A stretch of 64,000 bases of DNA from Crocinitomicaceae bacterium (GTDB lineage Bacteria; Bacteroidota; Bacteroidia; Flavobacteriales_D; Crocinitomicaceae): positions 62,001 through 126,000 of the forward strand of contig JAQWFQ010000012.1 in the NCBI GenBank assembly GCA_029238665.1. Direction: 5' to 3'. Under the pieces are notes generated by a model. That model made no database searches, had not been told where the DNA came from, and saw only the letters and a list, made by a program, of their open reading frames with translations. The position numbers and the translations under genes are program-made. Below, piece after piece: positions 1-64,000 of the stretch (position 1 is its first letter; every line of letters begins with the position of its first letter).

Positions 1-12
1 TGCAGGACTGTG

Positions 13-20
13 TAGCTTTG
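13..20 (+). promoter_or_regulatory. -7 box of the rsmI promoter
   Basis: The octamer TAGCTTTG matches the Bacteroidota -7 consensus TAnnTTTG exactly and lies 19 nt before the rsmI ATG. The -33 TTG element would fall outside the window, so only half the promoter is visible. Confidence 0.55.
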
Positions 21-39
21 ACCAGCTAAGAACAACAAC

Positions 40-717
40 ATGTCGAAACTTTATATAGTTCCTACTCCGATAGGAAATCTTGAGGATATTACTTTGCGTG
101 CGATCCGTATTTTGCAAGAAACAGATTTGATTTTTGCCGAGGATACGCGGGTAACAAAAAAGCTATTGAATCACCTCGACATTTCTAAACCTGCACACCC
201 TTTTCATGCGCACAATGAGCATAAATCCTTGTCGAGTGCAGTTGATAAAATCAAGGCGAATACTTCTACAGTATTAGTTTCTGACGCTGGAACTCCTGGC
301 ATTTCAGACCCTGGGTTTTTATTGATTAGAGCGTGTATTGCACAGAACATTGAGATAGAGTGTTTACCTGGTCCTGCCGCATTAATTCCAGCAATTGTAT
401 CGAGTGGGTTTCCATGTGATCGGTTTGTGTTTGAAGGGTTTTTACCGCATAAAAAAGGACGACAAACACGGCTGTTGGCAATTGCTGAAGAAAAACGAAC
501 AACGGTTCTGTATGAATCGCCACATCGTTTAGTTAAATGTCTTGGGCAAATCATGGAGTTTATGGGAGAAGATAAACAAGTCTGTGTTGCGCGTGAAATC
601 ACAAAAATGTACGAAGAGTACAAGCGTGGAACAGCAAAAGAAATTAAAGCGTACTATGAGGCTCATCCTCCAAAAGGAGAGATTGTAATTGTTATTCAAG
701 GAAAAGAAGGAAAGTAA
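40..717 (+). CDS. rsmI: 16S rRNA (cytidine-1402-2'-O)-methyltransferase RsmI
   Basis: RsmI transfers a methyl group from SAM to the 2'-O of C1402 in the decoding centre of 16S rRNA. The 225-residue protein has the family's opening VPTPIGNLEDIT (residues 7-18), the AEDTR motif near residue 33 and the SAM-binding SDAGTPGISDPG near residue 81, all typical of the tetrapyrrole-methylase (SIROHM) fold. It is slightly shorter than E. coli RsmI, which has an extra C-terminal part; short forms are usual in Bacteroidota. A TAnnTTTG box lies just upstream. Its TAA overlaps the ATG of the next gene by one base (TAATG), so the two are probably cotranscribed. Identification is secure. Confidence 0.95.
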   Translation: MSKLYIVPTPIGNLEDITLRAIRILQETDLIFAEDTRVTKKLLNHLDISKPAHPFHAHNEHKSLSSAVDKIKANTSTVLVSDAGTPGISDPGFLLIRACIAQNIEIECLPGPAALIPAIVSSGFPCDRFVFEGFLPHKKGRQTRLLAIAEEKRTTVLYESPHRLVKCLGQIMEFMGEDKQVCVAREITKMYEEYKRGTAKEIKAYYEAHPPKGEIVIVIQGKEGK

Positions 718-1751
718 TGGGAGTGATATCTAGCGAAGCATTTTTTCTCACAAAAAAAGGAGAAGCAACCGAAGCATTTGAGTTAAGAAAGTTTGAACTA
801 GCCTTACCGGTTGGTGCAGAAATTTTAGTTGAGGTAGAGTCTTTCGGACTAAATTATGCTGATGTTATGGCGCGACAAGGTCTTTATCGTGAAGCACCTC
901 CATTTCCGTGTGTTGTTGGCTATGAAGTTGTTGGAAAAATAACACATGTTGGGCCTGATGCAGACCAGTCAAGACTTGGCAAGCGTGTAGTTGCTTTTTG
1001 TCGTTTTGGAGGGTATGCAAAGCATGTCGTTACAAATGATTATGCTGCGGTAGTTGTAGGAGATCAATCTTCGGAGTCTCTTTTAGGGCTATGTACACAG
1101 GCTGTAACAGCTTTTTATATGGCCGAGTATTTAACCCCTATTCATAAAGTTGATACAGTTCTTATTCATGCGGCTGCGGGTGGTGTTGGAACAATGTTGA
1201 TTCAGCTAGCTAAACTTAAAGGAGCACGAGTAATCGCAAAAGTTGGGGGGCAAGAAAAAGAAGCTCTCGTAAAAAAACTTGGAGCCGACATTGTTGTAAA
1301 CTACAATTCTTCGGACTATGCCGAGCAGATTGAGCAGGCTTTAAATGGGGAGCGAATAGACATCAGTTACAACCCTATTGCAGGCTCAACATTTAAGAAA
1401 GATTTTGCACTACTTGGATCTGGTGGAAGACTGGTTTTATTTGGAGGAGCAGAACTGTCAGGTGGCAAGTGGGGGCTTTTTTCCAAGCTGAATTTTATCC
1501 GAAAAATGGGACTTATTATTCCTATCGGTTTAATGATGCGTTCGAAAAATGTACTTGGAGTTAACTTGTTGAAGATAGCAGACAATAAGCCTAAGGTTTT
1601 AGCGTTTTGCTTGCAAAATGTAGTTGATCTATATACGGAAGGAAAAATTCAGCCCCAGCTGGGATGCGTTTATGAAGCTGCTCAATTAGCAGAGGCTCAT
1701 GCAGCATTAGAAAGTGGAAAAACAACAGGGAAACTTGCTGTTAATTGGTAG
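717..1751 (+). CDS. Zinc-independent MDR oxidoreductase (quinone oxidoreductase / VAT-1-like)
   Basis: A 344-residue medium-chain dehydrogenase/reductase of the NADPH:quinone oxidoreductase branch. It has an N-terminal GroES-like domain (ESFGLNYADVMARQG, around residues 41-55) and a Rossmann domain with the nucleotide-binding loop AAAGGVG around residues 151-157, but no zinc-binding cysteine set. The long segment after the Rossmann core (SGGKWGLFSKLNFIRK) is typical of the VAT-1/VAT-1-like subgroup. It probably reduces quinones or alpha,beta-unsaturated carbonyls with NADPH in the cytoplasm; the substrate cannot be read from sequence. It starts on the last base of rsmI, so it likely belongs to the same transcript. 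Confidence 0.8.
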   Translation: MGVISSEAFFLTKKGEATEAFELRKFELALPVGAEILVEVESFGLNYADVMARQGLYREAPPFPCVVGYEVVGKITHVGPDADQSRLGKRVVAFCRFGGYAKHVVTNDYAAVVVGDQSSESLLGLCTQAVTAFYMAEYLTPIHKVDTVLIHAAAGGVGTMLIQLAKLKGARVIAKVGGQEKEALVKKLGADIVVNYNSSDYAEQIEQALNGERIDISYNPIAGSTFKKDFALLGSGGRLVLFGGAELSGGKWGLFSKLNFIRKMGLIIPIGLMMRSKNVLGVNLLKIADNKPKVLAFCLQNVVDLYTEGKIQPQLGCVYEAAQLAEAHAALESGKTTGKLAVNW

Positions 1752-1786
1752 TCAAAATAATACGTGTAACGGATTAAACCTAAAGC

Positions 1787-3082
1787 TTATTCTTCGTTCG
1801 CTTCGTTGAGTTCCTCTTTACTGTCATTTTTTACGGAATCCAGTTCCTTATTCTTTAATAGTGGGATGTTGTTCAGAATAACATCTTTTACATTCTCTCC
1901 TCGATATGAAATGAGTGCAAACATCATGACCATACTTGTAATTAAGATAGGGTAAAGTAGTAAGCCAGTATCAAAATTTGAAATCGTTATGGTGTCATGT
2001 TTGATTAACACGAAAAATAAGAGAACAGTAATTAATCCCCTTGGAGCAATAAACAACTCTGGAAACAGAAATTTTTTCGCAAAAACCCGAAGGAAAACAT
2101 AGCGCACTGCATAAAGAATCGAAACAATGGCTAAGCTGTTAATTGCAACTTCAACATTGTAGAGGGAAGCAACAGAAATGCTTAACCCAAAGACAACAAA
2201 GAAGAATGTTCTGATTAAGAAGGCAGACTCTAAGGTTAGAATGTGAAAATCATGGAGAATGGGCTTCATTTTCTCTTTGTCAAAAAGCTTGGCAAGCTTA
2301 CCACGAAAGAAAACATCTGTGTTGTTTAGGACAATACCAAACGCCAAAATAATTAACAGAGAAGAAAGGTGGAAGTATTTACCAATTGCAAAAAGCAGTA
2401 GTAATACGGCAATAATTAAAAAGAGTTTTACCTGCATTGTTAAGTGTTGAAACAAGTAAACCATAACGTACGCAACAACAACAGAAAGAATTACTGTTCC
2501 TCCGACATTGGTCACAACATCCCAAAATAGATCTCCCTCCCCAGCGTTTCCTTCAGCGCCAATCATGAAATAAAAAACCATAATTCCGAGAATGTCTGAG
2601 AACGTACTCTCGTAGACCATGAACTCTCTTTTTTCACCCGTTAATCGCCCAACACTTGGAATGATGATTGCGCTACTCATGATGCTCAAAGGGAGCGCAT
2701 AAACGGCTGCAGTATGCAAGGATGTATTTGGAAAGATGTACATGAAAAACCCTGCGAGGGCAAACATAGATCCCACAAGACCAAGGCTAGCAATAACAAA
2801 TGACCGAACAATTAAACCAATTTTTTTCTTTTCTAATTTCAGGTCTAAGGCAGCCTCAAGAACAATCATAACCAACCCAATATTTCCTAATATTTCAAGA
2901 AGGCTATTTAATTTCAGGTCAGCGTCAATTAATCCATAAAAGTTCATTGCCCCTTTGATTCCCATGCCTAAACCGATTAAAAGTAGAACAGCTGGAATGT
3001 TTGTTTTTTTCGAAATAATATTGAAAAAAAAGCTAAGTATAATAATCCCTGCAAGGGCAATAATCAGTACGTATGAATTCAT
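1787..3082 (-). CDS. Sodium/proton antiporter of the CPA1/CPA2 superfamily
   Basis: A 431-residue inner-membrane protein with about 12 hydrophobic helices and a short charged cytoplasmic tail of about 40 residues (KNKELDSVKNDSKEELNEANEE region). It fits the Na+/H+ exchanger fold (Pfam PF00999), with the conserved helix LLLIGLGMGIKG near residue 35 and APRGLITVLLFF near residue 345, the latter resembling the NhaP-type RG motif. Expected role: exchange of Na+ or K+ for protons in pH and salt homeostasis. There is no TrkA-N/RCK domain, so it is not a KefB-type channel. It converges on the MDR gene with a 35-bp gap. A perfect -7 box lies just ahead of its start at 3102-3109. Confidence 0.85.
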   Translation of the reverse strand: MNSYVLIIALAGIIILSFFFNIISKKTNIPAVLLLIGLGMGIKGAMNFYGLIDADLKLNSLLEILGNIGLVMIVLEAALDLKLEKKKIGLIVRSFVIASLGLVGSMFALAGFFMYIFPNTSLHTAAVYALPLSIMSSAIIIPSVGRLTGEKREFMVYESTFSDILGIMVFYFMIGAEGNAGEGDLFWDVVTNVGGTVILSVVVAYVMVYLFQHLTMQVKLFLIIAVLLLLFAIGKYFHLSSLLIILAFGIVLNNTDVFFRGKLAKLFDKEKMKPILHDFHILTLESAFLIRTFFFVVFGLSISVASLYNVEVAINSLAIVSILYAVRYVFLRVFAKKFLFPELFIAPRGLITVLLFFVLIKHDTITISNFDTGLLLYPILITSMVMMFALISYRGENVKDVILNNIPLLKNKELDSVKNDSKEELNEANEE

Positions 3083-3101
3083 CGAATAATTGTTGTTTAA
3101 T

Positions 3102-3109
3102 CAAATATA
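3102..3109 (-). promoter_or_regulatory. -7 box of the antiporter gene
   Basis: On the minus strand this reads TATATTTG, a perfect TAnnTTTG box, 19 nt before the antiporter ATG. No TTG at the usual 17-23 nt spacing is present; the nearest candidate lies inside the tandem repeat at 26 nt. Confidence 0.5.
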
Positions 3110-3115
3110 AGAAAA

Positions 3116-3210
3116 AGCGTCAGCTTTTGATTGGACAAACGTTAGTGCGGACTGTAGCGTCAGCTTTTGATTGGACAAACGTTAGTGCGGACTTTAGCGT
3201 TAGCTTTTGA
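3116..3210. repeat. 40-bp direct tandem repeat, about 2.4 copies
   Basis: Two near-identical 40-bp units (3116-3155 and 3156-3195) and a 15-bp partial third (3196-3210) follow head to tail. Each unit begins AGCGTCAGCTTTTGATTGG and includes ACAAACGTTAGTGCGGACT. The copies differ by one base near the unit end; the partial copy has one further change. The repeat fills the divergent region between the antiporter promoter and the ars operon and codes for nothing visible. Confidence 0.9.
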
Positions 3211-3260
3211 CCTTTATTAATATTTAAAAAGGAATAATTTTTTTAAAAAGGACATGGTTT

Positions 3261-3288
3261 GCGATATTAATCGTAATATTGCGATATA
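3261..3288. promoter_or_regulatory. Candidate ArsR operator
   Basis: A near-perfect palindrome ATCGTAATATTGCGAT (3270-3285, 7 of 8 arm positions pair) lies 15 bp before arsR, and the sequence GCGATATTA just before it overlaps as a second inverted match to TAATATTGC. Position and size suit an autoregulatory operator of an ArsR/SmtB repressor. This is inference from symmetry and location. Confidence 0.55.
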
Positions 3289-3300
3289 ACAATTGTTGCA

Positions 3301-3633
3301 ATGGGTTTAACAAAGACACAATATTATACAGAAGAACAGCTTCAACTTTCAAGAATGATGAAGGTGATGGGACACCCTGCGCGTATTGCAATTTTACAAT
3401 CGATTATTAAAACAAAGACCTGCGTTTGTGGGGATTTAGTTACCGAAATCGGATTAGCACAATCAACCGTGTCTCAACACTTAAAAGAGTTAAAAGACGT
3501 AGGTCTAATTCAAGGAACGATTGAAGGCACTAGCATGTGTTATTGTATAAACGTAGCCAATTGGAATAAACTCAATGCGCAAACAAATAATTTATTTAAT
3601 TCAGCAAACTGCACCGATTTAGCTTGCTGTTAA
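3301..3633 (+). CDS. arsR: ArsR/SmtB-family arsenic-responsive repressor
   Basis: A 110-residue winged-helix repressor. The helix-turn-helix region LAQSTVSQHLKELKDVGLI (residues 52-70) is typical, and C41-V-C43-G-D45-L corresponds to the metalloid-sensing CVCDL motif of E. coli ArsR. Extra cysteines occur at C80/C82 and in the C-terminal tail (C104, C109, C110), which ends in a vicinal Cys pair; some ArsR lineages bind As(III) through such C-terminal cysteines. It is first in an operon arsR-arsI-arsC-aquaporin (gap to the next gene 10 bp) and presumably represses that operon until arsenite or a methylarsenical binds. Confidence 0.9.
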   Translation: MGLTKTQYYTEEQLQLSRMMKVMGHPARIAILQSIIKTKTCVCGDLVTEIGLAQSTVSQHLKELKDVGLIQGTIEGTSMCYCINVANWNKLNAQTNNLFNSANCTDLACC

Positions 3634-3643
3634 AACACACACG

Positions 3644-4150
3644 ATGAACGATATTACATACCCCAGAATGCACGTGTCAGTATATGTTAAAGACATTGCA
3701 TCAACGGTCAACTTTTACACAACTTTTTTTGGTAAACCAGCAACTAAAATCAAGCCTGGTTATGCAAAATATGAACTATCTAACCCTGGTTTAATTATTT
3801 CATTTGTAGAGAACGAAACCTTGGTTAACGCTAACTTTGGACACCTAGGCATTCAAGTTGCTTCAAAATCAGAGATGGAGCGAAGATTAGAAATAGCAAA
3901 GGGACAGGGAATTGTTTCTCTTGAAGAAATTGGAACTTCTTGTTGCTATGCTGTGCAAGATAAGTTTTGGGTAACTGACCCAGATGGATTACAGTGGGAA
4001 GTTTATTACTTCCATGAGGATGTTGAGTTTAACGACCCAAAGTACAGCTCAACAGATTCTACAGCTTGTTGTACTCCTGCACCTGAAGAAACACCGAGAA
4101 TTACATCTATAAACTCAAACAGTTGTGACCCAAATTCAGGGTGCTGTTAA
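3644..4150 (+). CDS. arsI: ArsI-type C-As lyase (VOC/glyoxalase fold) with Cys-rich tail
   Basis: ArsI is a non-heme Fe(II) dioxygenase that splits the carbon-arsenic bond of trivalent methyl- and aryl-arsenicals, releasing arsenite. This 168-residue protein shows the VOC metal triad H10, H67 and E119 and the vicinal pair C100-C101 (TSCCYA) that binds the As(III) substrate; spacing agrees with characterised ArsI enzymes. Beyond the catalytic domain (about 125 residues) a tail carries C142-C143, C161 and C167-C168. Related CadI proteins share the fold, but the CC pair and the ars context favour ArsI. It lies between arsR and arsC. Confidence 0.82.
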   Translation: MNDITYPRMHVSVYVKDIASTVNFYTTFFGKPATKIKPGYAKYELSNPGLIISFVENETLVNANFGHLGIQVASKSEMERRLEIAKGQGIVSLEEIGTSCCYAVQDKFWVTDPDGLQWEVYYFHEDVEFNDPKYSSTDSTACCTPAPEETPRITSINSNSCDPNSGCC

Positions 4151-4161
4151 TTGATAATCTT

Positions 4162-4578
4162 ATGAATAAAAATATATTGATTCTGTGTACAGGAAACAGT
4201 TGTCGAAGTCAAATGGCTGATGGTTATTTAAAAGAGTTCGCTCCTAAGGGAGCAACTATTTTTAGTGCTGGTATTGAAACACATGGCGTAAACCCAAGGG
4301 CGATTGAAATCATGAAAGAAGATGGAATAGACATCTCATTAAATACGTCAAATCATATTGACGAGTATGCAGATGTAGTATTTGATTATATCATCACAGT
4401 TTGTGATAATGCACAAGAGCGATGTCCTTATTTCCCTTCGAATGCATTTAAGTTTCACTATAATTTCCCTGATCCTGCAAAGGCTACAGGAACGGAAGCA
4501 GAGATTAAATCAAGTTTCAAGTCAACGCGAGATTTGATAAAAGTGTATTGTAAAGAATTTAATTCAGCGTACTTATGA
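4162..4578 (+). CDS. arsC: Arsenate reductase, low-molecular-weight phosphatase (thioredoxin-coupled ArsC) type
   Basis: Reduces As(V) to As(III) in the cytoplasm. The P-loop CTGNSCRS gives catalytic C9 and R15, and the redox pair C81 and C88 (VCDNAQERC) matches the three-cysteine relay of S. aureus-type ArsC; D at FPDPA is the general acid. The start is placed at ATG 4162 (138 residues): an upstream in-frame GTG would overlap the end of arsI and adds seven residues absent from the family. Its TGA overlaps the next ATG by 4 bp (ATGA), showing translational coupling to the channel gene. Confidence 0.92.
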   Translation: MNKNILILCTGNSCRSQMADGYLKEFAPKGATIFSAGIETHGVNPRAIEIMKEDGIDISLNTSNHIDEYADVVFDYIITVCDNAQERCPYFPSNAFKFHYNFPDPAKATGTEAEIKSSFKSTRDLIKVYCKEFNSAYL

Positions 4579-5216
4579 AACGGTATGTAGCAGAAGTAGT
4601 AGCCACATTTTTCTTGATTTTTTGTGGTACAGGAGCAATGGTTATCAATACAGAGACAGAAGGTGTGATTTCACATTTTGGTGTTGCTGCAGCTTGGGGG
4701 CTAATTGTGATGATTATGATCTTTGCCTATGGAAGAATTTCTGGTGCTCACATGAATCCGGCTGTAACGCTAACCTTAGTGGTATTGAAACTGCATGATA
4801 AAAAAGAGTTACTGCCTTATTTGGGCGCTCAACTGATTGGCGCATTTGCAGCTAGTCTTGCGTTGAAATACATGTTCCCAGAAAATGAGTTTTTAGGAAG
4901 CTCTTTACCCAGAGGCTCAGAAATACAATCATTTATCCTTGAGTTCATATTAACATTTATGTTGATGATCGTGATTCTTTTAACGTCACAAGGCAGAAAG
5001 ATTGAACAGTATTTTGCACCGGTAGCAATTGGAATGACCGTTATGTTGGAGGCATTATATGCAGGCCCAATATCCAAAGCAAGTATGAATCCATTTCGAA
5101 GTTTAGCGCCGGCAATTGTCTCGGGGCATACAGAGCACTTGTGGTTATATTTAGTTGCGACAACGTTAGGAGCATTAGCAGCAGGAGCCTATTGGACTTG
5201 GCAACGAGAAGGGTGA
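4575..5216 (+). CDS. Aquaporin-family (MIP) channel of the ars operon
   Basis: A 213-residue, six-helix MIP protein. The first half-helix carries NPA at residues 61-63 (GAHMNPAVTL); the second carries NPF at 172-174 (KASMNPFRSL) in place of NPA, with the selectivity-filter arginine R175 retained. It overlaps arsC by 4 bp and is the only membrane protein of the operon, so it is the likely route for uncharged As(OH)3 to leave the cell, as with AqpS of Sinorhizobium meliloti. Water or glycerol conduction cannot be excluded. Whether the altered NPF loop changes selectivity is unknown. Confidence 0.85.
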   Translation: MKRYVAEVVATFFLIFCGTGAMVINTETEGVISHFGVAAAWGLIVMIMIFAYGRISGAHMNPAVTLTLVVLKLHDKKELLPYLGAQLIGAFAASLALKYMFPENEFLGSSLPRGSEIQSFILEFILTFMLMIVILLTSQGRKIEQYFAPVAIGMTVMLEALYAGPISKASMNPFRSLAPAIVSGHTEHLWLYLVATTLGALAAGAYWTWQREG

Positions 5217-5282
5217 ACATAGAATGTCTTTTTCTTTCAAAGAAGAACCTATGTCCACCAATGCAGAATCAAAATTTTAACG

Positions 5283-5290
5283 TAATTTTG
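5283..5290 (+). promoter_or_regulatory. -7 box of the ALDH7 gene
   Basis: TAATTTTG fits TAnnTTTG exactly and lies 33 nt before the ATG at 5324. No clear TTG is seen at the expected upstream spacing. Confidence 0.45.
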
Positions 5291-5323
5291 TGGCATAAAA
5301 TTTATTTTTAACAAATACAGCAT

Positions 5324-6880
5324 ATGGCAGAAGTAATGACAGATCTTGGAATTGGCGAAATTTTAGCTCAATTCGGAATTGATCCAGTTAACAATGGAGC
5401 ATCAACAGGTGGACATTGGTTTAACACAAGAGGTGAGAAAATAGAATCAATATCTCCAGTAGATGGTAAAGTTATCGCAACTGTAAACTCGAGTACTGAA
5501 GCAGATTACGAAGCGGTAGTTCTTAAAGCACAAGAGGCTTTTGTATCGTGGAGAAAATGGACTGCTCCGGCTCGTGGAGAAGTAGTTCGTCAATTGGCAA
5601 CAAAATTACGTGAATATAAAGAGCCTTTAGGAAAACTTGTTTCTTATGAAATGGGGAAATCATTACAAGAAGGTTTGGGAGAAGTTCAAGAAATGATTGA
5701 TATCTGTGATTTTGCAGTAGGTCTTTCACGTCAACTTCACGGATTAACAATGCATTCTGAACGCCCAGGGCACAGAATGTATGAGCAATACCACCCATTA
5801 GGGATAGTAGGTATTATTTCAGCATTCAACTTCCCTGTTGCTGTTTGGAATTGGAATACAGCTCTTGCATGGGTTTGTGGTGATGTTTGTGTTTGGAAAC
5901 CATCTGAAAAGTCTCCAATTACAGCACTTGCTTGCCAACAAATTACAAAAGAAGTTTTTGAAGCTAACGGTGTTCCTGAGGGAGTTTCTGGTTTAGTAAT
6001 CGGAGGCGCTGACATTGGAAAATTAATGGCTGAGGACAAGCGTGTTCCTTTAGTTTCTGCAACTGGATCTACACGTATGGGTAAATCAGTTAGTGCAGCA
6101 GTTGGAGCTCGTTTAGGAACATCATTATTAGAGTTAGGAGGTAACAATGCAATTATTATTACACCTACAGCTGATTTAAAAATTGTTCTTCCTGGTGCTG
6201 TATTTGGTGCTGTTGGAACTGGTGGGCAGCGTTGTACTTCTACACGAAGGCTAATCATTCATGAAGATGTGTATGATCGTTTTGTAGGTGCAATTGTTAA
6301 TGCCTACGGACAGTTAAAAGTTGGTAATCCATTAGATGAGAATAACCATGTAGGGCCGTTAATTGATCACGATTCTGTTAACATGTATTTAGCTGCTTTA
6401 GAAAAAGCAAAAGCTGAAGGTGGAAACATCTTAGTTGAAGGAGGAGTTTATGAGGGAGAGGGATATGAGTCTGGATGTTATGTGAAACCAGCCATTGTTG
6501 AAGCTAAAAACTCGTATGAGATTGTACAGCACGAAACATTTGCGCCAATTTTATACATTATGAAATATTCTGGTAGCGTTGAAAATGCAATTGCAATTCA
6601 AAACGATGTGCCTCAAGGGTTATCATCTGCAATTATGACAAATAGCTTGAAAGAGTCTGAAGCATTTTTAGCATGTACAGGATCTGACTGTGGAATTGCA
6701 AATGTTAATATTGGTACTTCTGGTGCCGAAATTGGTGGAGCATTTGGCGGAGAGAAAGAGACAGGTGGTGGACGTGAGTCTGGATCTGATGCTTGGAAAG
6801 TCTACATGCGTCGTCAAACAAATACGATTAACTATACAGATGATTTGCCATTAGCGCAAGGAATCAAGTTTGAGCTTTAA
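5324..6880 (+). CDS. ALDH7 (antiquitin-type) aldehyde dehydrogenase, probable alpha-aminoadipate semialdehyde dehydrogenase
   Basis: A 518-residue NAD(P)-dependent aldehyde dehydrogenase. The catalytic pair is E270 (ELGGNN) and C304 (GGQRCTSTRR); the Rossmann-associated ATGSTRMGK is also present. The motifs ELGGNNAIII, GGQRCTSTRR and GGAFGGEKETGGGRESGSD are characteristic of the ALDH7 family, whose members oxidise alpha-aminoadipic semialdehyde in lysine degradation. It stands alone with its own -7 box and a strong terminator 16 bp downstream. The lysine-catabolic role is inferred from the family; no other lysine-degradation gene is in the window. Confidence 0.88.
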   Translation: MAEVMTDLGIGEILAQFGIDPVNNGASTGGHWFNTRGEKIESISPVDGKVIATVNSSTEADYEAVVLKAQEAFVSWRKWTAPARGEVVRQLATKLREYKEPLGKLVSYEMGKSLQEGLGEVQEMIDICDFAVGLSRQLHGLTMHSERPGHRMYEQYHPLGIVGIISAFNFPVAVWNWNTALAWVCGDVCVWKPSEKSPITALACQQITKEVFEANGVPEGVSGLVIGGADIGKLMAEDKRVPLVSATGSTRMGKSVSAAVGARLGTSLLELGGNNAIIITPTADLKIVLPGAVFGAVGTGGQRCTSTRRLIIHEDVYDRFVGAIVNAYGQLKVGNPLDENNHVGPLIDHDSVNMYLAALEKAKAEGGNILVEGGVYEGEGYESGCYVKPAIVEAKNSYEIVQHETFAPILYIMKYSGSVENAIAIQNDVPQGLSSAIMTNSLKESEAFLACTGSDCGIANVNIGTSGAEIGGAFGGEKETGGGRESGSDAWKVYMRRQTNTINYTDDLPLAQGIKFEL

Positions 6881-6895
6881 TCAAACACTATATTT

Positions 6896-6935
6896 CAAAA
6901 AAGGTCGATGCTTAATAAAGTATCGACCTTTTTTA
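6896..6935. terminator. Bidirectional intrinsic terminator
   Basis: A stem GGTCGATGC / GTATCGACC (one G-T pair) around an 8-nt loop is flanked by A-runs on the left and T-runs on the right, so it can end both the ALDH7 transcript and the converging gene at 6933-7283, whose stop codon lies in its right T-run. Confidence 0.85.
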
Positions 6936-7283
6936 ATTCCAATTAAAAAAATGATTGCCTGCTATAGAGCTCTGAAGTTTGGTCCTGAGTTGGTCGAGTT
7001 GAATTTTAGATTTTAAATCGCCCTGCTTGGCTTTCGTTTTGGCTCGGTAGTATAGGTTGATGGCCTCACCAAACAAATCTTGATCTAGTTTATTTTTAAT
7101 TTTTGCAATTTTGGTATTTACTTCAAGTAAAAATTGCTCCGTATTATCAAGTTCATTTTGTTCTTCCTGGGTTTTATTTTTCTTTTTCATGAGCTCTAAG
7201 TAGCGCGGTAAAATTTCTCCCAACACAAGGTGAAACTCATCGAGTTCTTTATTTAAGCGCGCTATTTGTTCGTTTACTCCCAT
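6933..7283 (-). CDS. Conserved-looking coiled-coil protein of unknown function
   Basis: A 116-residue, highly charged, helix-rich protein with no signal peptide or membrane segment. Heptad-like spacing of I/L residues from about residue 6 to 70 (IARLNKELDEFHLVLGEIL and FLLEVNTKIAKIKNKL) suggests an antiparallel coiled coil. I recognise no catalytic motif and no family. It stands alone between converging ALDH7 and divergent hemW. It is considered real because of length, hydrophobic patterning and the terminator placed at its stop. Confidence 0.6.
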   Translation of the reverse strand: MGVNEQIARLNKELDEFHLVLGEILPRYLELMKKKNKTQEEQNELDNTEQFLLEVNTKIAKIKNKLDQDLFGEAINLYYRAKTKAKQGDLKSKIQLDQLRTKLQSSIAGNHFFNWN

Positions 7284-7384
7284 GTTAATTCCCTATTAAG
7301 GTATTAAATATTGATTGAATTTAAAAAAATCGGTAATTTTTTAACATTTTTCAAAAAAGGAGTTCATTTGATTAGTTTTACGGT

Positions 7385-8509
7385 ATGGCAGGAATTTACA
7401 TTCACATTCCCTTTTGTAAACAACAGTGTACGTATTGTGATTTTCACTTTAGCACAACGTTTGAAGTGTATCGTAAAGAGATGATTGATGCAATTTGCCT
7501 TGAGCTTAAAACCCGAAAGAAATACCTCCAAGGCAAGGAAGTAAATACCATTTACTTTGGAGGAGGAACTCCAAGTATTCTCTTGGAATCTGAATTGACG
7601 CTAATTTTAGACACGATATTTTCAACATTTTCGGTGAATTTAACAGCGGAAATAAGCTTGGAGGCAAACCCAGATGACATAAATTCGAGTTCGCTAAACA
7701 TGTGGAAACAGCATGGGATTAACAGGCTGAGTATCGGTTTGCAATCGTTTAAACAGTCAGACTTAGATTGGATGAATAGGGCGCACAATGTTGCCGATTC
7801 ATCATCGTGCGTGTCACTTGCTCAAGCACATGGATTTGAAAACATCACTGTTGACCTGATGTACGGTTTACCGGATCTTTCAATGGATGAATGGAGTTTG
7901 CATGTAAACCGTGTTATGGAGATGGGGGTTCCGCACTTGTCGGCATATTGCTTAACTGTTGAAGAGAAAACGACCTTAAGCAATTGGGTTCGTAAAGGGA
8001 AGATTAACACCTCAACCGAAGACACGCAATCAGATCAATTTGTGAAATTACTTGAGTGTATTGAAAAGTATGGCTATGAGCAATATGAAATTTCGAATTT
8101 CAGTAAACCGGGCTTTGAGTCGAAGCATAATTCAAATTATTGGAAGGGAGAATGGTACCTTGGGGTAGGACCGAGTGCACATTCGTTTAACGGAGCTTCA
8201 AGGAGTTGGGCTATAGCAAACAACCGCGGCTATATAAAGGCGTTGAAGAATAATAGTACTTATATTGAAACGGAACAATTATCTGCCGTAGATCAGTTTA
8301 ACGAACGAATTTTGATTGGTTTAAGAACCAGTTACGGAGTCAATCTAGACGATTTATCGAACTTGAATGAAATTACAGAAGCATTTAATGTGACTGTAAA
8401 TGGGTTTAAAGAAAAGCACTGGGTAAAGGACTCTGGAGGCACACTTACTTTAACCAAAGAAGGTAAATTACGAGCTGATTATATTGCTTCAGCATTGTTT
8501 CTCGATTAA
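7385..8509 (+). CDS. hemW: HemW-type radical SAM protein (heme chaperone)
   Basis: A 374-residue radical SAM protein. The cluster motif is C11-xxx-C15-xx-C18 (FCKQQCTYCDF), followed by GGGTPS (near residue 60) and the C-terminal HemN-like domain. It matches the HemW branch (often mis-named coproporphyrinogen III dehydrogenase) because it lacks the N-terminal extension of true HemN. HemW binds heme and is thought to deliver it to respiratory enzymes. It is monocistronic here, 101 bp from the divergent coiled-coil gene. Confidence 0.88.
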   Translation: MAGIYIHIPFCKQQCTYCDFHFSTTFEVYRKEMIDAICLELKTRKKYLQGKEVNTIYFGGGTPSILLESELTLILDTIFSTFSVNLTAEISLEANPDDINSSSLNMWKQHGINRLSIGLQSFKQSDLDWMNRAHNVADSSSCVSLAQAHGFENITVDLMYGLPDLSMDEWSLHVNRVMEMGVPHLSAYCLTVEEKTTLSNWVRKGKINTSTEDTQSDQFVKLLECIEKYGYEQYEISNFSKPGFESKHNSNYWKGEWYLGVGPSAHSFNGASRSWAIANNRGYIKALKNNSTYIETEQLSAVDQFNERILIGLRTSYGVNLDDLSNLNEITEAFNVTVNGFKEKHWVKDSGGTLTLTKEGKLRADYIASALFLD

Positions 8510-8564
8510 TGCATGCCAAAATGGATTCAAAATTCATATATTCATGAATTATTCAAAAAATTAA

Positions 8565-10805
8565 ATGTCTAAAATAAAAGAAGGAATACCATTTACAGGT
8601 CTAAAAGGCTTTGCCAAACATTGGAAGAATGATGTTGTTGCGGCAATCAGTGTTTCACTTGTAGCATTGCCGTTATCGTTAGCAATTGCTGTTGCTGCTG
8701 GCGTCCCTCCAATTTCTGGGCTAATTACAGCTGTAATAGGTGGGCTTGCAACAACATTTTTTAGAAGTAGTGCCTTGTCAATCAATGGACCTGCAGCAGG
8801 GTTAATAGGCGTTATTTTAGCTGCAATTATAGCATTAGATGATGGTTGTGGATCCGTAAAAGCATTTGAGTATGTACTCGCAGCAATTATGGTTGCTGGA
8901 GGGCTACAGGTTTTAATAGGTTTGTTTAAATTCGGCCGAATAGCAGAAATCTTCCCCTCTACAGTTATTCATGGAATTCTAGCATCTATTGGAATAATCA
9001 TCTTTGCAAAGCAAATGCACGTTGCAATGGGCACAAGTTCTGATGCTGAAAATACGGTTGGGATTTTAGCTGACATTTTTTATAAAATCCCAGAAATAAA
9101 TCCATTTATCGCAATAATCTCAGGAATAGGAATAATCTTACTGCTTTTTCATGCTCGAATAAGTTATAAAGTCTTTCACTTTATACCTGCACCCGTTTGG
9201 GTTTTAGCAATTGCTGTTCCAATTGTACTTTTTTATAACTACTTAGAGGTAAATGAAATTGCTGTTTTAGGAGAAGCGTTTAAAGCTCCTGAAAACTATT
9301 TAATTGATATCCCAAGCGATTGGAAAAAAGGATTGGTTTTTCCAGATTTTGCTAAAGTTTTTACGGGCACATTTTGGATGGCAGTAATTTCCATTAACCT
9401 GTTGTCAACTGTAATTACGCTTGCCGGAACTAAGGCGGTAGACAAATTAGACCCGTACAAGCGAAAAACGAACATGAACCGTGACCTGGTTGGCGTTGGT
9501 ATTAGTAGCATTATTTCTGGGGCTGTTGGAGGGCTTCCAATTATCACCGTTATTGTGAGAAGTACAGTAAATGTACACAACAATGCAAAAACGAAATGGT
9601 CAAATTTTTACCATGGCTTGTTTATTTTACTCTTTGTTCTATTCTTAATTCCTGTAATTCAACTGTTTCCAAAAGCTGCACTTGCTGCTGTTTTGGTTAT
9701 TACCGGAATTAAATTAGCGTCGCCGCGGTTGTTTAAAGAAATTTATAACCAAGGCTTAGAGCAGATTATCTTTTTTAGCGCAACAATTATAATTACGCTT
9801 TATAGAGACCCTTTAATAGGCTTGTTGGGTGGTATGGGAATTACATTGATCGCGCACCTATTAATTTCACGTGTTTCTATCCCACAGTTTATTCAAATGA
9901 TCTTGAACACAGGCACAAGGCTTAAAGAGAATCAAGATGGATCGTATATCCTAAACGTAAGAGGTATCGCAAATTTTTTATCCATGTTACGCCTAATTGG
10001 CCTGTTAGAAAAAATTCCGCATGGAGCTCATTTAAAAATTGATTTATCAAAAACACGATTAATAGATTTAACTTTTCAAGAGAAATTGTTAGAATTTCGA
10101 AAGGCTCACCTCTTAACGGGTGGGAGTGTTCAAATTGTTGGATTAACCGAACATATATCAGCTTCAAATCACAAATTGGCAATTAAGAGTTTAATAGTTC
10201 CGAACTACCCAAAAACATCACCACGCCAACAGCGTATCAATAAAATTGCAGTGGACAATGGCTGGCTTTATTCACGAGAAGAACAAGTCGATTCTATTGA
10301 AGCGCTGGACTTTGAGTTTTTCCAATCACGCCCATTAGACAAGAAGGCGAATGTAATTTCGGGCGAGTTTTCCGATATAGGAGTAGATTGGGAAATCAGT
10401 GACATTGTCTTTGACGAAGGGGCTATGCTTTCTAAAGAAGTTTACAAAACAACGGTTCAATTGCTTCACCTTCCAAAAGAAATTCCAGCGTTTGTTATTG
10501 ATCAAGAAGGCATTTTTGACAAGTTGTTTGACCGTGTACTTTCGCTAAAGACAGAAAAGGATATTGATTTTAAGGAGAACCCTATATTTTCAAGTAACTT
10601 AAGGTTGACAGGTTCAGATGAACCTGCAATTCGTACACTATTTACGCCAAGCTTAGCGAGCTTTCTAGAAAGCGAAGAAATCTATCACATTGAGTCTAAC
10701 GGAACTTCGTTGATTATCTTTAAATCTTTGCGAAATGCAAACACTGGAGAGGTGAAAAACATGGTGCGTTTTAGTAAAGATTTAGTTAAACATATTGTAG
10801 AGTGA
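8565..10805 (+). CDS. SulP-family anion transporter with STAS-like domain and extra C-terminal domain
   Basis: A 746-residue protein. Residues 1 to about 440 form the SulP/SLC26 membrane domain (VSLVALPLSLAIAVAAGVPP near residue 30, then about 12-14 helices). A STAS-like segment follows at about 455-545. The remaining 200 residues form a further soluble domain not usual in SulP proteins; it contains NPIFSSNLRLTGSDEPAIRT starting at residue 672, then LFTPSLASFL. Sulfate, bicarbonate or another anion could be the substrate; bicarbonate uptake is common for marine SulP proteins but cannot be shown here. It overlaps the VanZ-like gene by 4 bp. Confidence 0.82.
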   Translation: MSKIKEGIPFTGLKGFAKHWKNDVVAAISVSLVALPLSLAIAVAAGVPPISGLITAVIGGLATTFFRSSALSINGPAAGLIGVILAAIIALDDGCGSVKAFEYVLAAIMVAGGLQVLIGLFKFGRIAEIFPSTVIHGILASIGIIIFAKQMHVAMGTSSDAENTVGILADIFYKIPEINPFIAIISGIGIILLLFHARISYKVFHFIPAPVWVLAIAVPIVLFYNYLEVNEIAVLGEAFKAPENYLIDIPSDWKKGLVFPDFAKVFTGTFWMAVISINLLSTVITLAGTKAVDKLDPYKRKTNMNRDLVGVGISSIISGAVGGLPIITVIVRSTVNVHNNAKTKWSNFYHGLFILLFVLFLIPVIQLFPKAALAAVLVITGIKLASPRLFKEIYNQGLEQIIFFSATIIITLYRDPLIGLLGGMGITLIAHLLISRVSIPQFIQMILNTGTRLKENQDGSYILNVRGIANFLSMLRLIGLLEKIPHGAHLKIDLSKTRLIDLTFQEKLLEFRKAHLLTGGSVQIVGLTEHISASNHKLAIKSLIVPNYPKTSPRQQRINKIAVDNGWLYSREEQVDSIEALDFEFFQSRPLDKKANVISGEFSDIGVDWEISDIVFDEGAMLSKEVYKTTVQLLHLPKEIPAFVIDQEGIFDKLFDRVLSLKTEKDIDFKENPIFSSNLRLTGSDEPAIRTLFTPSLASFLESEEIYHIESNGTSLIIFKSLRNANTGEVKNMVRFSKDLVKHIVE

Positions 10806-11158
10806 TTTTAAGAGTTTTATTGGGAGTAGTTCTTGTTGTAATCACCTATATGAGCCTAACCCCTTCTGAAATAATTGTTGTAGGGAATGATAAAGTAGGA
10901 CACCTTATAGCGTATTCAGTTTTGATGTTCAACGCAGGTTTGGTTTTTTTTAAACCGACCAAACATTTTATAGGAGCCATTATTTTTTGTTTGATTTACG
11001 GTGGACTTATCGAAGTTTTTCAACATTATATCCCAGGTCGGTTTATGTCTGGGTACGATTTAATAGCAAATGCTTCAGGTGTTGGAGTAGGTGTTGTTTT
11101 AACCTATTTTTTATACAACCCCATTATTCGAACCTTACAATCAACGCGAATAATTTAG
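10802..11158 (+). CDS. VanZ-like small membrane protein
   Basis: A 118-residue protein with about four hydrophobic helices. The segment GGLIEVFQHYIPGRFMSGYD followed by LIANASGVGVG is the signature of the VanZ-like family (PF04892), whose biochemical role is unknown. It starts at a GTG that overlaps the SulP stop codon (GTGA), so it is translationally coupled to the transporter; the next in-frame ATG, at 10850, would remove the first helix. Confidence 0.75.
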   Translation: MILRVLLGVVLVVITYMSLTPSEIIVVGNDKVGHLIAYSVLMFNAGLVFFKPTKHFIGAIIFCLIYGGLIEVFQHYIPGRFMSGYDLIANASGVGVGVVLTYFLYNPIIRTLQSTRII

Positions 11159-11185
11159 GTAACTTTAGCATTCAAATTCAAGGGC

Positions 11186-12628
11186 ATGAAAAAAATTCAG
11201 AACTTCATTAACGGCGAGTATTGTGATCCTGTTAAAGGTCAATACATTGATAATTACGAACCGGCAACAGGAAAGGTTTACAGTTTAATTCCTAATTCTG
11301 ATGAAGAGGATGTGCAACAGGCTGTGGATGCAGCTGAAAAAGCACTTCCTATCTGGTCAAAAATGTCACTTGAAGAACGGAGCAAAATTTTAATTAAACT
11401 TTCCGAAGGAATTGAAGCAAGAATGGACGAGTTTGTTCAGGCAGAATCAAAAGACAATGGTAAACCGGTGTCTTTGGCGGGTCATGTAGACATCCCTCGT
11501 GCGGTGTCTAATTTTCATTTTTTTGCAACAGCAATTTTACATTTTGCTTCTGAATCACACAACATGGAAGGTGTTGGGATTAATTACACAGTAAGAAAAC
11601 CCATTGGAATTGTAGGTTGTATTTCTCCTTGGAATCTGCCCCTGTATTTATTCTCTTGGAAAATTGCTCCAGCGTTAGCTTCAGGTAACTGCATTATTGC
11701 TAAGCCATCAGAAGTAACCCCATATACGGCATATTTATTAGGTAAAGTTGCTCAGGAAGCGGGAATGCCCCCTGGCGTAATGAATATATTACATGGTGAG
11801 GGCGGTTCAGTTGGAGATGCCATTGTAAAGCATCCAAAAATAAAAGCAATTTCATTTACGGGAGGGACAAAAACAGGAGAGTATATTGCTAGAAAAGCGG
11901 CTCCAATGTTTAAAAAATTATCCCTTGAATTGGGAGGGAAGAATCCAAACATCATCTTTGCAGATTGTGATTTTAATGAAATGCTAAGCACGACGCTTCG
12001 ATCTTCTTTTGCAAACCAAGGTCAAATATGCTTATGTGGCTCCCGTATTTTTGTAGAACGACTAATTTATAACAAGTTTAAGGAGGAGTTTGTTAAACGC
12101 GTTGCAGTAACCGTTGTATCAAACCCGCAAGATCCTTCAGCAAAATTGGGTGCTGTTGTTTCTAAGCCGCACATGGAAAAGGTCCTTTCTTATGTTGCAT
12201 TGGCTAAAGAGGAAGGAGGAACAGTATTAACAGGTGGTGTACAAGTAAAATTAGACGCACCCTACGATCAGGGTTATTACTTGAGGCCAACAGTTATTGA
12301 AGGTTTGGCATTTGATTGTAGAACGAATCAAGAAGAAATATTTGGCCCTGTTGTAACGATTACCCCATTTGATACCGAACAGGAAGTTTTAAAGATGGCA
12401 AACTCAACTCAATACGGCTTGAGTTCAACCTTGTGGACTTCAGATTTAAAGCGCGCACATAGAATGGCTGATCAGCTTGAATCTGGAATTATTTGGATTA
12501 ATTCGTGGTTAGTTCGAGATTTGAGAACCCCTTTTGGCGGAGTAAAATCTTCGGGTGTTGGAAGAGAAGGAGGATGGGAAGCTTTGAGGTTTTTCACAGA
12601 ACCTAAGAACGTATTTATTAAATATTAA
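11186..12628 (+). CDS. ALDH8-like aldehyde dehydrogenase (2-aminomuconate / hydroxymuconate semialdehyde type)
   Basis: A 480-residue aldehyde dehydrogenase with catalytic E248 (ELGGKNP) and C282 (NQGQICLCGSRIFVE). The sequences CISPWNLPLYLFSWKIAPA and ICLCGSRIFVE resemble the ALDH8A1 / 2-aminomuconate-6-semialdehyde dehydrogenase group rather than betaine or ALDH7 enzymes. Members act in the kynurenine route of tryptophan breakdown or in meta-cleavage of aromatics. No partner pathway gene is adjacent; a cyclase-family hydrolase at 49706 is a possible but distant relative of kynurenine formamidases. It is 27 bp downstream of the VanZ-like gene and may be cotranscribed. The exact substrate is uncertain. 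Confidence 0.78.
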   Translation: MKKIQNFINGEYCDPVKGQYIDNYEPATGKVYSLIPNSDEEDVQQAVDAAEKALPIWSKMSLEERSKILIKLSEGIEARMDEFVQAESKDNGKPVSLAGHVDIPRAVSNFHFFATAILHFASESHNMEGVGINYTVRKPIGIVGCISPWNLPLYLFSWKIAPALASGNCIIAKPSEVTPYTAYLLGKVAQEAGMPPGVMNILHGEGGSVGDAIVKHPKIKAISFTGGTKTGEYIARKAAPMFKKLSLELGGKNPNIIFADCDFNEMLSTTLRSSFANQGQICLCGSRIFVERLIYNKFKEEFVKRVAVTVVSNPQDPSAKLGAVVSKPHMEKVLSYVALAKEEGGTVLTGGVQVKLDAPYDQGYYLRPTVIEGLAFDCRTNQEEIFGPVVTITPFDTEQEVLKMANSTQYGLSSTLWTSDLKRAHRMADQLESGIIWINSWLVRDLRTPFGGVKSSGVGREGGWEALRFFTEPKNVFIKY

Positions 12629-12701
12629 TGAATTGGTTGGTTAAAGAAAAAGAGATTGTAGGGCTAATTTAGTTTGAGAATTAGCCAAATGTTCTGATTG
12701 C

Positions 12702-12821
12702 ATGAATCATCATGCCGATTTCAATATTAGGTATAATACGTTGAGTATTTCAATTACAACAAATGACTTCGGAAGCCTAACTCAAAAAGACTACGCCTTA
12801 AGGATGAAATTGATCGCATAA
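12702..12821 (+). CDS. Possible 39-residue small ORF or gene remnant
   Basis: An ATG-started frame of 39 codons ends exactly at the left edge of the perfect hairpin terminator at 12821-12852, as a real gene often does. The peptide (MNHHADFNIRYNTLSISITT then a basic end KDYALRMKLIA) has no signal peptide and matches nothing I recognise. The frame is open back to 12678. No promoter box is obvious. It could be a small protein, the eroded 3' end of a lost gene, or chance. Confidence 0.22.
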   Translation: MNHHADFNIRYNTLSISITTNDFGSLTQKDYALRMKLIA

Positions 12822-12852
12822 AAAAAGGATGACTAATTAGTCATCCTTTTTT
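12821..12852. terminator. Perfectly palindromic bidirectional terminator
   Basis: A 32-bp perfect palindrome: an A-run, GGATGACTAATTAGTCATCC, then a T-run. It lies between the converging ALDH8-like gene and the T9SS protein gene and can stop both. Confidence 0.9.
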
Positions 12853-12872
12853 AAGTAATTTTTTTTATTTTT

Positions 12873-13685
12873 TTACTTCAATATTACTTTCTGTGTAGAA
12901 GTTATGTTATTTGCATCGACACTTACAAAGTAGACACCAGCATCTTGACTTGAAATATCCACTTGAGTTTCATTAGAAGCCGTTTCTTCAGCATAGATAA
13001 TTCTTCCCATTACGTCTCTTACAATCGCAGAGAAACCATTTACATTAGTTTTATCTAGCTTAATATTAAATATTCCGTTACTTGGGTTTGGAGCAATGGT
13101 AAGACTGAAATTATTTTGAATTTCATTCACTGCAGCGAGATCAAAAAACAAAATTTCAATTTCAAAAAAGTATACATCTCCTAGGGATAACGTATGAATA
13201 TATGGCACACCACTTTCCATGTCATCAAAAGATATTTGATCAATTATTTGCCTATTAAATACTGCTTCATCTGGATTTAATAGTGCAAAAGCATCACCAA
13301 CTAAGGGCACTCCTGAACAAGAGACTACAGCAAAATCAGATTCAAACCCAGAAGCTTCAAATGTTATGTAGTCTGAAATGACATTTGTTTCGGAAGCAAT
13401 TTCAACATCTTGAATATCATTCCATAACCCATAGTCTTGATTTTCGTCTGAGTCAAAAGCCCAACAGTAAAAATTTTCGTTACTATTCCCTTCAGCTTTA
13501 GTCCAAAGTTGGAAAACAGGATCTTGAGGAGCAAAAGGACACAAAGTAAGCCCTAATATAGGGTCAACAAACTCTCCATCACAGGCATCAGCTAACGCCT
13601 TTAGTTTAGTGACTTTAACAGTATAGTTTATTTGTGATTGAGCCATAAAAGAGACTCCAATAAGTATTAATAATAGATATTTCAT
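12873..13685 (-). CDS. Secreted protein with T9SS type A sorting domain
   Basis: A 270-residue secreted protein of unknown function. The N-terminus MKYLLLILIGVSFMAQSQ is a signal peptide. The last 75 residues form a typical T9SS C-terminal sorting domain (LTIAPNPSNGIFNI ... GVYFVSVDANNITSTQKVILK pattern). The middle, rich in acidic residues, resembles no enzyme I know. An open frame extends 29 codons upstream, but a complete promoter (13702-13731) lies in that extension, so the start is set at ATG 13685. It is downstream of a protease gene with the same kind of sorting domain but has its own promoter. Confidence 0.85.
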   Translation of the reverse strand: MKYLLLILIGVSFMAQSQINYTVKVTKLKALADACDGEFVDPILGLTLCPFAPQDPVFQLWTKAEGNSNENFYCWAFDSDENQDYGLWNDIQDVEIASETNVISDYITFEASGFESDFAVVSCSGVPLVGDAFALLNPDEAVFNRQIIDQISFDDMESGVPYIHTLSLGDVYFFEIEILFFDLAAVNEIQNNFSLTIAPNPSNGIFNIKLDKTNVNGFSAIVRDVMGRIIYAEETASNETQVDISSQDAGVYFVSVDANNITSTQKVILK

Positions 13686-13701
13686 AGTGGTTAATTTTAA
13701 A

Positions 13702-13731
13702 CAAATGTATACGAAGTTAGGAACAATCCAA
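13702..13731 (-). promoter_or_regulatory. Complete Bacteroidota promoter (TTG-N19-TACATTTG)
   Basis: On the minus strand TTG (13729-13731) is followed after 19 bp by TACATTTG (13702-13709), an exact -33/-7 pair. The ATG at 13685 is 17 nt from the -7 box. The -33 element overlaps the T-run of the upstream gene's terminator. Confidence 0.75.
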
Positions 13732-13762
13732 AAAAAAAGGCGATTACTTTTGTAATCACCCT
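13731..13762 (-). terminator. Intrinsic terminator of the protease gene
   Basis: On the minus strand GGTGATTAC-AAAA-GTAATCGCC is followed by a run of about ten T. It lies 26 bp after the protease stop codon and separates the two T9SS cargo genes. Confidence 0.85.
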
Positions 13763-13788
13763 TATTGCACAAGACTTAGTTGCATTTA

Positions 13789-15408
13789 TTATTTAATGAT
13801 CAATGTTCTAGTCAAGTTAACATTTTTACCAATAACAGTTATTAAATAAGTACCGTTAGAAGCGTTGACTAAATCAATATACATATTGTTTGAAGTCAGT
13901 GGTGATGTGTAAATAGTTCGTCCTGTTAGGTCTGTAACCGTTAACGTATAATATTGAAGATTTGCCACATTCAATTGAACATTAAATGTCCCATTACTTG
14001 GGTTTGGATACAGGGTAAAATCAAGGCCAGCATCCACGTTATTTACAGCAAGATCTCCACCTGTATAGAATCCGTCAATTGCTCCAACCCCAGAGTTGTT
14101 AGGGTCTAACCAAAATTTTAATTGTGCGTTGTTTGAACTTCCTGAAGGCTCCCACGAACTAGAAAGTTTTCCGTAGTAATCAGGGGCATTTAAGTTCCAA
14201 CAAGATGCTCCACCGCCCCACAATTGACCAATAATTCTTTTGTCTTGGTCAAATAGCGGAGAGCCTGAAGACCCTCCTTCAGTTGTTGTATTTCTATCCC
14301 AATGAACTTCCCAACTGCTATTGTTTTCAGAAGATCCCATAGCCTGTACAGAGATTGCTGCTTCATCATCGAATGCAATTTTTTTAATGTCACCAGATGG
14401 ATGGTGAATACAAACAGTTGTATTAGGAGCTGTATCTTGATTGTTCCACCCAGCTAAAAAAGCATTGTATGCAGGAGGAACAGTTCCACCAACTAGACCT
14501 CCAGTAATTTCTACTAAACAAAAATCAGAAGGCGTTCTTTTTGCCCTTAATGTGGCTCCCGACAATGACTCAAAAGAAGGAGAACTGTTAGGGTTTGTAC
14601 ACCCATTTGACTCCCAGTTGAATCTAAAAATCCATGAAGTAGGGTTGCTATAACAGTGATTTGCTGTTAAGACATAAGGTGTACCGTCATTGAGCGTGTT
14701 GTTTATTAAAGAGCCAGAACAAAAACCACTACTTCCAGAGACTAACATTACAGCACTTCTTTTTTGGTATTCCCAATCATCGCCATCAGGGCAGTTAACA
14801 TTCATGTTACAATCTCCTGAAGACCCAAAAGCTTTTTCAATAAACTCTCCGGCTGTTCTATATCCGTGAGTTACTCTGTTAATGTGTAAACTTCTGTTTA
14901 ATTCCGTATTTTCAGCAGCTACATAGTATTCAATAATGGCAACATCGCCTGGAACTAATTCCGTTCCAAGCTCCCCCTTATATAAATGGTTTGAGGTAAA
15001 GTTTCCTAAGATGAATGATTTGTCTTCGTTGTACACGTATAGTTCATTTCCTGTAGGAATTACAACGTTATCTAATGTTAAATTAATGGTTAATGCCGCT
15101 TGACATTCTAAGCGTAATTGCCAAACTAGACCTCCATCTGGATGTGTTGTCCAGGTTCCTGCGTTTGTCATGCTTAGATCGGTTTCATTATTGAACCCAA
15201 ATCGCCATGGGGCATTTCCTTGTTTGTCTGTAATAAGATCTTCAGCACGAAGTGCGTCTACATCAGGTTGTGAAAACAACCGTGTATCAACCGTTGTTAG
15301 TGTTGATTCTAATTCAGCTCCGCGTGGAAATCCTCCGTCTCCCTGTTGAGCAAGTGTAGTCGAGCTTGTAAGTAATAAAGAGCAAGCAATAAGTAGTTTT
15401 TTATTCAT
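13789..15408 (-). CDS. Secreted trypsin-fold serine endopeptidase with T9SS sorting domain
   Basis: A 539-residue extracellular protease. It has a signal peptide (MNKKLLIACSLLLTSSTTLA), an N-terminal region of about 190 residues, a chymotrypsin-fold domain and a T9SS sorting domain (DFTLYPNPSNGTFNV near residue 465 to the end LTRTLIIK). The probable triad is H251 (LTANHCY), D295 (SDFCLVEI) and S381 (EGGSSGSPLF). Cysteine-rich spacing and overall layout resemble Achromobacter/Lysobacter lysyl endopeptidases, but primary specificity cannot be set here. It would be exported by Sec and then across the outer membrane by the T9SS. It is alone with its own terminator. Confidence 0.9.
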   Translation of the reverse strand: MNKKLLIACSLLLTSSTTLAQQGDGGFPRGAELESTLTTVDTRLFSQPDVDALRAEDLITDKQGNAPWRFGFNNETDLSMTNAGTWTTHPDGGLVWQLRLECQAALTINLTLDNVVIPTGNELYVYNEDKSFILGNFTSNHLYKGELGTELVPGDVAIIEYYVAAENTELNRSLHINRVTHGYRTAGEFIEKAFGSSGDCNMNVNCPDGDDWEYQKRSAVMLVSGSSGFCSGSLINNTLNDGTPYVLTANHCYSNPTSWIFRFNWESNGCTNPNSSPSFESLSGATLRAKRTPSDFCLVEITGGLVGGTVPPAYNAFLAGWNNQDTAPNTTVCIHHPSGDIKKIAFDDEAAISVQAMGSSENNSSWEVHWDRNTTTEGGSSGSPLFDQDKRIIGQLWGGGASCWNLNAPDYYGKLSSSWEPSGSSNNAQLKFWLDPNNSGVGAIDGFYTGGDLAVNNVDAGLDFTLYPNPSNGTFNVQLNVANLQYYTLTVTDLTGRTIYTSPLTSNNMYIDLVNASNGTYLITVIGKNVNLTRTLIIK

Positions 15409-15564
15409 AAGTTCTAGTTTTTACAAAGTATTTGGTGCGTTATATTCGGAACCCGTGTAAACACGTTACCAAAGTACAAAAAAAAACCACCATCACGATA
15501 ATGAAGGTTTAATTTTATAGTGCCTAGACGAGTAGAATAGTTTAAAGAAGAAAGAAAATTAATG

Positions 15565-15572
15565 TAGCTTTG
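15565..15572 (+). promoter_or_regulatory. -7 box of the uridine-kinase-like gene
   Basis: TAGCTTTG matches TAnnTTTG exactly. Because it overlaps an in-frame TTG at 15570, that codon cannot be the start; the first ATG after it is at 15594. Confidence 0.6.
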
Positions 15573-15593
15573 TTAGAAGAACTTTTGCACGAG

Positions 15594-16262
15594 ATGGAAT
15601 CTACACAAGGTTCATTCTGTCAGTTATTAGAAAAGGAAAAAATGATTGTAGGTATTTGTGGAGGCAGTGGAGCAGGAAAAACAACATTATTAAGACGGTT
15701 GAGGTCGCACTTTAGCGCATTAAAACCAAGTGTTTTTGTAATGGATAATTATTATCAATCTATTGATAAACAAGTAAAAGATGAAAAAGGGCATTATAAT
15801 TTTGACCTTCCAACCGCTTTAGACCAGCAAAAATTGACAGCCGATTTAGCAAAGCTTCAAGCCCAAGAACACGTTGTGGTCAAAGAGTATCATTTTAATG
15901 CTCCACCAGATAAACACATTTTTGTTACGGTTGAACCCTCTGAGTTAATTTTTGTTGAAGGCTTATTTCTTTTTCATTATGAAGGGGTAAGAAGCAAATT
16001 AGATTTTAGCATTTTTATTGATGTAGACCCCAGTGTACAGTTAGACAGAAGGCTATATCGAGATCAAGAAACAAGGGGATATTCTAGAGAAGATATTCTT
16101 TACCAGTGGAAGAACCATGTGGCACCTTGTTACGAGAATTATTTACTACCTTACAAAGAAGGTGCTGATTTCCAGTTTAGAAATGATTCAAATTCGGATC
16201 ATGACTTTGAGCTATTGGTAAAAGAAATAGCACTGAAAATGGAGCAGACTCAAACATGTTAA
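15594..16262 (+). CDS. Uridine kinase-like P-loop kinase
   Basis: About 222 residues with the P-loop GICGGSGAGKTTLL near residue 25 and the PRK/uridine-kinase elements MDNYYQSIDKQ and YHFNAPPDK, plus RLYRDQETRGYSREDI in the lid region. Expected reaction: ATP- or GTP-dependent phosphorylation of uridine/cytidine in pyrimidine salvage. The start is taken as ATG 15594, just after the -7 box at 15565; an internal ATG at 15642 is also possible. Its last codons overlap the next gene (sensor kinase) by 7 bp, an unusual coupling. Some divergence from E. coli Udk leaves the substrate open. Confidence 0.78.
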   Translation: MESTQGSFCQLLEKEKMIVGICGGSGAGKTTLLRRLRSHFSALKPSVFVMDNYYQSIDKQVKDEKGHYNFDLPTALDQQKLTADLAKLQAQEHVVVKEYHFNAPPDKHIFVTVEPSELIFVEGLFLFHYEGVRSKLDFSIFIDVDPSVQLDRRLYRDQETRGYSREDILYQWKNHVAPCYENYLLPYKEGADFQFRNDSNSDHDFELLVKEIALKMEQTQTC

Positions 16263-19200
16263 AACGCAGTTTAAAGAAATATTATATCCTAGTTGCAGCA
16301 CTACTTTGCTCTTTGCTGTTTGGTCTTTATTTTTTTAAGACATTTTCTGAAAATTACACTCCTTCTATTGAGAAATTTCAAGTTGAATTTTCTAAAGCTG
16401 AAACTGCTTTAGAAACCGCACTTCGGCTTCGTTCTAACGAAATCAAACAAGGAGGTATAACACAGCAATGGAAAAAAATTAATACGAAAGACGCGTATAA
16501 TCTGCATGTTTACCATAAAGATTCCCTTGTTTTTTGGAATACGAATCAGATTCCTATTATTCGTTTTGCAGAAATTCACTTTCCTTCTGAAGGGTTCTTG
16601 CACTTACAAAACGGATGGTATTATGCAAAAATGAAGGCCTTTAATGACTATGTGGTTTGTGCTTCAATGCTTGTTAAGCAAGATTATTCGTACAAAAACA
16701 ATGAGCTGGTCAATGGTTTTGCTCCGAATTTAAGTTTACCATTCTCTTCTTATATTTCATTGGAGGAAGATGTTGGGCATCCAATTTATTCAAACAGTTC
16801 AAGGTTTGTTTTTTCCATTTTACCGAAGCCGTATCAAGAAGCAACCTCAAGTGAATCAATCACAATGTTATTCTTATTGCTTGCCTCTATAGCGCTTTGG
16901 CTATTTGCTCTTGCTCGTTTGGTAGCACGATTTACTCAGAAATGGGGGTGGATAGTTCTTTTTTCGGTGCTTATTTTCAGGGCTTTTTCGTTAAGGTACA
17001 GTTTCTTTGGGTTTATGCACGGAACCGATGCATTTTCTCCAAGTTTATATGGAACAAACCAGTGGCTGCCAAACTTTTTTGAATACTTGGTAAATGTTGC
17101 TGTAGTTATTTTTGCATTGCATTTTTTATCAAAACGACTGCTTTCAATTCGTAAATCGCGTATAAACCGATACATTGCTTTAGCCACTTTTATCGTATCC
17201 TTTTCAGGGTGGTTTATGATTTTATTCTTGACAAAAGGGTTAGTTGAGAACTCATCAATTCCATTGGTTATTGATGAGTTGTTTTCGTTGAATGTTTATT
17301 CCGCATTAGCCTTAATTAGTTTAGGGGCATTGTTTTTTGCGTACTTTAAATTTGTTCGGTCAACAGTAGAGGCTTGTCAAAATCAGTTAATTACAGGAGC
17401 ACAGCTGGCAGTTGTAAGCTTCATGACTTCTGTGAGCTTCTTTTTCTTTGAAATAAGCTATGGGTACCAATTGTTTTTAGCCTCTCTTTTTCCGCTCGTA
17501 TTTTATGAGCTTGTCCTTTACCTTGTATATCGAAACAAGCAGTCAAATCAATTAACAACGGGCATCATTTTATTGTTACTTTTTTCGGTAATAACCGCAG
17601 CTAACATTGGCTCTTTTAACGAACGAAAAGAGAGGGGAGAGCGAGAATTGTATGCGAGTCAACTTGTTGCAGAAAAAAATATTATCACCGAAATAGAATA
17701 TGCGTCAATTAAGGAGAAAATAGCAGACGATAAGTACTTAAAACGCTTAATCAGTTACCCCAAAGCCTTAAGTATGTCCAAGTTTCAAGCAGGAATGGAG
17801 CGCCGTTTTTACAATGGTTTTTGGGAAAGGTACGAAATGGAGTTCCATTTCTTTGATGAAAACTGCTTACCACTGATTGATAAAAGAAAAGATGGAACGC
17901 GACAGTATGATGAGTTGCAAGGGATTTTAGATCGATCAGGAACGATTTCCGAACTCGACTCAAATATTTTTTTCATCAACGATTACACAAACCAGTACAG
18001 CTATGTCATTCGCCAACACATTCTTGGTCGAAATGGAGAGAGGGGTGTGTTGTTTTGCACATTAAAGTCAAAAAAAATTCCAGAAGAAATAGGGTTTCCA
18101 AGGTTGTTGATTTCTTCAAAAGCAAATGTTTTTGAATCGCTTGAGTCCTATTCAATTGCAAAATTTCACAATGGAAAATTGATTACAAAATATGGCGGGT
18201 TTAATTATCCATCGTCGTATCATTTAATGATTCCTACGAACTTAAATCAAAAAGGCTTTTTTGATTACATGGGATATAACCATTATGCGCTTAAGAAATC
18301 AGAGACAGATTTGGTCATGCTTTCTACAAAAAAACTACAGCTGGTTGACTACATTACATCCTTCTCTTATCTATTTACACTGTACGGCTTGCTCTTGTTG
18401 CCCTTGCTTTTTCGAATGAATTCTGAAAAAGGATTTAGTAAAACATTAACCCTTGCTTTGAAAATTCAAGTTGTGCTAATTTCTCTTGTTTTCCTTTCAT
18501 TGTTTGCTTTTGGATGGGGCGCGGGCGTTTTTGTGAGCAATCAGTACAATGAGCTTACTGACGATGTAATCAAAGAAAAATTGAACTCTGTGGAGACAGA
18601 GGTTAAATCGAAACTTGCGCGTTATGAGGAGTTAACCATTTCAGAAAATGGAAATTACATGCAGGTAATTTTACAGAAATTTGCAAAAGTATTTTTCACG
18701 GATATAAACATGTATGACAAAGAAGGTTATTTGTTAGCAACCTCTCGACCAAAAGTCTTTAATGTCGGGTTAATTAGTGAACAAATGAACCCAAAGGCGT
18801 TCAAGCATTTGAAATTTTTACAACAGAGTGAGTTTGTTCACCTTGAAAATATTGGAGAACTTCATTACTCATCGGCCTATAAGCCATTTTATAGTTCAAC
18901 GGGGAATTTGTTAGGATATATTAACCTTCAGCATTTTGGTCAGCAACGGGAATTTGAAAATCAGATACAAGATTTTTTAGTGGCTATTGTTAATGTGTTT
19001 ATACTCCTTTTAGCAATTTCCATAATACTTGCAATTTTCATTTCAAATTGGCTTACTGCACCTTTACGTCTTTTACAAAGTAACTTTGCAAGTGTTAAGT
19101 TTGGGAAGCATAACGAGCAAATTTTATACGATAAAGAAGATGAGATTGGAGCCTTGGTAAAGGACTACAATAAAAAACTAGACGAGCTTGAGTATACCGC

Positions 19201-19894
19201 TCAACAACTTGCACGAAGCGAGCGAGAACTTGCATGGAGGGAGATGGCAAAACAAGTGGCTCATGAGATTAAAAATCCATTAACACCGATGAAGTTGAGC
19301 GTGCAACAGTTGTTACGCACCTACGATCATACCGATCCAAACAGTGGTGATAAATTGAAAAAAGTAGCCAATTCAATTGTTGAACAAATTGATGCACTAA
19401 CAAAAATTGCCAATGAATTTTCTACGTTTGCTAAAATGCCAAATCCATCAGAAGAAAAACTAGATATTGTCTCTTTGATTCAGGGAGTCATAGAAGTGTT
19501 CAATACAGACCTCAAGACAAGTATAACATTTAACTCAGCAGAAAAAGAGGTGTTTATGCTGGCTGATAAGGACCAGTTTGTTCGGGTATTTAATAATTTA
19601 TTTAAAAATGCAATTCAAGCAATTCCAGGAGAACGTGAAGGAAAAATTGTGGTAGACCTAGCTGTTGAACATGGGGTTATGAAGGTTGCAATTCACGACA
19701 ACGGGATTGGAATTCCGAAACAAAAACATGAAAAAATATTTGTGCCTTACTTCACAACTAAAAGTACAGGGACAGGCTTAGGTTTAGCAATGATAAAACA
19801 AATTATAGAGAATCATAAGGGTGAAATAAGGTTTGAGAGCGCCCTTAATTTAGGAACAACGTTTTACATCAAATTGCCGATAGCCGACCGATAG
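16256..19894 (+). CDS. Large NtrY-like membrane sensor histidine kinase
   Basis: A 1212-residue kinase. One N-terminal helix (about 10-28) precedes an extracytoplasmic region; a cluster of helices follows (about 200-450); further extracytoplasmic domains flank a helix pair near 690-760 and a last helix near 900. A HAMP-like linker leads to the HisKA domain with H1003 in AHEIKNPLTPM, the N-box NNLFKNAIQA (1113-1122), G1 DNGIG (1148-1152) and G2 TGTGLGL (near 1170). The H-box HEIKNPLTP is of the NtrY/HPK4-like type. No response regulator is adjacent, so its partner is encoded elsewhere. It overlaps the uridine-kinase-like gene by 7 bp. Confidence 0.88.
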   Translation: MLKRSLKKYYILVAALLCSLLFGLYFFKTFSENYTPSIEKFQVEFSKAETALETALRLRSNEIKQGGITQQWKKINTKDAYNLHVYHKDSLVFWNTNQIPIIRFAEIHFPSEGFLHLQNGWYYAKMKAFNDYVVCASMLVKQDYSYKNNELVNGFAPNLSLPFSSYISLEEDVGHPIYSNSSRFVFSILPKPYQEATSSESITMLFLLLASIALWLFALARLVARFTQKWGWIVLFSVLIFRAFSLRYSFFGFMHGTDAFSPSLYGTNQWLPNFFEYLVNVAVVIFALHFLSKRLLSIRKSRINRYIALATFIVSFSGWFMILFLTKGLVENSSIPLVIDELFSLNVYSALALISLGALFFAYFKFVRSTVEACQNQLITGAQLAVVSFMTSVSFFFFEISYGYQLFLASLFPLVFYELVLYLVYRNKQSNQLTTGIILLLLFSVITAANIGSFNERKERGERELYASQLVAEKNIITEIEYASIKEKIADDKYLKRLISYPKALSMSKFQAGMERRFYNGFWERYEMEFHFFDENCLPLIDKRKDGTRQYDELQGILDRSGTISELDSNIFFINDYTNQYSYVIRQHILGRNGERGVLFCTLKSKKIPEEIGFPRLLISSKANVFESLESYSIAKFHNGKLITKYGGFNYPSSYHLMIPTNLNQKGFFDYMGYNHYALKKSETDLVMLSTKKLQLVDYITSFSYLFTLYGLLLLPLLFRMNSEKGFSKTLTLALKIQVVLISLVFLSLFAFGWGAGVFVSNQYNELTDDVIKEKLNSVETEVKSKLARYEELTISENGNYMQVILQKFAKVFFTDINMYDKEGYLLATSRPKVFNVGLISEQMNPKAFKHLKFLQQSEFVHLENIGELHYSSAYKPFYSSTGNLLGYINLQHFGQQREFENQIQDFLVAIVNVFILLLAISIILAIFISNWLTAPLRLLQSNFASVKFGKHNEQILYDKEDEIGALVKDYNKKLDELEYTAQQLARSERELAWREMAKQVAHEIKNPLTPMKLSVQQLLRTYDHTDPNSGDKLKKVANSIVEQIDALTKIANEFSTFAKMPNPSEEKLDIVSLIQGVIEVFNTDLKTSITFNSAEKEVFMLADKDQFVRVFNNLFKNAIQAIPGEREGKIVVDLAVEHGVMKVAIHDNGIGIPKQKHEKIFVPYFTTKSTGTGLGLAMIKQIIENHKGEIRFESALNLGTTFYIKLPIADR

Positions 19895-19970
19895 TGTGAA
19901 CGAAGTTTACTTCTTTCATTTCTTTAGGAGCTATTTTTACGGGAGATTCAACGGATTTAAGAATAAATAA

Positions 19971-19978
19971 TACCTTTG
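19971..19978 (+). promoter_or_regulatory. -7 box of the gpsA promoter
   Basis: TACCTTTG is an exact TAnnTTTG box 16 nt before ATG 19995. Its position argues for this ATG rather than the in-frame GTG at 19983. Confidence 0.55.
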
Positions 19979-19994
19979 TCACGTGTTCAATACG

Positions 19995-20993
19995 ATGAGT
20001 GAAAACAAAAAAATAGCGGTAATTGGAGGGGGTAGCTGGGCAACAGCACTCGTTAAAATTTTGAGCAATAACATTAGCTCGCTAAATTGGTACATGAGAA
20101 ATGAAACTGCGGTTGATCATATCCTAAAGTTTCGCCACAACCCAAATTATTTGCAGTCGGTAGAGTTTGACTTAACTAAAATCAATGTTAGCACAAACTT
20201 AATTGAAACAATACGCCCTGTTGATATTATTATTATTGCGACGCCATCAGCGTTTTTGGTGAAGTTGTTTGAAGACTTTCCTGTTGAGTTGTTTAAAGAC
20301 AAGGTTGTTTTTTCAGCAGTAAAAGGAATCATTCCTGAACACCATGCAATTCCGGCTCGTTTTATCCATAAGACCTTTGATATTCCATATGACCGTATTG
20401 GAATTGTTTGTGGGCCTTGCCATGCAGAAGAGGTTGCTTTAGAACGCCTTTCATATTTAACAATTGCATGTCAAGACGAAGATATTGCAGAAGAAGTGGC
20501 CGAGTTATTTGCTTGCCGATACATCAAAACAACAACTTCTGACGATTTGATAGGGACTGAAATTTCTGCAGTATTGAAGAATGTATATTCAATTGCATCA
20601 GGAATTTGTTCAGGGTTAGGATATGGTGATAATTTTCAAGCCGTTCTTATTTCAAACGCAATACAGGAAATTGAAAATTTAATTGATGAAATGAGCCCTG
20701 TGCACCGTGACGTAAAATCGTCTGCATATTTAGGCGATTTATTGGTGACAGCATATTCGAAATTTTCTAGAAATAGAACCTTTGGCTACATGGTAGGAAA
20801 GGGCTACTCCGTAAAAACAGCCCAGTTAGAAATGGACATGATTGCAGAGGGTTATTTTGCAACAAAAAGCTTGATGGAAATCAAAAAGAAATTTCAAGTT
20901 GAAATGCCAATTGTTGAGGCAGTTTACAATATTGTTTACGAAAAAATTTCTCCTGTAATTGAAATGCGAATTCTTTCAGATAGACTGAGTTAA
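19995..20993 (+). CDS. gpsA: Glycerol-3-phosphate dehydrogenase [NAD(P)+]
   Basis: Reduces dihydroxyacetone phosphate to sn-glycerol 3-phosphate for phospholipid synthesis. About 332 residues with the Rossmann loop IGGGSWATAL near residue 11, a central FSAVKGI, and GTEISAVLKNVYSIASG containing the catalytic lysine. The start at ATG 19995 follows the -7 box at 19971. It is about 100 bp after the sensor kinase and is its own unit. Confidence 0.9.
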   Translation: MSENKKIAVIGGGSWATALVKILSNNISSLNWYMRNETAVDHILKFRHNPNYLQSVEFDLTKINVSTNLIETIRPVDIIIIATPSAFLVKLFEDFPVELFKDKVVFSAVKGIIPEHHAIPARFIHKTFDIPYDRIGIVCGPCHAEEVALERLSYLTIACQDEDIAEEVAELFACRYIKTTTSDDLIGTEISAVLKNVYSIASGICSGLGYGDNFQAVLISNAIQEIENLIDEMSPVHRDVKSSAYLGDLLVTAYSKFSRNRTFGYMVGKGYSVKTAQLEMDMIAEGYFATKSLMEIKKKFQVEMPIVEAVYNIVYEKISPVIEMRILSDRLS

Positions 20994-21068
20994 TGATATT
21001 CTACAATATAGAAGGGCAGTGTTTACGTGCTCGACGTTATATTTATAACTTTACTGAAAATGATTAAA

Positions 21069-22349
21069 ATGAAAGTTTTCAAATTTGGTGGGGCTTCAGT
21101 AAAAGACGCTAAATCAATACGGAATGTTGCTGACATTATTGCCTTATTTAAGATAGAAAAACTTGGAATTGTTGTTTCTGCAATGGGAAAAACAACCAAT
21201 GCAATGGAGCAAGTTGTAGCGTCCTTAATGTCAAAACAGGAGGTGCTTTTTAACGAATATGTAGAGGAGCGCAGGCAGTTTCACCTTGCAATAATGAATG
21301 AATTGTTTCAAGATAAAACAAACTCTATTTATGCGGAGGTTAATAACATCTTTACACATTTAAAATCCAGGTACCAATCCAGTACTCGTTCAAACTATGA
21401 TTTTGAGTATGATCAAATTGTCGGAACGGGAGAAATGCTTTCTACGCAAATTGTCAATGCATTTTTAATCCAAGAGGGGTTTAACTCGAGGTGGTCAGAT
21501 GCTAGGAGATTGATTAGAACCAATGAAGACCATCGTGAAGCAGAAGTTGATTGGGAACAAACGACGGCTTTATTTCAAACGCATTTTATGCCCCAATACG
21601 AATCGTGTAACATTCAAGTAACACAAGGGTTTATTGGCCATACAAGCGAAGGGTTTTCAACAACATTGGGGCGAGAAGGGTCCGATTTTTCAGCAGGAAT
21701 TATGGCCTATTGTTGCGATGCGGAAAGTGTTACAATTTGGAAGGATGTACCGGGCATGTTGAATGCAGATCCAAAGTGGTTCGACAATACAATTAAGCTA
21801 GACAGTATCTCATTTAGAGAGGCGATTGAACTTTCTTACTATGGTGCCTCTGTAATACACCCAAAAACGATAAAACCACTTCAAAATAAAGAGATTCCAC
21901 TTTATGTGAAATCATTTATAAACCCACAGGCTGACGGAACAGTCATCCAATCGTCAACGGTAAATGACCAGCTAGTTCCTTCGTTTATTTTTAAGCTAAA
22001 TCAAGTTTTATTCTCATTTACTCCAAAAGATTTTTCTTTTATTGTTGAAGAAAATTTGAGTGATATTTTCCAACGGCTCGCTAAAGCCAATGCGAAGATT
22101 AATTTGATGCAAAATTCAGCATTACAGTTTTCTATTTTATTGGATGAAGAGAAGGTTGAAACACAAGATATTTTAGCCCTTTTTAGTGACACATATCAGG
22201 TGAAATTTAACACGGGCTTAGAATTGATAACAATTAGGCATTATGACGAAGCTACTTTGGACCGTTTAACGGTTGGGAAAGAAATTATTTTGCAACAAAA
22301 AACACGTGAAACAGCGCGTTTAATAGTAAAGCATAAAACATTCGCTTAA
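21069..22349 (+). CDS. lysC: Aspartate kinase (monofunctional)
   Basis: Phosphorylates L-aspartate, the first step to lysine, threonine and methionine. The protein opens with the kinase signature MKVFKFGGASVKDAKSI, has TTLGREGSDFSA for nucleotide binding (near residue 212) and a C-terminal ACT-like regulatory region. The start is placed at ATG 21069 (426 residues); ATG 21060 and a GTG at 21027 are in frame, but TAACTTTA at 21046-21053 (7 of 8 of the -7 consensus) lies between GTG and ATG. It is not fused to homoserine dehydrogenase. The last 30 residues are basic. Confidence 0.87.
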   Translation: MKVFKFGGASVKDAKSIRNVADIIALFKIEKLGIVVSAMGKTTNAMEQVVASLMSKQEVLFNEYVEERRQFHLAIMNELFQDKTNSIYAEVNNIFTHLKSRYQSSTRSNYDFEYDQIVGTGEMLSTQIVNAFLIQEGFNSRWSDARRLIRTNEDHREAEVDWEQTTALFQTHFMPQYESCNIQVTQGFIGHTSEGFSTTLGREGSDFSAGIMAYCCDAESVTIWKDVPGMLNADPKWFDNTIKLDSISFREAIELSYYGASVIHPKTIKPLQNKEIPLYVKSFINPQADGTVIQSSTVNDQLVPSFIFKLNQVLFSFTPKDFSFIVEENLSDIFQRLAKANAKINLMQNSALQFSILLDEEKVETQDILALFSDTYQVKFNTGLELITIRHYDEATLDRLTVGKEIILQQKTRETARLIVKHKTFA

Positions 22350-22368
22350 TTCTACCATAAAAAAGGTA

Positions 22369-22399
22369 TTGCAGAACTCTTTCAAGCTTGTATATTTGT
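22369..22399 (+). promoter_or_regulatory. Complete feo operon promoter (TTG-N20-TATATTTG)
   Basis: TTG at 22369-22371 and TATATTTG at 22392-22399 are separated by 20 bp, a textbook Bacteroidota promoter, with the feoA ATG 14 nt after the -7 box. Confidence 0.8.
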
Positions 22400-22413
22400 A
22401 ATCAGTCTAAATA

Positions 22414-22653
22414 ATGGCACAACACTTATCTAAAATAAGCAATGGCGAAACGGTAATCGTTCGTCAAATTGAAGAATCTTCACTAAAGGTAAAACTCATG
22501 GAAATGGGAATTGTTGAAGGGAAGGAGCTTCGGGTGCTTTATCGTGCTCCACTTGGAGACCCTATAGCAATTGATGTTTCGGGTTATGTTCTTTCGTTAA
22601 GAAACGACGAAGCCAACAGGGTACAGGTAGACTTAAAGCCGAATCTGGCATGA
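22414..22653 (+). CDS. feoA: Ferrous iron transport protein A
   Basis: A 79-residue SH3-like cytoplasmic protein that assists FeoB. The typical FeoA pattern is visible: KLMEMGIVEGKELRVLYRAP then GDPIAIDVSGYVLSLRNDEA. It is first in feoA-feoB with a perfect promoter and overlaps feoB by 4 bp (ATGA). Confidence 0.92.
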   Translation: MAQHLSKISNGETVIVRQIEESSLKVKLMEMGIVEGKELRVLYRAPLGDPIAIDVSGYVLSLRNDEANRVQVDLKPNLA

Positions 22654-24599
22654 AAATAGCACTATTAGGAAATCCAAATACAGGAAAGAGTACGGTTTTT
22701 AATTTACTTACAGGAATGCGCCAACACGTGGCAAATTTTCCAGGTGTTACTGTAGATAAGAAGGTTGGTAAATGTAAGGTGAATGACCAAGAGCACGAGT
22801 TAATCGATTTTCCAGGAACCTATAGCATTTATCCAAGATCCAAAGATGAAGAGGTTGTTTATCACAGTTTATGTGATACAGAAAGTGCCAATTATCCAGA
22901 TGCTGCAATTGTTGTAGTAGATGCTTCAAATTTAGAGCGAAACTTATTGTTTTTCTCACAAATATATGACTTGCAATTGCCCGTTGTTCTAGTTTTAAAC
23001 ATGACTGACGTAGCTAAAAAGAAACAGAAGGTGTGTCGTGTAGAAGGACTTCAAAAAGTATTTCCAGAAGCGATTATTGTGGAGGCAAATGCACGTGTTG
23101 GAATAGGAAAAGAACGCATTTTAAATGCGATATCTATGCTTGATAAACGGGAAGGGCATCGGTTTCAACCAGAAACGAATGTTGCTGAGGTTGATGCTAT
23201 TTCGAGGCAAGAAAATGAAACAGAAGAACGATTTAAACGCATTGCATCACATTTACCTTCGATTGAGTCTCCAATAATTAAAAAAGACAGTGGCTCAACA
23301 AAGCTAGACCGCATTTTAGTACATCCAGTTTGGGGCTACGCTATTTTTGCGGTAATACTGCTCATCATCTTTCAATTTATCTTTGCCTTTGCAGCGATAC
23401 CTATGGATTTGATTGATGGGTCATTTGCCGATTTAAGTGATTGGATAGCATCTGTGATGCCAGAAGGTGTGTTAACGAATTTGATAACACAAGGAATAGT
23501 ACCAGGAATAGGAGGGGTGGTTATATTTATTCCACAAATTGCACTGTTGTTTTTCTTTTTGGCAATTTTAGAAGAAACCGGATATTTATCACGCGTTGTT
23601 TTTATCATGGATCGGTTGATGCGACCACTTGGACTGAATGGAAAAAGTGTTGTTCCCTTATTATCAAGTGTTGCTTGTGCAATTCCAGGAATTATGTCTG
23701 CCAGGACAATTTCGGACTGGAAAGAGCGCATGATTACAATTATGGTAGCACCATTAATGAGTTGTAGCGCACGAATTCCGGTATATACTTTGCTTATTGC
23801 TTTGGTTATTCCAAACGAACGTTTGTTTGGTTTTATGAACCTACAAGGCTTGGTCTTGTTTGGTCTGTACGCGCTAGGAACATTGAGTGCTTTGGCAATC
23901 GCTATTATTTTAAAGTGGTTCATTAAGACGAAAGAAAAAGGATTTTTAATGTTAGAAATGCCTTCTTATAAAGTTCCAAGCCCTAGAAACATCGTTATTG
24001 TTGTTTGGGAAAAAGTAAGGTTGTTTGTGTGGGATGCTGGAAAAATCATTTTAGCGATCTCTATTGTTTTGTGGGCTTTAGCATCTTATGGCCCAGGAAA
24101 TCGGATGCAGGAAGCAGGAAACAAAGCGCATCGTATGTATGCAGAACAAGGATACTCAGAGGCTGAAATAAATCAACATGTGGCTTCTGTAGAATTAGAA
24201 AACTCATACATTGGGATAATGGGAAAAACAATTGAACCCGTTATTAAACCTATGGGGTATGATTGGAAAATCGGAATTTCATTAATCACTTCTTTTGCAG
24301 CGCGTGAGGTTTTTGTAGGTTCTATGGCAACAATCTATGCCGTTCAAGACGATGGCGAATTAAATCGCCCTTTGATAGAGAAGATGCGCGCAGAAAAACG
24401 TTCAGACGGAACTCCAGTATATACACTCGCGGCAGGAGCATCATTAATGGTGTTTTATGTATTTGCAATGCAGTGTATGGCCACCTTGGCTGTTGTAAAA
24501 CGGGAAACAAAAAGTTGGAAATGGCCGTTAATTCAAATGGGCTACATGGGCGCGTTAGCCTACTTTGCTGCTTGGGCCACATTTATACTGCTTTCATGA
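22650..24599 (+). CDS. feoB: Ferrous iron transporter FeoB
   Basis: A 649-residue G-protein-coupled Fe(II) transporter of the inner membrane. The N-terminal G domain has G1 GNPNTGKST (residues 7-15), G3 DFPGTYS and G4 NMTD; the membrane part contains the Gate motifs with conserved cysteines (SSVACAIPGIMSARTI and APLMSCSARIPVYTLLI). It is coupled by 4-bp overlaps both to feoA upstream and to a small Cys protein downstream. Uptake is expected under low-oxygen conditions where Fe(II) is stable. Confidence 0.96.
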   Translation: MKIALLGNPNTGKSTVFNLLTGMRQHVANFPGVTVDKKVGKCKVNDQEHELIDFPGTYSIYPRSKDEEVVYHSLCDTESANYPDAAIVVVDASNLERNLLFFSQIYDLQLPVVLVLNMTDVAKKKQKVCRVEGLQKVFPEAIIVEANARVGIGKERILNAISMLDKREGHRFQPETNVAEVDAISRQENETEERFKRIASHLPSIESPIIKKDSGSTKLDRILVHPVWGYAIFAVILLIIFQFIFAFAAIPMDLIDGSFADLSDWIASVMPEGVLTNLITQGIVPGIGGVVIFIPQIALLFFFLAILEETGYLSRVVFIMDRLMRPLGLNGKSVVPLLSSVACAIPGIMSARTISDWKERMITIMVAPLMSCSARIPVYTLLIALVIPNERLFGFMNLQGLVLFGLYALGTLSALAIAIILKWFIKTKEKGFLMLEMPSYKVPSPRNIVIVVWEKVRLFVWDAGKIILAISIVLWALASYGPGNRMQEAGNKAHRMYAEQGYSEAEINQHVASVELENSYIGIMGKTIEPVIKPMGYDWKIGISLITSFAAREVFVGSMATIYAVQDDGELNRPLIEKMRAEKRSDGTPVYTLAAGASLMVFYVFAMQCMATLAVVKRETKSWKWPLIQMGYMGALAYFAAWATFILLS

Positions 24600-24736
24600 T
24601 ACAAAAGATACTCGCCATAGCTATTTTGGGAGTTGCTGTACTTTACTTAGGCAAGCAATTCTATGTTCGTTTTTTTAGTAAAAAAACAAACTGTGATTCG
24701 TGCGCTGTAAGCCAAATTAAGGTAGAAAAAAAATAG
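24596..24736 (+). CDS. FeoB-associated small Cys-rich membrane protein
   Basis: A 46-residue protein with one N-terminal membrane helix (ILAIAILGVAVLYLGK), a basic stretch, then C-xx-C (NCDSCAVSQ). It starts in the feoB stop codon (ATGA). The layout matches the FeoB-associated Cys-rich membrane protein family often found as the third gene of feo operons, a functional analogue in position of FeoC. Its mechanism is not established. Confidence 0.75.
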   Translation: MIQKILAIAILGVAVLYLGKQFYVRFFSKKTNCDSCAVSQIKVEKK

Positions 24737-24741
24737 CCTTA

Positions 24742-26385
24742 CTATTCAAAATCTACCCCTTGTTTGTTTAGTAGTTGCTTAACGTATACTGCAAAAAAAG
24801 CAAGGTAAGCGAAACAAAGCGCACCAACAACAAACGAAGGTTGAATTCCAATAACATCAGATAATTTTCCTTGTAGTGGCGGAATAATTGCTCCACCCAG
24901 AATCATCATTACTAAAAAGGCAGACCCCTGCGTTTGGTATTTCCCTAATCCGGCAAGTGAAAGTGAAAAGATACAAGGCCACATGATGGAACAGAAAAGC
25001 CCTGCACTTAAAAAGGCATAAACGGCAACCATACCTGTAGATAGTAAGCCAATAAGGGTTGCAATAGCTCCAAGTGTTCCAAAAACACCCAAGGTTAAAG
25101 CGGGCTTGTCGTTTGTTATAAAGAAAGCGCCAATTTGAATAAGAACACAAACAACATACCAATACAATGGTGCAATTTCGTACCCTGAAATTTTGGTTAA
25201 AATCAGTACCACACCAAAGGCAATTAATGGGACAAAGAAGCGCAATAATTTTGTGGTCAAGCTTGATAAATCGAAGGCATTAATTGCTCCTGCCCAACGG
25301 CCAATCATTAAAGACCCCCAGTACATTGCTATAAATGGTGCAATTTGAGAAGCGTTATATCCTCCAAATTCAGGTTGTTGTAAAAGCTCTGCCAAGTTAC
25401 TTCCTACAGCCACTTCAACACCAACATAGACAAAGATTGCAAGCATTCCTAAGGTCAGTTGCGGGTATTGCATTGCTCCCCACCCCTTTTTTTGACTAGC
25501 TCCTTTAATTGAAGCGTAAATAAGCCCAACTAGTATAACAACAAGCCCAGCCGACCAACCAATAATCCTGATGCGTTCAGCGTCTTCACTGCTCCAATTT
25601 AAATCTGATTTGTAGCTGTAAAACACGGGAGCAAATGAAACAATCAAAAGCCCTGTAATTAGAAGTAAAGTACGCACTGCCTTTTGAACATCTTCGTTTT
25701 CTTTTAGACCTTCGTTATCTACAACAATTCCCTCGGGTACTTTTTTTGAAAAACCAAACAGTGCGGCTACTCCAATAAAAAGCCCACCAACACACGCATA
25801 AAGGAGAATAACTTTAGAAAGGCTTAAGGACTGAATCATCTCTTCACTAATTGCAGACGCTGTCCCGAAGAGGGCTAAGGATACTATTAATGGACCTATG
25901 GTTGTTCCCAGGCTATTAATTCCTCCCCCAAGATTAATTCTACTAGAACCTGTAGACTCATCGCCAAGTGAAATCATAAAAGGATTGGCTGAGGTTTGCT
26001 GTAAAGAAAATCCGAGCGCTACAATAAACAACCCAATAAGCATGCCTGTGAACATGTTTAGGTAAACAGAAACAATCATCGCTCCAGCACCAATTGCTGA
26101 AAATAAAAGGCCATAAACGATACTTTTTTTATACCCCCAAGAACCTACAAGGTCTTTTCCGGATGAGGTTCCAAATAAGAACAGGCCCAATGCCCCTAAA
26201 TAATAGGCGCCATAAAAAGCAAAATCAATCAATTGACTCTGGAATTGATCTAAGTGGAAATAGGTTTTACAAAACGGGATAAAGACACTGTTTCCAGCAG
26301 CAATAAACCCCCAAAAAAAGAAAACGGTTGTGAGCGTTGTTAATGCACCATAATTTGTTTTTTTTACTTCTATTTTGTTTGGCAT
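24742..26385 (-). CDS. Sugar:proton symporter of the FucP/GluP (MFS) type
   Basis: A 547-residue major facilitator with about 12-14 helices. The start FFFWGFIAAGNSVFIPFCK and QTSANPFMISLG are typical of the fucose/glucose-galactose permease branch, and the long central loop is normal in Bacteroidota members. It should import a hexose with a proton; the sugar is not predictable. It converges on the feo operon with only 5 bp between stop codons, and no terminator hairpin is visible there. Confidence 0.85.
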   Translation of the reverse strand: MPNKIEVKKTNYGALTTLTTVFFFWGFIAAGNSVFIPFCKTYFHLDQFQSQLIDFAFYGAYYLGALGLFLFGTSSGKDLVGSWGYKKSIVYGLLFSAIGAGAMIVSVYLNMFTGMLIGLFIVALGFSLQQTSANPFMISLGDESTGSSRINLGGGINSLGTTIGPLIVSLALFGTASAISEEMIQSLSLSKVILLYACVGGLFIGVAALFGFSKKVPEGIVVDNEGLKENEDVQKAVRTLLLITGLLIVSFAPVFYSYKSDLNWSSEDAERIRIIGWSAGLVVILVGLIYASIKGASQKKGWGAMQYPQLTLGMLAIFVYVGVEVAVGSNLAELLQQPEFGGYNASQIAPFIAMYWGSLMIGRWAGAINAFDLSSLTTKLLRFFVPLIAFGVVLILTKISGYEIAPLYWYVVCVLIQIGAFFITNDKPALTLGVFGTLGAIATLIGLLSTGMVAVYAFLSAGLFCSIMWPCIFSLSLAGLGKYQTQGSAFLVMMILGGAIIPPLQGKLSDVIGIQPSFVVGALCFAYLAFFAVYVKQLLNKQGVDFE

Positions 26386-26501
26386 AACGTCATGTTTAGA
26401 TGCACCAAAATAATCAGAATTAACACCAAGTGATTGCCTTTTAATTGAAAGATATCATGGTTTTTTAGTTAATAAGTCTTTTTAGAGGGGCGTCACAAGT
26501 C

Positions 26502-26550
26502 ATAACGATAATGGGCTACGCGACTAAAACGTTATCCCTATAATCGTTTT
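26502..26550. repeat. Imperfect inverted repeat with nearby CGCGACT repeats
   Basis: ATAACGATAATGGG (26502-26515) is inversely matched by CCCTATAATCGTTTT (26536-26550), and CGCGACT followed by ACGTTAT occurs twice nearby (26519-26535 and 26551-26570). It follows the AAA_14 gene stop on the minus strand but lacks a T-run, so it may be a weak terminator or an end of the inserted segment. Nothing else is seen in the 176-bp gap. Confidence 0.4.
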
Positions 26551-26561
26551 CGCGACTCCTG

Positions 26562-27698
26562 TCACGTTATAAAATCTAGATAGTTGTCTGTGTTAATGAC
26601 TTCGAACGATGCGTCAGGATAAGCCTTTTGCCATGACGCCGGCACCTTCGCTTTCTTCTTCGGGTTCCACTTGAACTCGTATCCACACAGCTGTCCATCT
26701 CTTTCTTCAACCCAGTCAATCTCCTGTCTAGTGTGTGTACGCCAAAAGAAGTTAGCGGTATGCTGCCTGTTGTATTCCTGGTACTTCAAGCGTTCTGAGA
26801 TGATGTAGTTTTCCCATAGCTCGCCATGATCGTCACGAACATTCATCCTGTTGAAGTTATTGATCAGGGCGTTGCGGATACCGTTATCGTAGAAGTACCA
26901 CTTGTTCTTTTTCGTGATTTCGTTGTCCAAGTTCCTGCTGAATCCCGATGCCTTGTATATGATGAACACCTTCGATAACAGATCCAGATACTTATCCACC
27001 GTACCCTTGTTGATCTGTAGATCGTTACCGATGCCCTCTACAGATATTTCGCTACCGACCCTGAATGCGAGGATGCGAAGAAGGGACACTATTTTCTCCC
27101 GCTTTCTTATACCCTCGAACGCGAGTATGTCCTTCAATAGGTATGAGCTGACCTGTTCCTTAAGGTAGTCTACCTTCTCGTCCCAAGTATCTATATGTTC
27201 CAGTTCGGGATAGCTACCAAATATCAAGCGCTCCTCGAATTTATTCTTTGTCTCCATGTAGTTTTCGTTAACACCGAACTCCATCTGTGCAAGTGGATAC
27301 AAGTGTAACGTCATCTTCCGTCCAACCAGCGGTTCCCCCAACTGGTTGTTCAAATCGAATACCGACGAGCCCGTCACGAGTATTCTTATCCCGTCGATAG
27401 AATCTACCATCAGCTTCAGCTTCAACCCTATTTCCGGGATCGCCTGTGCTTCATCTATGACGAGCAACCGGGTCTTACCTAGCAAGCGTTGATAGTTTTG
27501 AATCGTGCGCTGCTTCAACATACTATGCGTATCCTCGTCCTCCCCGTTGAGTATCAACGGCTTCTCGTCAAGCTCGGAAAGTATATGCTTTATTAGTTCG
27601 GTCTTACCAACACGCCTAGCGCCTAGAAGTACGACGACCTTGTTCGGTTTCAAGTATTTCTTGATCGTACTTTCTAAGGATCTATCGATGTATTTCAT
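26562..27698 (-). CDS. AAA_14 / DUF4143 ATPase, probably horizontally acquired
   Basis: A 378-residue protein with an intact AAA_14 ATPase domain (Walker A GARRVGKT at 26-33, Walker B LLVIDE with D82-E83, sensor VTGSSVFDL) and a C-terminal DUF4143 domain containing EIDWVE and GYEFKW, a pattern like a PD-(D/E)XK nuclease core. Such stand-alone ATPases are widespread and mobile; their function is not settled. Base composition is richer in G+C than its neighbours (31 of 60 bases at 26641-26700 against 22 of 60 at 24001-24060 in feoB), which suggests transfer. A paralogue with broken motifs lies at 29686. Confidence 0.85.
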   Translation of the reverse strand: MKYIDRSLESTIKKYLKPNKVVVLLGARRVGKTELIKHILSELDEKPLILNGEDEDTHSMLKQRTIQNYQRLLGKTRLLVIDEAQAIPEIGLKLKLMVDSIDGIRILVTGSSVFDLNNQLGEPLVGRKMTLHLYPLAQMEFGVNENYMETKNKFEERLIFGSYPELEHIDTWDEKVDYLKEQVSSYLLKDILAFEGIRKREKIVSLLRILAFRVGSEISVEGIGNDLQINKGTVDKYLDLLSKVFIIYKASGFSRNLDNEITKKNKWYFYDNGIRNALINNFNRMNVRDDHGELWENYIISERLKYQEYNRQHTANFFWRTHTRQEIDWVEERDGQLCGYEFKWNPKKKAKVPASWQKAYPDASFEVINTDNYLDFIT

Positions 27699-27801
27699 GT
27701 GTTCTCGGAGTTTGTATCCGTATCAAATGTACGTTTTTTTATTAAATTCCGCCATTATATTGTCTGTATTTAATTTAATTACGTCATTTCGATAGCGCAA
27801 A

Positions 27802-28025
27802 TTAATTAAAAAGCGCTATTTCGGATGCGCATGGACTGGTTACAGGTGAATGAATTAACGCTAATTCGTTCAGTAGACTCATGTAGTTCACGTAAATTGC
27901 TTCAGTTTCTGGTGCTTTTTGGTCACTTTTCGCGTATTTTTCGTCAGTTTCCTGCCCATTAAAGCCATATCTATAATTCCCATTACTAATCGTTCTACCA
28001 TCCAATTGTACTCCAAATGGGTTAT
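27802..28025 (-). pseudogene. Remnant of an RHS/YD-repeat protein
   Basis: Reading leftward the frame gives NPFGVQLDGRT then NYRYGFNGQETDEKY, the hallmark end of an RHS-repeat core (usual form YRYGFNGKEKDDE). Nothing upstream continues the RHS repeats: an in-frame stop lies two codons before NPF, and there is no proper ATG. The 45 codons after the core could be a leftover of the variable C-terminal toxin region. It lies between the AAA_14 gene and the tRNA-Leu. Confidence 0.7.
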
Positions 28026-28074
28026 TCAGCTATATTAACGATCCCAGTTACAACAAAAGAATTAGGCCATAAAA

Positions 28075-28114
28075 AAACCGGAAAGTTTCGTCAAAAAACG
28101 AAAAATTCCGGTTT
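28075..28114 (-). terminator. Terminator of the tRNA-Leu gene
   Basis: On the minus strand AAACCGGAA / TTCCGGTTT (perfect 9-bp arms at 28106-28114 and 28075-28083) encloses a further TTTCGTTTTTTGACGAAA hairpin and runs into a T-tract. It starts 3 nt after the 3' end of the tRNA. Confidence 0.8.
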
Positions 28115-28116
28115 AG

Positions 28117-28198
28117 TACTCGAGGCGGGAATCGAACCCGCACTCCCGAAAGAACTGGATTTTGAATCCAGCGCGTCTACCAGTTCCGCCACTCGAGC
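28117..28198 (-). tRNA. tRNA-Leu (CAA anticodon)
   Basis: On the minus strand the 82-nt sequence folds as a class II tRNA. The acceptor arm pairs GCTCGAG with CTCGAGT (one G-U at 1-72) with discriminator A; the D arm contains AACTGGTAGACG; the anticodon stem CTGGA/TCCAG encloses the loop TTCAAAA (anticodon CAA, codon UUG); a long variable arm TTCTTTCGGGAGT and the T loop GTTCGATTC follow. CCA is not encoded. Confidence 0.95.
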
Positions 28199-28330
28199 AT
28201 TCTAACAATATAGTTGGTAGGGTATATTGCGGGTGCGAAGTTAGCCATTTTCTTTAAATCGCAAAGGAGTTTGTAAATAAATCAAGAAGTAGGAGTGCAA
28301 ATCAATGTTTTTGGCTAAAATTGTGGTGCT

Positions 28331-29566
28331 ATGGGTAAGATTCTGATAAAAAATATCAAAGGACTCGTTCAGTTTGGTGAAAATTTACCGAAGGTTCGAA
28401 AAGGAGTAGAAATGAAAGAACTTCCAGTTTTGGAAAATGCTTTTTTAGCATTGGAAGATGGAGTTATTGTTGCCTATGGTGCAATGGAAGACTGGGGAGG
28501 GATTACCGATTGGCGCGATTTAGAAGTTATAGACGCTGAAGGGAAATTTGTGCTTCCTGCCTTTTGTGATTCACACACCCATACTGTTTTTGCACAGTCA
28601 AGAGAAGAAGAATTTGTAGATAGAATTAATGGACTGAGTTACGAAGAAATTGCAATTCGAGGAGGAGGTATTTTAAACTCTGCTCGCAAATTACAAGAAA
28701 TGTCAGAGACAGACCTGTTTAATCATGCCATGGAGCGCATAGAGCGCTTACAGTCGTATGGAACAGGGGCCATCGAAATTAAATCAGGGTATGGTTTAAC
28801 GGTAGAAGCAGAATTAAAAATGTTGCGTGTCATTAAACGAATTAAATCAGAAAGTTCAATCGCTATTAAGGCTACGTTTTTAGGAGCGCATGCATTTCCA
28901 CCAGCGTTTAAAGAAAATCACGCGGGTTACATTGATCAAATTGTAAATGAAATGCTCCCTCAAATTGAGAAAGAAGGCCTGGCAGATTACATTGATGTCT
29001 TTTGTGAACGCAATTATTTCTCTGTAGATGAGATGGCTACAATTTTAGAGGCTGGAATTAAGCATGGACTACAACCAAAGGTTCACGTAAATCAATTTTC
29101 AACAATTGGAGGTGTGCGCAAAGCGGTTGAGCTCAACGCGTTGTCAGTAGACCATATGGAAGAGATTTCGGACGATGACATTGATGCATTGAAAGGCTCT
29201 ACAACAATAGCTACCATTTTGCCGAGCTGTTCTCACTTTCTATCCATTCCATTTGGAGATGCCAGAAAGTTAATGGAAAATGATTTGCCTGTAGCGCTAG
29301 CAAGTGACTTTAACCCTGGAAGTACGCCCAGTGGAAACTTAATGTTTGTGTGGTCATTGGCCTGTGTGAAAATGAAAATGACTCCTGAGGAGGCGCTAAA
29401 CGCACTTACACTAAACGCAGCTTATGCAATGGATCTTTCGGATACGCATGGAACAATTTCTCTAGGAAAGAAAACACCAATAATACTTACAAAACAGCTT
29501 CCAAGTATAGCATACATTCCGTATTCGTTTGGTGATCAACACATCGATCGATTAATTATAGCTTAA
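28331..29566 (+). CDS. hutI: Imidazolonepropionase
   Basis: Hydrolyses imidazolone-5-propionate to N-formimino-L-glutamate in histidine degradation. A 411-residue amidohydrolase with metal-binding CDSHTHTVFA near residue 79, IKSGYGLT, GAHAFPP, HVNQFSTIGG and SDFNPGSTPSGN near residue 336, all diagnostic for HutI. The other hut genes are not in the window. A box TAAAATTG (28316-28323, 7 of 8) precedes the ATG closely. Confidence 0.95.
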   Translation: MGKILIKNIKGLVQFGENLPKVRKGVEMKELPVLENAFLALEDGVIVAYGAMEDWGGITDWRDLEVIDAEGKFVLPAFCDSHTHTVFAQSREEEFVDRINGLSYEEIAIRGGGILNSARKLQEMSETDLFNHAMERIERLQSYGTGAIEIKSGYGLTVEAELKMLRVIKRIKSESSIAIKATFLGAHAFPPAFKENHAGYIDQIVNEMLPQIEKEGLADYIDVFCERNYFSVDEMATILEAGIKHGLQPKVHVNQFSTIGGVRKAVELNALSVDHMEEISDDDIDALKGSTTIATILPSCSHFLSIPFGDARKLMENDLPVALASDFNPGSTPSGNLMFVWSLACVKMKMTPEEALNALTLNAAYAMDLSDTHGTISLGKKTPIILTKQLPSIAYIPYSFGDQHIDRLIIA

Positions 29567-29651
29567 GTTTATTTTCCATACCTGTAGAATTAGAAACAGT
29601 ATCGTTAATCGCAATATTCAATTTTTTTAAGCGAATAAAGAGCTATTTTAG

Positions 29652-29659
29652 TATATTTG
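29652..29659 (+). promoter_or_regulatory. -7 box ahead of the degenerate AAA_14 gene
   Basis: TATATTTG is an exact TAnnTTTG box 26 nt before ATG 29686, so this gene and the nuclease gene after it probably share their own transcript, separate from hutI. Confidence 0.55.
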
Positions 29660-29685
29660 GTTATACTGATAAAACACCATTATTC

Positions 29686-30807
29686 ATGATTCCACGTATG
29701 CAGAAGCAGTCCATTCAAGACAAGCTTAAATCAAATAAATTAGTCTTTGTTCAGGGCCCTCGAAAAGTGGGGAAACGAAAGCTTATTGAATCGGTTTTGA
29801 TTGAGCTCAAGGAGATGTTTGTTTCTATGGACTGTTCAGATAAAGTTACCCGGAAACGATTAAATGAAGATTACACACTGCTTAATAACACTCCTGGATT
29901 TGTTGTCTTACATGAGGCACAATATTTAAAAAACTTGGCGCAATTAGTCGACGCAGTTTTAATGGGAAAAATTAATGCTACTGTTATTGTCTGTTGTTCT
30001 TTTCGGCCGAAGGTAGACCCTGAATTATTAGAAGCCTTACGAGTAGAGGGGTTAGAGATTAATCTTTTTGCCCCTTCTTTTTATGAGTCTGCCCAACACT
30101 TTGGGCTGCCAGAAGAGGATCGTCTGTTGGAAGAGCGATTAATTTATGGCAATTACCCTGATGTTTTAGCTGATTTAGACAATGCGGAAACCACATTAAA
30201 CGAGATTATTAAAGATGCAATTTTCACAAATTTAAGTGGTGAAGAGCGGATAAATAAAGGCGATAAGTTAATGCGAATGCTACAACTTTTAGCATTCAAC
30301 ATTGGGCAAACCATTTCGTATAATGACATTGCTGAACGGTGCGGATTAGACAACGAAACTGTAGAACGATACATTCATTTATTAGAAGATGCATTTATAC
30401 TGTATCGGATTCCATCGTACCACAATGGCCACCGGTATGAATTGAAAAAATCAAATGTTGTTTATTTTGCCGATAATGGCGTTCGAAATGTATTGATTCG
30501 GAACTTTAACTCAACGTTTTTACGAAACGACATGAATGAGCTGTGGCGTAATTATGTTATTTCTGACCGCATGAAATGGCTTAAAATGAATGGCATTCAA
30601 AAAGAAGTTTTTTTCTGGAAAACGCATACAAATCAACAAATGGACTTCTTAGAAATAGGGGAAGATCGTACGGTAGCTTATAAAACAGATTGGGAGAAGC
30701 GTAAAACAGTCAAGTTTCCAAAACGGTTTAGTGACGCGTACCCAAACATAAAAACATCCGTGATCAACCGGTCTACTTACTGGAAATTTTTAACCCAAAA
30801 AAATTAA
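29686..30807 (+). CDS. Degenerate AAA_14/DUF4143 protein (predicted pseudo-ATPase)
   Basis: A 373-residue paralogue of the protein at 26562 with the same architecture, but key residues are changed. Walker A is GPRKVGKRK (24-32; Arg replaces the Ser/Thr after the lysine), Walker B reads FVVLHE (His76 replaces Asp), the sensor TGSS is CCSF, and the C-terminal EIDWVE/YEFKW pair is QMDFLE/YKTDW. The rest of the fold is well kept (DNGVRNVLIRNFN, ELWRNYVISDR, FFWKTHTN), so it is an intact protein that has probably lost ATP hydrolysis. Base use matches the neighbours. It ends 1 bp before the AddB-like gene, suggesting a joint role. Confidence 0.8.
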   Translation: MIPRMQKQSIQDKLKSNKLVFVQGPRKVGKRKLIESVLIELKEMFVSMDCSDKVTRKRLNEDYTLLNNTPGFVVLHEAQYLKNLAQLVDAVLMGKINATVIVCCSFRPKVDPELLEALRVEGLEINLFAPSFYESAQHFGLPEEDRLLEERLIYGNYPDVLADLDNAETTLNEIIKDAIFTNLSGEERINKGDKLMRMLQLLAFNIGQTISYNDIAERCGLDNETVERYIHLLEDAFILYRIPSYHNGHRYELKKSNVVYFADNGVRNVLIRNFNSTFLRNDMNELWRNYVISDRMKWLKMNGIQKEVFFWKTHTNQQMDFLEIGEDRTVAYKTDWEKRKTVKFPKRFSDAYPNIKTSVINRSTYWKFLTQKN

Positions 30808-30808
30808 G

Positions 30809-33628
30809 ATGAACTTCATTGACAAAATAGCAAATTACATCTTAGAGGAAGGATTGGACTTGGAACACTTAACAGTAGTTCTACCTTCAGAACGCGCAAA
30901 AAAATATTTAACGGCGGCCTTGTTTAAGGCATATGGAAAGCCGATTGTAGCTCCTGAAATTGTAACGATGGACCGCTGGGTAAAAACAGTCAGTAACGAA
31001 ACAGTTATTGATAAAACACGCGCGTTATTGCGTTTGTTTGAAATTCAATTAAAAGCTGCAAAATCCATCGAAGACCATTCGTTTGATGAATTCTTAACAT
31101 GGGGAAATATTTTGCTTTCAGATTACAATGAAATTGACCGTTATTTATTAGATGCAGACAAGGTTTTTCGGAACCTGGCAGACATTAAAGAAATTGAACA
31201 ATGGAGTTTTGGCGATGCAACACTTACAGACAGTCAAAAGCGATTCATGGAGTTTTGGGATCGGTTACCTGGATACTACAATGCGTTAAATGAATCCTTA
31301 TCAAAATCAGGGGTGTGTTATGCCGGAAAATCATTTAAGTTTTTAGCGAACAACATCGACCTGTTGTTTAAAGCGGATAAAAAAAGACAGTTTTTATTTG
31401 CCGGATTCAATGCGTTATCAAAAGCGGAGACTTCTGTTTTAAAACAATTAGATCAAATGGGTAGGGCGCATATTATAATTAATGCCGACGCCTATTATTT
31501 GAATAGTAAATCCCATGAAGCGGGCAGATTTTTGCGGGATTTATCGCAGGAATTGGACGGTAAAAAGTTGAATTTTATTGAAAATGAAATTTTACAAAAA
31601 CACATGGATGTTCAATTGATTGAATGTTCACAGAATACGGGTCAGGTAAAGGTTGCATCAACAATTCTTGAAGGCCTTTCAGAAGAAGAGGTTGATGACA
31701 CCTTACTTCTATTGGCAGACGAAACCTTGATAGGTGCGATTTTAAAGAATTTGCCAAAGCGTTTGGGGAAAGCAAACATTACCTTGGGCTTACCCATTCG
31801 AAACACAGCCGTTCGAACATGGGTAGACTTAATCTTTTCAATCCAAGAGAATAAAGTTCGATTTAAAACCAATGCAATTTATTTCAACGACCTTCAGGGT
31901 TTTTGGAATCACCCGTTTTTATTGGCAATTATTGATGAGGAAGAAAAAAATCATGTAATTGAAGCTGAGCAAAATGTAATTCGACAGAATAAAATATTCT
32001 TGAACCCCGAAAATTTAAACTTGGGGGAATTATCGATGAAAATAGTGAGTTTACTTACAGCCAACTGGGAGGGGAGCTGGAAGAAGGCGCTTGATGTAAT
32101 CCGTGAAATGAATACCTTAATTTATGCTGGGTTGAGCAAAAATTCTGACTTTGAAAAAGCAATAATTGAGCGCTTTGATCATTCGTTGATTGACTACCAG
32201 AACATCATTGAAGAAGGAGCCCCAGAGATGAGTTTAAAATCATTTAAACACTTATTTAATCAACATTGGGGAATGCAGCGTGTAGCTTATCATGGTAACC
32301 CGATGGACGGTTTGCAAATAATGGGGCTGTTAGAAACGCGTGGGCTTGATTTTAAACGAATCATTTGTGTTGGAATGAATGAGGGTCAGTTACCTCCAAC
32401 CAATCCGATTCAAACAATGATTCCAATGGATTTACGTCGTTATTTAGGGTTGCCAACTCCGCGCGAAAAGCAGGGGTTATTTGCACATCATTTTTACCGA
32501 CTCTTACACCGTTGTGAAGAACTTCATGTAACCTATTGCACTGCAGAAGATTTTAAAGGAAGCGCTGAACCAAGCCGTTATTTAATGCAGCTTGAAATGG
32601 AATTGAGCCGAATAAATAAGAACGTTAAAATTCACAAGAAAATCTATTCCTTATATTCGGAAAAGGAGTGTGTGTCTAAGGAAATAAAGAAGACTCCAGA
32701 AATTAAACATCGAATGGATGAGTTGTTGTCACAGTCAGCTTCTGCTTCGATGTTTAAAAAATACACGGCATGCCCCTTAGACTTTTATTTTCGATACATC
32801 ATGGGGTTTGGCGACGCCAAGTCGGTGGAAGAAGAACTTGAGCACAGTACTTTTGGAACGTTCATCCACGACACCTTAGAAGAGCTATACACGCCTTTTG
32901 CACAATTTGATAAGCAAGGAAATAAACGCACACCAGCGCCAACTAACATTACTTCGTTTGATGTCGAGAACATGCTAAAGAATTTTAAGCTTGTTCTACA
33001 CCAGAAGTTTATGAAGCATTTCAACAATAACCAGGACTCCTTTATGAAAGGGAAAAACCTCCTGCCGTATAAAATGGCTATTGAACTTACGGAACGTTTT
33101 TTAAATTCAGAAGTTAAATTTTTATCGGAACAGCGAGAACTTGTATTTATTGAATCGTTAGAACAAACCTATAACGCTTTAATTCCTATAGAAGTGAATG
33201 GCGAAATGAAAGAAGTGAACTTTAAAGGAATTATTGATCGGGTAGATCGCGTTGGAGATCAGGTTCGAATTATTGATTATAAATCAGGGAAAGTAGGTCC
33301 TGATGATGTAGCATTTAGATCTAAGAAAGATGTAAATGAAGAAGCGATTACGGAAACACTTGGTGATCGAAAACATGTATTGCAACTCATTATGTATGCG
33401 TTTTTGTATAAACACAAGCACGACATACTCCCTACTTCAAGTATTATTTCCTTTATTTCAGGAAACAACCTACCATTTGTATTAGACACTAAAAAAAATG
33501 AGCTAGAAGAAGTTATTGCTAGCTTCCCAAAATACATTGGGCGAATTTTATCAGAAATGTACGATTCAGAAATTCCGTTTGCACACAAGGTCAAGGCACA
33601 GCATTCGTATTGCCAGTATTGTGATTGA
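30809..33628 (+). CDS. AddB-like helicase-nuclease (PD-(D/E)XK family)
   Basis: A 939-residue protein with an N-terminal inactive-helicase region (LTVVLPSERAKKYLTAALF near residue 21), a middle with GLLETRGLDFKRIICVGMNE (UvrD/AddB motif V-VI-like, near residue 511) and a C-terminal PD-(D/E)XK nuclease with GIIDRVDRVGDQVRIIDYKS (near residue 807). Cysteines C655 (YTACPLDFYF) and C935/C938 (YCQYCD) fit the iron-sulfur staple of AddB, but the protein ends straight after C938 and the expected fourth cysteine is absent. Expected role: double-strand break end processing with an AddA partner, which is not in the window. It is coupled to the pseudo-ATPase gene. Confidence 0.82.
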   Translation: MNFIDKIANYILEEGLDLEHLTVVLPSERAKKYLTAALFKAYGKPIVAPEIVTMDRWVKTVSNETVIDKTRALLRLFEIQLKAAKSIEDHSFDEFLTWGNILLSDYNEIDRYLLDADKVFRNLADIKEIEQWSFGDATLTDSQKRFMEFWDRLPGYYNALNESLSKSGVCYAGKSFKFLANNIDLLFKADKKRQFLFAGFNALSKAETSVLKQLDQMGRAHIIINADAYYLNSKSHEAGRFLRDLSQELDGKKLNFIENEILQKHMDVQLIECSQNTGQVKVASTILEGLSEEEVDDTLLLLADETLIGAILKNLPKRLGKANITLGLPIRNTAVRTWVDLIFSIQENKVRFKTNAIYFNDLQGFWNHPFLLAIIDEEEKNHVIEAEQNVIRQNKIFLNPENLNLGELSMKIVSLLTANWEGSWKKALDVIREMNTLIYAGLSKNSDFEKAIIERFDHSLIDYQNIIEEGAPEMSLKSFKHLFNQHWGMQRVAYHGNPMDGLQIMGLLETRGLDFKRIICVGMNEGQLPPTNPIQTMIPMDLRRYLGLPTPREKQGLFAHHFYRLLHRCEELHVTYCTAEDFKGSAEPSRYLMQLEMELSRINKNVKIHKKIYSLYSEKECVSKEIKKTPEIKHRMDELLSQSASASMFKKYTACPLDFYFRYIMGFGDAKSVEEELEHSTFGTFIHDTLEELYTPFAQFDKQGNKRTPAPTNITSFDVENMLKNFKLVLHQKFMKHFNNNQDSFMKGKNLLPYKMAIELTERFLNSEVKFLSEQRELVFIESLEQTYNALIPIEVNGEMKEVNFKGIIDRVDRVGDQVRIIDYKSGKVGPDDVAFRSKKDVNEEAITETLGDRKHVLQLIMYAFLYKHKHDILPTSSIISFISGNNLPFVLDTKKNELEEVIASFPKYIGRILSEMYDSEIPFAHKVKAQHSYCQYCD

Positions 33629-33645
33629 TTTGAAATTTTAGGCAT

Positions 33646-33676
33646 AAAAAAAGCTACCCAACGAGTAGCTTTTTTA
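33646..33676. terminator. Bidirectional intrinsic terminator
   Basis: AAAAAAGCTAC - 7-nt loop - GTAGCTTTTTT lies between the converging AddB-like gene and the gene at 33696 and can serve both. Confidence 0.88.
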
Positions 33677-33695
33677 TTTCAACATGAATTATTTT

Positions 33696-34055
33696 CTAGT
33701 ATAACTCTAATTTAAGAGCTGATCTGTAATCTTTAATCTCTTCACGGTTAACTTTATGATCTGAACGCAATAAAAGGTTTAATAAGTACAAAAAGTTCTC
33801 ATTGTCCTCAATTTCGATAGGGTATTCGTTCTCTTCTTCGTCTTCTTCAAATTGAGCTTGAACGTCAAACGCCGATTTTTCAGTTAAATACTCATATGTT
33901 AAACGCAAAACCTTAGTAACGAGAGGGTCTTTTTCTTTAAGTGCTAGTGCTCTTAATCCCTTTAATTCATCTACTAATCCTTTCGCTTTAATTCCGCTTT
34001 TTTCAACGTCCTTAATGATGCTTTCTAATTGTCTATTTGCCGCTTCAAGTTTCAT
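33696..34055 (-). CDS. Small acidic helical protein of unknown function
   Basis: A 119-residue cytoplasmic protein. It is predicted mostly helical, with a short acidic run (FEEDEEENEYPIEIEDNE, about residues 69-86) in the middle and a conserved-looking end (LLNLLLRSDHKVNREEIKDY). I recognise no family. It has its own promoter box (34108-34115) and a terminator at its stop, so it is a real single-gene unit. Confidence 0.65.
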   Translation of the reverse strand: MKLEAANRQLESIIKDVEKSGIKAKGLVDELKGLRALALKEKDPLVTKVLRLTYEYLTEKSAFDVQAQFEEDEEENEYPIEIEDNENFLYLLNLLLRSDHKVNREEIKDYRSALKLELY

Positions 34056-34107
34056 ATGTAACTGATAATTTAGTTGTCCGGTGTATAAATATCCGGTACT
34101 CTGCTTG

Positions 34108-34115
34108 CAAATGTA
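34108..34115 (-). promoter_or_regulatory. -7 box of the 33696-34055 gene
   Basis: On the minus strand TACATTTG, an exact TAnnTTTG match, 52 nt before the ATG. Confidence 0.5.
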
Positions 34116-34200
34116 AACAACTTCAATTAAATATTCACGCTGACGGTAAAAACAATGTGTTTTTTTTCTGCCTCTGCGCTTTTTTTGATAAATGAAAGTT

Positions 34201-34208
34201 TAACTTTG
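34201..34208 (+). promoter_or_regulatory. -7 box of the LysE-family gene
   Basis: TAACTTTG matches the -7 consensus exactly and lies 21 nt before ATG 34230. Because it falls inside the 5' extension of the open frame, it rules out the start at 34155. Confidence 0.6.
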
Positions 34209-34229
34209 TGTAAACACCAACTTCCAAAC

Positions 34230-34880
34230 ATGGATTTGATACTTAAGGGAATAGTTACAGGTTTTATACTGAGCATAATGATTGGCCCAGTATTTTTTGT
34301 GTTGTTAGAAACAAGTATCAGAAAGGGAGTTAAAGCAGCAATTGCATTTGATACGGGCGTGTTATTAAATGACATTCTTTACATCTTAATAGCATATGTT
34401 TTTTACAATCAAGTAGAGCAACTTTCATCTGGCGATGATAATTCAGTATTGCGCCTTATTGGAGGGGTTCTTTTTTTTGTTTACGGTATTTTCACCTTCT
34501 TTAAAAAAGCACAAGACATTTTTATACACGAAGACGGAGCAGAACCTGCAACGAATGTCAAAGGGTATTTATTACTCGGATTAAAAGGGTTCCTCTTAAA
34601 TTTAGCAAACCCAATGATTGTCTTTTATTGGTTTAGTGTAATGACACTTGGATCCAAAGACGTAACAGAAGAAGGAACGTTTACGGCAATGATTGTTTTT
34701 ATTTCATCAATTCTAATCACTTTTTTTTCGGTTGATTTACTTAAGATTTTTGGAGCAAAAAGCCTACGACCTTTAGTAACTACGCGTCTTTTAAAAGGGC
34801 TAAACCAACTGATTGGAATTGTTTTTGTTGCGTTTGCTCTGGTTTTAATTTCGCAAGCAATTATTGCGTTAGTAGGGTAA
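34230..34880 (+). CDS. LysE-family amino-acid exporter
   Basis: A 216-residue membrane protein with about six helices. The start MDLILKGIVTGFILSIMIGP and later KGFLLNLANPMIVFYWF are typical of LysE/RhtB transporters (PF01810), which export amino acids or related solutes. The start at 34230 is supported by the family's usual N-terminus and by the promoter box. Substrate unknown. Confidence 0.85.
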   Translation: MDLILKGIVTGFILSIMIGPVFFVLLETSIRKGVKAAIAFDTGVLLNDILYILIAYVFYNQVEQLSSGDDNSVLRLIGGVLFFVYGIFTFFKKAQDIFIHEDGAEPATNVKGYLLLGLKGFLLNLANPMIVFYWFSVMTLGSKDVTEEGTFTAMIVFISSILITFFSVDLLKIFGAKSLRPLVTTRLLKGLNQLIGIVFVAFALVLISQAIIALVG

Positions 34881-34923
34881 CTACGTTTAAGTATTCAGTT
34901 ATAACTTTATAAGTAAAATAAGC

Positions 34924-36633
34924 ATGAAAATCTTCACACTTCTGTCCATCTTCTTTATTTCTCTATTAACCTGTGCTCAAGAAATCAGAAAGGAGAATTT
35001 GTCTAAGCAAAAAAAAACGTATTGGGATTTTAAACACACACAGGTTCAATCTAGTGGAAAATATTTTGTGGATGAGTTTGGGGAAACGATAGAAAAACAT
35101 GGGAAATGGACCTTCTATGATCGCTTAGGAAATGTTGAAGAAGTTCGGAACTATTATCGGGATGTACTTGCGGGTCCAGTGGTTCTGTTTTATTCAAATG
35201 GTAAAAAACGCCAAGAAGGATTCTTTAAAAATGGCAGTCAAGACAGTCTTTATTTGGAGTGGTACGAAACCGGTAAGTTGAAAACAAAAGGAACGTTCAA
35301 GCTTGATGAAGCAGTGAATAAGTGGTACTATTATTACCAAGACGGAAGGCTTAAAGCTATAGAAGAAGCACAAGACTCAATGAATTATGTATGGGAATTC
35401 TATCTGCCAGACTCCCTTCATACGCAAACAGTTGTAGATGGCTTAGGTGAGCTGACTACATACTATACAACAGGGCAGGTCAAAGAATGGTATAACTATA
35501 ATCAAGGGCTTAAAAATGGAAGTTTCGAAGAGTTTAGTATTTACGGTTATACAACATTAAGCGGCTCATTCAAGGGTGGATTAAAAGATGGAAAGTGGGA
35601 GTATACTTACTACACAGGAGATTTAGAGAAAATTAGCCACTACGAAGACGGTGCTTTAAATGGGGCGTACACGTATTATTATGATAACGGTAAGACTAAT
35701 GTGATAGGTCAATATAAAAATGGGGCTAAAGATGGTGAATGGACCTGGTATACAAATACAGGGAACAAGGACATGAAGGGGTCATTTAAAAATGATTTAC
35801 AAGACGGCGATTGGTCTTATTGGTACCGAACAGGAGACCTTTCTTACCATGCGCATTATACCAGTGGATTGAAAACAGGGGAGTGGACTTATTTTTATAA
35901 AGAGGGAACAAAATTTAAAATAGGAACCTTTGACAACGACCTCAAAAATGGAACTTGGAGAACATGGTACGAAGATGAAACCTTGCTCATGGAAGGGGAC
36001 TATGTGAATGGAAAAGAAGAGGGCGAATGGAATAATTATTGGGAAACAGGCGATTTAAAAAACACAGCCATTTTTAAGGGGGGGGCGTTGCACGGAGAAT
36101 GGAACTCCTATTATACGAATGGAAATCTTAAGCTGAACGGGACCTATGTTAAAGACATGAAGGTCGGCGAATGGACCGAGTCTTTTGAAAATGGGCAACT
36201 AAAGGATGTGATGACCTATAAGTTGTTTAAGGTAAAGTCTAAAGTTAATTATGGCATAATGAAAGACCACGTTGTGATGGAAAGCAAGCTCCATGGGCAG
36301 ACAAGATCTTACTCTTCGAAAGATTTTAAAATGACCGGGGATGGAAACTATAAGAAGGGGTTAAAAGAGGGTAAATGGATTGCTTATTATCCTGGAGGGA
36401 AGTTTCCAGCGGTTATTTCTCAGTATAAAGATGGGGCATTACATGGAGTGATGCAACAATTTACCCGCCGCGGAAAAATCACATCCGAAATCGAATATAA
36501 AAAAGGGTTAAAACACGGAAAATTTAACGTGTTTGATAAACGGGGGAAGGTTATTAATTCGCGCAGGTTTGAACATGGAATGCAGGTCGTTGAAGGGCAG
36601 TCAAAATCTTCAGGACACTTTTCTCCAAACTAA
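34924..36633 (+). CDS. Secreted or periplasmic MORN-type repeat protein
   Basis: A 569-residue protein with a signal peptide (MKIFTLLSIFFISLLTCAQE). From about residue 40 to 560 it is built of more than ten repeats of about 23 residues of the form YY.NGKLK..G.YKNG..DGEW.. (MORN_2 variant; often auto-annotated as YwqK-family antitoxin). Such repeats form long beta-solenoid-like surfaces. No enzymatic domain is visible, and no toxin gene is adjacent, so the antitoxin label should not be trusted. A 7-of-8 -7 box TAACTTTA (34902-34909) precedes it. Confidence 0.8.
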   Translation: MKIFTLLSIFFISLLTCAQEIRKENLSKQKKTYWDFKHTQVQSSGKYFVDEFGETIEKHGKWTFYDRLGNVEEVRNYYRDVLAGPVVLFYSNGKKRQEGFFKNGSQDSLYLEWYETGKLKTKGTFKLDEAVNKWYYYYQDGRLKAIEEAQDSMNYVWEFYLPDSLHTQTVVDGLGELTTYYTTGQVKEWYNYNQGLKNGSFEEFSIYGYTTLSGSFKGGLKDGKWEYTYYTGDLEKISHYEDGALNGAYTYYYDNGKTNVIGQYKNGAKDGEWTWYTNTGNKDMKGSFKNDLQDGDWSYWYRTGDLSYHAHYTSGLKTGEWTYFYKEGTKFKIGTFDNDLKNGTWRTWYEDETLLMEGDYVNGKEEGEWNNYWETGDLKNTAIFKGGALHGEWNSYYTNGNLKLNGTYVKDMKVGEWTESFENGQLKDVMTYKLFKVKSKVNYGIMKDHVVMESKLHGQTRSYSSKDFKMTGDGNYKKGLKEGKWIAYYPGGKFPAVISQYKDGALHGVMQQFTRRGKITSEIEYKKGLKHGKFNVFDKRGKVINSRRFEHGMQVVEGQSKSSGHFSPN

Positions 36634-36640
36634 CCAAGGT

Positions 36641-37234
36641 CTAGGCAAAGAGCTCTTTTGCGTTAGAACTGAATAGTTTTACTGCTATAGCAAGTAATAT
36701 AATTCCAAAAACTTTTTCAAGGATTGCAATCCCCCCCTGTCCTAAAATCTGTTCTATTCGCTTAGTCAGCTTAAGGACAATGAAAACAATGATAATATTG
36801 ATTAAGATGGCAAGGGCAATGTTGATCTCGTGATACTCTGCACGTAAAGAAACAATGGACGTCATAGATCCAGCACCTGCAATAATTGGAAACGCTAAAG
36901 GAACGACACTGGCAGTCTTACCTGTAACTTCTCCGCGAAACACTTTAATTCCTAAAATCATTTCGAAAGCCATGGCAAATAGAATAAATGACCCTGCAAC
37001 TGCAAAGGCTTCTATCCCTACTCCAAATAAATGAAGAATACGTTCACCTACAAGTAAAAAAAGGATCATAATACCGAATGAAACTAGACTTGCTCTAGCG
37101 GCATCAACATGACCCGTTTGCTCTTTTATTTTAATAATAATCGGAATGGACCCAACAATATCTACAACAGCAAACAATACCATCGATGCTTTAAATAAAT
37201 CACTCCAATTAAATTCGTTTAAAAATGCGATCAT
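36641..37234 (-). CDS. MarC-family integral membrane protein
   Basis: A 197-residue, six-helix protein of the MarC/UPF0056 family (PF01914), with VDIVGSIPIIIKIKEQTG near residue 24 and PLAFPIIAGAGSMTSIVSL near residue 112. The function is unknown despite the historical link to multiple antibiotic resistance. It starts 5 bp after the purN stop and is probably cotranscribed with it. It converges on the MORN gene with a 7-bp gap. Confidence 0.85.
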   Translation of the reverse strand: MIAFLNEFNWSDLFKASMVLFAVVDIVGSIPIIIKIKEQTGHVDAARASLVSFGIMILFLLVGERILHLFGVGIEAFAVAGSFILFAMAFEMILGIKVFRGEVTGKTASVVPLAFPIIAGAGSMTSIVSLRAEYHEINIALAILINIIIVFIVLKLTKRIEQILGQGGIAILEKVFGIILLAIAVKLFSSNAKELFA

Positions 37235-37239
37235 AATAA

Positions 37240-37812
37240 TTAGGTTAAAATAGTGTTTTGTATTACTGTAGGTAAATACGCTTGCTCTAAGTATCGAATC
37301 TTTTGCTCCAATTCTGAAACGCCATCTTGTGGGGTTAATGCACAGTGAAATTGTGCTATTATTCTTCCTTTATCAAATTCTGGACTAACGAAATGAATCG
37401 TAATTCCAGACTCTGTTTCATTGTTTGCAATAACCGCCTTATGAACGTGGGTGCCAAACATTCCCTTACCACCGTGGTTAGGGAGTAAAGACGGGTGTAA
37501 GTTGATCATTTTTTCGGAGTAAGCCGTAATGAGACTACGTGGAATAAGCCTTAGGTATCCCGCAAGAATGATCCAATCAACGTTGTTGTCTTTACAGAAG
37601 GTTGTTAAAAAATCGCCGTCAGCTACTTTTGCATTGTCAAAATATACGGAGCGCACCCCAAGTGTTTCTGAAGATTTCAAAACGGGAGCATCAGCCTTGT
37701 TACTTAATACAAATCCCACATCAATTGTAGGATGGTTTTCAAAAAACCGAATTAAATTAACTGCATTACTACCTGTCCCTGAGGCAAATATGGCGATTTT
37801 AGTCTTGCTCAT
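37240..37812 (-). CDS. purN: Phosphoribosylglycinamide formyltransferase
   Basis: Third step of purine synthesis: formyl transfer from 10-formyl-tetrahydrofolate to GAR. A 190-residue protein with FASGTGSNAVNLI near residue 9, LAGYLRLIP near residue 83, the catalytic NLHPSLLPNHGG near residue 104 and D near FDKGRIIAQ. Located upstream of marC in a two-gene unit; divergent from acpP. Confidence 0.93.
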   Translation of the reverse strand: MSKTKIAIFASGTGSNAVNLIRFFENHPTIDVGFVLSNKADAPVLKSSETLGVRSVYFDNAKVADGDFLTTFCKDNNVDWIILAGYLRLIPRSLITAYSEKMINLHPSLLPNHGGKGMFGTHVHKAVIANNETESGITIHFVSPEFDKGRIIAQFHCALTPQDGVSELEQKIRYLEQAYLPTVIQNTILT

Positions 37813-38002
37813 AAAACAAAGATATTAATGTTGCTCTTAAATAACAAGGCTTGCGAAGTGTAATCGATATACTGGAGTGAATAAGTAAAAAAGAAATGCC
37901 TGTTTGAGTTATTTTTACTAGTTTCATAGTCAAAGGTAAGCTAGGGCTGTATTTATTCAAAAAAGCGGATATCGGTGTTATAGAATATTATGACTAAATA
38001 TT

Positions 38003-38032
38003 TTGTCTTTTGATATATTGTGGCTTTCTTTG
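38003..38032 (+). promoter_or_regulatory. Candidate acpP promoter (TTG-N19-TTTCTTTG)
   Basis: TTG at 38003-38005 and TTTCTTTG at 38025-38032 (7 of 8 of TAnnTTTG) are 19 bp apart, 31 nt before acpP. The rest of the 251-bp region between purN and acpP shows no gene or clear structure. Confidence 0.5.
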
Positions 38033-38063
38033 CCGCTGAATTAACCATATAAATTAAGAAGAA

Positions 38064-38300
38064 ATGTCTGACGTTAAATCAAAAGTAATATCTATTATCG
38101 TAGATAAATTAGGTGTTGAAGAAAACGAAGTAGCAACTGAAGCGAGCTTCACAAACGATCTAGGAGCAGATTCTCTAGATACAGTTGAGCTAATCATGGA
38201 ATTTGAAAAGGAATTTAACATTGCTATTCCAGATGATCAAGCTGAAAACATCCAAACAGTTGGTGCTGCAATTTCTTACATCGAAGAAAACGCAAAATAG
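38064..38300 (+). CDS. acpP: Acyl carrier protein
   Basis: A 78-residue acidic carrier for fatty-acid synthesis. The phosphopantetheine site is S37 in [12 protein letters not shown]. It is followed 38 bp later by fabF and then rnc, the classic acpP-fabF-rnc order. Confidence 0.97.
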
Positions 38301-38338
38301 TTTAAAAACGGATACATTATTTAATTAACGGTTCACGT

Positions 38339-39592
38339 ATGGAATTGAAACGAGTTGTTGTTACAGGACTAGGTGCTCTTACACCCATTGGAAATACACT
38401 CCCTGAATACTGGGAAGGCTTGAAAAATGGAAAGAGCGGTGCTGCTCCAATTAAACAATTTGATGCGTCGTTATTTAAAACACACTTTGCTTGTGAAGTC
38501 AAAGACTTCAATGTTACGGATCATATAGACCGTAAAGAAGCAAGGAAATTAGACCAGTTTTCACAGTATGCCATAGTTTCTGCAAGAGAAGCTGTGGCAA
38601 ACTCTGGACTAATTGAATCAGAGCCTAACCTTAATCGTATCGGGGTTATTTGGGGTTCTGGTATTGGAGGGTTAAAAACGTTCCAAGATGAAGTAACTAA
38701 CTATGCAAAAGGAGACGGTACTCCACGATTTAACCCATTTTTCATTCCAAAAATGATTGCAGATATTGCTGCTGGTCATATTTCAATTGAATATGGTTTC
38801 CGTGGCCCTAACTATGTTACTGTATCTGCTTGTGCTTCATCAACAAATGCAATTATTGATGCTTACAATTACATTCGTTTAGGAAAAGCGGATGCTATTG
38901 TTACTGGTGGATCTGAAGCTGGGGTTAATGAAGCTGGTTTAGGTGGATTTAACGCATTAAGAGCTTTATCAACTAGAAATGACTCTCCTGAAACTGCTTC
39001 TCGTCCATTTGACGCAGAGCGTGATGGTTTTGTTTTAGGTGAAGGTGCAGGAGCTTTAATTTTAGAAGATTATGACCATGCAATTAAGCGTGGGGCCAAA
39101 ATCTATGCTGAGGTTCTTGGAGGTGGAATGTCGAGTGATGCTTATCATATGACTGCCCCTCATCCTGATGGTCTTGGTGCTCGAAATTCAATGATTGCAG
39201 CGCTTGAAGATGCTGAACTTGATTCAAGTAAAATTGATTATGTAAATGTACACGGTACATCAACTCCTTTGGGAGATGTTGCTGAAGTTAAGGCTATTCA
39301 ACAAGTATTTGGAGAGCATGCGTACAACATCAACATCAGCTCAACAAAATCTATGACAGGACACCTTTTAGGTGCGGCGGGTGCTATTGAGGCAATCGCA
39401 TGTGTTATGGCTGTTCAAGAAGACATTGTTCCACCAACAATTAATCACGAGAATGAGGATCCAGCACTGGATAATAAATTAAACCTCACGTTTAATAAGG
39501 CTCAAAAAAGAACGGTTAATTACGCGATGTCAAATACATTCGGATTTGGAGGTCACAACACGACCGTTATCGTGAAGAAATTTACGAAATAG
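38339..39592 (+). CDS. fabF: Beta-ketoacyl-ACP synthase II
   Basis: Condenses malonyl-ACP with growing acyl-ACP. A 417-residue thiolase-fold enzyme with catalytic C165 (SACASSTNAI), H305 (NVHGTSTPLGD) and H342 (KSMTGHLLGAAG), the Cys-His-His triad of FabF/FabB. It is in an operon with acpP and rnc; the rnc start follows its stop with no gap. Confidence 0.97.
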   Translation: MELKRVVVTGLGALTPIGNTLPEYWEGLKNGKSGAAPIKQFDASLFKTHFACEVKDFNVTDHIDRKEARKLDQFSQYAIVSAREAVANSGLIESEPNLNRIGVIWGSGIGGLKTFQDEVTNYAKGDGTPRFNPFFIPKMIADIAAGHISIEYGFRGPNYVTVSACASSTNAIIDAYNYIRLGKADAIVTGGSEAGVNEAGLGGFNALRALSTRNDSPETASRPFDAERDGFVLGEGAGALILEDYDHAIKRGAKIYAEVLGGGMSSDAYHMTAPHPDGLGARNSMIAALEDAELDSSKIDYVNVHGTSTPLGDVAEVKAIQQVFGEHAYNINISSTKSMTGHLLGAAGAIEAIACVMAVQEDIVPPTINHENEDPALDNKLNLTFNKAQKRTVNYAMSNTFGFGGHNTTVIVKKFTK

Positions 39593-40312
39593 TTGTTCGC
39601 CTTATTTCCTTTATTCAAAAAAAAACAACCGAAACAAGAAGTAGAAATTGCGCGCTTTATAATGCAGCGTTTTGGCTATCGGTTAAAAAAAATCGCGCTC
39701 TTTTCTGAAGCGCTGACACATAAGTCAGTTTCCAATGTAAATGGAGAAACCTCTAATGAACGTTTAGAGTTTTTAGGGGACTCTATCTTAGATTCTGTTG
39801 TTGCAGAAATGCTCTATTCGAAATTCCCAAACGAAGATGAAGGCTATTTAACAAAGGTAAAGTCCAAGATTGTAAGCCGAAGAACTTTAGGGGTGATTGG
39901 TCATGAAATGGGAATAGCCAATGTGTTACAGTATAGCAATAGCCGCTCCATTAAACTTGAAACGATTGAAGGCAATGCCTTTGAATCATTAATTGGTGCA
40001 ATCTACCTTGATGGGGGCTATAGAAGTGTTAAAAAGAGTTTAAAACACCATGTTTTTAGAAAGTATGTAGACCTGAATCAAATCCTTATTGAAGAAATTG
40101 ATTTTAAATCTCGGCTATTTATTTGGAGTCAAAAAAACCGTTTGGAACTGGAATTTGAAATTATCTCAGAGGTAAACAAAGGGACTTCCTGGGAGTATTT
40201 AATGGCTGTTAAAATTAACGGTCAAGAGTATGGCCGTGGAACCGGTTCTTCCAAGAAAAAAGCAGAGCAAGCTGCAGCACAAGAAACACTAGAGCTTGTT
40301 GGAGAATTGTAA
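39593..40312 (+). CDS. rnc: Ribonuclease III
   Basis: Cleaves double-stranded RNA in rRNA and mRNA processing. A 239-residue protein with the RNase III signature ERLEFLGDSILDSVVAEML near residue 60, EGNAFESLIGAIYLDGG with the second acidic pair, and a C-terminal dsRNA-binding domain (AVKINGQEYGRGTGSSKKKA). The start is a TTG immediately after the fabF stop; it is preferred over the first ATG (39662) because the basic extension before the first helix is usual in Bacteroidota RNase III and the ATG would cut into that helix. Confidence 0.9.
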   Translation: MFALFPLFKKKQPKQEVEIARFIMQRFGYRLKKIALFSEALTHKSVSNVNGETSNERLEFLGDSILDSVVAEMLYSKFPNEDEGYLTKVKSKIVSRRTLGVIGHEMGIANVLQYSNSRSIKLETIEGNAFESLIGAIYLDGGYRSVKKSLKHHVFRKYVDLNQILIEEIDFKSRLFIWSQKNRLELEFEIISEVNKGTSWEYLMAVKINGQEYGRGTGSSKKKAEQAAAQETLELVGEL

Positions 40313-40380
40313 TCGCTTAAGTTATTGCCCAGTTATTTTTATTTGATTCTAATTTTTTCTAACTTATATAAGAAAGAAAC

Positions 40381-40740
40381 ATGAATCACATTGAACTTGG
40401 ACAGAAGGGAGAGGAAATCGCAGTCACTTATTTAGTTTCAAAAGGCTATATAATTAAAGCACGAAATTTTCGTTGGAACAGAGGTGAGGTTGACCTTATT
40501 TGTGAATCTCAAAATCGCTTAAAAATTGTTGAGGTTAAAACACGTACGTCAAATTATTTGGGAGAGCCTTATTTAGCGGTAAATAGGTCTAAACAAAGGC
40601 AAATAATACGCGTCGCAAATTATTATATTCAAGAGAACAAAATTGACAAAGAGGTAGAGTTTGATGTTGTGTCAATTGTTTTGAATGCTACTAAAACGAA
40701 GGTAGAACATATTGAAAATGCGTTCTATCCAATGCTATAG
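40381..40740 (+). CDS. YraN/UPF0102-family putative endonuclease
   Basis: A 119-residue protein with the PD-(D/E)XK-like pattern typical of UPF0102: GEEIAVTYLVSKGYIIKARN, RGEVDLICES and IVEVKTRTSNYLG. Family members resemble archaeal Holliday-junction resolvases; their biological role is not established. Confidence 0.88.
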   Translation: MNHIELGQKGEEIAVTYLVSKGYIIKARNFRWNRGEVDLICESQNRLKIVEVKTRTSNYLGEPYLAVNRSKQRQIIRVANYYIQENKIDKEVEFDVVSIVLNATKTKVEHIENAFYPML

Positions 40741-40751
40741 TTTAAATATCG

Positions 40752-40759
40752 TATCTTTG
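40752..40759 (+). promoter_or_regulatory. -7 box of the pseudouridine synthase gene
   Basis: TATCTTTG is an exact TAnnTTTG box, 11 nt before ATG 40771 and 20 nt before ATG 40780. Confidence 0.5.
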
Positions 40760-40770
40760 CACAAATAATT

Positions 40771-41712
40771 ATGCTCGAGATGAACACAAGAAAAACAGGA
40801 GGTCGTAGTAACGACTCAAAAGACAAGTCGTTTAAAGGACGAAGATCAGGAGGTAAAAAAGGCACTTCAACGTCTAGAAATGGACGTGTAAAGAATGACG
40901 GCGAAAGTAAGAAGGGTCAAAAAGAGATTAAATCCAGAAGCCGATACATTGATTATAAGGATAAATTGAAAAAAGGGGATCCTTTACCATCGTTTAACGA
41001 TGATGCGATTCGCTTAAACAAGTATTTATCTAATGCAGGAGTTTGTTCACGTAGAGAAGCTGATGTTTTAATTAAAACAGGGGTTGTTTCTGTAAACGGA
41101 ATCCAGGTAGTTGAAATGGGTTATAAAGTGAAGCCGGGTGATGTTGTAAAATATGACGGTGAATCAATTAATGCAGAAAAGAAACGTTATGTTCTATTAA
41201 ATAAACCAAAAGGATTTATCACAACAATGGACGACCCTTTTGGGCGTAAAACAGTTATGGGACTGGTAAAAAAAGCATGCAAAGAACGCGTGTATCCTGT
41301 TGGCCGTTTGGACAAAGAAACCACAGGGTTGTTATTGTTTACTAACGATGGTGATTTAGCAAAAAAATTAACACACCCACGACATAAATCAAGTAAAGTT
41401 TACCATGTAGAGCTTAACAAAAAAGTTTCGAGAGAAGATTTACAGAAGCTATTAACAGGAATTAAACTGGAAGATGGAACTTCATTTTTTGACAAAGCTG
41501 AATTTGTGAAAGATGGTGAGCCAAAAGAAGTTGGAGTAGAGTTGCACTCGGGTAAAAATAGAATTGTCCGTAGAACATTTGAAGCAATAGGTTTAATTGT
41601 AACAAAGTTGGATCGGGTTACATTTGCTGGGTTGACAAAGAAAGATTTACCACGCGGGATGTATCGTCACCTTACCGAAAAAGAAGTTGCATTTCTAAAA
41701 ATGACTAAGTAA
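40771..41712 (+). CDS. RsuA/RluB-family rRNA pseudouridine synthase with basic N-terminal extension
   Basis: A 313-residue protein. The first 60-70 residues are a low-complexity Lys/Arg/Ser/Gly-rich extension, then an S4 RNA-binding domain (RLNKYLSNAGVCSRREADVL near residue 81), then the synthase domain with catalytic Asp in VGRLDKETTGLLLFTNDGDL. RluB (23S U2605) is the likelier role, given length and the extension, but RsuA or RluF activity is possible. ATG 40780 is an alternative start. It overlaps the next gene by one base (TAATG). Confidence 0.87.
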   Translation: MLEMNTRKTGGRSNDSKDKSFKGRRSGGKKGTSTSRNGRVKNDGESKKGQKEIKSRSRYIDYKDKLKKGDPLPSFNDDAIRLNKYLSNAGVCSRREADVLIKTGVVSVNGIQVVEMGYKVKPGDVVKYDGESINAEKKRYVLLNKPKGFITTMDDPFGRKTVMGLVKKACKERVYPVGRLDKETTGLLLFTNDGDLAKKLTHPRHKSSKVYHVELNKKVSREDLQKLLTGIKLEDGTSFFDKAEFVKDGEPKEVGVELHSGKNRIVRRTFEAIGLIVTKLDRVTFAGLTKKDLPRGMYRHLTEKEVAFLKMTK

Positions 41713-42575
41713 TGAAAAGTAGTATTGTTGTTATATGCTTGTTGGTGTCATTTATATCGGGTGCCCAAAGCGGTCCAAAAAAAGTTTCTTTTGCTAAAGG
41801 AACCTTATATGGATACTGGGGATATAATAGAAGCGGGTATACAAAAAGCAATATGCGGTTTGTTGGTTCAGGGTACGATTTTACAATGAAAGGCGCTGTG
41901 GCGCACGATAACCCTTCAGAATTTGACGCTAAGGTCTACTTTAACCCTAAAAAAGTTACAATTCCTCAATTTAACGCACGAATAGGATATTATTTTGCAG
42001 ATAATTGGGCCATTTCTTTTGGGTACGATCATATGAAATACATTTTTTCGGATCAGAATGAGGTTTTTCTGAGCGGATCAATTGACCCCAGTTTAAATGC
42101 AGCATGGTCTGGAATACATTCAGGGACTCCGGTGGTTACAGATAGAGATCAATTTCATTATGAGAATTCGGATGGATTGAACTATTTGAGACTGGAATTG
42201 ACCCGAACCGACCAGTGGTTAAAAGTAGGTAAACAGGACTGGTTTGCTTTTTCGACAAACATCGGCTTATCTACAGGAGGCATTCTATCTTTTAATGATT
42301 TTACATTCGCTGGACAAAAGAACGTTCGAACAATATCACTTTCGGGTTATGGACTGTCAGGACATTTGGGCTTACGCTTTGAGTTTTTCAGACATTTCTT
42401 TATACAACCGAATTTAGGAGGTGGGTTTCATCATCAAGTAAGGGTTAGAAACCGTCCCAATGACCTTAGTGCTTACACAAGACATGCTTATGGATACTAT
42501 GAGGCAAATGTTGTTGTTGGATTTTTAACTTATATAAAAGATAAGAATGCGTGTGATAGCTGTCCAAATTGGTAA
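41712..42575 (+). CDS. Outer-membrane beta-barrel protein of unknown function
   Basis: A 287-residue protein with a signal peptide (MKSSIVVICLLVSFISGAQ). Alternating hydrophobic/polar strands with many aromatic residues (LYGYWGYNRSGYTKSNMRF, IGYYFADNWAISFGYDHM) suggest an 8-12 strand outer-membrane barrel. I recognise no defined family. It starts on the last base of the pseudouridine synthase gene; the pairing may be only transcriptional. Confidence 0.7.
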   Translation: MKSSIVVICLLVSFISGAQSGPKKVSFAKGTLYGYWGYNRSGYTKSNMRFVGSGYDFTMKGAVAHDNPSEFDAKVYFNPKKVTIPQFNARIGYYFADNWAISFGYDHMKYIFSDQNEVFLSGSIDPSLNAAWSGIHSGTPVVTDRDQFHYENSDGLNYLRLELTRTDQWLKVGKQDWFAFSTNIGLSTGGILSFNDFTFAGQKNVRTISLSGYGLSGHLGLRFEFFRHFFIQPNLGGGFHHQVRVRNRPNDLSAYTRHAYGYYEANVVVGFLTYIKDKNACDSCPNW

Positions 42576-42592
42576 CAGAAAAAACAAGAAAT

Positions 42593-42621
42593 AAAAAAAG
42601 GCTCCTTTCGGAGCCTTTTTT
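42593..42621. terminator. Bidirectional intrinsic terminator
   Basis: AAAAAAGGCTCC-TTTC-GGAGCCTTTTTT lies between the beta-barrel gene and the converging TonB receptor gene. Confidence 0.92.
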
Positions 42622-42636
42622 ATGGAGTTGAGCCTC

Positions 42637-45087
42637 CTAATTTTTATCTCCTAAGCGCAGGTCTATTTTGTAGTAGAAAAGCGGTAAGAATCCCAGCTGT
42701 TGTTTTTCAGCGATAGGCTCAGCGGATGGGTTTGCTAAGTTTGGAGCATACGTTAAGCTCAATAAGTTTTTCGAATTGAATACATTAACCAAGTCCAATC
42801 CTATTTCATGCGTTGCTCTTTTTGCATTAAACTTCCAATTGATTTTTAGATCTGCTCTAAAGTAGTCATAAAATTGACGGTCATTGAAGCCTTCATCAAA
42901 GTAGATGATTTCATTCAGTTCGGCTGAAGCAACAGGGTCAACATACCCGTATCGCTTTCCTCCTGCAACCGTTGTTTTCACACCAATTGAAATGGATTGT
43001 TTTTCGTTAAGTTGAAATTCTTTTCCTGCCAATAGGTTTGCGATGTATGTCCCGTTGTATGATGTGTTTCTTAATACGCCATCACTTCCTGTATATTTAG
43101 AATCATATATCGTCCCTGAAATCAGGAAGAAAAAGGATTTGTCAAAGAATTTTTGAAGGGTTACTTCTAAACCATAATTGTAGCCAGTTCCAGTGTTCTT
43201 TAATGGCTCTGGAAAAAATCGTGCGAATCCACCACCCATATTAATTGATGAAAATGCCGAAGGTTCAATGGTAACAGGGACATTGTATAGGTATTGAAAA
43301 TAAGCCTCTGTTTTAAGCGTCATACTTTTTTTAAATGCTTTCTCATAGCCAATAGCGGTATGTAGCGATCTTGTAAAGTCCATATCATCGTTGTGATATA
43401 CTTTCTGCCCTGTAACGGAGTCTATCTGATGATATAAATACGTGTACATTGGCTGAGTTTGACTGTGCATTCCTGCTCCAAGGCTAATTGACTGTCCATT
43501 TTTCATGTTTAGCTTCCATCCGATTCTAGGTTCGGCGATACTGTAGCTGTTACCTTGCGTAAAATATTGGTTATGTAGCCCTGCGGTAAAGGACATTTTT
43601 TCTGTCATGCGCCACTTCCACTGTACAAAATTTTGAATTAAAACAGCATTCCCTACATAGTCCCATCGGATGTCAAAATCATCATGATTTGAAGGCGAAT
43701 GTCCTGCGGAGGCAACAGAGTCAATCATGTTAAAGAGATACATGTCTGCATTTAATCCAACTTTAATCAAATGTTTTTTATTGATTTTATGATTTAAACT
43801 AAAGTATGCTGAAGCCTTATTTGTTGTGAAATTAAAATCCAGCAGGTCATAAATACTATCTGTTTTTCCAATTGTAATAATGTTGGTTTCAGGATCCACT
43901 TCTCTTACTAGATAATCGTGATGTGCACGTTGACTTTCGTGAGAGAAAGCGCCTGTTACCTTGATAAACGTTTTTTCTGTAATTGGTTTTTTCCATGATA
44001 GACCTGCAATTCCCATAGCCGTACTGAAGTATTGATCGCGATCCCCTTCGCCATAGAATTCTTCTGAGTATTCTGTTTGGTCTGAAATAATGATATCAAT
44101 ATCGCTTGCACCACCAATGGCAAATAAAGAAAGCGCACCTCCTTTTTTCAATTTCCAGTTAAACTTTAGTGCGCCATCGCCGTAAGTCGGAACGGCATCT
44201 GTTCCAATTTGAATTCCCAATTTTTGAAACAGGCTTAATGTTGAATAACGTCCCATTACAAGATAACTAGACTTCCCGGACTTACTCATAGGTCCTTCGG
44301 CCATCAATTCAGTGCCTAAAAATCCAAATTGAGCTGTAAGTTCATGCCTGTTGCTGTTTCCATTTCTCAATTTTAAATCAAAAACTCCAGAGGTCGAGTT
44401 TCCATATTCTGCAGGGAATGCACTCATGAAGAAGTCTGAATTTGCAAGAATTTTATTGTTTAATATTGAGACAGGACCACCAGTACTCCCTGAAATAGCG
44501 AAGTGTGAAGGGTTAGGAATGTCGATTCCTTCTACGCGCCAAAGAATTCCTAACGGAGAGTTTCCTCGAATTACAATGTCATTTCGAGAATCATCTGCAC
44601 CACCAACACCTGCAAAATTAGAAGCCATACGTGCCGGGTCGGAACGAGAACCTGGATAACGGTCTGTCTCTTCAACGCTAAATTGTTGCGCAGAAATTAA
44701 TGCGAGTTCGTTAATTACACCACCTTTTTTTCTTCCTGTCACTGTCATCTCAGCCTGTTCTACAAAGCTTTCTTGTAAGGGTAAATTGACAATGGATTCT
44801 TTCCCCGAGTTTACTTGAACTGTAATGCGTTTGGTGTCATAGGTTAAATAGCTTGCAACGAGTTCGTGTTTACCAACAGGAACATCTACAATAACAAACT
44901 CACCACTTAGGTTTGAGTGTGTACGAAGTTTTAGAGAACTGTCAGCGGTATACACTTGAATTTTAACACCGACAAGTGGAAACTGAGATTCAGAGTCATA
45001 GATTTTTCCCCGTACATTTTGTGTAGGTTGTGCAAATGTAAGGTTGCAGATAGCTGACATAATCAGCGTTAAAATAATTGGTTTCAT
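42637..45087 (-). CDS. TonB-dependent outer-membrane receptor
   Basis: An 816-residue receptor. It has a signal peptide (MKPIILTLIMSAICNLTFAQ), a carboxypeptidase-regulatory-like domain (VRGKIYDSESQFPLVGVKI), a plug region (IVIRGNSPLGILWRVEGIDI) and a C-terminal barrel ending in an aromatic strand (PLFYYKIDLRLGDKN). A 46-codon frame extension upstream overlaps the preceding gene and has no signal sequence, so ATG 45087 is used. It follows an oligopeptide-binding-type lipoprotein gene by 10 bp; no SusD partner is present. The substrate is unknown; a peptide is suggested by the neighbour. Confidence 0.88.
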   Translation of the reverse strand: MKPIILTLIMSAICNLTFAQPTQNVRGKIYDSESQFPLVGVKIQVYTADSSLKLRTHSNLSGEFVIVDVPVGKHELVASYLTYDTKRITVQVNSGKESIVNLPLQESFVEQAEMTVTGRKKGGVINELALISAQQFSVEETDRYPGSRSDPARMASNFAGVGGADDSRNDIVIRGNSPLGILWRVEGIDIPNPSHFAISGSTGGPVSILNNKILANSDFFMSAFPAEYGNSTSGVFDLKLRNGNSNRHELTAQFGFLGTELMAEGPMSKSGKSSYLVMGRYSTLSLFQKLGIQIGTDAVPTYGDGALKFNWKLKKGGALSLFAIGGASDIDIIISDQTEYSEEFYGEGDRDQYFSTAMGIAGLSWKKPITEKTFIKVTGAFSHESQRAHHDYLVREVDPETNIITIGKTDSIYDLLDFNFTTNKASAYFSLNHKINKKHLIKVGLNADMYLFNMIDSVASAGHSPSNHDDFDIRWDYVGNAVLIQNFVQWKWRMTEKMSFTAGLHNQYFTQGNSYSIAEPRIGWKLNMKNGQSISLGAGMHSQTQPMYTYLYHQIDSVTGQKVYHNDDMDFTRSLHTAIGYEKAFKKSMTLKTEAYFQYLYNVPVTIEPSAFSSINMGGGFARFFPEPLKNTGTGYNYGLEVTLQKFFDKSFFFLISGTIYDSKYTGSDGVLRNTSYNGTYIANLLAGKEFQLNEKQSISIGVKTTVAGGKRYGYVDPVASAELNEIIYFDEGFNDRQFYDYFRADLKINWKFNAKRATHEIGLDLVNVFNSKNLLSLTYAPNLANPSAEPIAEKQQLGFLPLFYYKIDLRLGDKN

Positions 45088-45097
45088 AGGTGGATAT

Positions 45098-46834
45098 TTA
45101 GTTGTTCGTGTATAGATCATATTCTTCAGCATTCCATTCCTTGAGGTAAACAGATGTGAAATCAAAATAGTTAAGTGCGTTGAAATGAAAGTTACGGACA
45201 TAAGATTGCATAATGTTAATGTCACCGCTGTACCAAAGTGGAATAATTGGTGGATCTTTCATGAGCTCTGCTTCTGCCTTTGAAAACAATAACATTTGCT
45301 CTGATATTTTTTTTGAACCTTTCGCCTGTTCAAAGAATCTGTTAAACAAGTGATTACTGTATCTTGATTTATTAACAAATGATTTTTCAGTAGAATCTAG
45401 CGGAAGAAAACCACCGTAAAAGTTCATGAGGAATGACTCAGGACTTGCGTAATCTGCAGCCCATCCCATTTGAAAAATATTCCCATTTCCAGATGCTCCA
45501 TCTTGATTTAGTTGGTCAAATGTGGAGCCGTTAAGGTTAACTGTGACTCCAAGAACCTGAAGCAGTTGCTTCGATAAATTATTCGCTATGGCAGCATGCC
45601 TATCATTGATACGATAATGGAGCTCAATTGATCCAAACTCATCTCCATTAGAATATCCTGCTTGTGCGAGTAGCTTTCGGGCCTTTTCAGGATTGTAGCT
45701 GTAGCCCGTTTTTTTCACGCTATTAAAATCATATCCACGTAATGCGTTAGATACAGGAGGCACAATGCCACAAAACCCCATGTCGAAATGTTGGTTTTGC
45801 AGCAGGGTTTTCCCGATTATTGTTTTGTCAATGGCATAATTAAATGCTTTACGAACCAAAGGGTTTTTAAAGCGTTCATCTTCCATATTGAAATAGTAGA
45901 AGTGAGACTCTAACAGGGCATTTTTTTCCAAAATTAACCGTGGAGGTTTTGTATTGAAATCTTTAATTCGTCCCTCAATCATCTGTGTGGTTTTCGATTT
46001 TGGCAAACCAATAATTAGATCTAAATTTCCGCTTTCAAACAGGTCTACTTGTTTCTCCTTTTCATCTTGAAAAACAAAAACGAGGCTGTCTAAATAGGGC
46101 AATGAGGTGCCAACGCCATCTTTTAAGTAGTAATCCGGATTTTTAAGTAAAGTTAGCGATGATTTACTTTGAAAGTCATTACCAGGACACATAAATGGTC
46201 CGGTTCCAATCACATCATTTTTATGCTTGCTTTCCATTAGTTGTTTAGAAACAATAGCAACAGATGTATAGCACAGTTTATTTAAAAAATTGCAGTCTTC
46301 ATGAACCAACTCTAAGGTTAATTTATTTCCATTTACTTGAATGCCAGCTATTGTTTTCGTTTTTCCTTCAAGGAATTCTTTGGCACCTTTTAAATTGTTT
46401 TTGAAAACATGTGAATAGGCTGCAGTGGTTGTTTTATTGGGGTTTAGGCTGCATGCCATTTCAAAAGATTTTACGATGTCTTTTGATGTTAGTAAACGCG
46501 CTTTTGTTGATGAAAAAATTTCGTGGGGATGAAAAAGAATATCGTCCCGAATGGTGAAGGTATATAAGGTTCCTTCATTGTTTTGCGTCCATGTAGAGGC
46601 TATTTTAGGCGTAATCTTGAGTGTTTGAGCATCAAAACCAACTAAGCCCTCAACAATTTGATTCAGGACAGCAGAAGAGTAATAATCCATAACTTCGCGC
46701 GGAATAAATGTGCTTGGTTCATGGTCAAGTGCTATTCTAAGTGAGTTCCCCCTAAATGTATTTTGCCGACTTTTACTTTCAGAACAAGAAATAATTCCTG
46801 CGAATAGTAGAATAAGAAGGCGTAACTTTTTCAT
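45098..46834 (-). CDS. Extracellular solute-binding lipoprotein, family 5 (oligopeptide type)
   Basis: A 578-residue lipoprotein (MKKLRLLILLFAGIISC, lipobox IISC with the acylated Cys at 17). It has the SBP_bac_5 (DppA/OppA-like) fold: LRIALDHEPSTFIPREVMD near residue 31, TGPFMC and the hinge NPEKARKLLAQAGY. No ABC permease or ATPase gene is near; instead it is 10 bp upstream of a TonB receptor in one operon. Start at ATG 46834; the codon before is a TTG. Ligand likely a peptide or nickel-type chelate, by family. Confidence 0.87.
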   Translation of the reverse strand: MKKLRLLILLFAGIISCSESKSRQNTFRGNSLRIALDHEPSTFIPREVMDYYSSAVLNQIVEGLVGFDAQTLKITPKIASTWTQNNEGTLYTFTIRDDILFHPHEIFSSTKARLLTSKDIVKSFEMACSLNPNKTTTAAYSHVFKNNLKGAKEFLEGKTKTIAGIQVNGNKLTLELVHEDCNFLNKLCYTSVAIVSKQLMESKHKNDVIGTGPFMCPGNDFQSKSSLTLLKNPDYYLKDGVGTSLPYLDSLVFVFQDEKEKQVDLFESGNLDLIIGLPKSKTTQMIEGRIKDFNTKPPRLILEKNALLESHFYYFNMEDERFKNPLVRKAFNYAIDKTIIGKTLLQNQHFDMGFCGIVPPVSNALRGYDFNSVKKTGYSYNPEKARKLLAQAGYSNGDEFGSIELHYRINDRHAAIANNLSKQLLQVLGVTVNLNGSTFDQLNQDGASGNGNIFQMGWAADYASPESFLMNFYGGFLPLDSTEKSFVNKSRYSNHLFNRFFEQAKGSKKISEQMLLFSKAEAELMKDPPIIPLWYSGDINIMQSYVRNFHFNALNYFDFTSVYLKEWNAEEYDLYTNN

Positions 46835-47013
46835 CAAAAGATCTTGTGGCGTTTAGATACAAGAATAAGAAAATTATATAAGTTTCCTTTACAAAGTTTG
46901 TGTTTAATTCATTGTTTGCCCTTGCTTTACCTTAAGTAGAACGATGGAATTGTTGTGCTATTTAACGAATGGAAAATAACCCGGGCTTTTAATCAGGCAT
47001 ATTAAAAACATAT

Positions 47014-47021
47014 TATATTTG
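47014..47021 (+). promoter_or_regulatory. -7 box ahead of the 47073 gene
   Basis: TATATTTG, an exact TAnnTTTG box, 51 nt before ATG 47073. The 238-bp region between this gene and the divergent solute-binding gene has no other gene. Confidence 0.45.
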
Positions 47022-47072
47022 TGTAGGTCATCATTAGTTGATGGCTGAGTGCTTACATTACAATGCTGTCTG

Positions 47073-47870
47073 ATGAAAAAAATTAGTTTAATAATATCAA
47101 TTTTCTTTGTGAATGTAGTAGCCATGGCAAACTTATCAGTCGAAGGGAGGTACCAGGGCAAGAACCTGTATGTTCAAAACCCGATAGATGATGAAGGTTT
47201 TGGGTACTGTGCTACTAAGGTTGTTGTTAATGGTGACATTATGCCTGGCGCTATTGGTGCTGGGGCATTTGAAATCGATTTTTCATTATTTAATATTGAG
47301 TTGGGAGAGCCTGTATTCATTGTTATTGAACACAACGAAGGGTGTCAACCAAAAATTCTAAACCCAGAAGTTTTATTGCCGAGTTCAACGTATAACATCG
47401 TGAATATAACGGTTTCGAATGCGGGTAAATTGGCATTCACAACTAAAGGAGAACAAGGAAAACTACCATTTTTTATTGAACAGTATAAGTGGAATAAATG
47501 GTGCGTAGTTGGTGAGGTCTTAGGGAAAGGGAATGGACAACAAAATTCGTATGATTTTGTACTTACCCCTCACTCTGGAGAAAATACAGTGCGTATTGTC
47601 CAAGTTGATCACTCCGGAATAAAACGTCCCTCAAAACAGGTTAAATTTAGTGCGAAATCTCCAGTTGTTAAGAAAACACCTGCTAAGGTTAAAAATGAAA
47701 TTAAGTTCATCGCTAACGATGTTTCAATAGAAACGGGATATGAAATTTACGATGCCTACGGAAACCTTGTTAAAGAGGGGGTAGGGAGCTCTGTTGATTG
47801 CTCAAACTTATTACGCGGTGTATATTACATCAATTTTGACAATGTAACTGAAAAATTTATCAAGAACTAA
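47073..47870 (+). CDS. Secreted protein of unknown function with a T9SS-like C-terminal domain
   Basis: A 265-residue protein with a signal peptide (MKKISLIISIFFVNVVAMA) and no catalytic motif. Residues 1-130 after cleavage look like beta-sandwich domains (YQGKNLYVQNPIDDEGFGYC); a Lys/Pro-rich linker (SPVVKKTPAKVKNEIKFI) leads to a last domain (YEIYDAYGNLVKEGVGS...GVYYINFDN) that resembles a T9SS sorting domain, though it lacks the usual PNP motif. ATG 47073 is chosen because the signal peptide begins there. Function unknown. Confidence 0.65.
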   Translation: MKKISLIISIFFVNVVAMANLSVEGRYQGKNLYVQNPIDDEGFGYCATKVVVNGDIMPGAIGAGAFEIDFSLFNIELGEPVFIVIEHNEGCQPKILNPEVLLPSSTYNIVNITVSNAGKLAFTTKGEQGKLPFFIEQYKWNKWCVVGEVLGKGNGQQNSYDFVLTPHSGENTVRIVQVDHSGIKRPSKQVKFSAKSPVVKKTPAKVKNEIKFIANDVSIETGYEIYDAYGNLVKEGVGSSVDCSNLLRGVYYINFDNVTEKFIKN

Positions 47871-47910
47871 TTAGATCAATATCCCCTGAAATTACTTCAG
47901 GTTTTTCACG

Positions 47911-48318
47911 ATGGTAAAACGAATAGAACATTTAGGAATAGCAGTAGAGAATATTGAAGAATCAATAGCTGTGTATGAGTCACTTTTGGGCGCGACTTGT
48001 TATAAAGAAGAAATTGTTGAGTCTGAAGGGGTGAGAACGGCTTTTATAATGGTGGGTGAATCTAAGATTGAACTGCTAGAGGCAACAAATGAAGAATCTG
48101 CTATTGCCAAATTTTTAACCAAGAATCGGGAAGGGTTTCATCATGTGGCTTTTGAAGTGGATGACATTGACGCTGAATTAACTCGACTGAATAAAGAAGG
48201 GTTTAAATTGATTCATGAAATTGCGAAGTCAGGAGCAGATAACAAGCGAATCGCGTTTTTACACCCTAAATCAACACAAGGAATGCTTGTAGAATTGTGT
48301 CAAGAAAAAAGTGTATAA
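47911..48318 (+). CDS. mce: Methylmalonyl-CoA epimerase
   Basis: Interconverts (R)- and (S)-methylmalonyl-CoA in the propionate/succinate route. A 135-residue VOC-fold protein with metal-binding His in RIEHLGIAVENI, H in GFHHVAFEVDDID and Glu near MLVELCQ. The mutase genes are not adjacent. Its 3' end overlaps the converging HAD gene by 19 bp. Confidence 0.92.
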   Translation: MVKRIEHLGIAVENIEESIAVYESLLGATCYKEEIVESEGVRTAFIMVGESKIELLEATNEESAIAKFLTKNREGFHHVAFEVDDIDAELTRLNKEGFKLIHEIAKSGADNKRIAFLHPKSTQGMLVELCQEKSV

Positions 48319-48920
48319 AGATCTTCTTGCCTTAATAGGTGGTGTGTTTGTAGTCCAATAGATGCAGCGCCTTCTATGTGTTGTATCGAGTCATCTATAA
48401 ACAAGGTTTCTGAAGGGGTTAAGTTTTCTTGTTGACACACAAAGTCAAATACATGTTTGTTTGGTTTGCGCATTCCTATTTTGTGGGAGAGGTAAACGGC
48501 ATTGAAGATACTGTCTAGGTGTTGACTACTTGTTTTCTCCCAGGCTCTAATTGCTGCCTCAAGGTGAATCTCATTGGTATTGCTAAGCAGAAAAATTCGA
48601 TAGCCCTTTTTCTTTAATTCTACTAAAAGGTCAATGGCTTTAATAGGAACATCTTTAATCATTGCATTCCATGCGGAAACAACTTTGTTTGGAGATATTC
48701 CTGCTGGCAGAAAATCAAGGATACCATTAATAAATCGTTGCGCTGAAATTTCACCGATTTCGATTTGATTAAATAAATCAGATTGCTGGGCCTGTGTGTA
48801 CATGGATTCAAAGTCGGCTATGCCTAAAGCTTTAAAAGCCTCTATAGTGGCGTGGTAGTCAATGTTAATTATGACTCCTCCAAAATCGAATATAACTGCT
48901 TTTACTGATTTGTCTATCAT
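48300..48920 (-). CDS. HAD-superfamily hydrolase (subclass IA)
   Basis: A 206-residue phosphatase-like protein with HAD motif I VIFDFGGVIINID (nucleophile Asp near residue 12), motif II LLSNTNEIH and motif IV FIDDSIQHIEGA. It resembles the YihX/alpha-D-glucose-1-phosphate phosphatase-like group; the substrate is unclear. ATG 48920 is used because the longer frame runs through the terminator at 48933-48963. Confidence 0.82.
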   Translation of the reverse strand: MIDKSVKAVIFDFGGVIINIDYHATIEAFKALGIADFESMYTQAQQSDLFNQIEIGEISAQRFINGILDFLPAGISPNKVVSAWNAMIKDVPIKAIDLLVELKKKGYRIFLLSNTNEIHLEAAIRAWEKTSSQHLDSIFNAVYLSHKIGMRKPNKHVFDFVCQQENLTPSETLFIDDSIQHIEGAASIGLQTHHLLRQEDLYTLFS

Positions 48921-48932
48921 GATGTAAAAATA

Positions 48933-48963
48933 AAAAAGGACAAGCATTGCTTCTCCTTTTTTT
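48933..48963 (-). terminator. Intrinsic terminator of the YceI-like gene
   Basis: On the minus strand AAAAAGGAGAAGC-AAT-GCTTGTCCTTTTTT (one mismatch) follows 15 bp after the YceI-like stop. It separates that gene from the HAD gene. Confidence 0.78.
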
Positions 48964-48977
48964 GTCTTATTTTAACT

Positions 48978-49598
48978 TTATTTTGTCATTAAAAGATCTA
49001 ATTTAAAATCAATTATTGGGTTAATTTGAGATCCATCGTCATTAGGCTGTAACCCTGGAATTTCAATTTTGGTAAAATCCACGGAAAAATCCCCTGTAAT
49101 TGTTGCTCCATGTTCATCCTGTACTATTTTCATAGGAACTTTTTGTGTAATTTCTTTGCCAAGAGTAGAAATAGTTAGCGCTAGCTCACCATCGTTGTAC
49201 TCCCCTAAAGAAACGGTAGTTGTTGGAAAAATAGGCACGTTAAAAAATAAATCTGCTGGATGATTTTCATCAACCATTGTTCCTTTTAAGTGGCCTACTA
49301 AGTAGCCAGCCTTGTCTACTTCACCAGCTTCGATTAAGTCTGTGTTTTTTAAAGAATTCATATCAATAGTGAAAGATCCTTCAATTAAATCATCTTCGTG
49401 CATTACCATTGACCCTTCAGAAACTGAGATTGTTCCAGTGTGCCCGTAATTAGGCCCCATATTTGCACTCCAAGTCAATGTTGTTTCGTCGGTGTGTAGC
49501 GTGTAGGTTGTACTTTCAATGGTTGATTCTTCATTTGTTGAGCAGGCTGTAGTGAGTAATACCAGTGCGCCCATTAACATTATTCCAATTGTTTTCAT
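48978..49598 (-). CDS. YceI-like lipoprotein
   Basis: A 206-residue protein. It has a lipoprotein signal peptide (MKTIGIMLMGALVLLTTAC) and a YceI-like beta-barrel lipocalin domain (TLTWSANMGPNYGHTGTISV, then GSFTIDMNSLKNTDL). YceI proteins bind polyisoprenoid lipids; the exact role here is unknown. ATG 49598 follows an exact -7 box; the upstream in-frame TTG (49616) overlaps that box. Confidence 0.85.
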   Translation of the reverse strand: MKTIGIMLMGALVLLTTACSTNEESTIESTTYTLHTDETTLTWSANMGPNYGHTGTISVSEGSMVMHEDDLIEGSFTIDMNSLKNTDLIEAGEVDKAGYLVGHLKGTMVDENHPADLFFNVPIFPTTTVSLGEYNDGELALTISTLGKEITQKVPMKIVQDEHGATITGDFSVDFTKIEIPGLQPNDDGSQINPIIDFKLDLLMTK

Positions 49599-49613
49599 AT
49601 GTTGTTTTTTTGA

Positions 49614-49621
49614 CAAATATA
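49614..49621 (-). promoter_or_regulatory. -7 box of the YceI-like gene
   Basis: On the minus strand TATATTTG, an exact TAnnTTTG box, 15 nt before ATG 49598. Confidence 0.5.
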
Positions 49622-49705
49622 ACTATTTTTATTTACCATGGTAGATAAAAATTACTTTTGCTACTTAATTTTAATACCTGACTAATTTATTATCTTCGAA
49701 TCACG

Positions 49706-50455
49706 ATGAAGCTACTACTGAATAAGACCGACTATATTGATACTGATCAACCCATAGATCTTTCAATCCCACTATCGAATACGGATAAAAATCCAAAAGC
49801 ATGGTATGTGACCCCTCCTGTTTTTGAACCTGTAAGGACAGCGCATTATACAGGGTCAGTAGCCGAGGGAGGAAGTGTGAATTTTAGAGATATTTTTTTT
49901 AACCCTCACGGGCATGGAACACACACAGAATGCTTGGGGCATATCACTAAAGAGGTTCATTCAATAAACAAAAGCTTAACCACGTTCTTTTTTACGGCTA
50001 ATGTGGTAAGCATTAATCCAATAGAGCAGGAGAATAGAGATGGTACCATAGATCGTGTCATAACGCCTGACTTAATTGACTCTAATTCACTGACTACTGA
50101 AGCATTAATTATTCGGACGCTACCAAATATTTCCAGTAAGAAGACGATGAATTATTCATCTACAAACCCCATTTATTTTGATGTGGCTTGTGCGCAAAAA
50201 ATGATTGCAGCAGGCATTAAGCACCTGCTAATTGATTTACCATCTGTAGACCGTGAAAGTGATGGCGGTGAGCTGGCCTTTCACCATGCATTTTGGGAGG
50301 TGCCTGAAAACCCAAATTTTGAGAGAACAATTACAGAGTTGATTTTCGTTGACGATTGTGTGGCCGATGGAAAGTACATTTTGAATTTTCAAGTAGCGCC
50401 TTTTGAGAATGATGCCTCGCCAAGCCGACCAGTACTGTATTTAATACAACAGTAG
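49706..50455 (+). CDS. Cyclase-family (kynurenine-formamidase-like) metal hydrolase
   Basis: A 249-residue protein of the cyclase family (PF04199). The metal-binding motif HGHGTHTECLGHI (near residue 69) corresponds to HxGTHxDxPxH, with Glu/Cys variants. Family members include bacterial kynurenine formamidase and isatin hydrolase. The ALDH8-like gene at 11186 hints at a kynurenine route in this genome, but the genes are far apart and the link is weak. A 7-of-8 -7 box, TATCTTCG at 49691-49698, precedes the ATG. Confidence 0.75.
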   Translation: MKLLLNKTDYIDTDQPIDLSIPLSNTDKNPKAWYVTPPVFEPVRTAHYTGSVAEGGSVNFRDIFFNPHGHGTHTECLGHITKEVHSINKSLTTFFFTANVVSINPIEQENRDGTIDRVITPDLIDSNSLTTEALIIRTLPNISSKKTMNYSSTNPIYFDVACAQKMIAAGIKHLLIDLPSVDRESDGGELAFHHAFWEVPENPNFERTITELIFVDDCVADGKYILNFQVAPFENDASPSRPVLYLIQQ

Positions 50456-50467
50456 CATCGCTTAAAC

Positions 50468-50498
50468 AAAAAAGAGCTGACAAGGTCAACTCTTTTTT
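50468..50498. terminator. Intrinsic terminator after the cyclase-family gene
   Basis: AAAAAAGAGCTGAC-AAG-GTCAACTCTTTTTT (one C-A mismatch) lies 13 bp after the stop codon. It could also end a minus-strand transcript from the inverted repeat at 50557-50737. Confidence 0.82.
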
Positions 50499-50556
50499 AA
50501 TAGTGGATAGTAATGGTTTATTATTTCTTACAATAAATTTTTATCTAAGTAAGACA

Positions 50557-50737
50557 GAAATAAAATATCAGGAACCTTCTTAACATCTGTGATAGACACA
50601 ACTTTAAGTTTTGAAGGATTAAGAACTGTTATACTCTTTAATCAAACTAGAAAATGAAACTGCCTCTCCAAGCAGTGTTATCCTTCAAAATTTCAAAGCT
50701 AAACGTTAAGGAAACTTCCTGATATTCACTTTATTTC
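50557..50737. ncRNA. Candidate structured RNA with a 6S-like long hairpin
   Basis: The 380-bp gap 50456-50835 has no gene but holds a 181-bp nested inverted repeat. Outer arms 50557-50584 and 50705-50737 pair as 8 bp (GAAATAAA), a 4-nt bulge, 10 bp (ATATCAGGAA), a 5/6-nt internal loop and 5 bp (TTAAC). An asymmetric bubble follows (17 nt against 6 nt). The inner arms then pair 4 bp (CTTT), a 3/4-nt loop and 11 bp (TTTTGAAGGAT with ATCCTTCAAAA at 50609-50619/50680-50690). The 60-nt apex contains two small hairpins, one with arms ACTGC/GCAGT at 50659-50676. Length and stem-bubble-stem layout resemble 6S RNA; on the minus strand TATTTTTC (50744-50751) could be its -7 box. Strand and identity are unproven; a decayed palindromic element is the alternative. 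Confidence 0.42.
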
Positions 50738-50835
50738 CTAGTAGAAAAATACGGATTTTAAATTGATAGTTTACTACCTAATGAATATTCAACGGGATTT
50801 AATGAACATTAGCTAGGCAATATTTATTTTTAAGG

Positions 50836-51579
50836 TTAGAGGTTCTCTAAGCGCTTAAAAAATAAGTCTCTTTTGGCTGGAGATAAAGGAACTTCAGAGC
50901 CATCTTTCATTACCACAGCGCCGCCATTCTTCTTGTCATAACGGTCTACATAGTCAATGTTTACAAGGTGTGACTGCTGAATGCGCAAGAAATTATGTGC
51001 AGACAATAGCGTTTCATATTCCTTTAAAGTTTTAGAAACAAGAATTCGTTTGTTATCGAGTAAAAAGAAAGAAGTGTAGTTTCGGTCTGCTTCACAACGA
51101 ATGATTTGATCGAGTTCAACAACATGAACACTCTCTTGTGTTTTCAAAACCAATCTTCTTTTTTCTGAAGGTTGAATGTTTTTATGAAGCGCATCAAACT
51201 GAGAAGGTTCAGGGCGCTCATCGAGTGTAACTAATGCCCTTTCTAAAGCAGACCTTAACTCGGTGGTGTCTACAGGTTTTAACAAGTAATCTAAGGCGCT
51301 AAACTTAATTGCTTTAATGGCGAACTCTTCATGCGCAGTTATAAATATAACTTCGAATGTTTTATTCGGAATAGAGGTTAATACATCAAACCCTGTTCCG
51401 TCAGGCATCTGAATGTCTAAGAAAACGATATCGGGATTGTGTTTATTGATCGCTTCAATTCCAGACTGAACATTTTCACCCTCAGGAATTGTCTCAACAT
51501 TTAAACCAAAAGACTCAATCATTTTAGCAATGAGCTGTCTTGTTCTGTTTTCGTCGTCAATTATTAGTATTTTTTTCAT
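50836..51579 (-). CDS. LytTR-type response regulator
   Basis: A 247-residue regulator with a receiver domain (acidic D8-D9, phosphoacceptor D55 in FLDIQMPDG, K101 in LLKPVDT) and a LytTR DNA-binding domain (CEADRNYTSFFLLDNKRILV, then FLRIQQSHLVNIDYVDRY). ATG 51579 is 4 bp after the sensor kinase stop; the longer frame overlaps that gene. The pair forms a two-component system; targets unknown. Confidence 0.92.
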   Translation of the reverse strand: MKKILIIDDENRTRQLIAKMIESFGLNVETIPEGENVQSGIEAINKHNPDIVFLDIQMPDGTGFDVLTSIPNKTFEVIFITAHEEFAIKAIKFSALDYLLKPVDTTELRSALERALVTLDERPEPSQFDALHKNIQPSEKRRLVLKTQESVHVVELDQIIRCEADRNYTSFFLLDNKRILVSKTLKEYETLLSAHNFLRIQQSHLVNIDYVDRYDKKNGGAVVMKDGSEVPLSPAKRDLFFKRLENL

Positions 51580-51583
51580 AAGC

Positions 51584-53794
51584 CTAGCTTGGTTTACTAT
51601 GTGCGATTGCATAAGGTAACGAAATTAATATTTTTGTTCCGGTTTCCAACTCCTCATTGTAATCATTCACCAGCAAAGATCCATTGGTTTTGTGCTTTTT
51701 GTTCAAGTTTTTAATTCGCTTGCGCGTTATGTCCATTGCCATACTTTTGTGAGCAGAGCTTTTCTCTTTTTCTTTTGATTCCTTTCTCCCTATGCCATTA
51801 TCTATAATAGAAATGATTAGCATATTATTTTCTTTACTGAACTTAACTTTGATAAACCCGCCTTCAATGGTGTGTAATTGGCCATGTTCAATTGCATTTT
51901 CAATAAAAGGTTGTGTAATCATAGGAGGAATAATTGTATTCTCATCGAAGAGAATTTCTTCCGCAATAATGTCAAATTCAAAGCGATCTTCGAAACGCAA
52001 TTTTTGCATTTCTAAATACTTTTGTAGAATTTCAATTTCGGTATTGATTAAGATATGATCCTTTGGCGAGTTTTCTAAAATTAGCCGCATTAATCGAGAA
52101 AAATTAACTAAAAATCGAGAAGATTTGTCCGTGTCATTATCGTAGATATAGCTTTGAATTACAGACATTGCATTAAAAATGAAATGCGGATTCATTTGAG
52201 TCCGAAGTAATGTTTGTGACATTTCGGCTTCGCGGCGTTGTTGCTTTATTTTAGTTTGATTCCAACGGTAAAATAGGATGATACCTGCTAGAACAACAAT
52301 AATCAAAAAAGCAAAGAGGATATACCGTTGAAAATTGTTCCTCAATTGGCTGTTTTCCAGTTTTGTTGCGCTTAAATTTTGCTCTTGTTGGTGCCTTTGA
52401 ATGGAGTCAGATTGTAAATGGATTAAACGTTCACGTTGTTCAGATCGATACGACTCGCTTAGTTCAGCAATTTTTGTGGCAGATTGTAATATTGTGTTAC
52501 TGTCCAGGTAGTTTAAATATAACTCCATGTACTCCAAGGACTTTTTGGTGTTGTGTACATCTTTGTATACATCTGCTATGGTTCTATAAGTCTGGTAAAT
52601 TTGATTTTGTGCTCTGTACTGCATAGAGCGATTTAAATAGTTTAATGCATTTGTATACTTACCCTGCTCCTTAAAAACAGTCCCAACATTGTGATAAACA
52701 CCAGCTATTTTTTCTTTGTTATTTGTAGACTCAAAATAAACGAGAGCTTTGTTAAAATTACTTGATGCCAGGTTGTACACCTTTTGTTCTTTGTAAACCA
52801 TCCCAAGAATATTATGCGTTTCCCCCAAACTATTTAAGTCGTTTAAACTTGTTAAATACTTGATAGAAAGAGTAGCATTTTTAATTGCACTTGAAAAATC
52901 ATTCCGATCTAACTGAACAGAGGCAAGGTGCGTAAGCGCCAATGCCATTTGGCGTTTATCATGAATTTTCCGCGCATAGTTAAGCGATCTTCGGAAATAG
53001 TATTCGGCATCATCTAAGTTGGAAATTAATTTTTGTGATTGTCCAATTTCACGGGTGTATTTGGCGAGTAAATAAATATTATGTGCCTCTTCAGCCATCT
53101 GCAAACTAATCAAGTTTTTGGCAACACTTAGTTCAATTTGTCCAAAAAAACTATAGGTTTCTGCCTGCGTGTTAAAAGCTTGTGAAAGAACAGACTTATC
53201 TTTAACTCTACGGGCAGACTTAATCGCCATGTTTGAATAGTACATAGCAGAATCTTTTTGATTGGAGATCATAAAATTCTTAGAAAGAAATATATATGCT
53301 TCAGAAATTCTTTCGTGATCCATTGTTTCTCGAGCAAGCTTAATAGATAGGTTTAAATAGAAGTTAGCGGTTTCAATTTCTTGCATACTACTGTGGTAGT
53401 ATCCTAGATGCCTGTAAATTTTAAAGTGCTCTGAATTAGAATTCAATTTATTTAAAAAGGTTTTACACGAAAGAATAGTGTTAAAATAGTCCTCTTGATT
53501 CCCTGTTTTTTGTGCAATTTCTGCACTGTAAAAAAGCGCATTAAATTGAATAGAATCTTCAAGGTTTAAGCTTGCATTTAAGATGACCTTTCGAATAGAA
53601 TCTGCTTTAGTAATGTTGTTGACCTTGTAGTATTCCCCAAGCGTCATTAAACGAGTAAACTTCTTTTTAGGATTAGGTGCAGCGCGGTATGATTTAATTA
53701 AACTGTCCTCATCATTTTGCCCATAAGTGGAGACAGAAGTGCCAATCATAAAGAGAAGCAGGGGAAGAAAACAAGTTAATTTTAAACGGATCAT
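51584..53794 (-). CDS. TPR-containing LytS-type sensor histidine kinase
   Basis: A 736-residue kinase. It has a signal peptide or N-terminal helix, a TPR array over about residues 85-420 (repeated YYF..SL.YA/A pattern), a coiled linker, one membrane helix (YILFAFLIIVVLAGIILFY near 490), and a His_kinase domain with H537 in QMNPHFIFNAMS followed by a GHKL ATPase (IIDNGIGRKESKEK). The TPRs probably face the periplasm or an associated protein. Partner of the LytTR regulator downstream. Confidence 0.92.
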   Translation of the reverse strand: MIRLKLTCFLPLLLFMIGTSVSTYGQNDEDSLIKSYRAAPNPKKKFTRLMTLGEYYKVNNITKADSIRKVILNASLNLEDSIQFNALFYSAEIAQKTGNQEDYFNTILSCKTFLNKLNSNSEHFKIYRHLGYYHSSMQEIETANFYLNLSIKLARETMDHERISEAYIFLSKNFMISNQKDSAMYYSNMAIKSARRVKDKSVLSQAFNTQAETYSFFGQIELSVAKNLISLQMAEEAHNIYLLAKYTREIGQSQKLISNLDDAEYYFRRSLNYARKIHDKRQMALALTHLASVQLDRNDFSSAIKNATLSIKYLTSLNDLNSLGETHNILGMVYKEQKVYNLASSNFNKALVYFESTNNKEKIAGVYHNVGTVFKEQGKYTNALNYLNRSMQYRAQNQIYQTYRTIADVYKDVHNTKKSLEYMELYLNYLDSNTILQSATKIAELSESYRSEQRERLIHLQSDSIQRHQQEQNLSATKLENSQLRNNFQRYILFAFLIIVVLAGIILFYRWNQTKIKQQRREAEMSQTLLRTQMNPHFIFNAMSVIQSYIYDNDTDKSSRFLVNFSRLMRLILENSPKDHILINTEIEILQKYLEMQKLRFEDRFEFDIIAEEILFDENTIIPPMITQPFIENAIEHGQLHTIEGGFIKVKFSKENNMLIISIIDNGIGRKESKEKEKSSAHKSMAMDITRKRIKNLNKKHKTNGSLLVNDYNEELETGTKILISLPYAIAHSKPS

Positions 53795-53910
53795 AAGGTA
53801 AAAATAATGTTTTCAAACGAGCTGAGTTTGCTGTTCCTGAATTCTGTTGTGTTTCACGCTATTAATCTTCGTACAAATCCCTATATTTAGCCCCTTAAAG
53901 TAAGATTAGG

Positions 53911-56688
53911 ATGGAATATAATTTTAGAAAAATAGAATCGGATTGGAGAGCATTTTGGGCAAAAAACAATACGTTTCGTGCAGAAGATAATTCTACAAAA
54001 CCAAAATTTTATATTGCAGATATGTTTCCCTACCCTTCTGGTTCTGGGCTTCACGTTGGCCACCCGTTGGGTTATATTGCTTCTGATATTTACGCAAGAT
54101 ATAAACGCCATCAAGGGTTTAATGTATTGCACCCAATGGGTTATGATTCGTTTGGTTTACCTGCAGAGCAATATGCGATTCAAACGGGACAACATCCTTC
54201 TATTACGACAAAAGAAAATATTGCCCGATACCGAGATCAGTTAGATCAAATTGGTTTTTCATTTGACTGGGATCGTGAAATTAGAACATCTTCACCTGAA
54301 TATTATAAATGGACACAGTGGATTTTTAAGCAGTTGTTTAATGCATATTATAACAACACATCAGATAAAGCCGAAACGATTGAATCATTGGTTCTTGAGT
54401 TTGAGGCAAATGGGAATAAAAATGTAAATGCATGTTCCGATTTTGAGGCGGTCTTTGCAGCCGATGCGTGGAATGCATATTCAGCCCATGATAAAGAACA
54501 AATATTACAAGAATATCGATTGGCATACTTAGCTGATTCATGGGTGAATTGGTGCCCTGCTTTAGGAACAGTATTAGCAAATGATGAGATTATCAATGGG
54601 CTTTCAGAGCGTGGAAGCCACCCTGTTGAGCAAAAACGAATGCGGCAGTGGTCTTTGCGAATAAAAGCGTATGCCGAACGTTTATTAACGGGATTAGAAA
54701 AAATAGATTGGACAGATTCGATTAAAGACCAACAACGAAACTGGATTGGAAAATCAATTGGAGCTTCGGTGCAGTTTGCGGTTGAAGACTTCAATGAAAA
54801 AATTGAGGTGTTTACAACACGTCCTGACACGATTTATGGCGTGTCGTTTATGGTACTTGCCCCTGAACACCCATTTGTAGATGAAATAACTACAGCTGGG
54901 TTTGCCACAGAGGTAGCTGAATACAAGAGACAAGCATCGTTAAAGTCAGAAAGAGATCGTCAGGCAGATGTAAAGAACATTACAGGGCAAAATACAGGAG
55001 CTTTTGCAATTCATCCATTTACAGGAGCTAAAATTCAAATTTGGATTGGAGATTATGTGTTGGCGTCTTATGGTACAGGTGCCGTAATGGCTGTTCCATG
55101 TGGAGACCAAAGAGATTGGAGTTTTGCAAAACATTTCGGTATTGAAATCAAGAATATTTTTGAAGGAAAAGATATTTCTGAAGCGGCTTATGTAGATAAA
55201 GATGCAGTGATTGCAAATTCAGATTTTTTAAACGGCCTGACTGTTAAGAAAGCAATGAAGTTAGCAATTTACGAGATTCAACAACGTGGATTAGGTAAAG
55301 GCCAAACAAACTATAGATTGCGCGATGCTGTTTTTTCAAGACAACGGTATTGGGGAGAGCCTTTCCCGGTATTTTATAAGGATGGATTGCCATATTTAGT
55401 TGCAGATAAAAACTTGCCAATTACATTGCCGGAGGTAGATAAATATTTACCAACGGAAGATGGTGAGCCTCCCTTGGCAAGAGCTAAAGAAAGTGCGTGG
55501 AATCATTTTGAGGGGGATCGAATGGACTTTAATACAATGCCTGGTTGGGCAGGAAGCTCATGGTATTTCTTGAGGTATATGGACCCTAAAAATGAAACTG
55601 AGTTTGTTTCAAAAGAGAAGGTGGAGTATTGGAAGAATGTCGATTTATACATTGGCGGTTCTGAACATGCTACAGGACACTTGTTATACGCTCGTTTTTG
55701 GACAAAATTTTTAAGTGATTTTGAGCACATTCCGTTTGATGAACCGTTTCAAAAAATGATCAATCAAGGAATGATTTTGGGACGAAGTAGCTTTGCTTAT
55801 AGAATTAAAGACACGAATAAATATGTCACTGCCTCAAGAAGGAAAGAATATGATGTAACACCTATTCATGTAGACATTTCATTTGTAGAAAATGATAGGT
55901 TGGATGTTGAAGCATTCAAAAACTGGCGAGCTGATTATGCAAATGCTGAATTTATCTTTGAAGAAGATGGGACATACTTGTGTGGGCATGAAGTTGAAAA
56001 GATGTCAAAATCGAAGTTCAATGTTCAAACACCAGACGACTTAGTTGACAAGTATGGAGCAGATACATTACGTATGTATGAAATGTTTCTTGGTCCGTTG
56101 GAGCAAAGTAAGCCATGGGATACACAAGGAATTAATGGAGTACATAATTTCTTAAAGAAGTTTTGGAGATTATTCCAGATCAATGAAGCAGGTGCTGTAG
56201 ATGTAGTTGATTCAACGCCAACAAAAGAGAGCTTGAAAACCTTACACAAGTTGATTAAGAAAATCACGGAAGATTTAAATCGTTTTTCATTCAACACGGG
56301 TGTGTCTGCATTTATGATTGCTGTAAATGAATTGAGTGATCAAAAATGTAATAATAAATCAGTTTTAGCCGATTTAACTGTATTGCTTTCTCCATATGCC
56401 CCTCACATTGCTGAAGAGTTGTGGATGAAGTTAGGGAATAGTGCTGGCTCTTTAAGTGTTGCACCACTTCCTGTGTTTGATGCGAATCATTTAATTGAAG
56501 CAAATCATTCGTATCCTGTTTCATTTAATGGTAAAATGAGATTTTTATTAGAACTTCCAACAGCTATGAGCCCAAAAGAAGTAGAGGCTGCTGTACTTTC
56601 GAATGAGCAATCTCAAAAATATTTAGAGGGGAAATCTCCGAAAAAAGTGATTGTTGTTCCTAAGAAAATTGTAAACGTAGTTGTTTAA
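53911..56688 (+). CDS. leuS: Leucyl-tRNA synthetase
   Basis: Charges tRNA-Leu. A 925-residue class Ia synthetase with HVGH at residues 48-51 (HIGH motif), KMSKS at 697-701, the editing domain (TTRPDTIYGVSFMVLAPEHP) and the C-terminal anticodon-binding region. Two insertions, near residues 150-205 and 630-690, are normal for Bacteroidota LeuRS. TATATTTA (53882-53889, 7 of 8 of the -7 box) precedes it. A tRNA-Leu gene lies in the same window at 28117. Confidence 0.97.
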   Translation: MEYNFRKIESDWRAFWAKNNTFRAEDNSTKPKFYIADMFPYPSGSGLHVGHPLGYIASDIYARYKRHQGFNVLHPMGYDSFGLPAEQYAIQTGQHPSITTKENIARYRDQLDQIGFSFDWDREIRTSSPEYYKWTQWIFKQLFNAYYNNTSDKAETIESLVLEFEANGNKNVNACSDFEAVFAADAWNAYSAHDKEQILQEYRLAYLADSWVNWCPALGTVLANDEIINGLSERGSHPVEQKRMRQWSLRIKAYAERLLTGLEKIDWTDSIKDQQRNWIGKSIGASVQFAVEDFNEKIEVFTTRPDTIYGVSFMVLAPEHPFVDEITTAGFATEVAEYKRQASLKSERDRQADVKNITGQNTGAFAIHPFTGAKIQIWIGDYVLASYGTGAVMAVPCGDQRDWSFAKHFGIEIKNIFEGKDISEAAYVDKDAVIANSDFLNGLTVKKAMKLAIYEIQQRGLGKGQTNYRLRDAVFSRQRYWGEPFPVFYKDGLPYLVADKNLPITLPEVDKYLPTEDGEPPLARAKESAWNHFEGDRMDFNTMPGWAGSSWYFLRYMDPKNETEFVSKEKVEYWKNVDLYIGGSEHATGHLLYARFWTKFLSDFEHIPFDEPFQKMINQGMILGRSSFAYRIKDTNKYVTASRRKEYDVTPIHVDISFVENDRLDVEAFKNWRADYANAEFIFEEDGTYLCGHEVEKMSKSKFNVQTPDDLVDKYGADTLRMYEMFLGPLEQSKPWDTQGINGVHNFLKKFWRLFQINEAGAVDVVDSTPTKESLKTLHKLIKKITEDLNRFSFNTGVSAFMIAVNELSDQKCNNKSVLADLTVLLSPYAPHIAEELWMKLGNSAGSLSVAPLPVFDANHLIEANHSYPVSFNGKMRFLLELPTAMSPKEVEAAVLSNEQSQKYLEGKSPKKVIVVPKKIVNVVV

Positions 56689-56706
56689 TTCGGAACTGAT
56701 TTTTAC

Positions 56707-59133
56707 CTATTTAGCAGAAAATTTATAGTGCAAGGTAAGGTAGCCCCCTATACCATCGGATGGTAATATACCAGGCCCAGGGTACCCTGTTGCTCTGCGT
56801 GTAAAATAGCTACTGTTTGTGAGGTTTGTAACCCCGAGCTCCAATTGGAAGTGTTTTTTAAAGGCGTATCGGGCCGAAAAGTCCATTACAAAATATGCAG
56901 GAATTAGCCCAATTACTGCATCTCCTGATGGTGTAATTGAATTAGAGGCGTCAGAAAATTGAGACGAATTATATGACCCCTGAATTTGAAAACTCATTCC
57001 TTTGAATCGATATTTTATTCCAGATTTTAAAATTCTAGAACTCACATACTCAACTTTTTTACCAATATAATTGGCTTCTTTTGATGTAATGTAGTTGGCA
57101 TCAATGTAAGCGGCATTTATGAAAAGTGATAAAAAGTGCTCAGTTGAGTCATTAAATGCTTTTAAGAAATCAATTTCAGTAAATAATTCAACACCAAAGT
57201 TCTGAGCATTTCCAATGTTGGTTCGTTCTTTTTGAATTGTACCTGGCTTAGAAGCCAAACCAATTTTATCCCCATAAAAAATATAAAACCCGGCTAAATC
57301 GTAAATAATAAAGTTGTTGAGTAATCCCCTAAAACCAGTTTCTATAGTATAGCCATGCTCATCGTTAATTAAACTATCAATGGTGATGTTTGGATTGTTA
57401 ATACGGATGTCGGTAAAGTTAATTGCACGGTAGTTTTGAGTAAAATTACTGTAAACGGTAGATCGCTTGGCAATTTTATAAGCTGTTCCAGCTCCAAATA
57501 AAGGCACCACACGCTTGGTTGTATTGTCATCGTTGATAGAGAAAATAGCTAAGGTGTCTTGATTAAGTGGATGAATCACATACTCCTTATAATATCCTTT
57601 TGAACTGCTTTTTATGTATTCAAAACGACCGCCAAAATTGAGCTTCCATTTTTTACCTAAAAACAGAATGTTTTCAGCAAAGAAGGCTAAATTTTCAGAG
57701 GGGTAAGAAAAAGCTGAAGCCTCTAAGTCAGTTTCATTTTGAAAATTGAAATTGGCATCATTTCCTGAGCTTGCTAAACCTTGATTTGCGGTAGAATTTC
57801 CTTGGTAGTATCGAGCTCCAACTAAAAAAGCACCTTTTAGGCTCGATTTTGAGGTATCTTTTTGAAGGGTGTATTTTTTCAAATAGCGTGCTTCAACTCC
57901 AGCATTTTGAAATTTACCTGCAATCATTTCACGGACTCCATTGTGGTCAGCTTGTGTTATTTTGCCTAAAAACCCGAGCGATTGTCGCTGTGAAAGCATG
58001 CCAAAAGCACGAATATTTAACTGTGATTTTTTTCCAATTTCATGATCGTAATGAAGTGCTAGAATATTCCAATTGACATTAAACCAGTTTCTATCGCGAA
58101 CACTTTGAGTTGGATCCTCTTTGAATTGAAGGTCTGTTAATCCACCCGCTTGTTTAGCTAAATAATCCATGTGGGTGTATTCTAGCTTAATTTTTGCTTT
58201 ATCTGTTAAGTGATAACCAAGTTGTGTGAAAAGTTGTTGTTGATTGAACTTACTGTTGTCACGGTATCCATCTCCGCGCTTATATTGATGGTAGACTTGA
58301 TAAAAAAAGCGATTTTGTGTTCCCGTAATACGGTTGAATGTTGCGGAATAATTGTAGAGCCCAATTGTGTTTCGTGTGGTGAGTTCAAAGGGGGTGCTTG
58401 TTGGCGCTTCTCGAATAATAAAGTTTAATAATCCTCCAAACTGTGTCCCAAATTGCAAAGAAGCAGAACCTCGAATAATTTCAATTGATTTTAAAGCTTC
58501 TAACGGGGGAGTGTAATAACTTTCGGGATAGCCTAAAGCGTCAGCGCTTATGTCATAACCATTTTGACGCGTATTAAAATTTGCAGCCCTGTTGGGGCTT
58601 AAGCCTCGCCCTCCAATTCCAAGTTGAATTCCTGACCCGTCGCTTTCCCAAATATTAAGACCGGGAATTTTAGCAAAAATCTCACGAGGATTTGCAGATG
58701 ATTTGGCACCATTGAGCTTTGACAATTCAATAACGGCATTTGTTCCCGTGTATATTTGAACCCCTTTAATTGGGGGTAAAAACCCAACGTCAAAATCAGC
58801 TAAACGCTTTGATATTACATTTGTTTCTGCAATTTCTTGAATGTTCATTTTTAATGTGACCCGCCTGTTTTCTGTTGCTAAATCTAAGGAGGATACAACA
58901 AGTTCTGTTGTAAGGTATCCATTAATAATGAATAAAATACGGTCATTTAATTGGGCAGCAATTTTGAATTTTCCATCCAAATCCGCGCGCGTATATTTTT
59001 TGTTTCTTAGATTTTGAATTTTAACCGAAGGAATCGTTCTACTCAATTCATCCTGAACGGTTCCAGAAATTGATTGCGCTCTTAATCCCAAAGAAACGAC
59101 ACCAATAAGTAGTATAAGTGAATATCGAATCAT
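56707..59133 (-). CDS. FecA-like TonB-dependent receptor (iron-type)
   Basis: An 808-residue outer-membrane receptor with signal peptide (MIRYSLILLIGVVSLGLRAQ), a carboxypeptidase-regulatory-like domain, a plug (KSIEIIRGSASLQFGTQFGG near residue 215) and a 22-strand barrel ending GIGGYLTLHYKFSAK. The plug style matches siderophore or ferric-citrate receptors (FecA type). It is last in the DUF4856-imelysin-HTTM-receptor operon and overlaps HTTM by 4 bp. Probable role: import of an iron chelate. Confidence 0.85.
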   Translation of the reverse strand: MIRYSLILLIGVVSLGLRAQSISGTVQDELSRTIPSVKIQNLRNKKYTRADLDGKFKIAAQLNDRILFIINGYLTTELVVSSLDLATENRRVTLKMNIQEIAETNVISKRLADFDVGFLPPIKGVQIYTGTNAVIELSKLNGAKSSANPREIFAKIPGLNIWESDGSGIQLGIGGRGLSPNRAANFNTRQNGYDISADALGYPESYYTPPLEALKSIEIIRGSASLQFGTQFGGLLNFIIREAPTSTPFELTTRNTIGLYNYSATFNRITGTQNRFFYQVYHQYKRGDGYRDNSKFNQQQLFTQLGYHLTDKAKIKLEYTHMDYLAKQAGGLTDLQFKEDPTQSVRDRNWFNVNWNILALHYDHEIGKKSQLNIRAFGMLSQRQSLGFLGKITQADHNGVREMIAGKFQNAGVEARYLKKYTLQKDTSKSSLKGAFLVGARYYQGNSTANQGLASSGNDANFNFQNETDLEASAFSYPSENLAFFAENILFLGKKWKLNFGGRFEYIKSSSKGYYKEYVIHPLNQDTLAIFSINDDNTTKRVVPLFGAGTAYKIAKRSTVYSNFTQNYRAINFTDIRINNPNITIDSLINDEHGYTIETGFRGLLNNFIIYDLAGFYIFYGDKIGLASKPGTIQKERTNIGNAQNFGVELFTEIDFLKAFNDSTEHFLSLFINAAYIDANYITSKEANYIGKKVEYVSSRILKSGIKYRFKGMSFQIQGSYNSSQFSDASNSITPSGDAVIGLIPAYFVMDFSARYAFKKHFQLELGVTNLTNSSYFTRRATGYPGPGILPSDGIGGYLTLHYKFSAK

Positions 59134-60506
59134 TTTTTAAAGGGCTCTAGCCATGTTCTGTGATACAAATTGTAATTCAGTTTTGTGAGGTCGTGCTTTT
59201 TGTCGACAAATAATTGAGCAGGTCGACCATTCAAACTCACATAAATTTTAGCGCGAATTTCGGGATTTTCTACCGTAATTTTTTGATCTCCGTAATGAAA
59301 AGTTTTCCCATGGTGATAATTCTTTAATATTTGGGCGTATTGGAGAATCATATCGGGCTGTGTTGCCATTTGATCTTCTTGCGTTCTAGTTAAGAATTTA
59401 CTGTTATTAATTTCTGACTCTCGCCCGGTTTTTGGGTCTACCATATAAAACGTTGCATGCCCTTCTTTATGCATAAGCATAACGCGCCACGAAAACCGAA
59501 ACCCTTCTTCATTCCAGAATAAATCACCAGGGTATAAAACATACCTAAAAGGAAGGAGCAGTTGGATGATTATATATAGTGTAAGTAAATAACGTGTTTG
59601 TTTTTTTCGAAGAGAAGAGAGTCGCTTCGGTTTTACCGGATTTTCCCTCCAAGTTTTTCGGCTAAAAAAATCCAGTACCCGTTCATGAAACTGCGCCGAG
59701 AAAAAAATAAGTGTACTAAAAATCATCACCCATGGAAAAACGCCAATTGGGAATAGGTACCAAGTAGCAAGGTGAAAAAAGACAACAAACAAATAGGCTA
59801 TGGGTCTACACCTGTTTGATAAAAGGAAAAACACGATAAACAGATCGTAAATGCACCCTGCCCAACTGAAGGTATAAGCGAGCCAATCCTCTTGCATAAG
59901 CGAGCCAACTAAAGGGATGTTGTGATGTGCTTGGAGCCATATTTTTAAAGGATTTGCTTGAATTAACCAATCGGAATTTACCTTTGCTATTCCTGCAAAA
60001 ATATAAACCATAGCCAGTTGAAACTTAATCAAACTAACCGTCCATTGCTTGGTGGTAATAGATTTTATTTTTGGCCATATTTTAGCATCAAATGAAAAAT
60101 TTCGATTGGCCGGAAGAAAAAGCATAATTAATGCCATCAAACTTACAAAGTAGTAATGGTTTAAGTAATTTGATTTATCCAAGAGCTCTATGTAGGTGAA
60201 GCATAGGGAAAAAGTCAATGCCGAGGCTCGATAGAACAGCCCAACAATGATACACAGTGCGGAGATTAACAGCAGTATAAATGGGATGTACATTAGTTGT
60301 CCCTCAAGCGGTTTAACCCACTCAAACCCGAGATAACCAAAGTAATAACTCGGATCGATATACAATTGTTGAACCCAACCCTTACTGATAAAACGAACTG
60401 TTCCTAAAAACATCAAAACCCCGAAAATTATCCGAAAAATAATTAGCGGGGCTATTGAAATCTCTTTGAATGGGGAGAAAAGTTTATTTGTTTTAATCTC
60501 CGTCAT
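59130..60506 (-). CDS. HTTM-domain (vitamin K-dependent carboxylase-like) membrane protein
   Basis: A 458-residue protein with about eight helices in the first 310 residues (FRIIFGVLMFLGTVRFISKG at the start, YLNHYYFVSLMALIMLFLP) and a soluble C-terminal domain (LNGRPAQLFVDKKHDLTKLN). The layout matches the HTTM family, which includes gamma-glutamyl carboxylases. It overlaps the imelysin gene by 14 bp and the TonB receptor by 4 bp, so it is tightly coupled in the operon. Its reaction in this context is unknown. Confidence 0.78.
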   Translation of the reverse strand: MTEIKTNKLFSPFKEISIAPLIIFRIIFGVLMFLGTVRFISKGWVQQLYIDPSYYFGYLGFEWVKPLEGQLMYIPFILLLISALCIIVGLFYRASALTFSLCFTYIELLDKSNYLNHYYFVSLMALIMLFLPANRNFSFDAKIWPKIKSITTKQWTVSLIKFQLAMVYIFAGIAKVNSDWLIQANPLKIWLQAHHNIPLVGSLMQEDWLAYTFSWAGCIYDLFIVFFLLSNRCRPIAYLFVVFFHLATWYLFPIGVFPWVMIFSTLIFFSAQFHERVLDFFSRKTWRENPVKPKRLSSLRKKQTRYLLTLYIIIQLLLPFRYVLYPGDLFWNEEGFRFSWRVMLMHKEGHATFYMVDPKTGRESEINNSKFLTRTQEDQMATQPDMILQYAQILKNYHHGKTFHYGDQKITVENPEIRAKIYVSLNGRPAQLFVDKKHDLTKLNYNLYHRTWLEPFKK

Positions 60507-61560
60507 TGTCTTGATATGTGATCAATACGCCAAAAGCTGAAGTCATGTCCGTTTTGATATTTACGACTTGTTCTTGGATTAAGTAATATAGTTCCTCTAA
60601 GCCGTTTACATTTGAGCCCATTTCTTCTTCAAGTGTTCCGTTGAACGCCTCAATATTGTTAATGATTTGACTAAATTTCGTGTCAATCTCTACGGCTAAA
60701 GTAGACCGTTCTAGATGAACTAAATAATCATAAAACCCTTGCCCTGAGTTAGGGTTGTTTCCTAGGTATACAATGCGTAAAGCCCTCATGCTTTCTTGGA
60801 GCAATTCCAGTGAAAGACCACTGTTACGAGCTTCAATGTATTCCGGTAATTGAATGCCTAAACTTTGAACACCTATCGGAATACCAAGCTTGGCATTTTT
60901 AGTCAGTTCATAGTCCCGATTGAATTCATTCACTAACAATGAAAATGCAGAAGTAGTTTCCGTTCCTGTTGCCGCTATAAAGGTTGGCTTATAATTTATC
61001 CACTGTCCATTTACTAATGCAAATTCAGTTTTCATTTTTTGAATTAAATCTGATGCATATTGTGTGTAATTGGGATTTGAGCTGAAGTCAGCTAATGCAT
61101 TCGTTCGATACAAAAGAAAATCTAATGCTGAAAAACCAATGGCGTCTGTATTGTCAATTGACCCTAGGTTATATCCACCATTAAGAATGTTTGAATTTAC
61201 CTGGTTTGAATCGGTAGGGTAGGTTCCTGTAGCGCCTTTAAATCCATTATCTCTTAGTGGTCCAAAATCAAAAATCTTAACCAACTGCCATTGAATATAG
61301 GCTGCTTTCCAATCCGCTTTAACAGCATCTAAGTTGGCTTGATTTGGACTTGTTTTTAGCGCAATAAAACTAGCTTCAAGAGAACTAAGGTCTGATTCAA
61401 AGTCATTAAATGCTGGAGCAATAATTGTGTTTGCAACATTTGTAAGTAAGGTTCCTTTATTAAATGCAGGTTTGATTTCGTCAGGATCTTTACAACTAAA
61501 ACTTAACAGTAATAATAGTGCTAGACTTAAATAAATTGCGTTAGTTCTCTTGAAGTTCAT
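60493..61560 (-). CDS. Imelysin-family lipoprotein
   Basis: A 355-residue lipoprotein (signal peptide ending LLLSFSC) of the imelysin family, a helical-bundle fold shared with EfeO M75 domains and linked to iron uptake. The conserved region around WKAAYIQWQLVKIFDFGPLR (residues 88-107) resembles the GxHxxE-containing area, and GFSALDFLLYR with LEELYYLIQEQ near the end match the family. ATG 61560 is used because the lipoprotein signal begins there. Second gene of the operon, 4 bp after the DUF4856 gene. Confidence 0.82.
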   Translation of the reverse strand: MNFKRTNAIYLSLALLLLLSFSCKDPDEIKPAFNKGTLLTNVANTIIAPAFNDFESDLSSLEASFIALKTSPNQANLDAVKADWKAAYIQWQLVKIFDFGPLRDNGFKGATGTYPTDSNQVNSNILNGGYNLGSIDNTDAIGFSALDFLLYRTNALADFSSNPNYTQYASDLIQKMKTEFALVNGQWINYKPTFIAATGTETTSAFSLLVNEFNRDYELTKNAKLGIPIGVQSLGIQLPEYIEARNSGLSLELLQESMRALRIVYLGNNPNSGQGFYDYLVHLERSTLAVEIDTKFSQIINNIEAFNGTLEEEMGSNVNGLEELYYLIQEQVVNIKTDMTSAFGVLITYQDNDGD

Positions 61561-61564
61561 TGTT

Positions 61565-62710
61565 TTAATATTTTGCAGCAATCGTTGATTTAATTGCATT
61601 GATGTCAGCGACCGTCATGTCCCAAAAGTTTGTAGAAAACATTGCCATTAAAGCGGAGTGTTCAGTGACATCCATTCTTCTTGTTTCTACAGGGGCATAC
61701 CTTAAGTTCCAAGCAAAAGCCCAAGCTTCAGAAAGAACGTGCAAAAATTTAGCATTGTCAGTCCCAAAATAACCTACGCACTCATCAAGGTAAGTCATCG
61801 CTTGGTGTGCAGAAATGTCTTCCCACTCAGTTCTTATTGATGCAATTGCAGCATCACGATCTGTTAAAACATCACTAGAAAGTGCAGCGCGTCCTTTTAA
61901 TAAGTTATCCATCATGTCAGCGTTCGAATTGATTGCAGCATTTTGTTTGTTACAATACTTACCCCAAAATCGATCGGTACCATTTGTTGGATAGTCAATG
62001 GCATCTGTAAAGTACCCATATGCCTCATCCCAGTGGTGCTCCATTAATGTGTAATATTTTCCGCCTGCGGCATCTACAGCTGTTGTGTTGTCAACGTCCA
62101 TTTTTCCAGCTCCAAAATATGTGTTTAGTGCTTGGTTTAAGAAAACAGCACCCATCAGTCCTTTTTCAATGACCTGAACTTTTTCGACACCATTTGCATC
62201 TACTAGATAGGTGCTTGTTCCAGAAGAAAGAGTTCCCGCCTGTCCGTTGGTAGCTGTCGTAGCATTGTCCATACTGGCTGTTGCCAACTCATCCATAAAC
62301 AGTTCGAATACGGCAACATCGGCTGTAAAACATTTATTTTTTAACTGTTTTGTTGAGGTGAATGAAAAGAACCCATTTCCATCGTTGTTCTCGTTTGCAA
62401 ATGCATCTTTGATTATTTGCGCATCAAGTGCTGTAGAGGTACCTGTTTTCATATAGGTAACCATTTCGCTAAGTTGATTTAGACGATCCGTTTGCCCACT
62501 AAAACTTACCGTTGAATTTCCATCTGTATCTGTGAATGAAAACGTAGAAGGAATGGTATAAAGCGTAGAAGGATCATAAGTACAGCTTCCATCGTCTTTT
62601 TTTGCTTTTGGACTGTAGTTGTTTGCTGCTTCATCTGTACAACCTTCTTTTCTACAAGAAACTGTAGTTATTCCAATGATTGCGACGAGTATTAATAATG
62701 AATTTTTCAT
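61565..62710 (-). CDS. DUF4856 lipoprotein
   Basis: A 381-residue lipoprotein (MKNSLLILVAIIGITTVSC). It opens with a thrombospondin-type-3-like calcium-binding segment (GCTDEAANNYSPKAKKDDGSC) and continues with a large helical domain (DEAYGYFTDAIDYPTNG; AWAFAWNLRYAPVETRRMDV) that matches what I know of the DUF4856 family. It is first in the operon; DUF4856 is regularly placed with imelysin and TonB receptors, but its function is undefined. A promoter-like TTG-N20-TTATTTTG lies upstream. Confidence 0.75.
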   Translation of the reverse strand: MKNSLLILVAIIGITTVSCRKEGCTDEAANNYSPKAKKDDGSCTYDPSTLYTIPSTFSFTDTDGNSTVSFSGQTDRLNQLSEMVTYMKTGTSTALDAQIIKDAFANENNDGNGFFSFTSTKQLKNKCFTADVAVFELFMDELATASMDNATTATNGQAGTLSSGTSTYLVDANGVEKVQVIEKGLMGAVFLNQALNTYFGAGKMDVDNTTAVDAAGGKYYTLMEHHWDEAYGYFTDAIDYPTNGTDRFWGKYCNKQNAAINSNADMMDNLLKGRAALSSDVLTDRDAAIASIRTEWEDISAHQAMTYLDECVGYFGTDNAKFLHVLSEAWAFAWNLRYAPVETRRMDVTEHSALMAMFSTNFWDMTVADINAIKSTIAAKY

Positions 62711-62736
62711 GTGTTTAACGAATTAAAATTTTGTTA

Positions 62737-62767
62737 CAAAATAACGGTATTGGTAACCTTTACGCAA
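62737..62767 (-). promoter_or_regulatory. Candidate promoter of the DUF4856 operon
   Basis: On the minus strand TTG (62765-62767), 20 bp, TTATTTTG (62737-62744; 7 of 8 of TAnnTTTG), 26 nt before the ATG. An inverted repeat GGTATTG/CAATACC (62746-62752/62765-62771) overlaps it. Confidence 0.5.
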
Positions 62768-62803
62768 TACCTTAAAAAGGGTATTTAAAATCAATCTAAA
62801 TAA
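62765..62803. promoter_or_regulatory. Operator module copy 1 (iron-type palindrome)
   Basis: CAATACC (62765-62771), an A-run, GG, then TATTTAAAATCAATCTAAAT (within 62782-62803). Its reverse complement shares TTTAGATTkATTyTAAATA with the copy at 62911-62950. It lies at and upstream of the -33 region of the DUF4856 promoter. Confidence 0.55.
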
Positions 62804-62910
62804 CATAAATAAAGACGTGGCCAATGCCTTAAAATCATGTATTATTTAGGTGTAATTTTTCACCTTTTTAATAAAGTTGATGCAAAGTAATGGAGAATTC
62901 ACTTCCTTTA

Positions 62911-62950
62911 CAATACCACAAAAAAGGTGTTTAGATTTATTCTAAATAAA
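62911..62950. promoter_or_regulatory. Operator module copy 2 (iron-type palindrome)
   Basis: CAATACC, an A-run, GG and the palindrome TTTAGATTTATTCTAAATAA (62930-62949) repeat the layout of copy 1 in the same direction. The palindrome fills the -33/-7 spacer of the cytochrome gene and ends 2 bp before its -7 box, the place for a repressor. The 272-bp divergent region holds no other gene. Confidence 0.6.
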
Positions 62951-62951
62951 C

Positions 62952-62959
62952 TAACTTTG
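62952..62959 (+). promoter_or_regulatory. -7 box of the cytochrome b gene
   Basis: TAACTTTG is an exact TAnnTTTG box, 23 nt before ATG 62983 and directly after the palindrome at 62930-62950. Confidence 0.65.
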
Positions 62960-62982
62960 ATTACGATTTAAAACGTAGAGCT

Positions 62983-63540
62983 ATGCCAGAAAAAAAATAC
63001 ACACTTCCTTACCGTTTGTTGCATTGGGCGATTGCATTTTCAATGTTATTTATGCTATTAACCATTTTCTTGAGATTGAACTGGATGAATAAGCATAACA
63101 TGGCTGATATAATGACTGCAGGGTTAAGCGAGTTAAACATCGCTATAGGAGAAGATGAGGCAATCTCAATTGCTAAATCGATACGCAGGCCTATGTGGAA
63201 CTGGCACGTATACATTGGCTATGTATTGGTTGGTTTGTATATACTTCGAATGCTTTTAATTCTGAAAGAAGGATGGAAGTTCTCTTTCAAAGGAAAGTTA
63301 AGGGAAAGGGTTAAATCGTGGAGCTACGCACTTTTTTATATACTCTTGGCATCGGCGTTAACTTCTGGACTAATTATTGAATTTGGTCCGCGGGAATACA
63401 AGCATACGACAGAAGAATTCCATGAACTATCGTTGTATTGGTTAATCCTATTTATTGTAATCCACTTTACAGGACTTGTTATTGCCGAGAAGTTTGATAA
63501 TAAGGGAGCCGTAAATAAAATGATCACGGGAAGAGATTAG
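62983..63540 (+). CDS. Cytochrome b561-type di-heme membrane protein
   Basis: A 185-residue protein with four main membrane helices. Histidines H14 (LLHWAI), H75 (NWHVYIG), H147 (FHELSLYW) and H161 (IVIHFTG) are placed to bind two b hemes as in bacterial cytochrome b561/cytochrome b5-like proteins. It could pass electrons across the inner membrane, for example to reduce Fe(III). It diverges from the DUF4856-imelysin-HTTM-receptor operon, and both promoters carry the same operator module, so joint metal regulation is likely. Confidence 0.8.
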   Translation: MPEKKYTLPYRLLHWAIAFSMLFMLLTIFLRLNWMNKHNMADIMTAGLSELNIAIGEDEAISIAKSIRRPMWNWHVYIGYVLVGLYILRMLLILKEGWKFSFKGKLRERVKSWSYALFYILLASALTSGLIIEFGPREYKHTTEEFHELSLYWLILFIVIHFTGLVIAEKFDNKGAVNKMITGRD

Positions 63541-63549
63541 TCGATATAA

Positions 63550-63578
63550 AAAATGGAAACCGGTAAGGTTTCCATTTT
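63550..63578. terminator. Bidirectional intrinsic terminator
   Basis: AAAATGGAAACC-GGTAA-GGTTTCCATTTT, a perfect 12-bp stem, lies between the converging cytochrome gene and lepA. Confidence 0.85.
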
Positions 63579-63597
63579 GATCATATGTGGTAAACGA

Positions 63598-64000
63598 TTA
63601 ATCGTTCAGTTTCAACACCGCTAAAAAGGCTTCTTGTGGAATTTCAACACGTCCAACCTGACGCATACGCTTCTTTCCTGCTTTTTGTTTTTCAAGAAGT
63701 TTACGCTTACGAGAAATGTCTCCTCCATAACATTTTGCAGTTACATCCTTACGCAAGGCTTTAATTGTTTCTCGTGCAATTACTTTAGCTCCAATTGCAG
63801 CTTGAATTGGAATTTCAAATTGTTGCCTAGGGATTAACTCCTTTAGCTTTAGGCAAATACGTTTCCCTAAGTTATAAGCGTTTGACCTGTGAACTAATGC
63901 AGACAAAGCATCTACAACTTCAGCATTTAACATTAGGTCCATACGGATTAGGTCAGAAGTTCTATATCCAATTGGGTGGTAATCGAAGGATGCATAACCC
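63598..64000 (-). CDS. lepA: Elongation factor 4, C-terminal part (runs off the window)
   Basis: The last 134 codons of LepA/EF4, the ribosomal back-translocase GTPase. [19 protein letters not shown] at the edge is part of the EF-G domain V-like region, and the end carries the LepA-specific C-terminal domain ([20 protein letters not shown], then [16 protein letters not shown]). The 5' part lies beyond 64000; nothing suggests the gene is broken. Confidence 0.95.

Follow-up and report, generated by a model that had tools for sequence, protein, structure and literature searches.

What does the imperfect palindrome encode that lies at positions 50557-50737 of the window, i.e., of the stretch of 64,000 nucleotides from a Crocinitomicaceae bacterium analysed here, and is it the 6S RNA for which an earlier note had taken it? 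The palindrome is present and, as judged from Pfam domains, sits between a gene of the cyclase family and a LytTR regulator gene as described; it lacks a coding frame, with no overlapping open reading frame of at least 50 amino acids. Also its arms go beyond chance, since for positions 50550-50745 both strands fold far below shuffled sequences, the plus strand with -46.5 kcal/mol (z = -4.77) and the minus strand with -58.1 kcal/mol (z = -4.98), and in neither case was any of 200 dinucleotide shuffles as good. The palindrome is the single match in its own genome, which argues against the mobile palindromic element that the earlier note had kept in mind; paralogue searches in the same genome gave noise-level matches only (E of 7.04 and 9.24), the family genomes listed contain one or two covariance-model matches each at E ≤ 0.01, and a pattern search of viral contigs gave no match. 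It seems likely that the palindrome makes up the body of a small regulatory RNA from Crocinitomicaceae that had not been listed before, and this RNA does not look like 6S RNA. With a probability of roughly three in four, we read it as a stand-alone regulatory RNA without Rfam family, encoded on the minus strand and activated by a LytTR regulator, and with a core that would act in trans (Table 1).

Table 1. Predicted RNA gene, its putative control region and neighbouring genes (positions in the window).
Feature	Position	Strand	Basis and remarks
Sensor histidine kinase with TPR repeats (His_kinase PF06580, HATPase_c)	51584..53794	-	ORF, Pfam; probably pairs with the LytTR regulator
LytTR response regulator (Response_reg PF00072 + LytTR PF04397)	50836..51612	-	ORF, Pfam; directly upstream of the RNA gene, same strand
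Distal putative operator half-site TGTTCAT	50802..50808	-	21 bp from the proximal half-site
Proximal putative operator half-site TATTCAT	50781..50787	-	Pattern match
-7 promoter box TATTTTTC, consensus TAnnTTTG	50744..50751	-	Sequence match
Predicted RNA gene of about 270 nt, from leader GGAAATAAAG to terminator hairpin	50467..50738	-	Predicted from the -7 box, the leader and the terminator hairpin
P1 closing stem, 5' side with leader	50711..50738	-	Fold; letters beside CAGG and CCTG change jointly in relatives
P1 closing stem, 3' side	50558..50585	-	Fold; arm listing of relatives
P2 helix, 5' side TTTTGAAGGAT	50680..50690	-	Covariation, arm-swap control
P2 helix, 3' side ATCCTTCAAAA	50609..50619	-	Covariation, arm-swap control
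Nearly invariant apical core: hairpin CTGC-TTGGAGAG-GCAG, exposed TTTCATTTTCTAGTTTGATTA, hairpin AAGAG..TTCTT	50620..50675	-	Alignments; single-strandedness inferred from folds
Terminator-like hairpin with U run	50467..50499	-	Fold; possibly shared with the convergent cyclase gene
Convergent Cyclase-family gene (PF04199)	49706..50455	+	ORF, Pfam; conserved neighbour

Relatives share one order of signals on the minus strand, consisting of the LytTR gene (where adjacent), TRTTCAT repeats, the -7 box, the leader GAAATAAGGAGA and the closing stem CAGG...CCTG, followed by P2, the core, the return strands, a U-rich tail and a terminator, and this common order, found among 104 related loci, supports an RNA gene on the minus strand that is structured and apparently does not code for protein. 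The control site at 50781-50808 and the regulator gene are situated outside the coordinates of the palindrome. A structured RNA had been proposed that starts near the right end of the palindrome and measures about 180 nt; a start there, at about 50738, is kept, while the RNA gene probably extends beyond the palindrome, with about 270 nt, and the presumed full unit of 275 nt folds with z = -6.65. Near that right end the predicted promoter box is found, at 50751-50744 on the minus strand, its fit, formerly given as seven of eight letters, being five of the six fixed letters of TAnnTTTG, the -7 consensus as it appears in the accessible part of PMC9723704. In relatives, matches to this box cluster 13-15 nt before the leader, and sequence signals for a promoter and a terminator of its own (-7 box, leader, terminator) are present; a scan for sigma-70 promoters showed no excess (3 vs 2.0 expected). 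A terminator follows downstream in 90 of 91 loci vs 6 of 91 after shuffling that preserves base composition only. The terminator scan of the window does not list the hairpin 50499-50467, the U run of which lies inside the stem, and it lists the core hairpin as terminator-like, so that early termination is possible. The window leader, which starts from 50738 and reads GGAAATAAAGTGAA, deviates from that of the relatives. As a separate observation, GAAATAAGGAGA, the leader found in relatives, looks like a strong Shine-Dalgarno sequence with no conserved start codon behind it, from which the window leader (50738-50724) deviates, and many of 40 printed tails between closing stem and terminator carry ACTACT or TTACTACT motifs. 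That the core might be a coding sequence was rejected, as alignments show internal indels and no start codon in common.

BLASTN searches of 99 genomes with the 181 bp detect the element at E ≤ 1e-19 in 30 of 33 relatives of the same genus and at E ≤ 1e-13 in five further genera of the family (G042, G043, G046, G048, and G054), many other listed matches being at chance level; positions 62-142 of the query are conserved best. The core pattern occurs in 100 stretches from named genomes, and the titles among the 80 listed include Fluviicola, Taishania, and Crocinitomicaceae MAGs, Fluviicola and Taishania being members of the Crocinitomicaceae, Flavobacteriales; by these titles, the family examined here is taken to be the Crocinitomicaceae. 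Some titles among these matches look mislabelled: locus L069 (CP034120.1), titled Glaciecola amylolytica, which is a gammaproteobacterial name, carries the RNA together with its LytTR gene, and either title or genome is apparently misassigned. The 104 related loci studied comprise these 100 (80 with titles) and four from whole genomes, and two of them (L043 and L092) stem from one and the same genome. A covariance model of core and P2 matches in 147 of 240 family genomes, distributed over 8 of 24 genera, and order-wide the same model matches in 133 of 399 genomes, all 133 within this family. Such a distribution is unlike that of a housekeeping RNA, although diverged forms of the RNA exist below the model threshold.

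Among 20 stretches 3' of LytTR genes, one of these diverged forms without model match (L231) keeps TTTCATTTTCTAGTTTGATT and has lost the GGAGAG loop, two others (L243 and L244) keep the hairpin and TTTTCTAGTTT and have lost P1, and in a fourth (L237) leader and hairpin are kept; L232 has a long CAGGTTAA...TTAACCTG hairpin and otherwise shares little. No RNA was recognised in the rest of the 20, four of which come from genomes with the RNA elsewhere, and genome G006 is not assessable, as only 26 nt follow the LytTR gene on its contig. Genus g22 has two or three tandem copies of the RNA, spaced by about 300 nt in most cases, and five of the seven tandem loci retrieved include a weaker third copy. 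In L186, L187, L190, L191, and L192, every close copy carries a TRTTCAT half-site together with a box and a leader; of the weaker copies, those in L186 and L190 are devoid of the half-site and have an altered hairpin, whereas that in L191 retains both half-site and leader.

The earlier note had suggested looking for compensatory changes in relatives, and in P2 the arms do covary: their sequences differ among relatives and their complementarity is kept. In an arm-swap test, the mean P2 helix score was 6.63 compared with 4.64 for swapped arms (standard deviation 0.15, maximum 5.09, 300 shuffles). This sample comprised 87 of the 104 loci with 70 distinct arm pairs; L086, L103, L119, and L126 were excluded by hand and further loci because their ends are missing, and for L002 the 5' anchor was placed manually. 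In 76 distinct rows, P2 has 146 cells changed on both sides vs 48.9 in shuffles (0 of 500 as high), spread over five of five pairs, although the mere count of P2 pairs with any such change, five, is not above shuffles (mean 4.8; 406 of 500). The score of the 17-pair model is 0.281 vs 0.107 in shuffles (0 of 500) and at most 0.070 in slid versions, which preserve the relatedness of the rows. The alignment employed (A6; 98 of 104 loci) was fitted to the covariance model and therefore leans towards it, and model R1 had been built from 17 rows picked because their P2 helix was clear and their linkers were similar in length. Within the core, the first hairpin lacks covariation, being invariant except for one pair, and the other two helices align poorly to the model. 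A MAFFT alignment (A2) analysed with RNAalifold gave only 18 pairs, three of them changed on both sides, the variable stems being misaligned by MAFFT. The model of the RNA fold thus seems to be supported by covariation in P2 and by folding in the remaining stems.

With regard to control of the RNA, 93 of 95 loci show a proximal TRTTCAT half-site 48 to 52 nt ahead of the leader, and 79 of 95 show a second one 21 bp further upstream. Among 355 control windows, taken 300-750 bp further upstream and mostly inside genes, the corresponding place holds a half-site in six, and the 21-bp pair occurs in none. The 95 loci are those with a recognisable leader and enough upstream DNA, so the conservation of the leader among them is partly by construction; the operator was no selection criterion, and the window's own locus is outside this set as it fails the leader pattern. 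The proximal site T[AG]TTCAT is preceded by A in 82 of 93 loci and followed by T in 84 of 93, its first six letters being fixed by the pattern. By its letters, a TRTTCAT pair at 21 bp is arranged in the manner of LytTR sites: the two repeats bound by LytTR regulators measure 9-11 nt, with a gap of 11-13 nt, according to the available text of PMC4847170, or 9 bp at a distance of 10-13 bp according to that of PMC11347149. A strict operator pattern occurs at two places in the own genome, the RNA locus and L167, and in 34 genomes of the genus at 92 places vs 24 for the reversed pattern, with matches in 30 of the 34 genomes; most operator-pattern sites are therefore not at the RNA, and of 30 places retrieved several lie before unrelated genes or within genes. 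At L167 (G000:C18:22832-22859), the operator-like pair is located 78 nt before a gene with a secreted-looking product. Another locus, L150 (G028:C10:61353-61402), shows three TRTTCAT repeats about 21 bp apart just 5' of a gene that, judged by eye, resembles that for a primary sigma factor.

In 57 of 90 loci with at least 1200 nt of upstream sequence, the gene immediately before the RNA encodes a LytTR homolog, and the TPR kinase gene precedes it in 41 of the 42 LytTR-adjacent loci with enough upstream DNA. In the other 33 of the 90 loci the LytTR gene is not adjacent, and control there would have to be in trans. The convergent cyclase gene is found behind the RNA in 67 of 89 loci and is kept in 29 of 37 where the LytTR gene is not adjacent, indicating the same locus even with the regulator elsewhere. 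When the lists were compared by eye, 142 of the 147 RNA-positive family genomes had a LytTR match at E ≤ 1e-60; the five without (G112, G191, G214, G223, and G232) are 76-86% complete, and the match in G206 is merely a weaker one (1.9e-64). On the other side, of 212 LytTR-positive family genomes (E ≤ 1e-60), 70 have no RNA match, about 34 of these 70 with a close LytTR match (E < 1e-92), and some LytTR-positive genomes without model match carry diverged RNAs. These patterns of letters and neighbourhood suggest that the RNA is probably switched on by the adjacent two-component regulator.

6S RNA binds RNA polymerase and templates pRNA, and its hallmark is a conserved central bubble between two long helices imitating an open promoter. 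A diverged 6S RNA, the rod of which would mimic the open promoter and trap RNA polymerase, would fit the length, the rod with paired ends, and the single copy in the own genome, where with two Rfam models no other 6S RNA is found above cut-off. However, no 6S family is detected at the locus by the covariance-model check with Rfam at E up to 10, neither RF00013 nor RF01685 reaching its gathering score, and Rfam 15 holds no family matching the RNA. The 6S-Flavo model (RF01685) reached its cut-off in none of 20 genomes, its sensitivity in this order being uncalibrated; weak matches occur in 12 of the 20 genomes, and the five in the own genome are all on contigs other than that of the window. RF00013 does not match anywhere in the own genome; among 14 control genomes it matches in 8, in four of them above cut-off. 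The stem-bubble-stem order on which the 6S proposal had been founded is not conserved, as some relatives (L048, L057, L058, L096, L117, and L121) lack the middle arms and the apex is nearly invariant; the conserved letters are apical, and no conserved central bubble between two long helices is seen. A LytTR-type operator in front of the RNA, model matches in only 8 of 24 family genera, and tandem copies in one genus also speak against 6S RNA, an identity that we now consider very improbable. Just as improbable seems the view that the kinase-LytTR operon merely ends in this structure, as a 3' tail or as an element for processing or termination. It would agree with a position just 3' of the LytTR gene on the same strand in the 57 adjacent loci and with the terminator-like score of the core hairpin, but the LytTR gene is separated from the RNA by operator and -7 box, RNA and operator are retained where the LytTR gene is not adjacent, and the RNA has a separate terminator.

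For the LytTR-activated regulatory RNA, the following course of events may be envisaged. The phosphorylated LytTR regulator, together with the TPR histidine kinase, would bind the two TRTTCAT repeats 21 bp apart and activate the TAnnTTTG-type promoter; the resulting RNA of about 270 nt would fold into a long rod, in which variable stems present the nearly invariant core of about 55 nt. After transcription, this core would work in trans, most likely through pairing of the exposed UUUCAUUUUCUAGUUUGAUU with mRNAs as targets; that it binds a protein instead is less likely. Pairing with mRNA is preferred by analogy, although one target test was negative, and capture of a protein or of ribosomes ranks second. 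A target site complementary to the exposed stretch would read ACTAGAAAATGAAA and include a start codon. The sequence CTAGAAAATGA is not enriched at plausible gene starts, being found there at 2 of 25 places outside the RNA (L258 and L260) vs 3 of 30 for the control GATCAAAATGA, in a test that is rough since CTAGAAAATGA has an in-frame TAG before ATG and the control has none. These numbers derive from 53 places of CTAGAAAATGA in 9 of 11 genus genomes, 30 of which were retrieved, and from 119 places of the control, 30 retrieved; one CTAGAAAATGA place (L270) is not the RNA, which that genome has elsewhere. At L258 (G000:C15:275231), in the own genome, a gene encodes a protein of 272 amino acids with a signal-peptide-like start, and its gene start CTAGAAAATGAAA is perfectly complementary to the exposed core; it is a single, weak lead to a target. 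The gene at L260 is presumably serC.

Known RNAs such as CsrB and RsmZ sequester the protein CsrA, and it is conceivable, if doubtful, that a LytTR-induced sponge exists here, in which the invariant core with its GGAGAG loop and the Shine-Dalgarno-like leader would sequester an RNA-binding protein or a ribosomal subunit. The very high conservation of the folded core, the tandem copies, the GGAGA in hairpin loop and leader of relatives, and the lack of enrichment of the antisense site tested are in line with it. On the other hand, PF02599, the CsrA family, has no match in the own genome and matches in 3 of 14 control genomes, and L231 is without the GGAGAG loop yet keeps the exposed stretch. 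A strict CsrA sponge of the CsrB/RsmZ type is out, as the own genome has no CsrA. That we deal with a new class of structured RNA of the Bacteroidota, with the rigid core and not the antisense stretch as its working part, is likewise a tentative idea and rather unlikely.

Regulatory RNAs controlled by two-component systems are well known in Firmicutes and Proteobacteria; FasA of group A Streptococcus carries a LytTR domain, RNAIII of Staphylococcus is about 514 nt long, 6S-Flavo has the shape of a rod, and to our knowledge no sequence or structure relation exists between FasX and the Crocinitomicaceae RNA. For the LytTR-activated RNA, the nearest known design in our comparison seems to be fasBCA-FasX, followed by agr-RNAIII. 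As far as the accessible part of PMC12675982 describes it, fasBCA-FasX likewise combines sensor, regulator, and small RNA gene in one locus, and FasA is called ComE-like there. It differs in belonging to another phylum and in having two kinase genes, compared with one here. At agr P3, a regulatory RNA has two direct repeats immediately before its promoter, to which the LytTR regulator AgrA binds (PMC4227749, in its accessible part). It differs in that RNAIII encodes delta-haemolysin and agr has divergent promoters. YpdA/YpdB of E. coli is also a LytS/LytTR pair, and the operator is a direct repeat of GGCATTTCAT, 21 bp from start to start in the oligonucleotide printed in the available section of PMC4847170. 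The YpdB repeat contains TTCAT and is close to the TRTTCAT at 21 bp found here, but the target promoter studied is that of yhjX, a protein gene and not an RNA. 6S-Flavo (RF01685) shares with our RNA its occurrence in Bacteroidetes (PMC2864571, as partly accessible) and differs by a model of 108 positions without covariance-model match here. Of the features of a LytTR-controlled RNA, both the paired direct repeats upstream of the promoter, at the level of sequence, and the LytTR gene adjoining the RNA gene are found in the window. Among the papers listed in literature searches, in which subscription journals were mostly outside coverage, there was no description of this RNA, of another regulatory RNA under two-component control in Crocinitomicaceae, or of a LytTR-driven RNA in Bacteroidetes.

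If the capture of a protein or of ribosomal subunits were true, a two-component system would flood the cell with an RNA that captures them through its GGAGA loop and leader, in bacteria that scarcely use Shine-Dalgarno signals, and the diverged tandem paralogues would be spare or retargeted versions. For the LytTR-activated regulatory RNA, the meaning for the family is that an RNA without Rfam match, occurring in 147 of its 240 genomes examined, arrives together with a probable switch.
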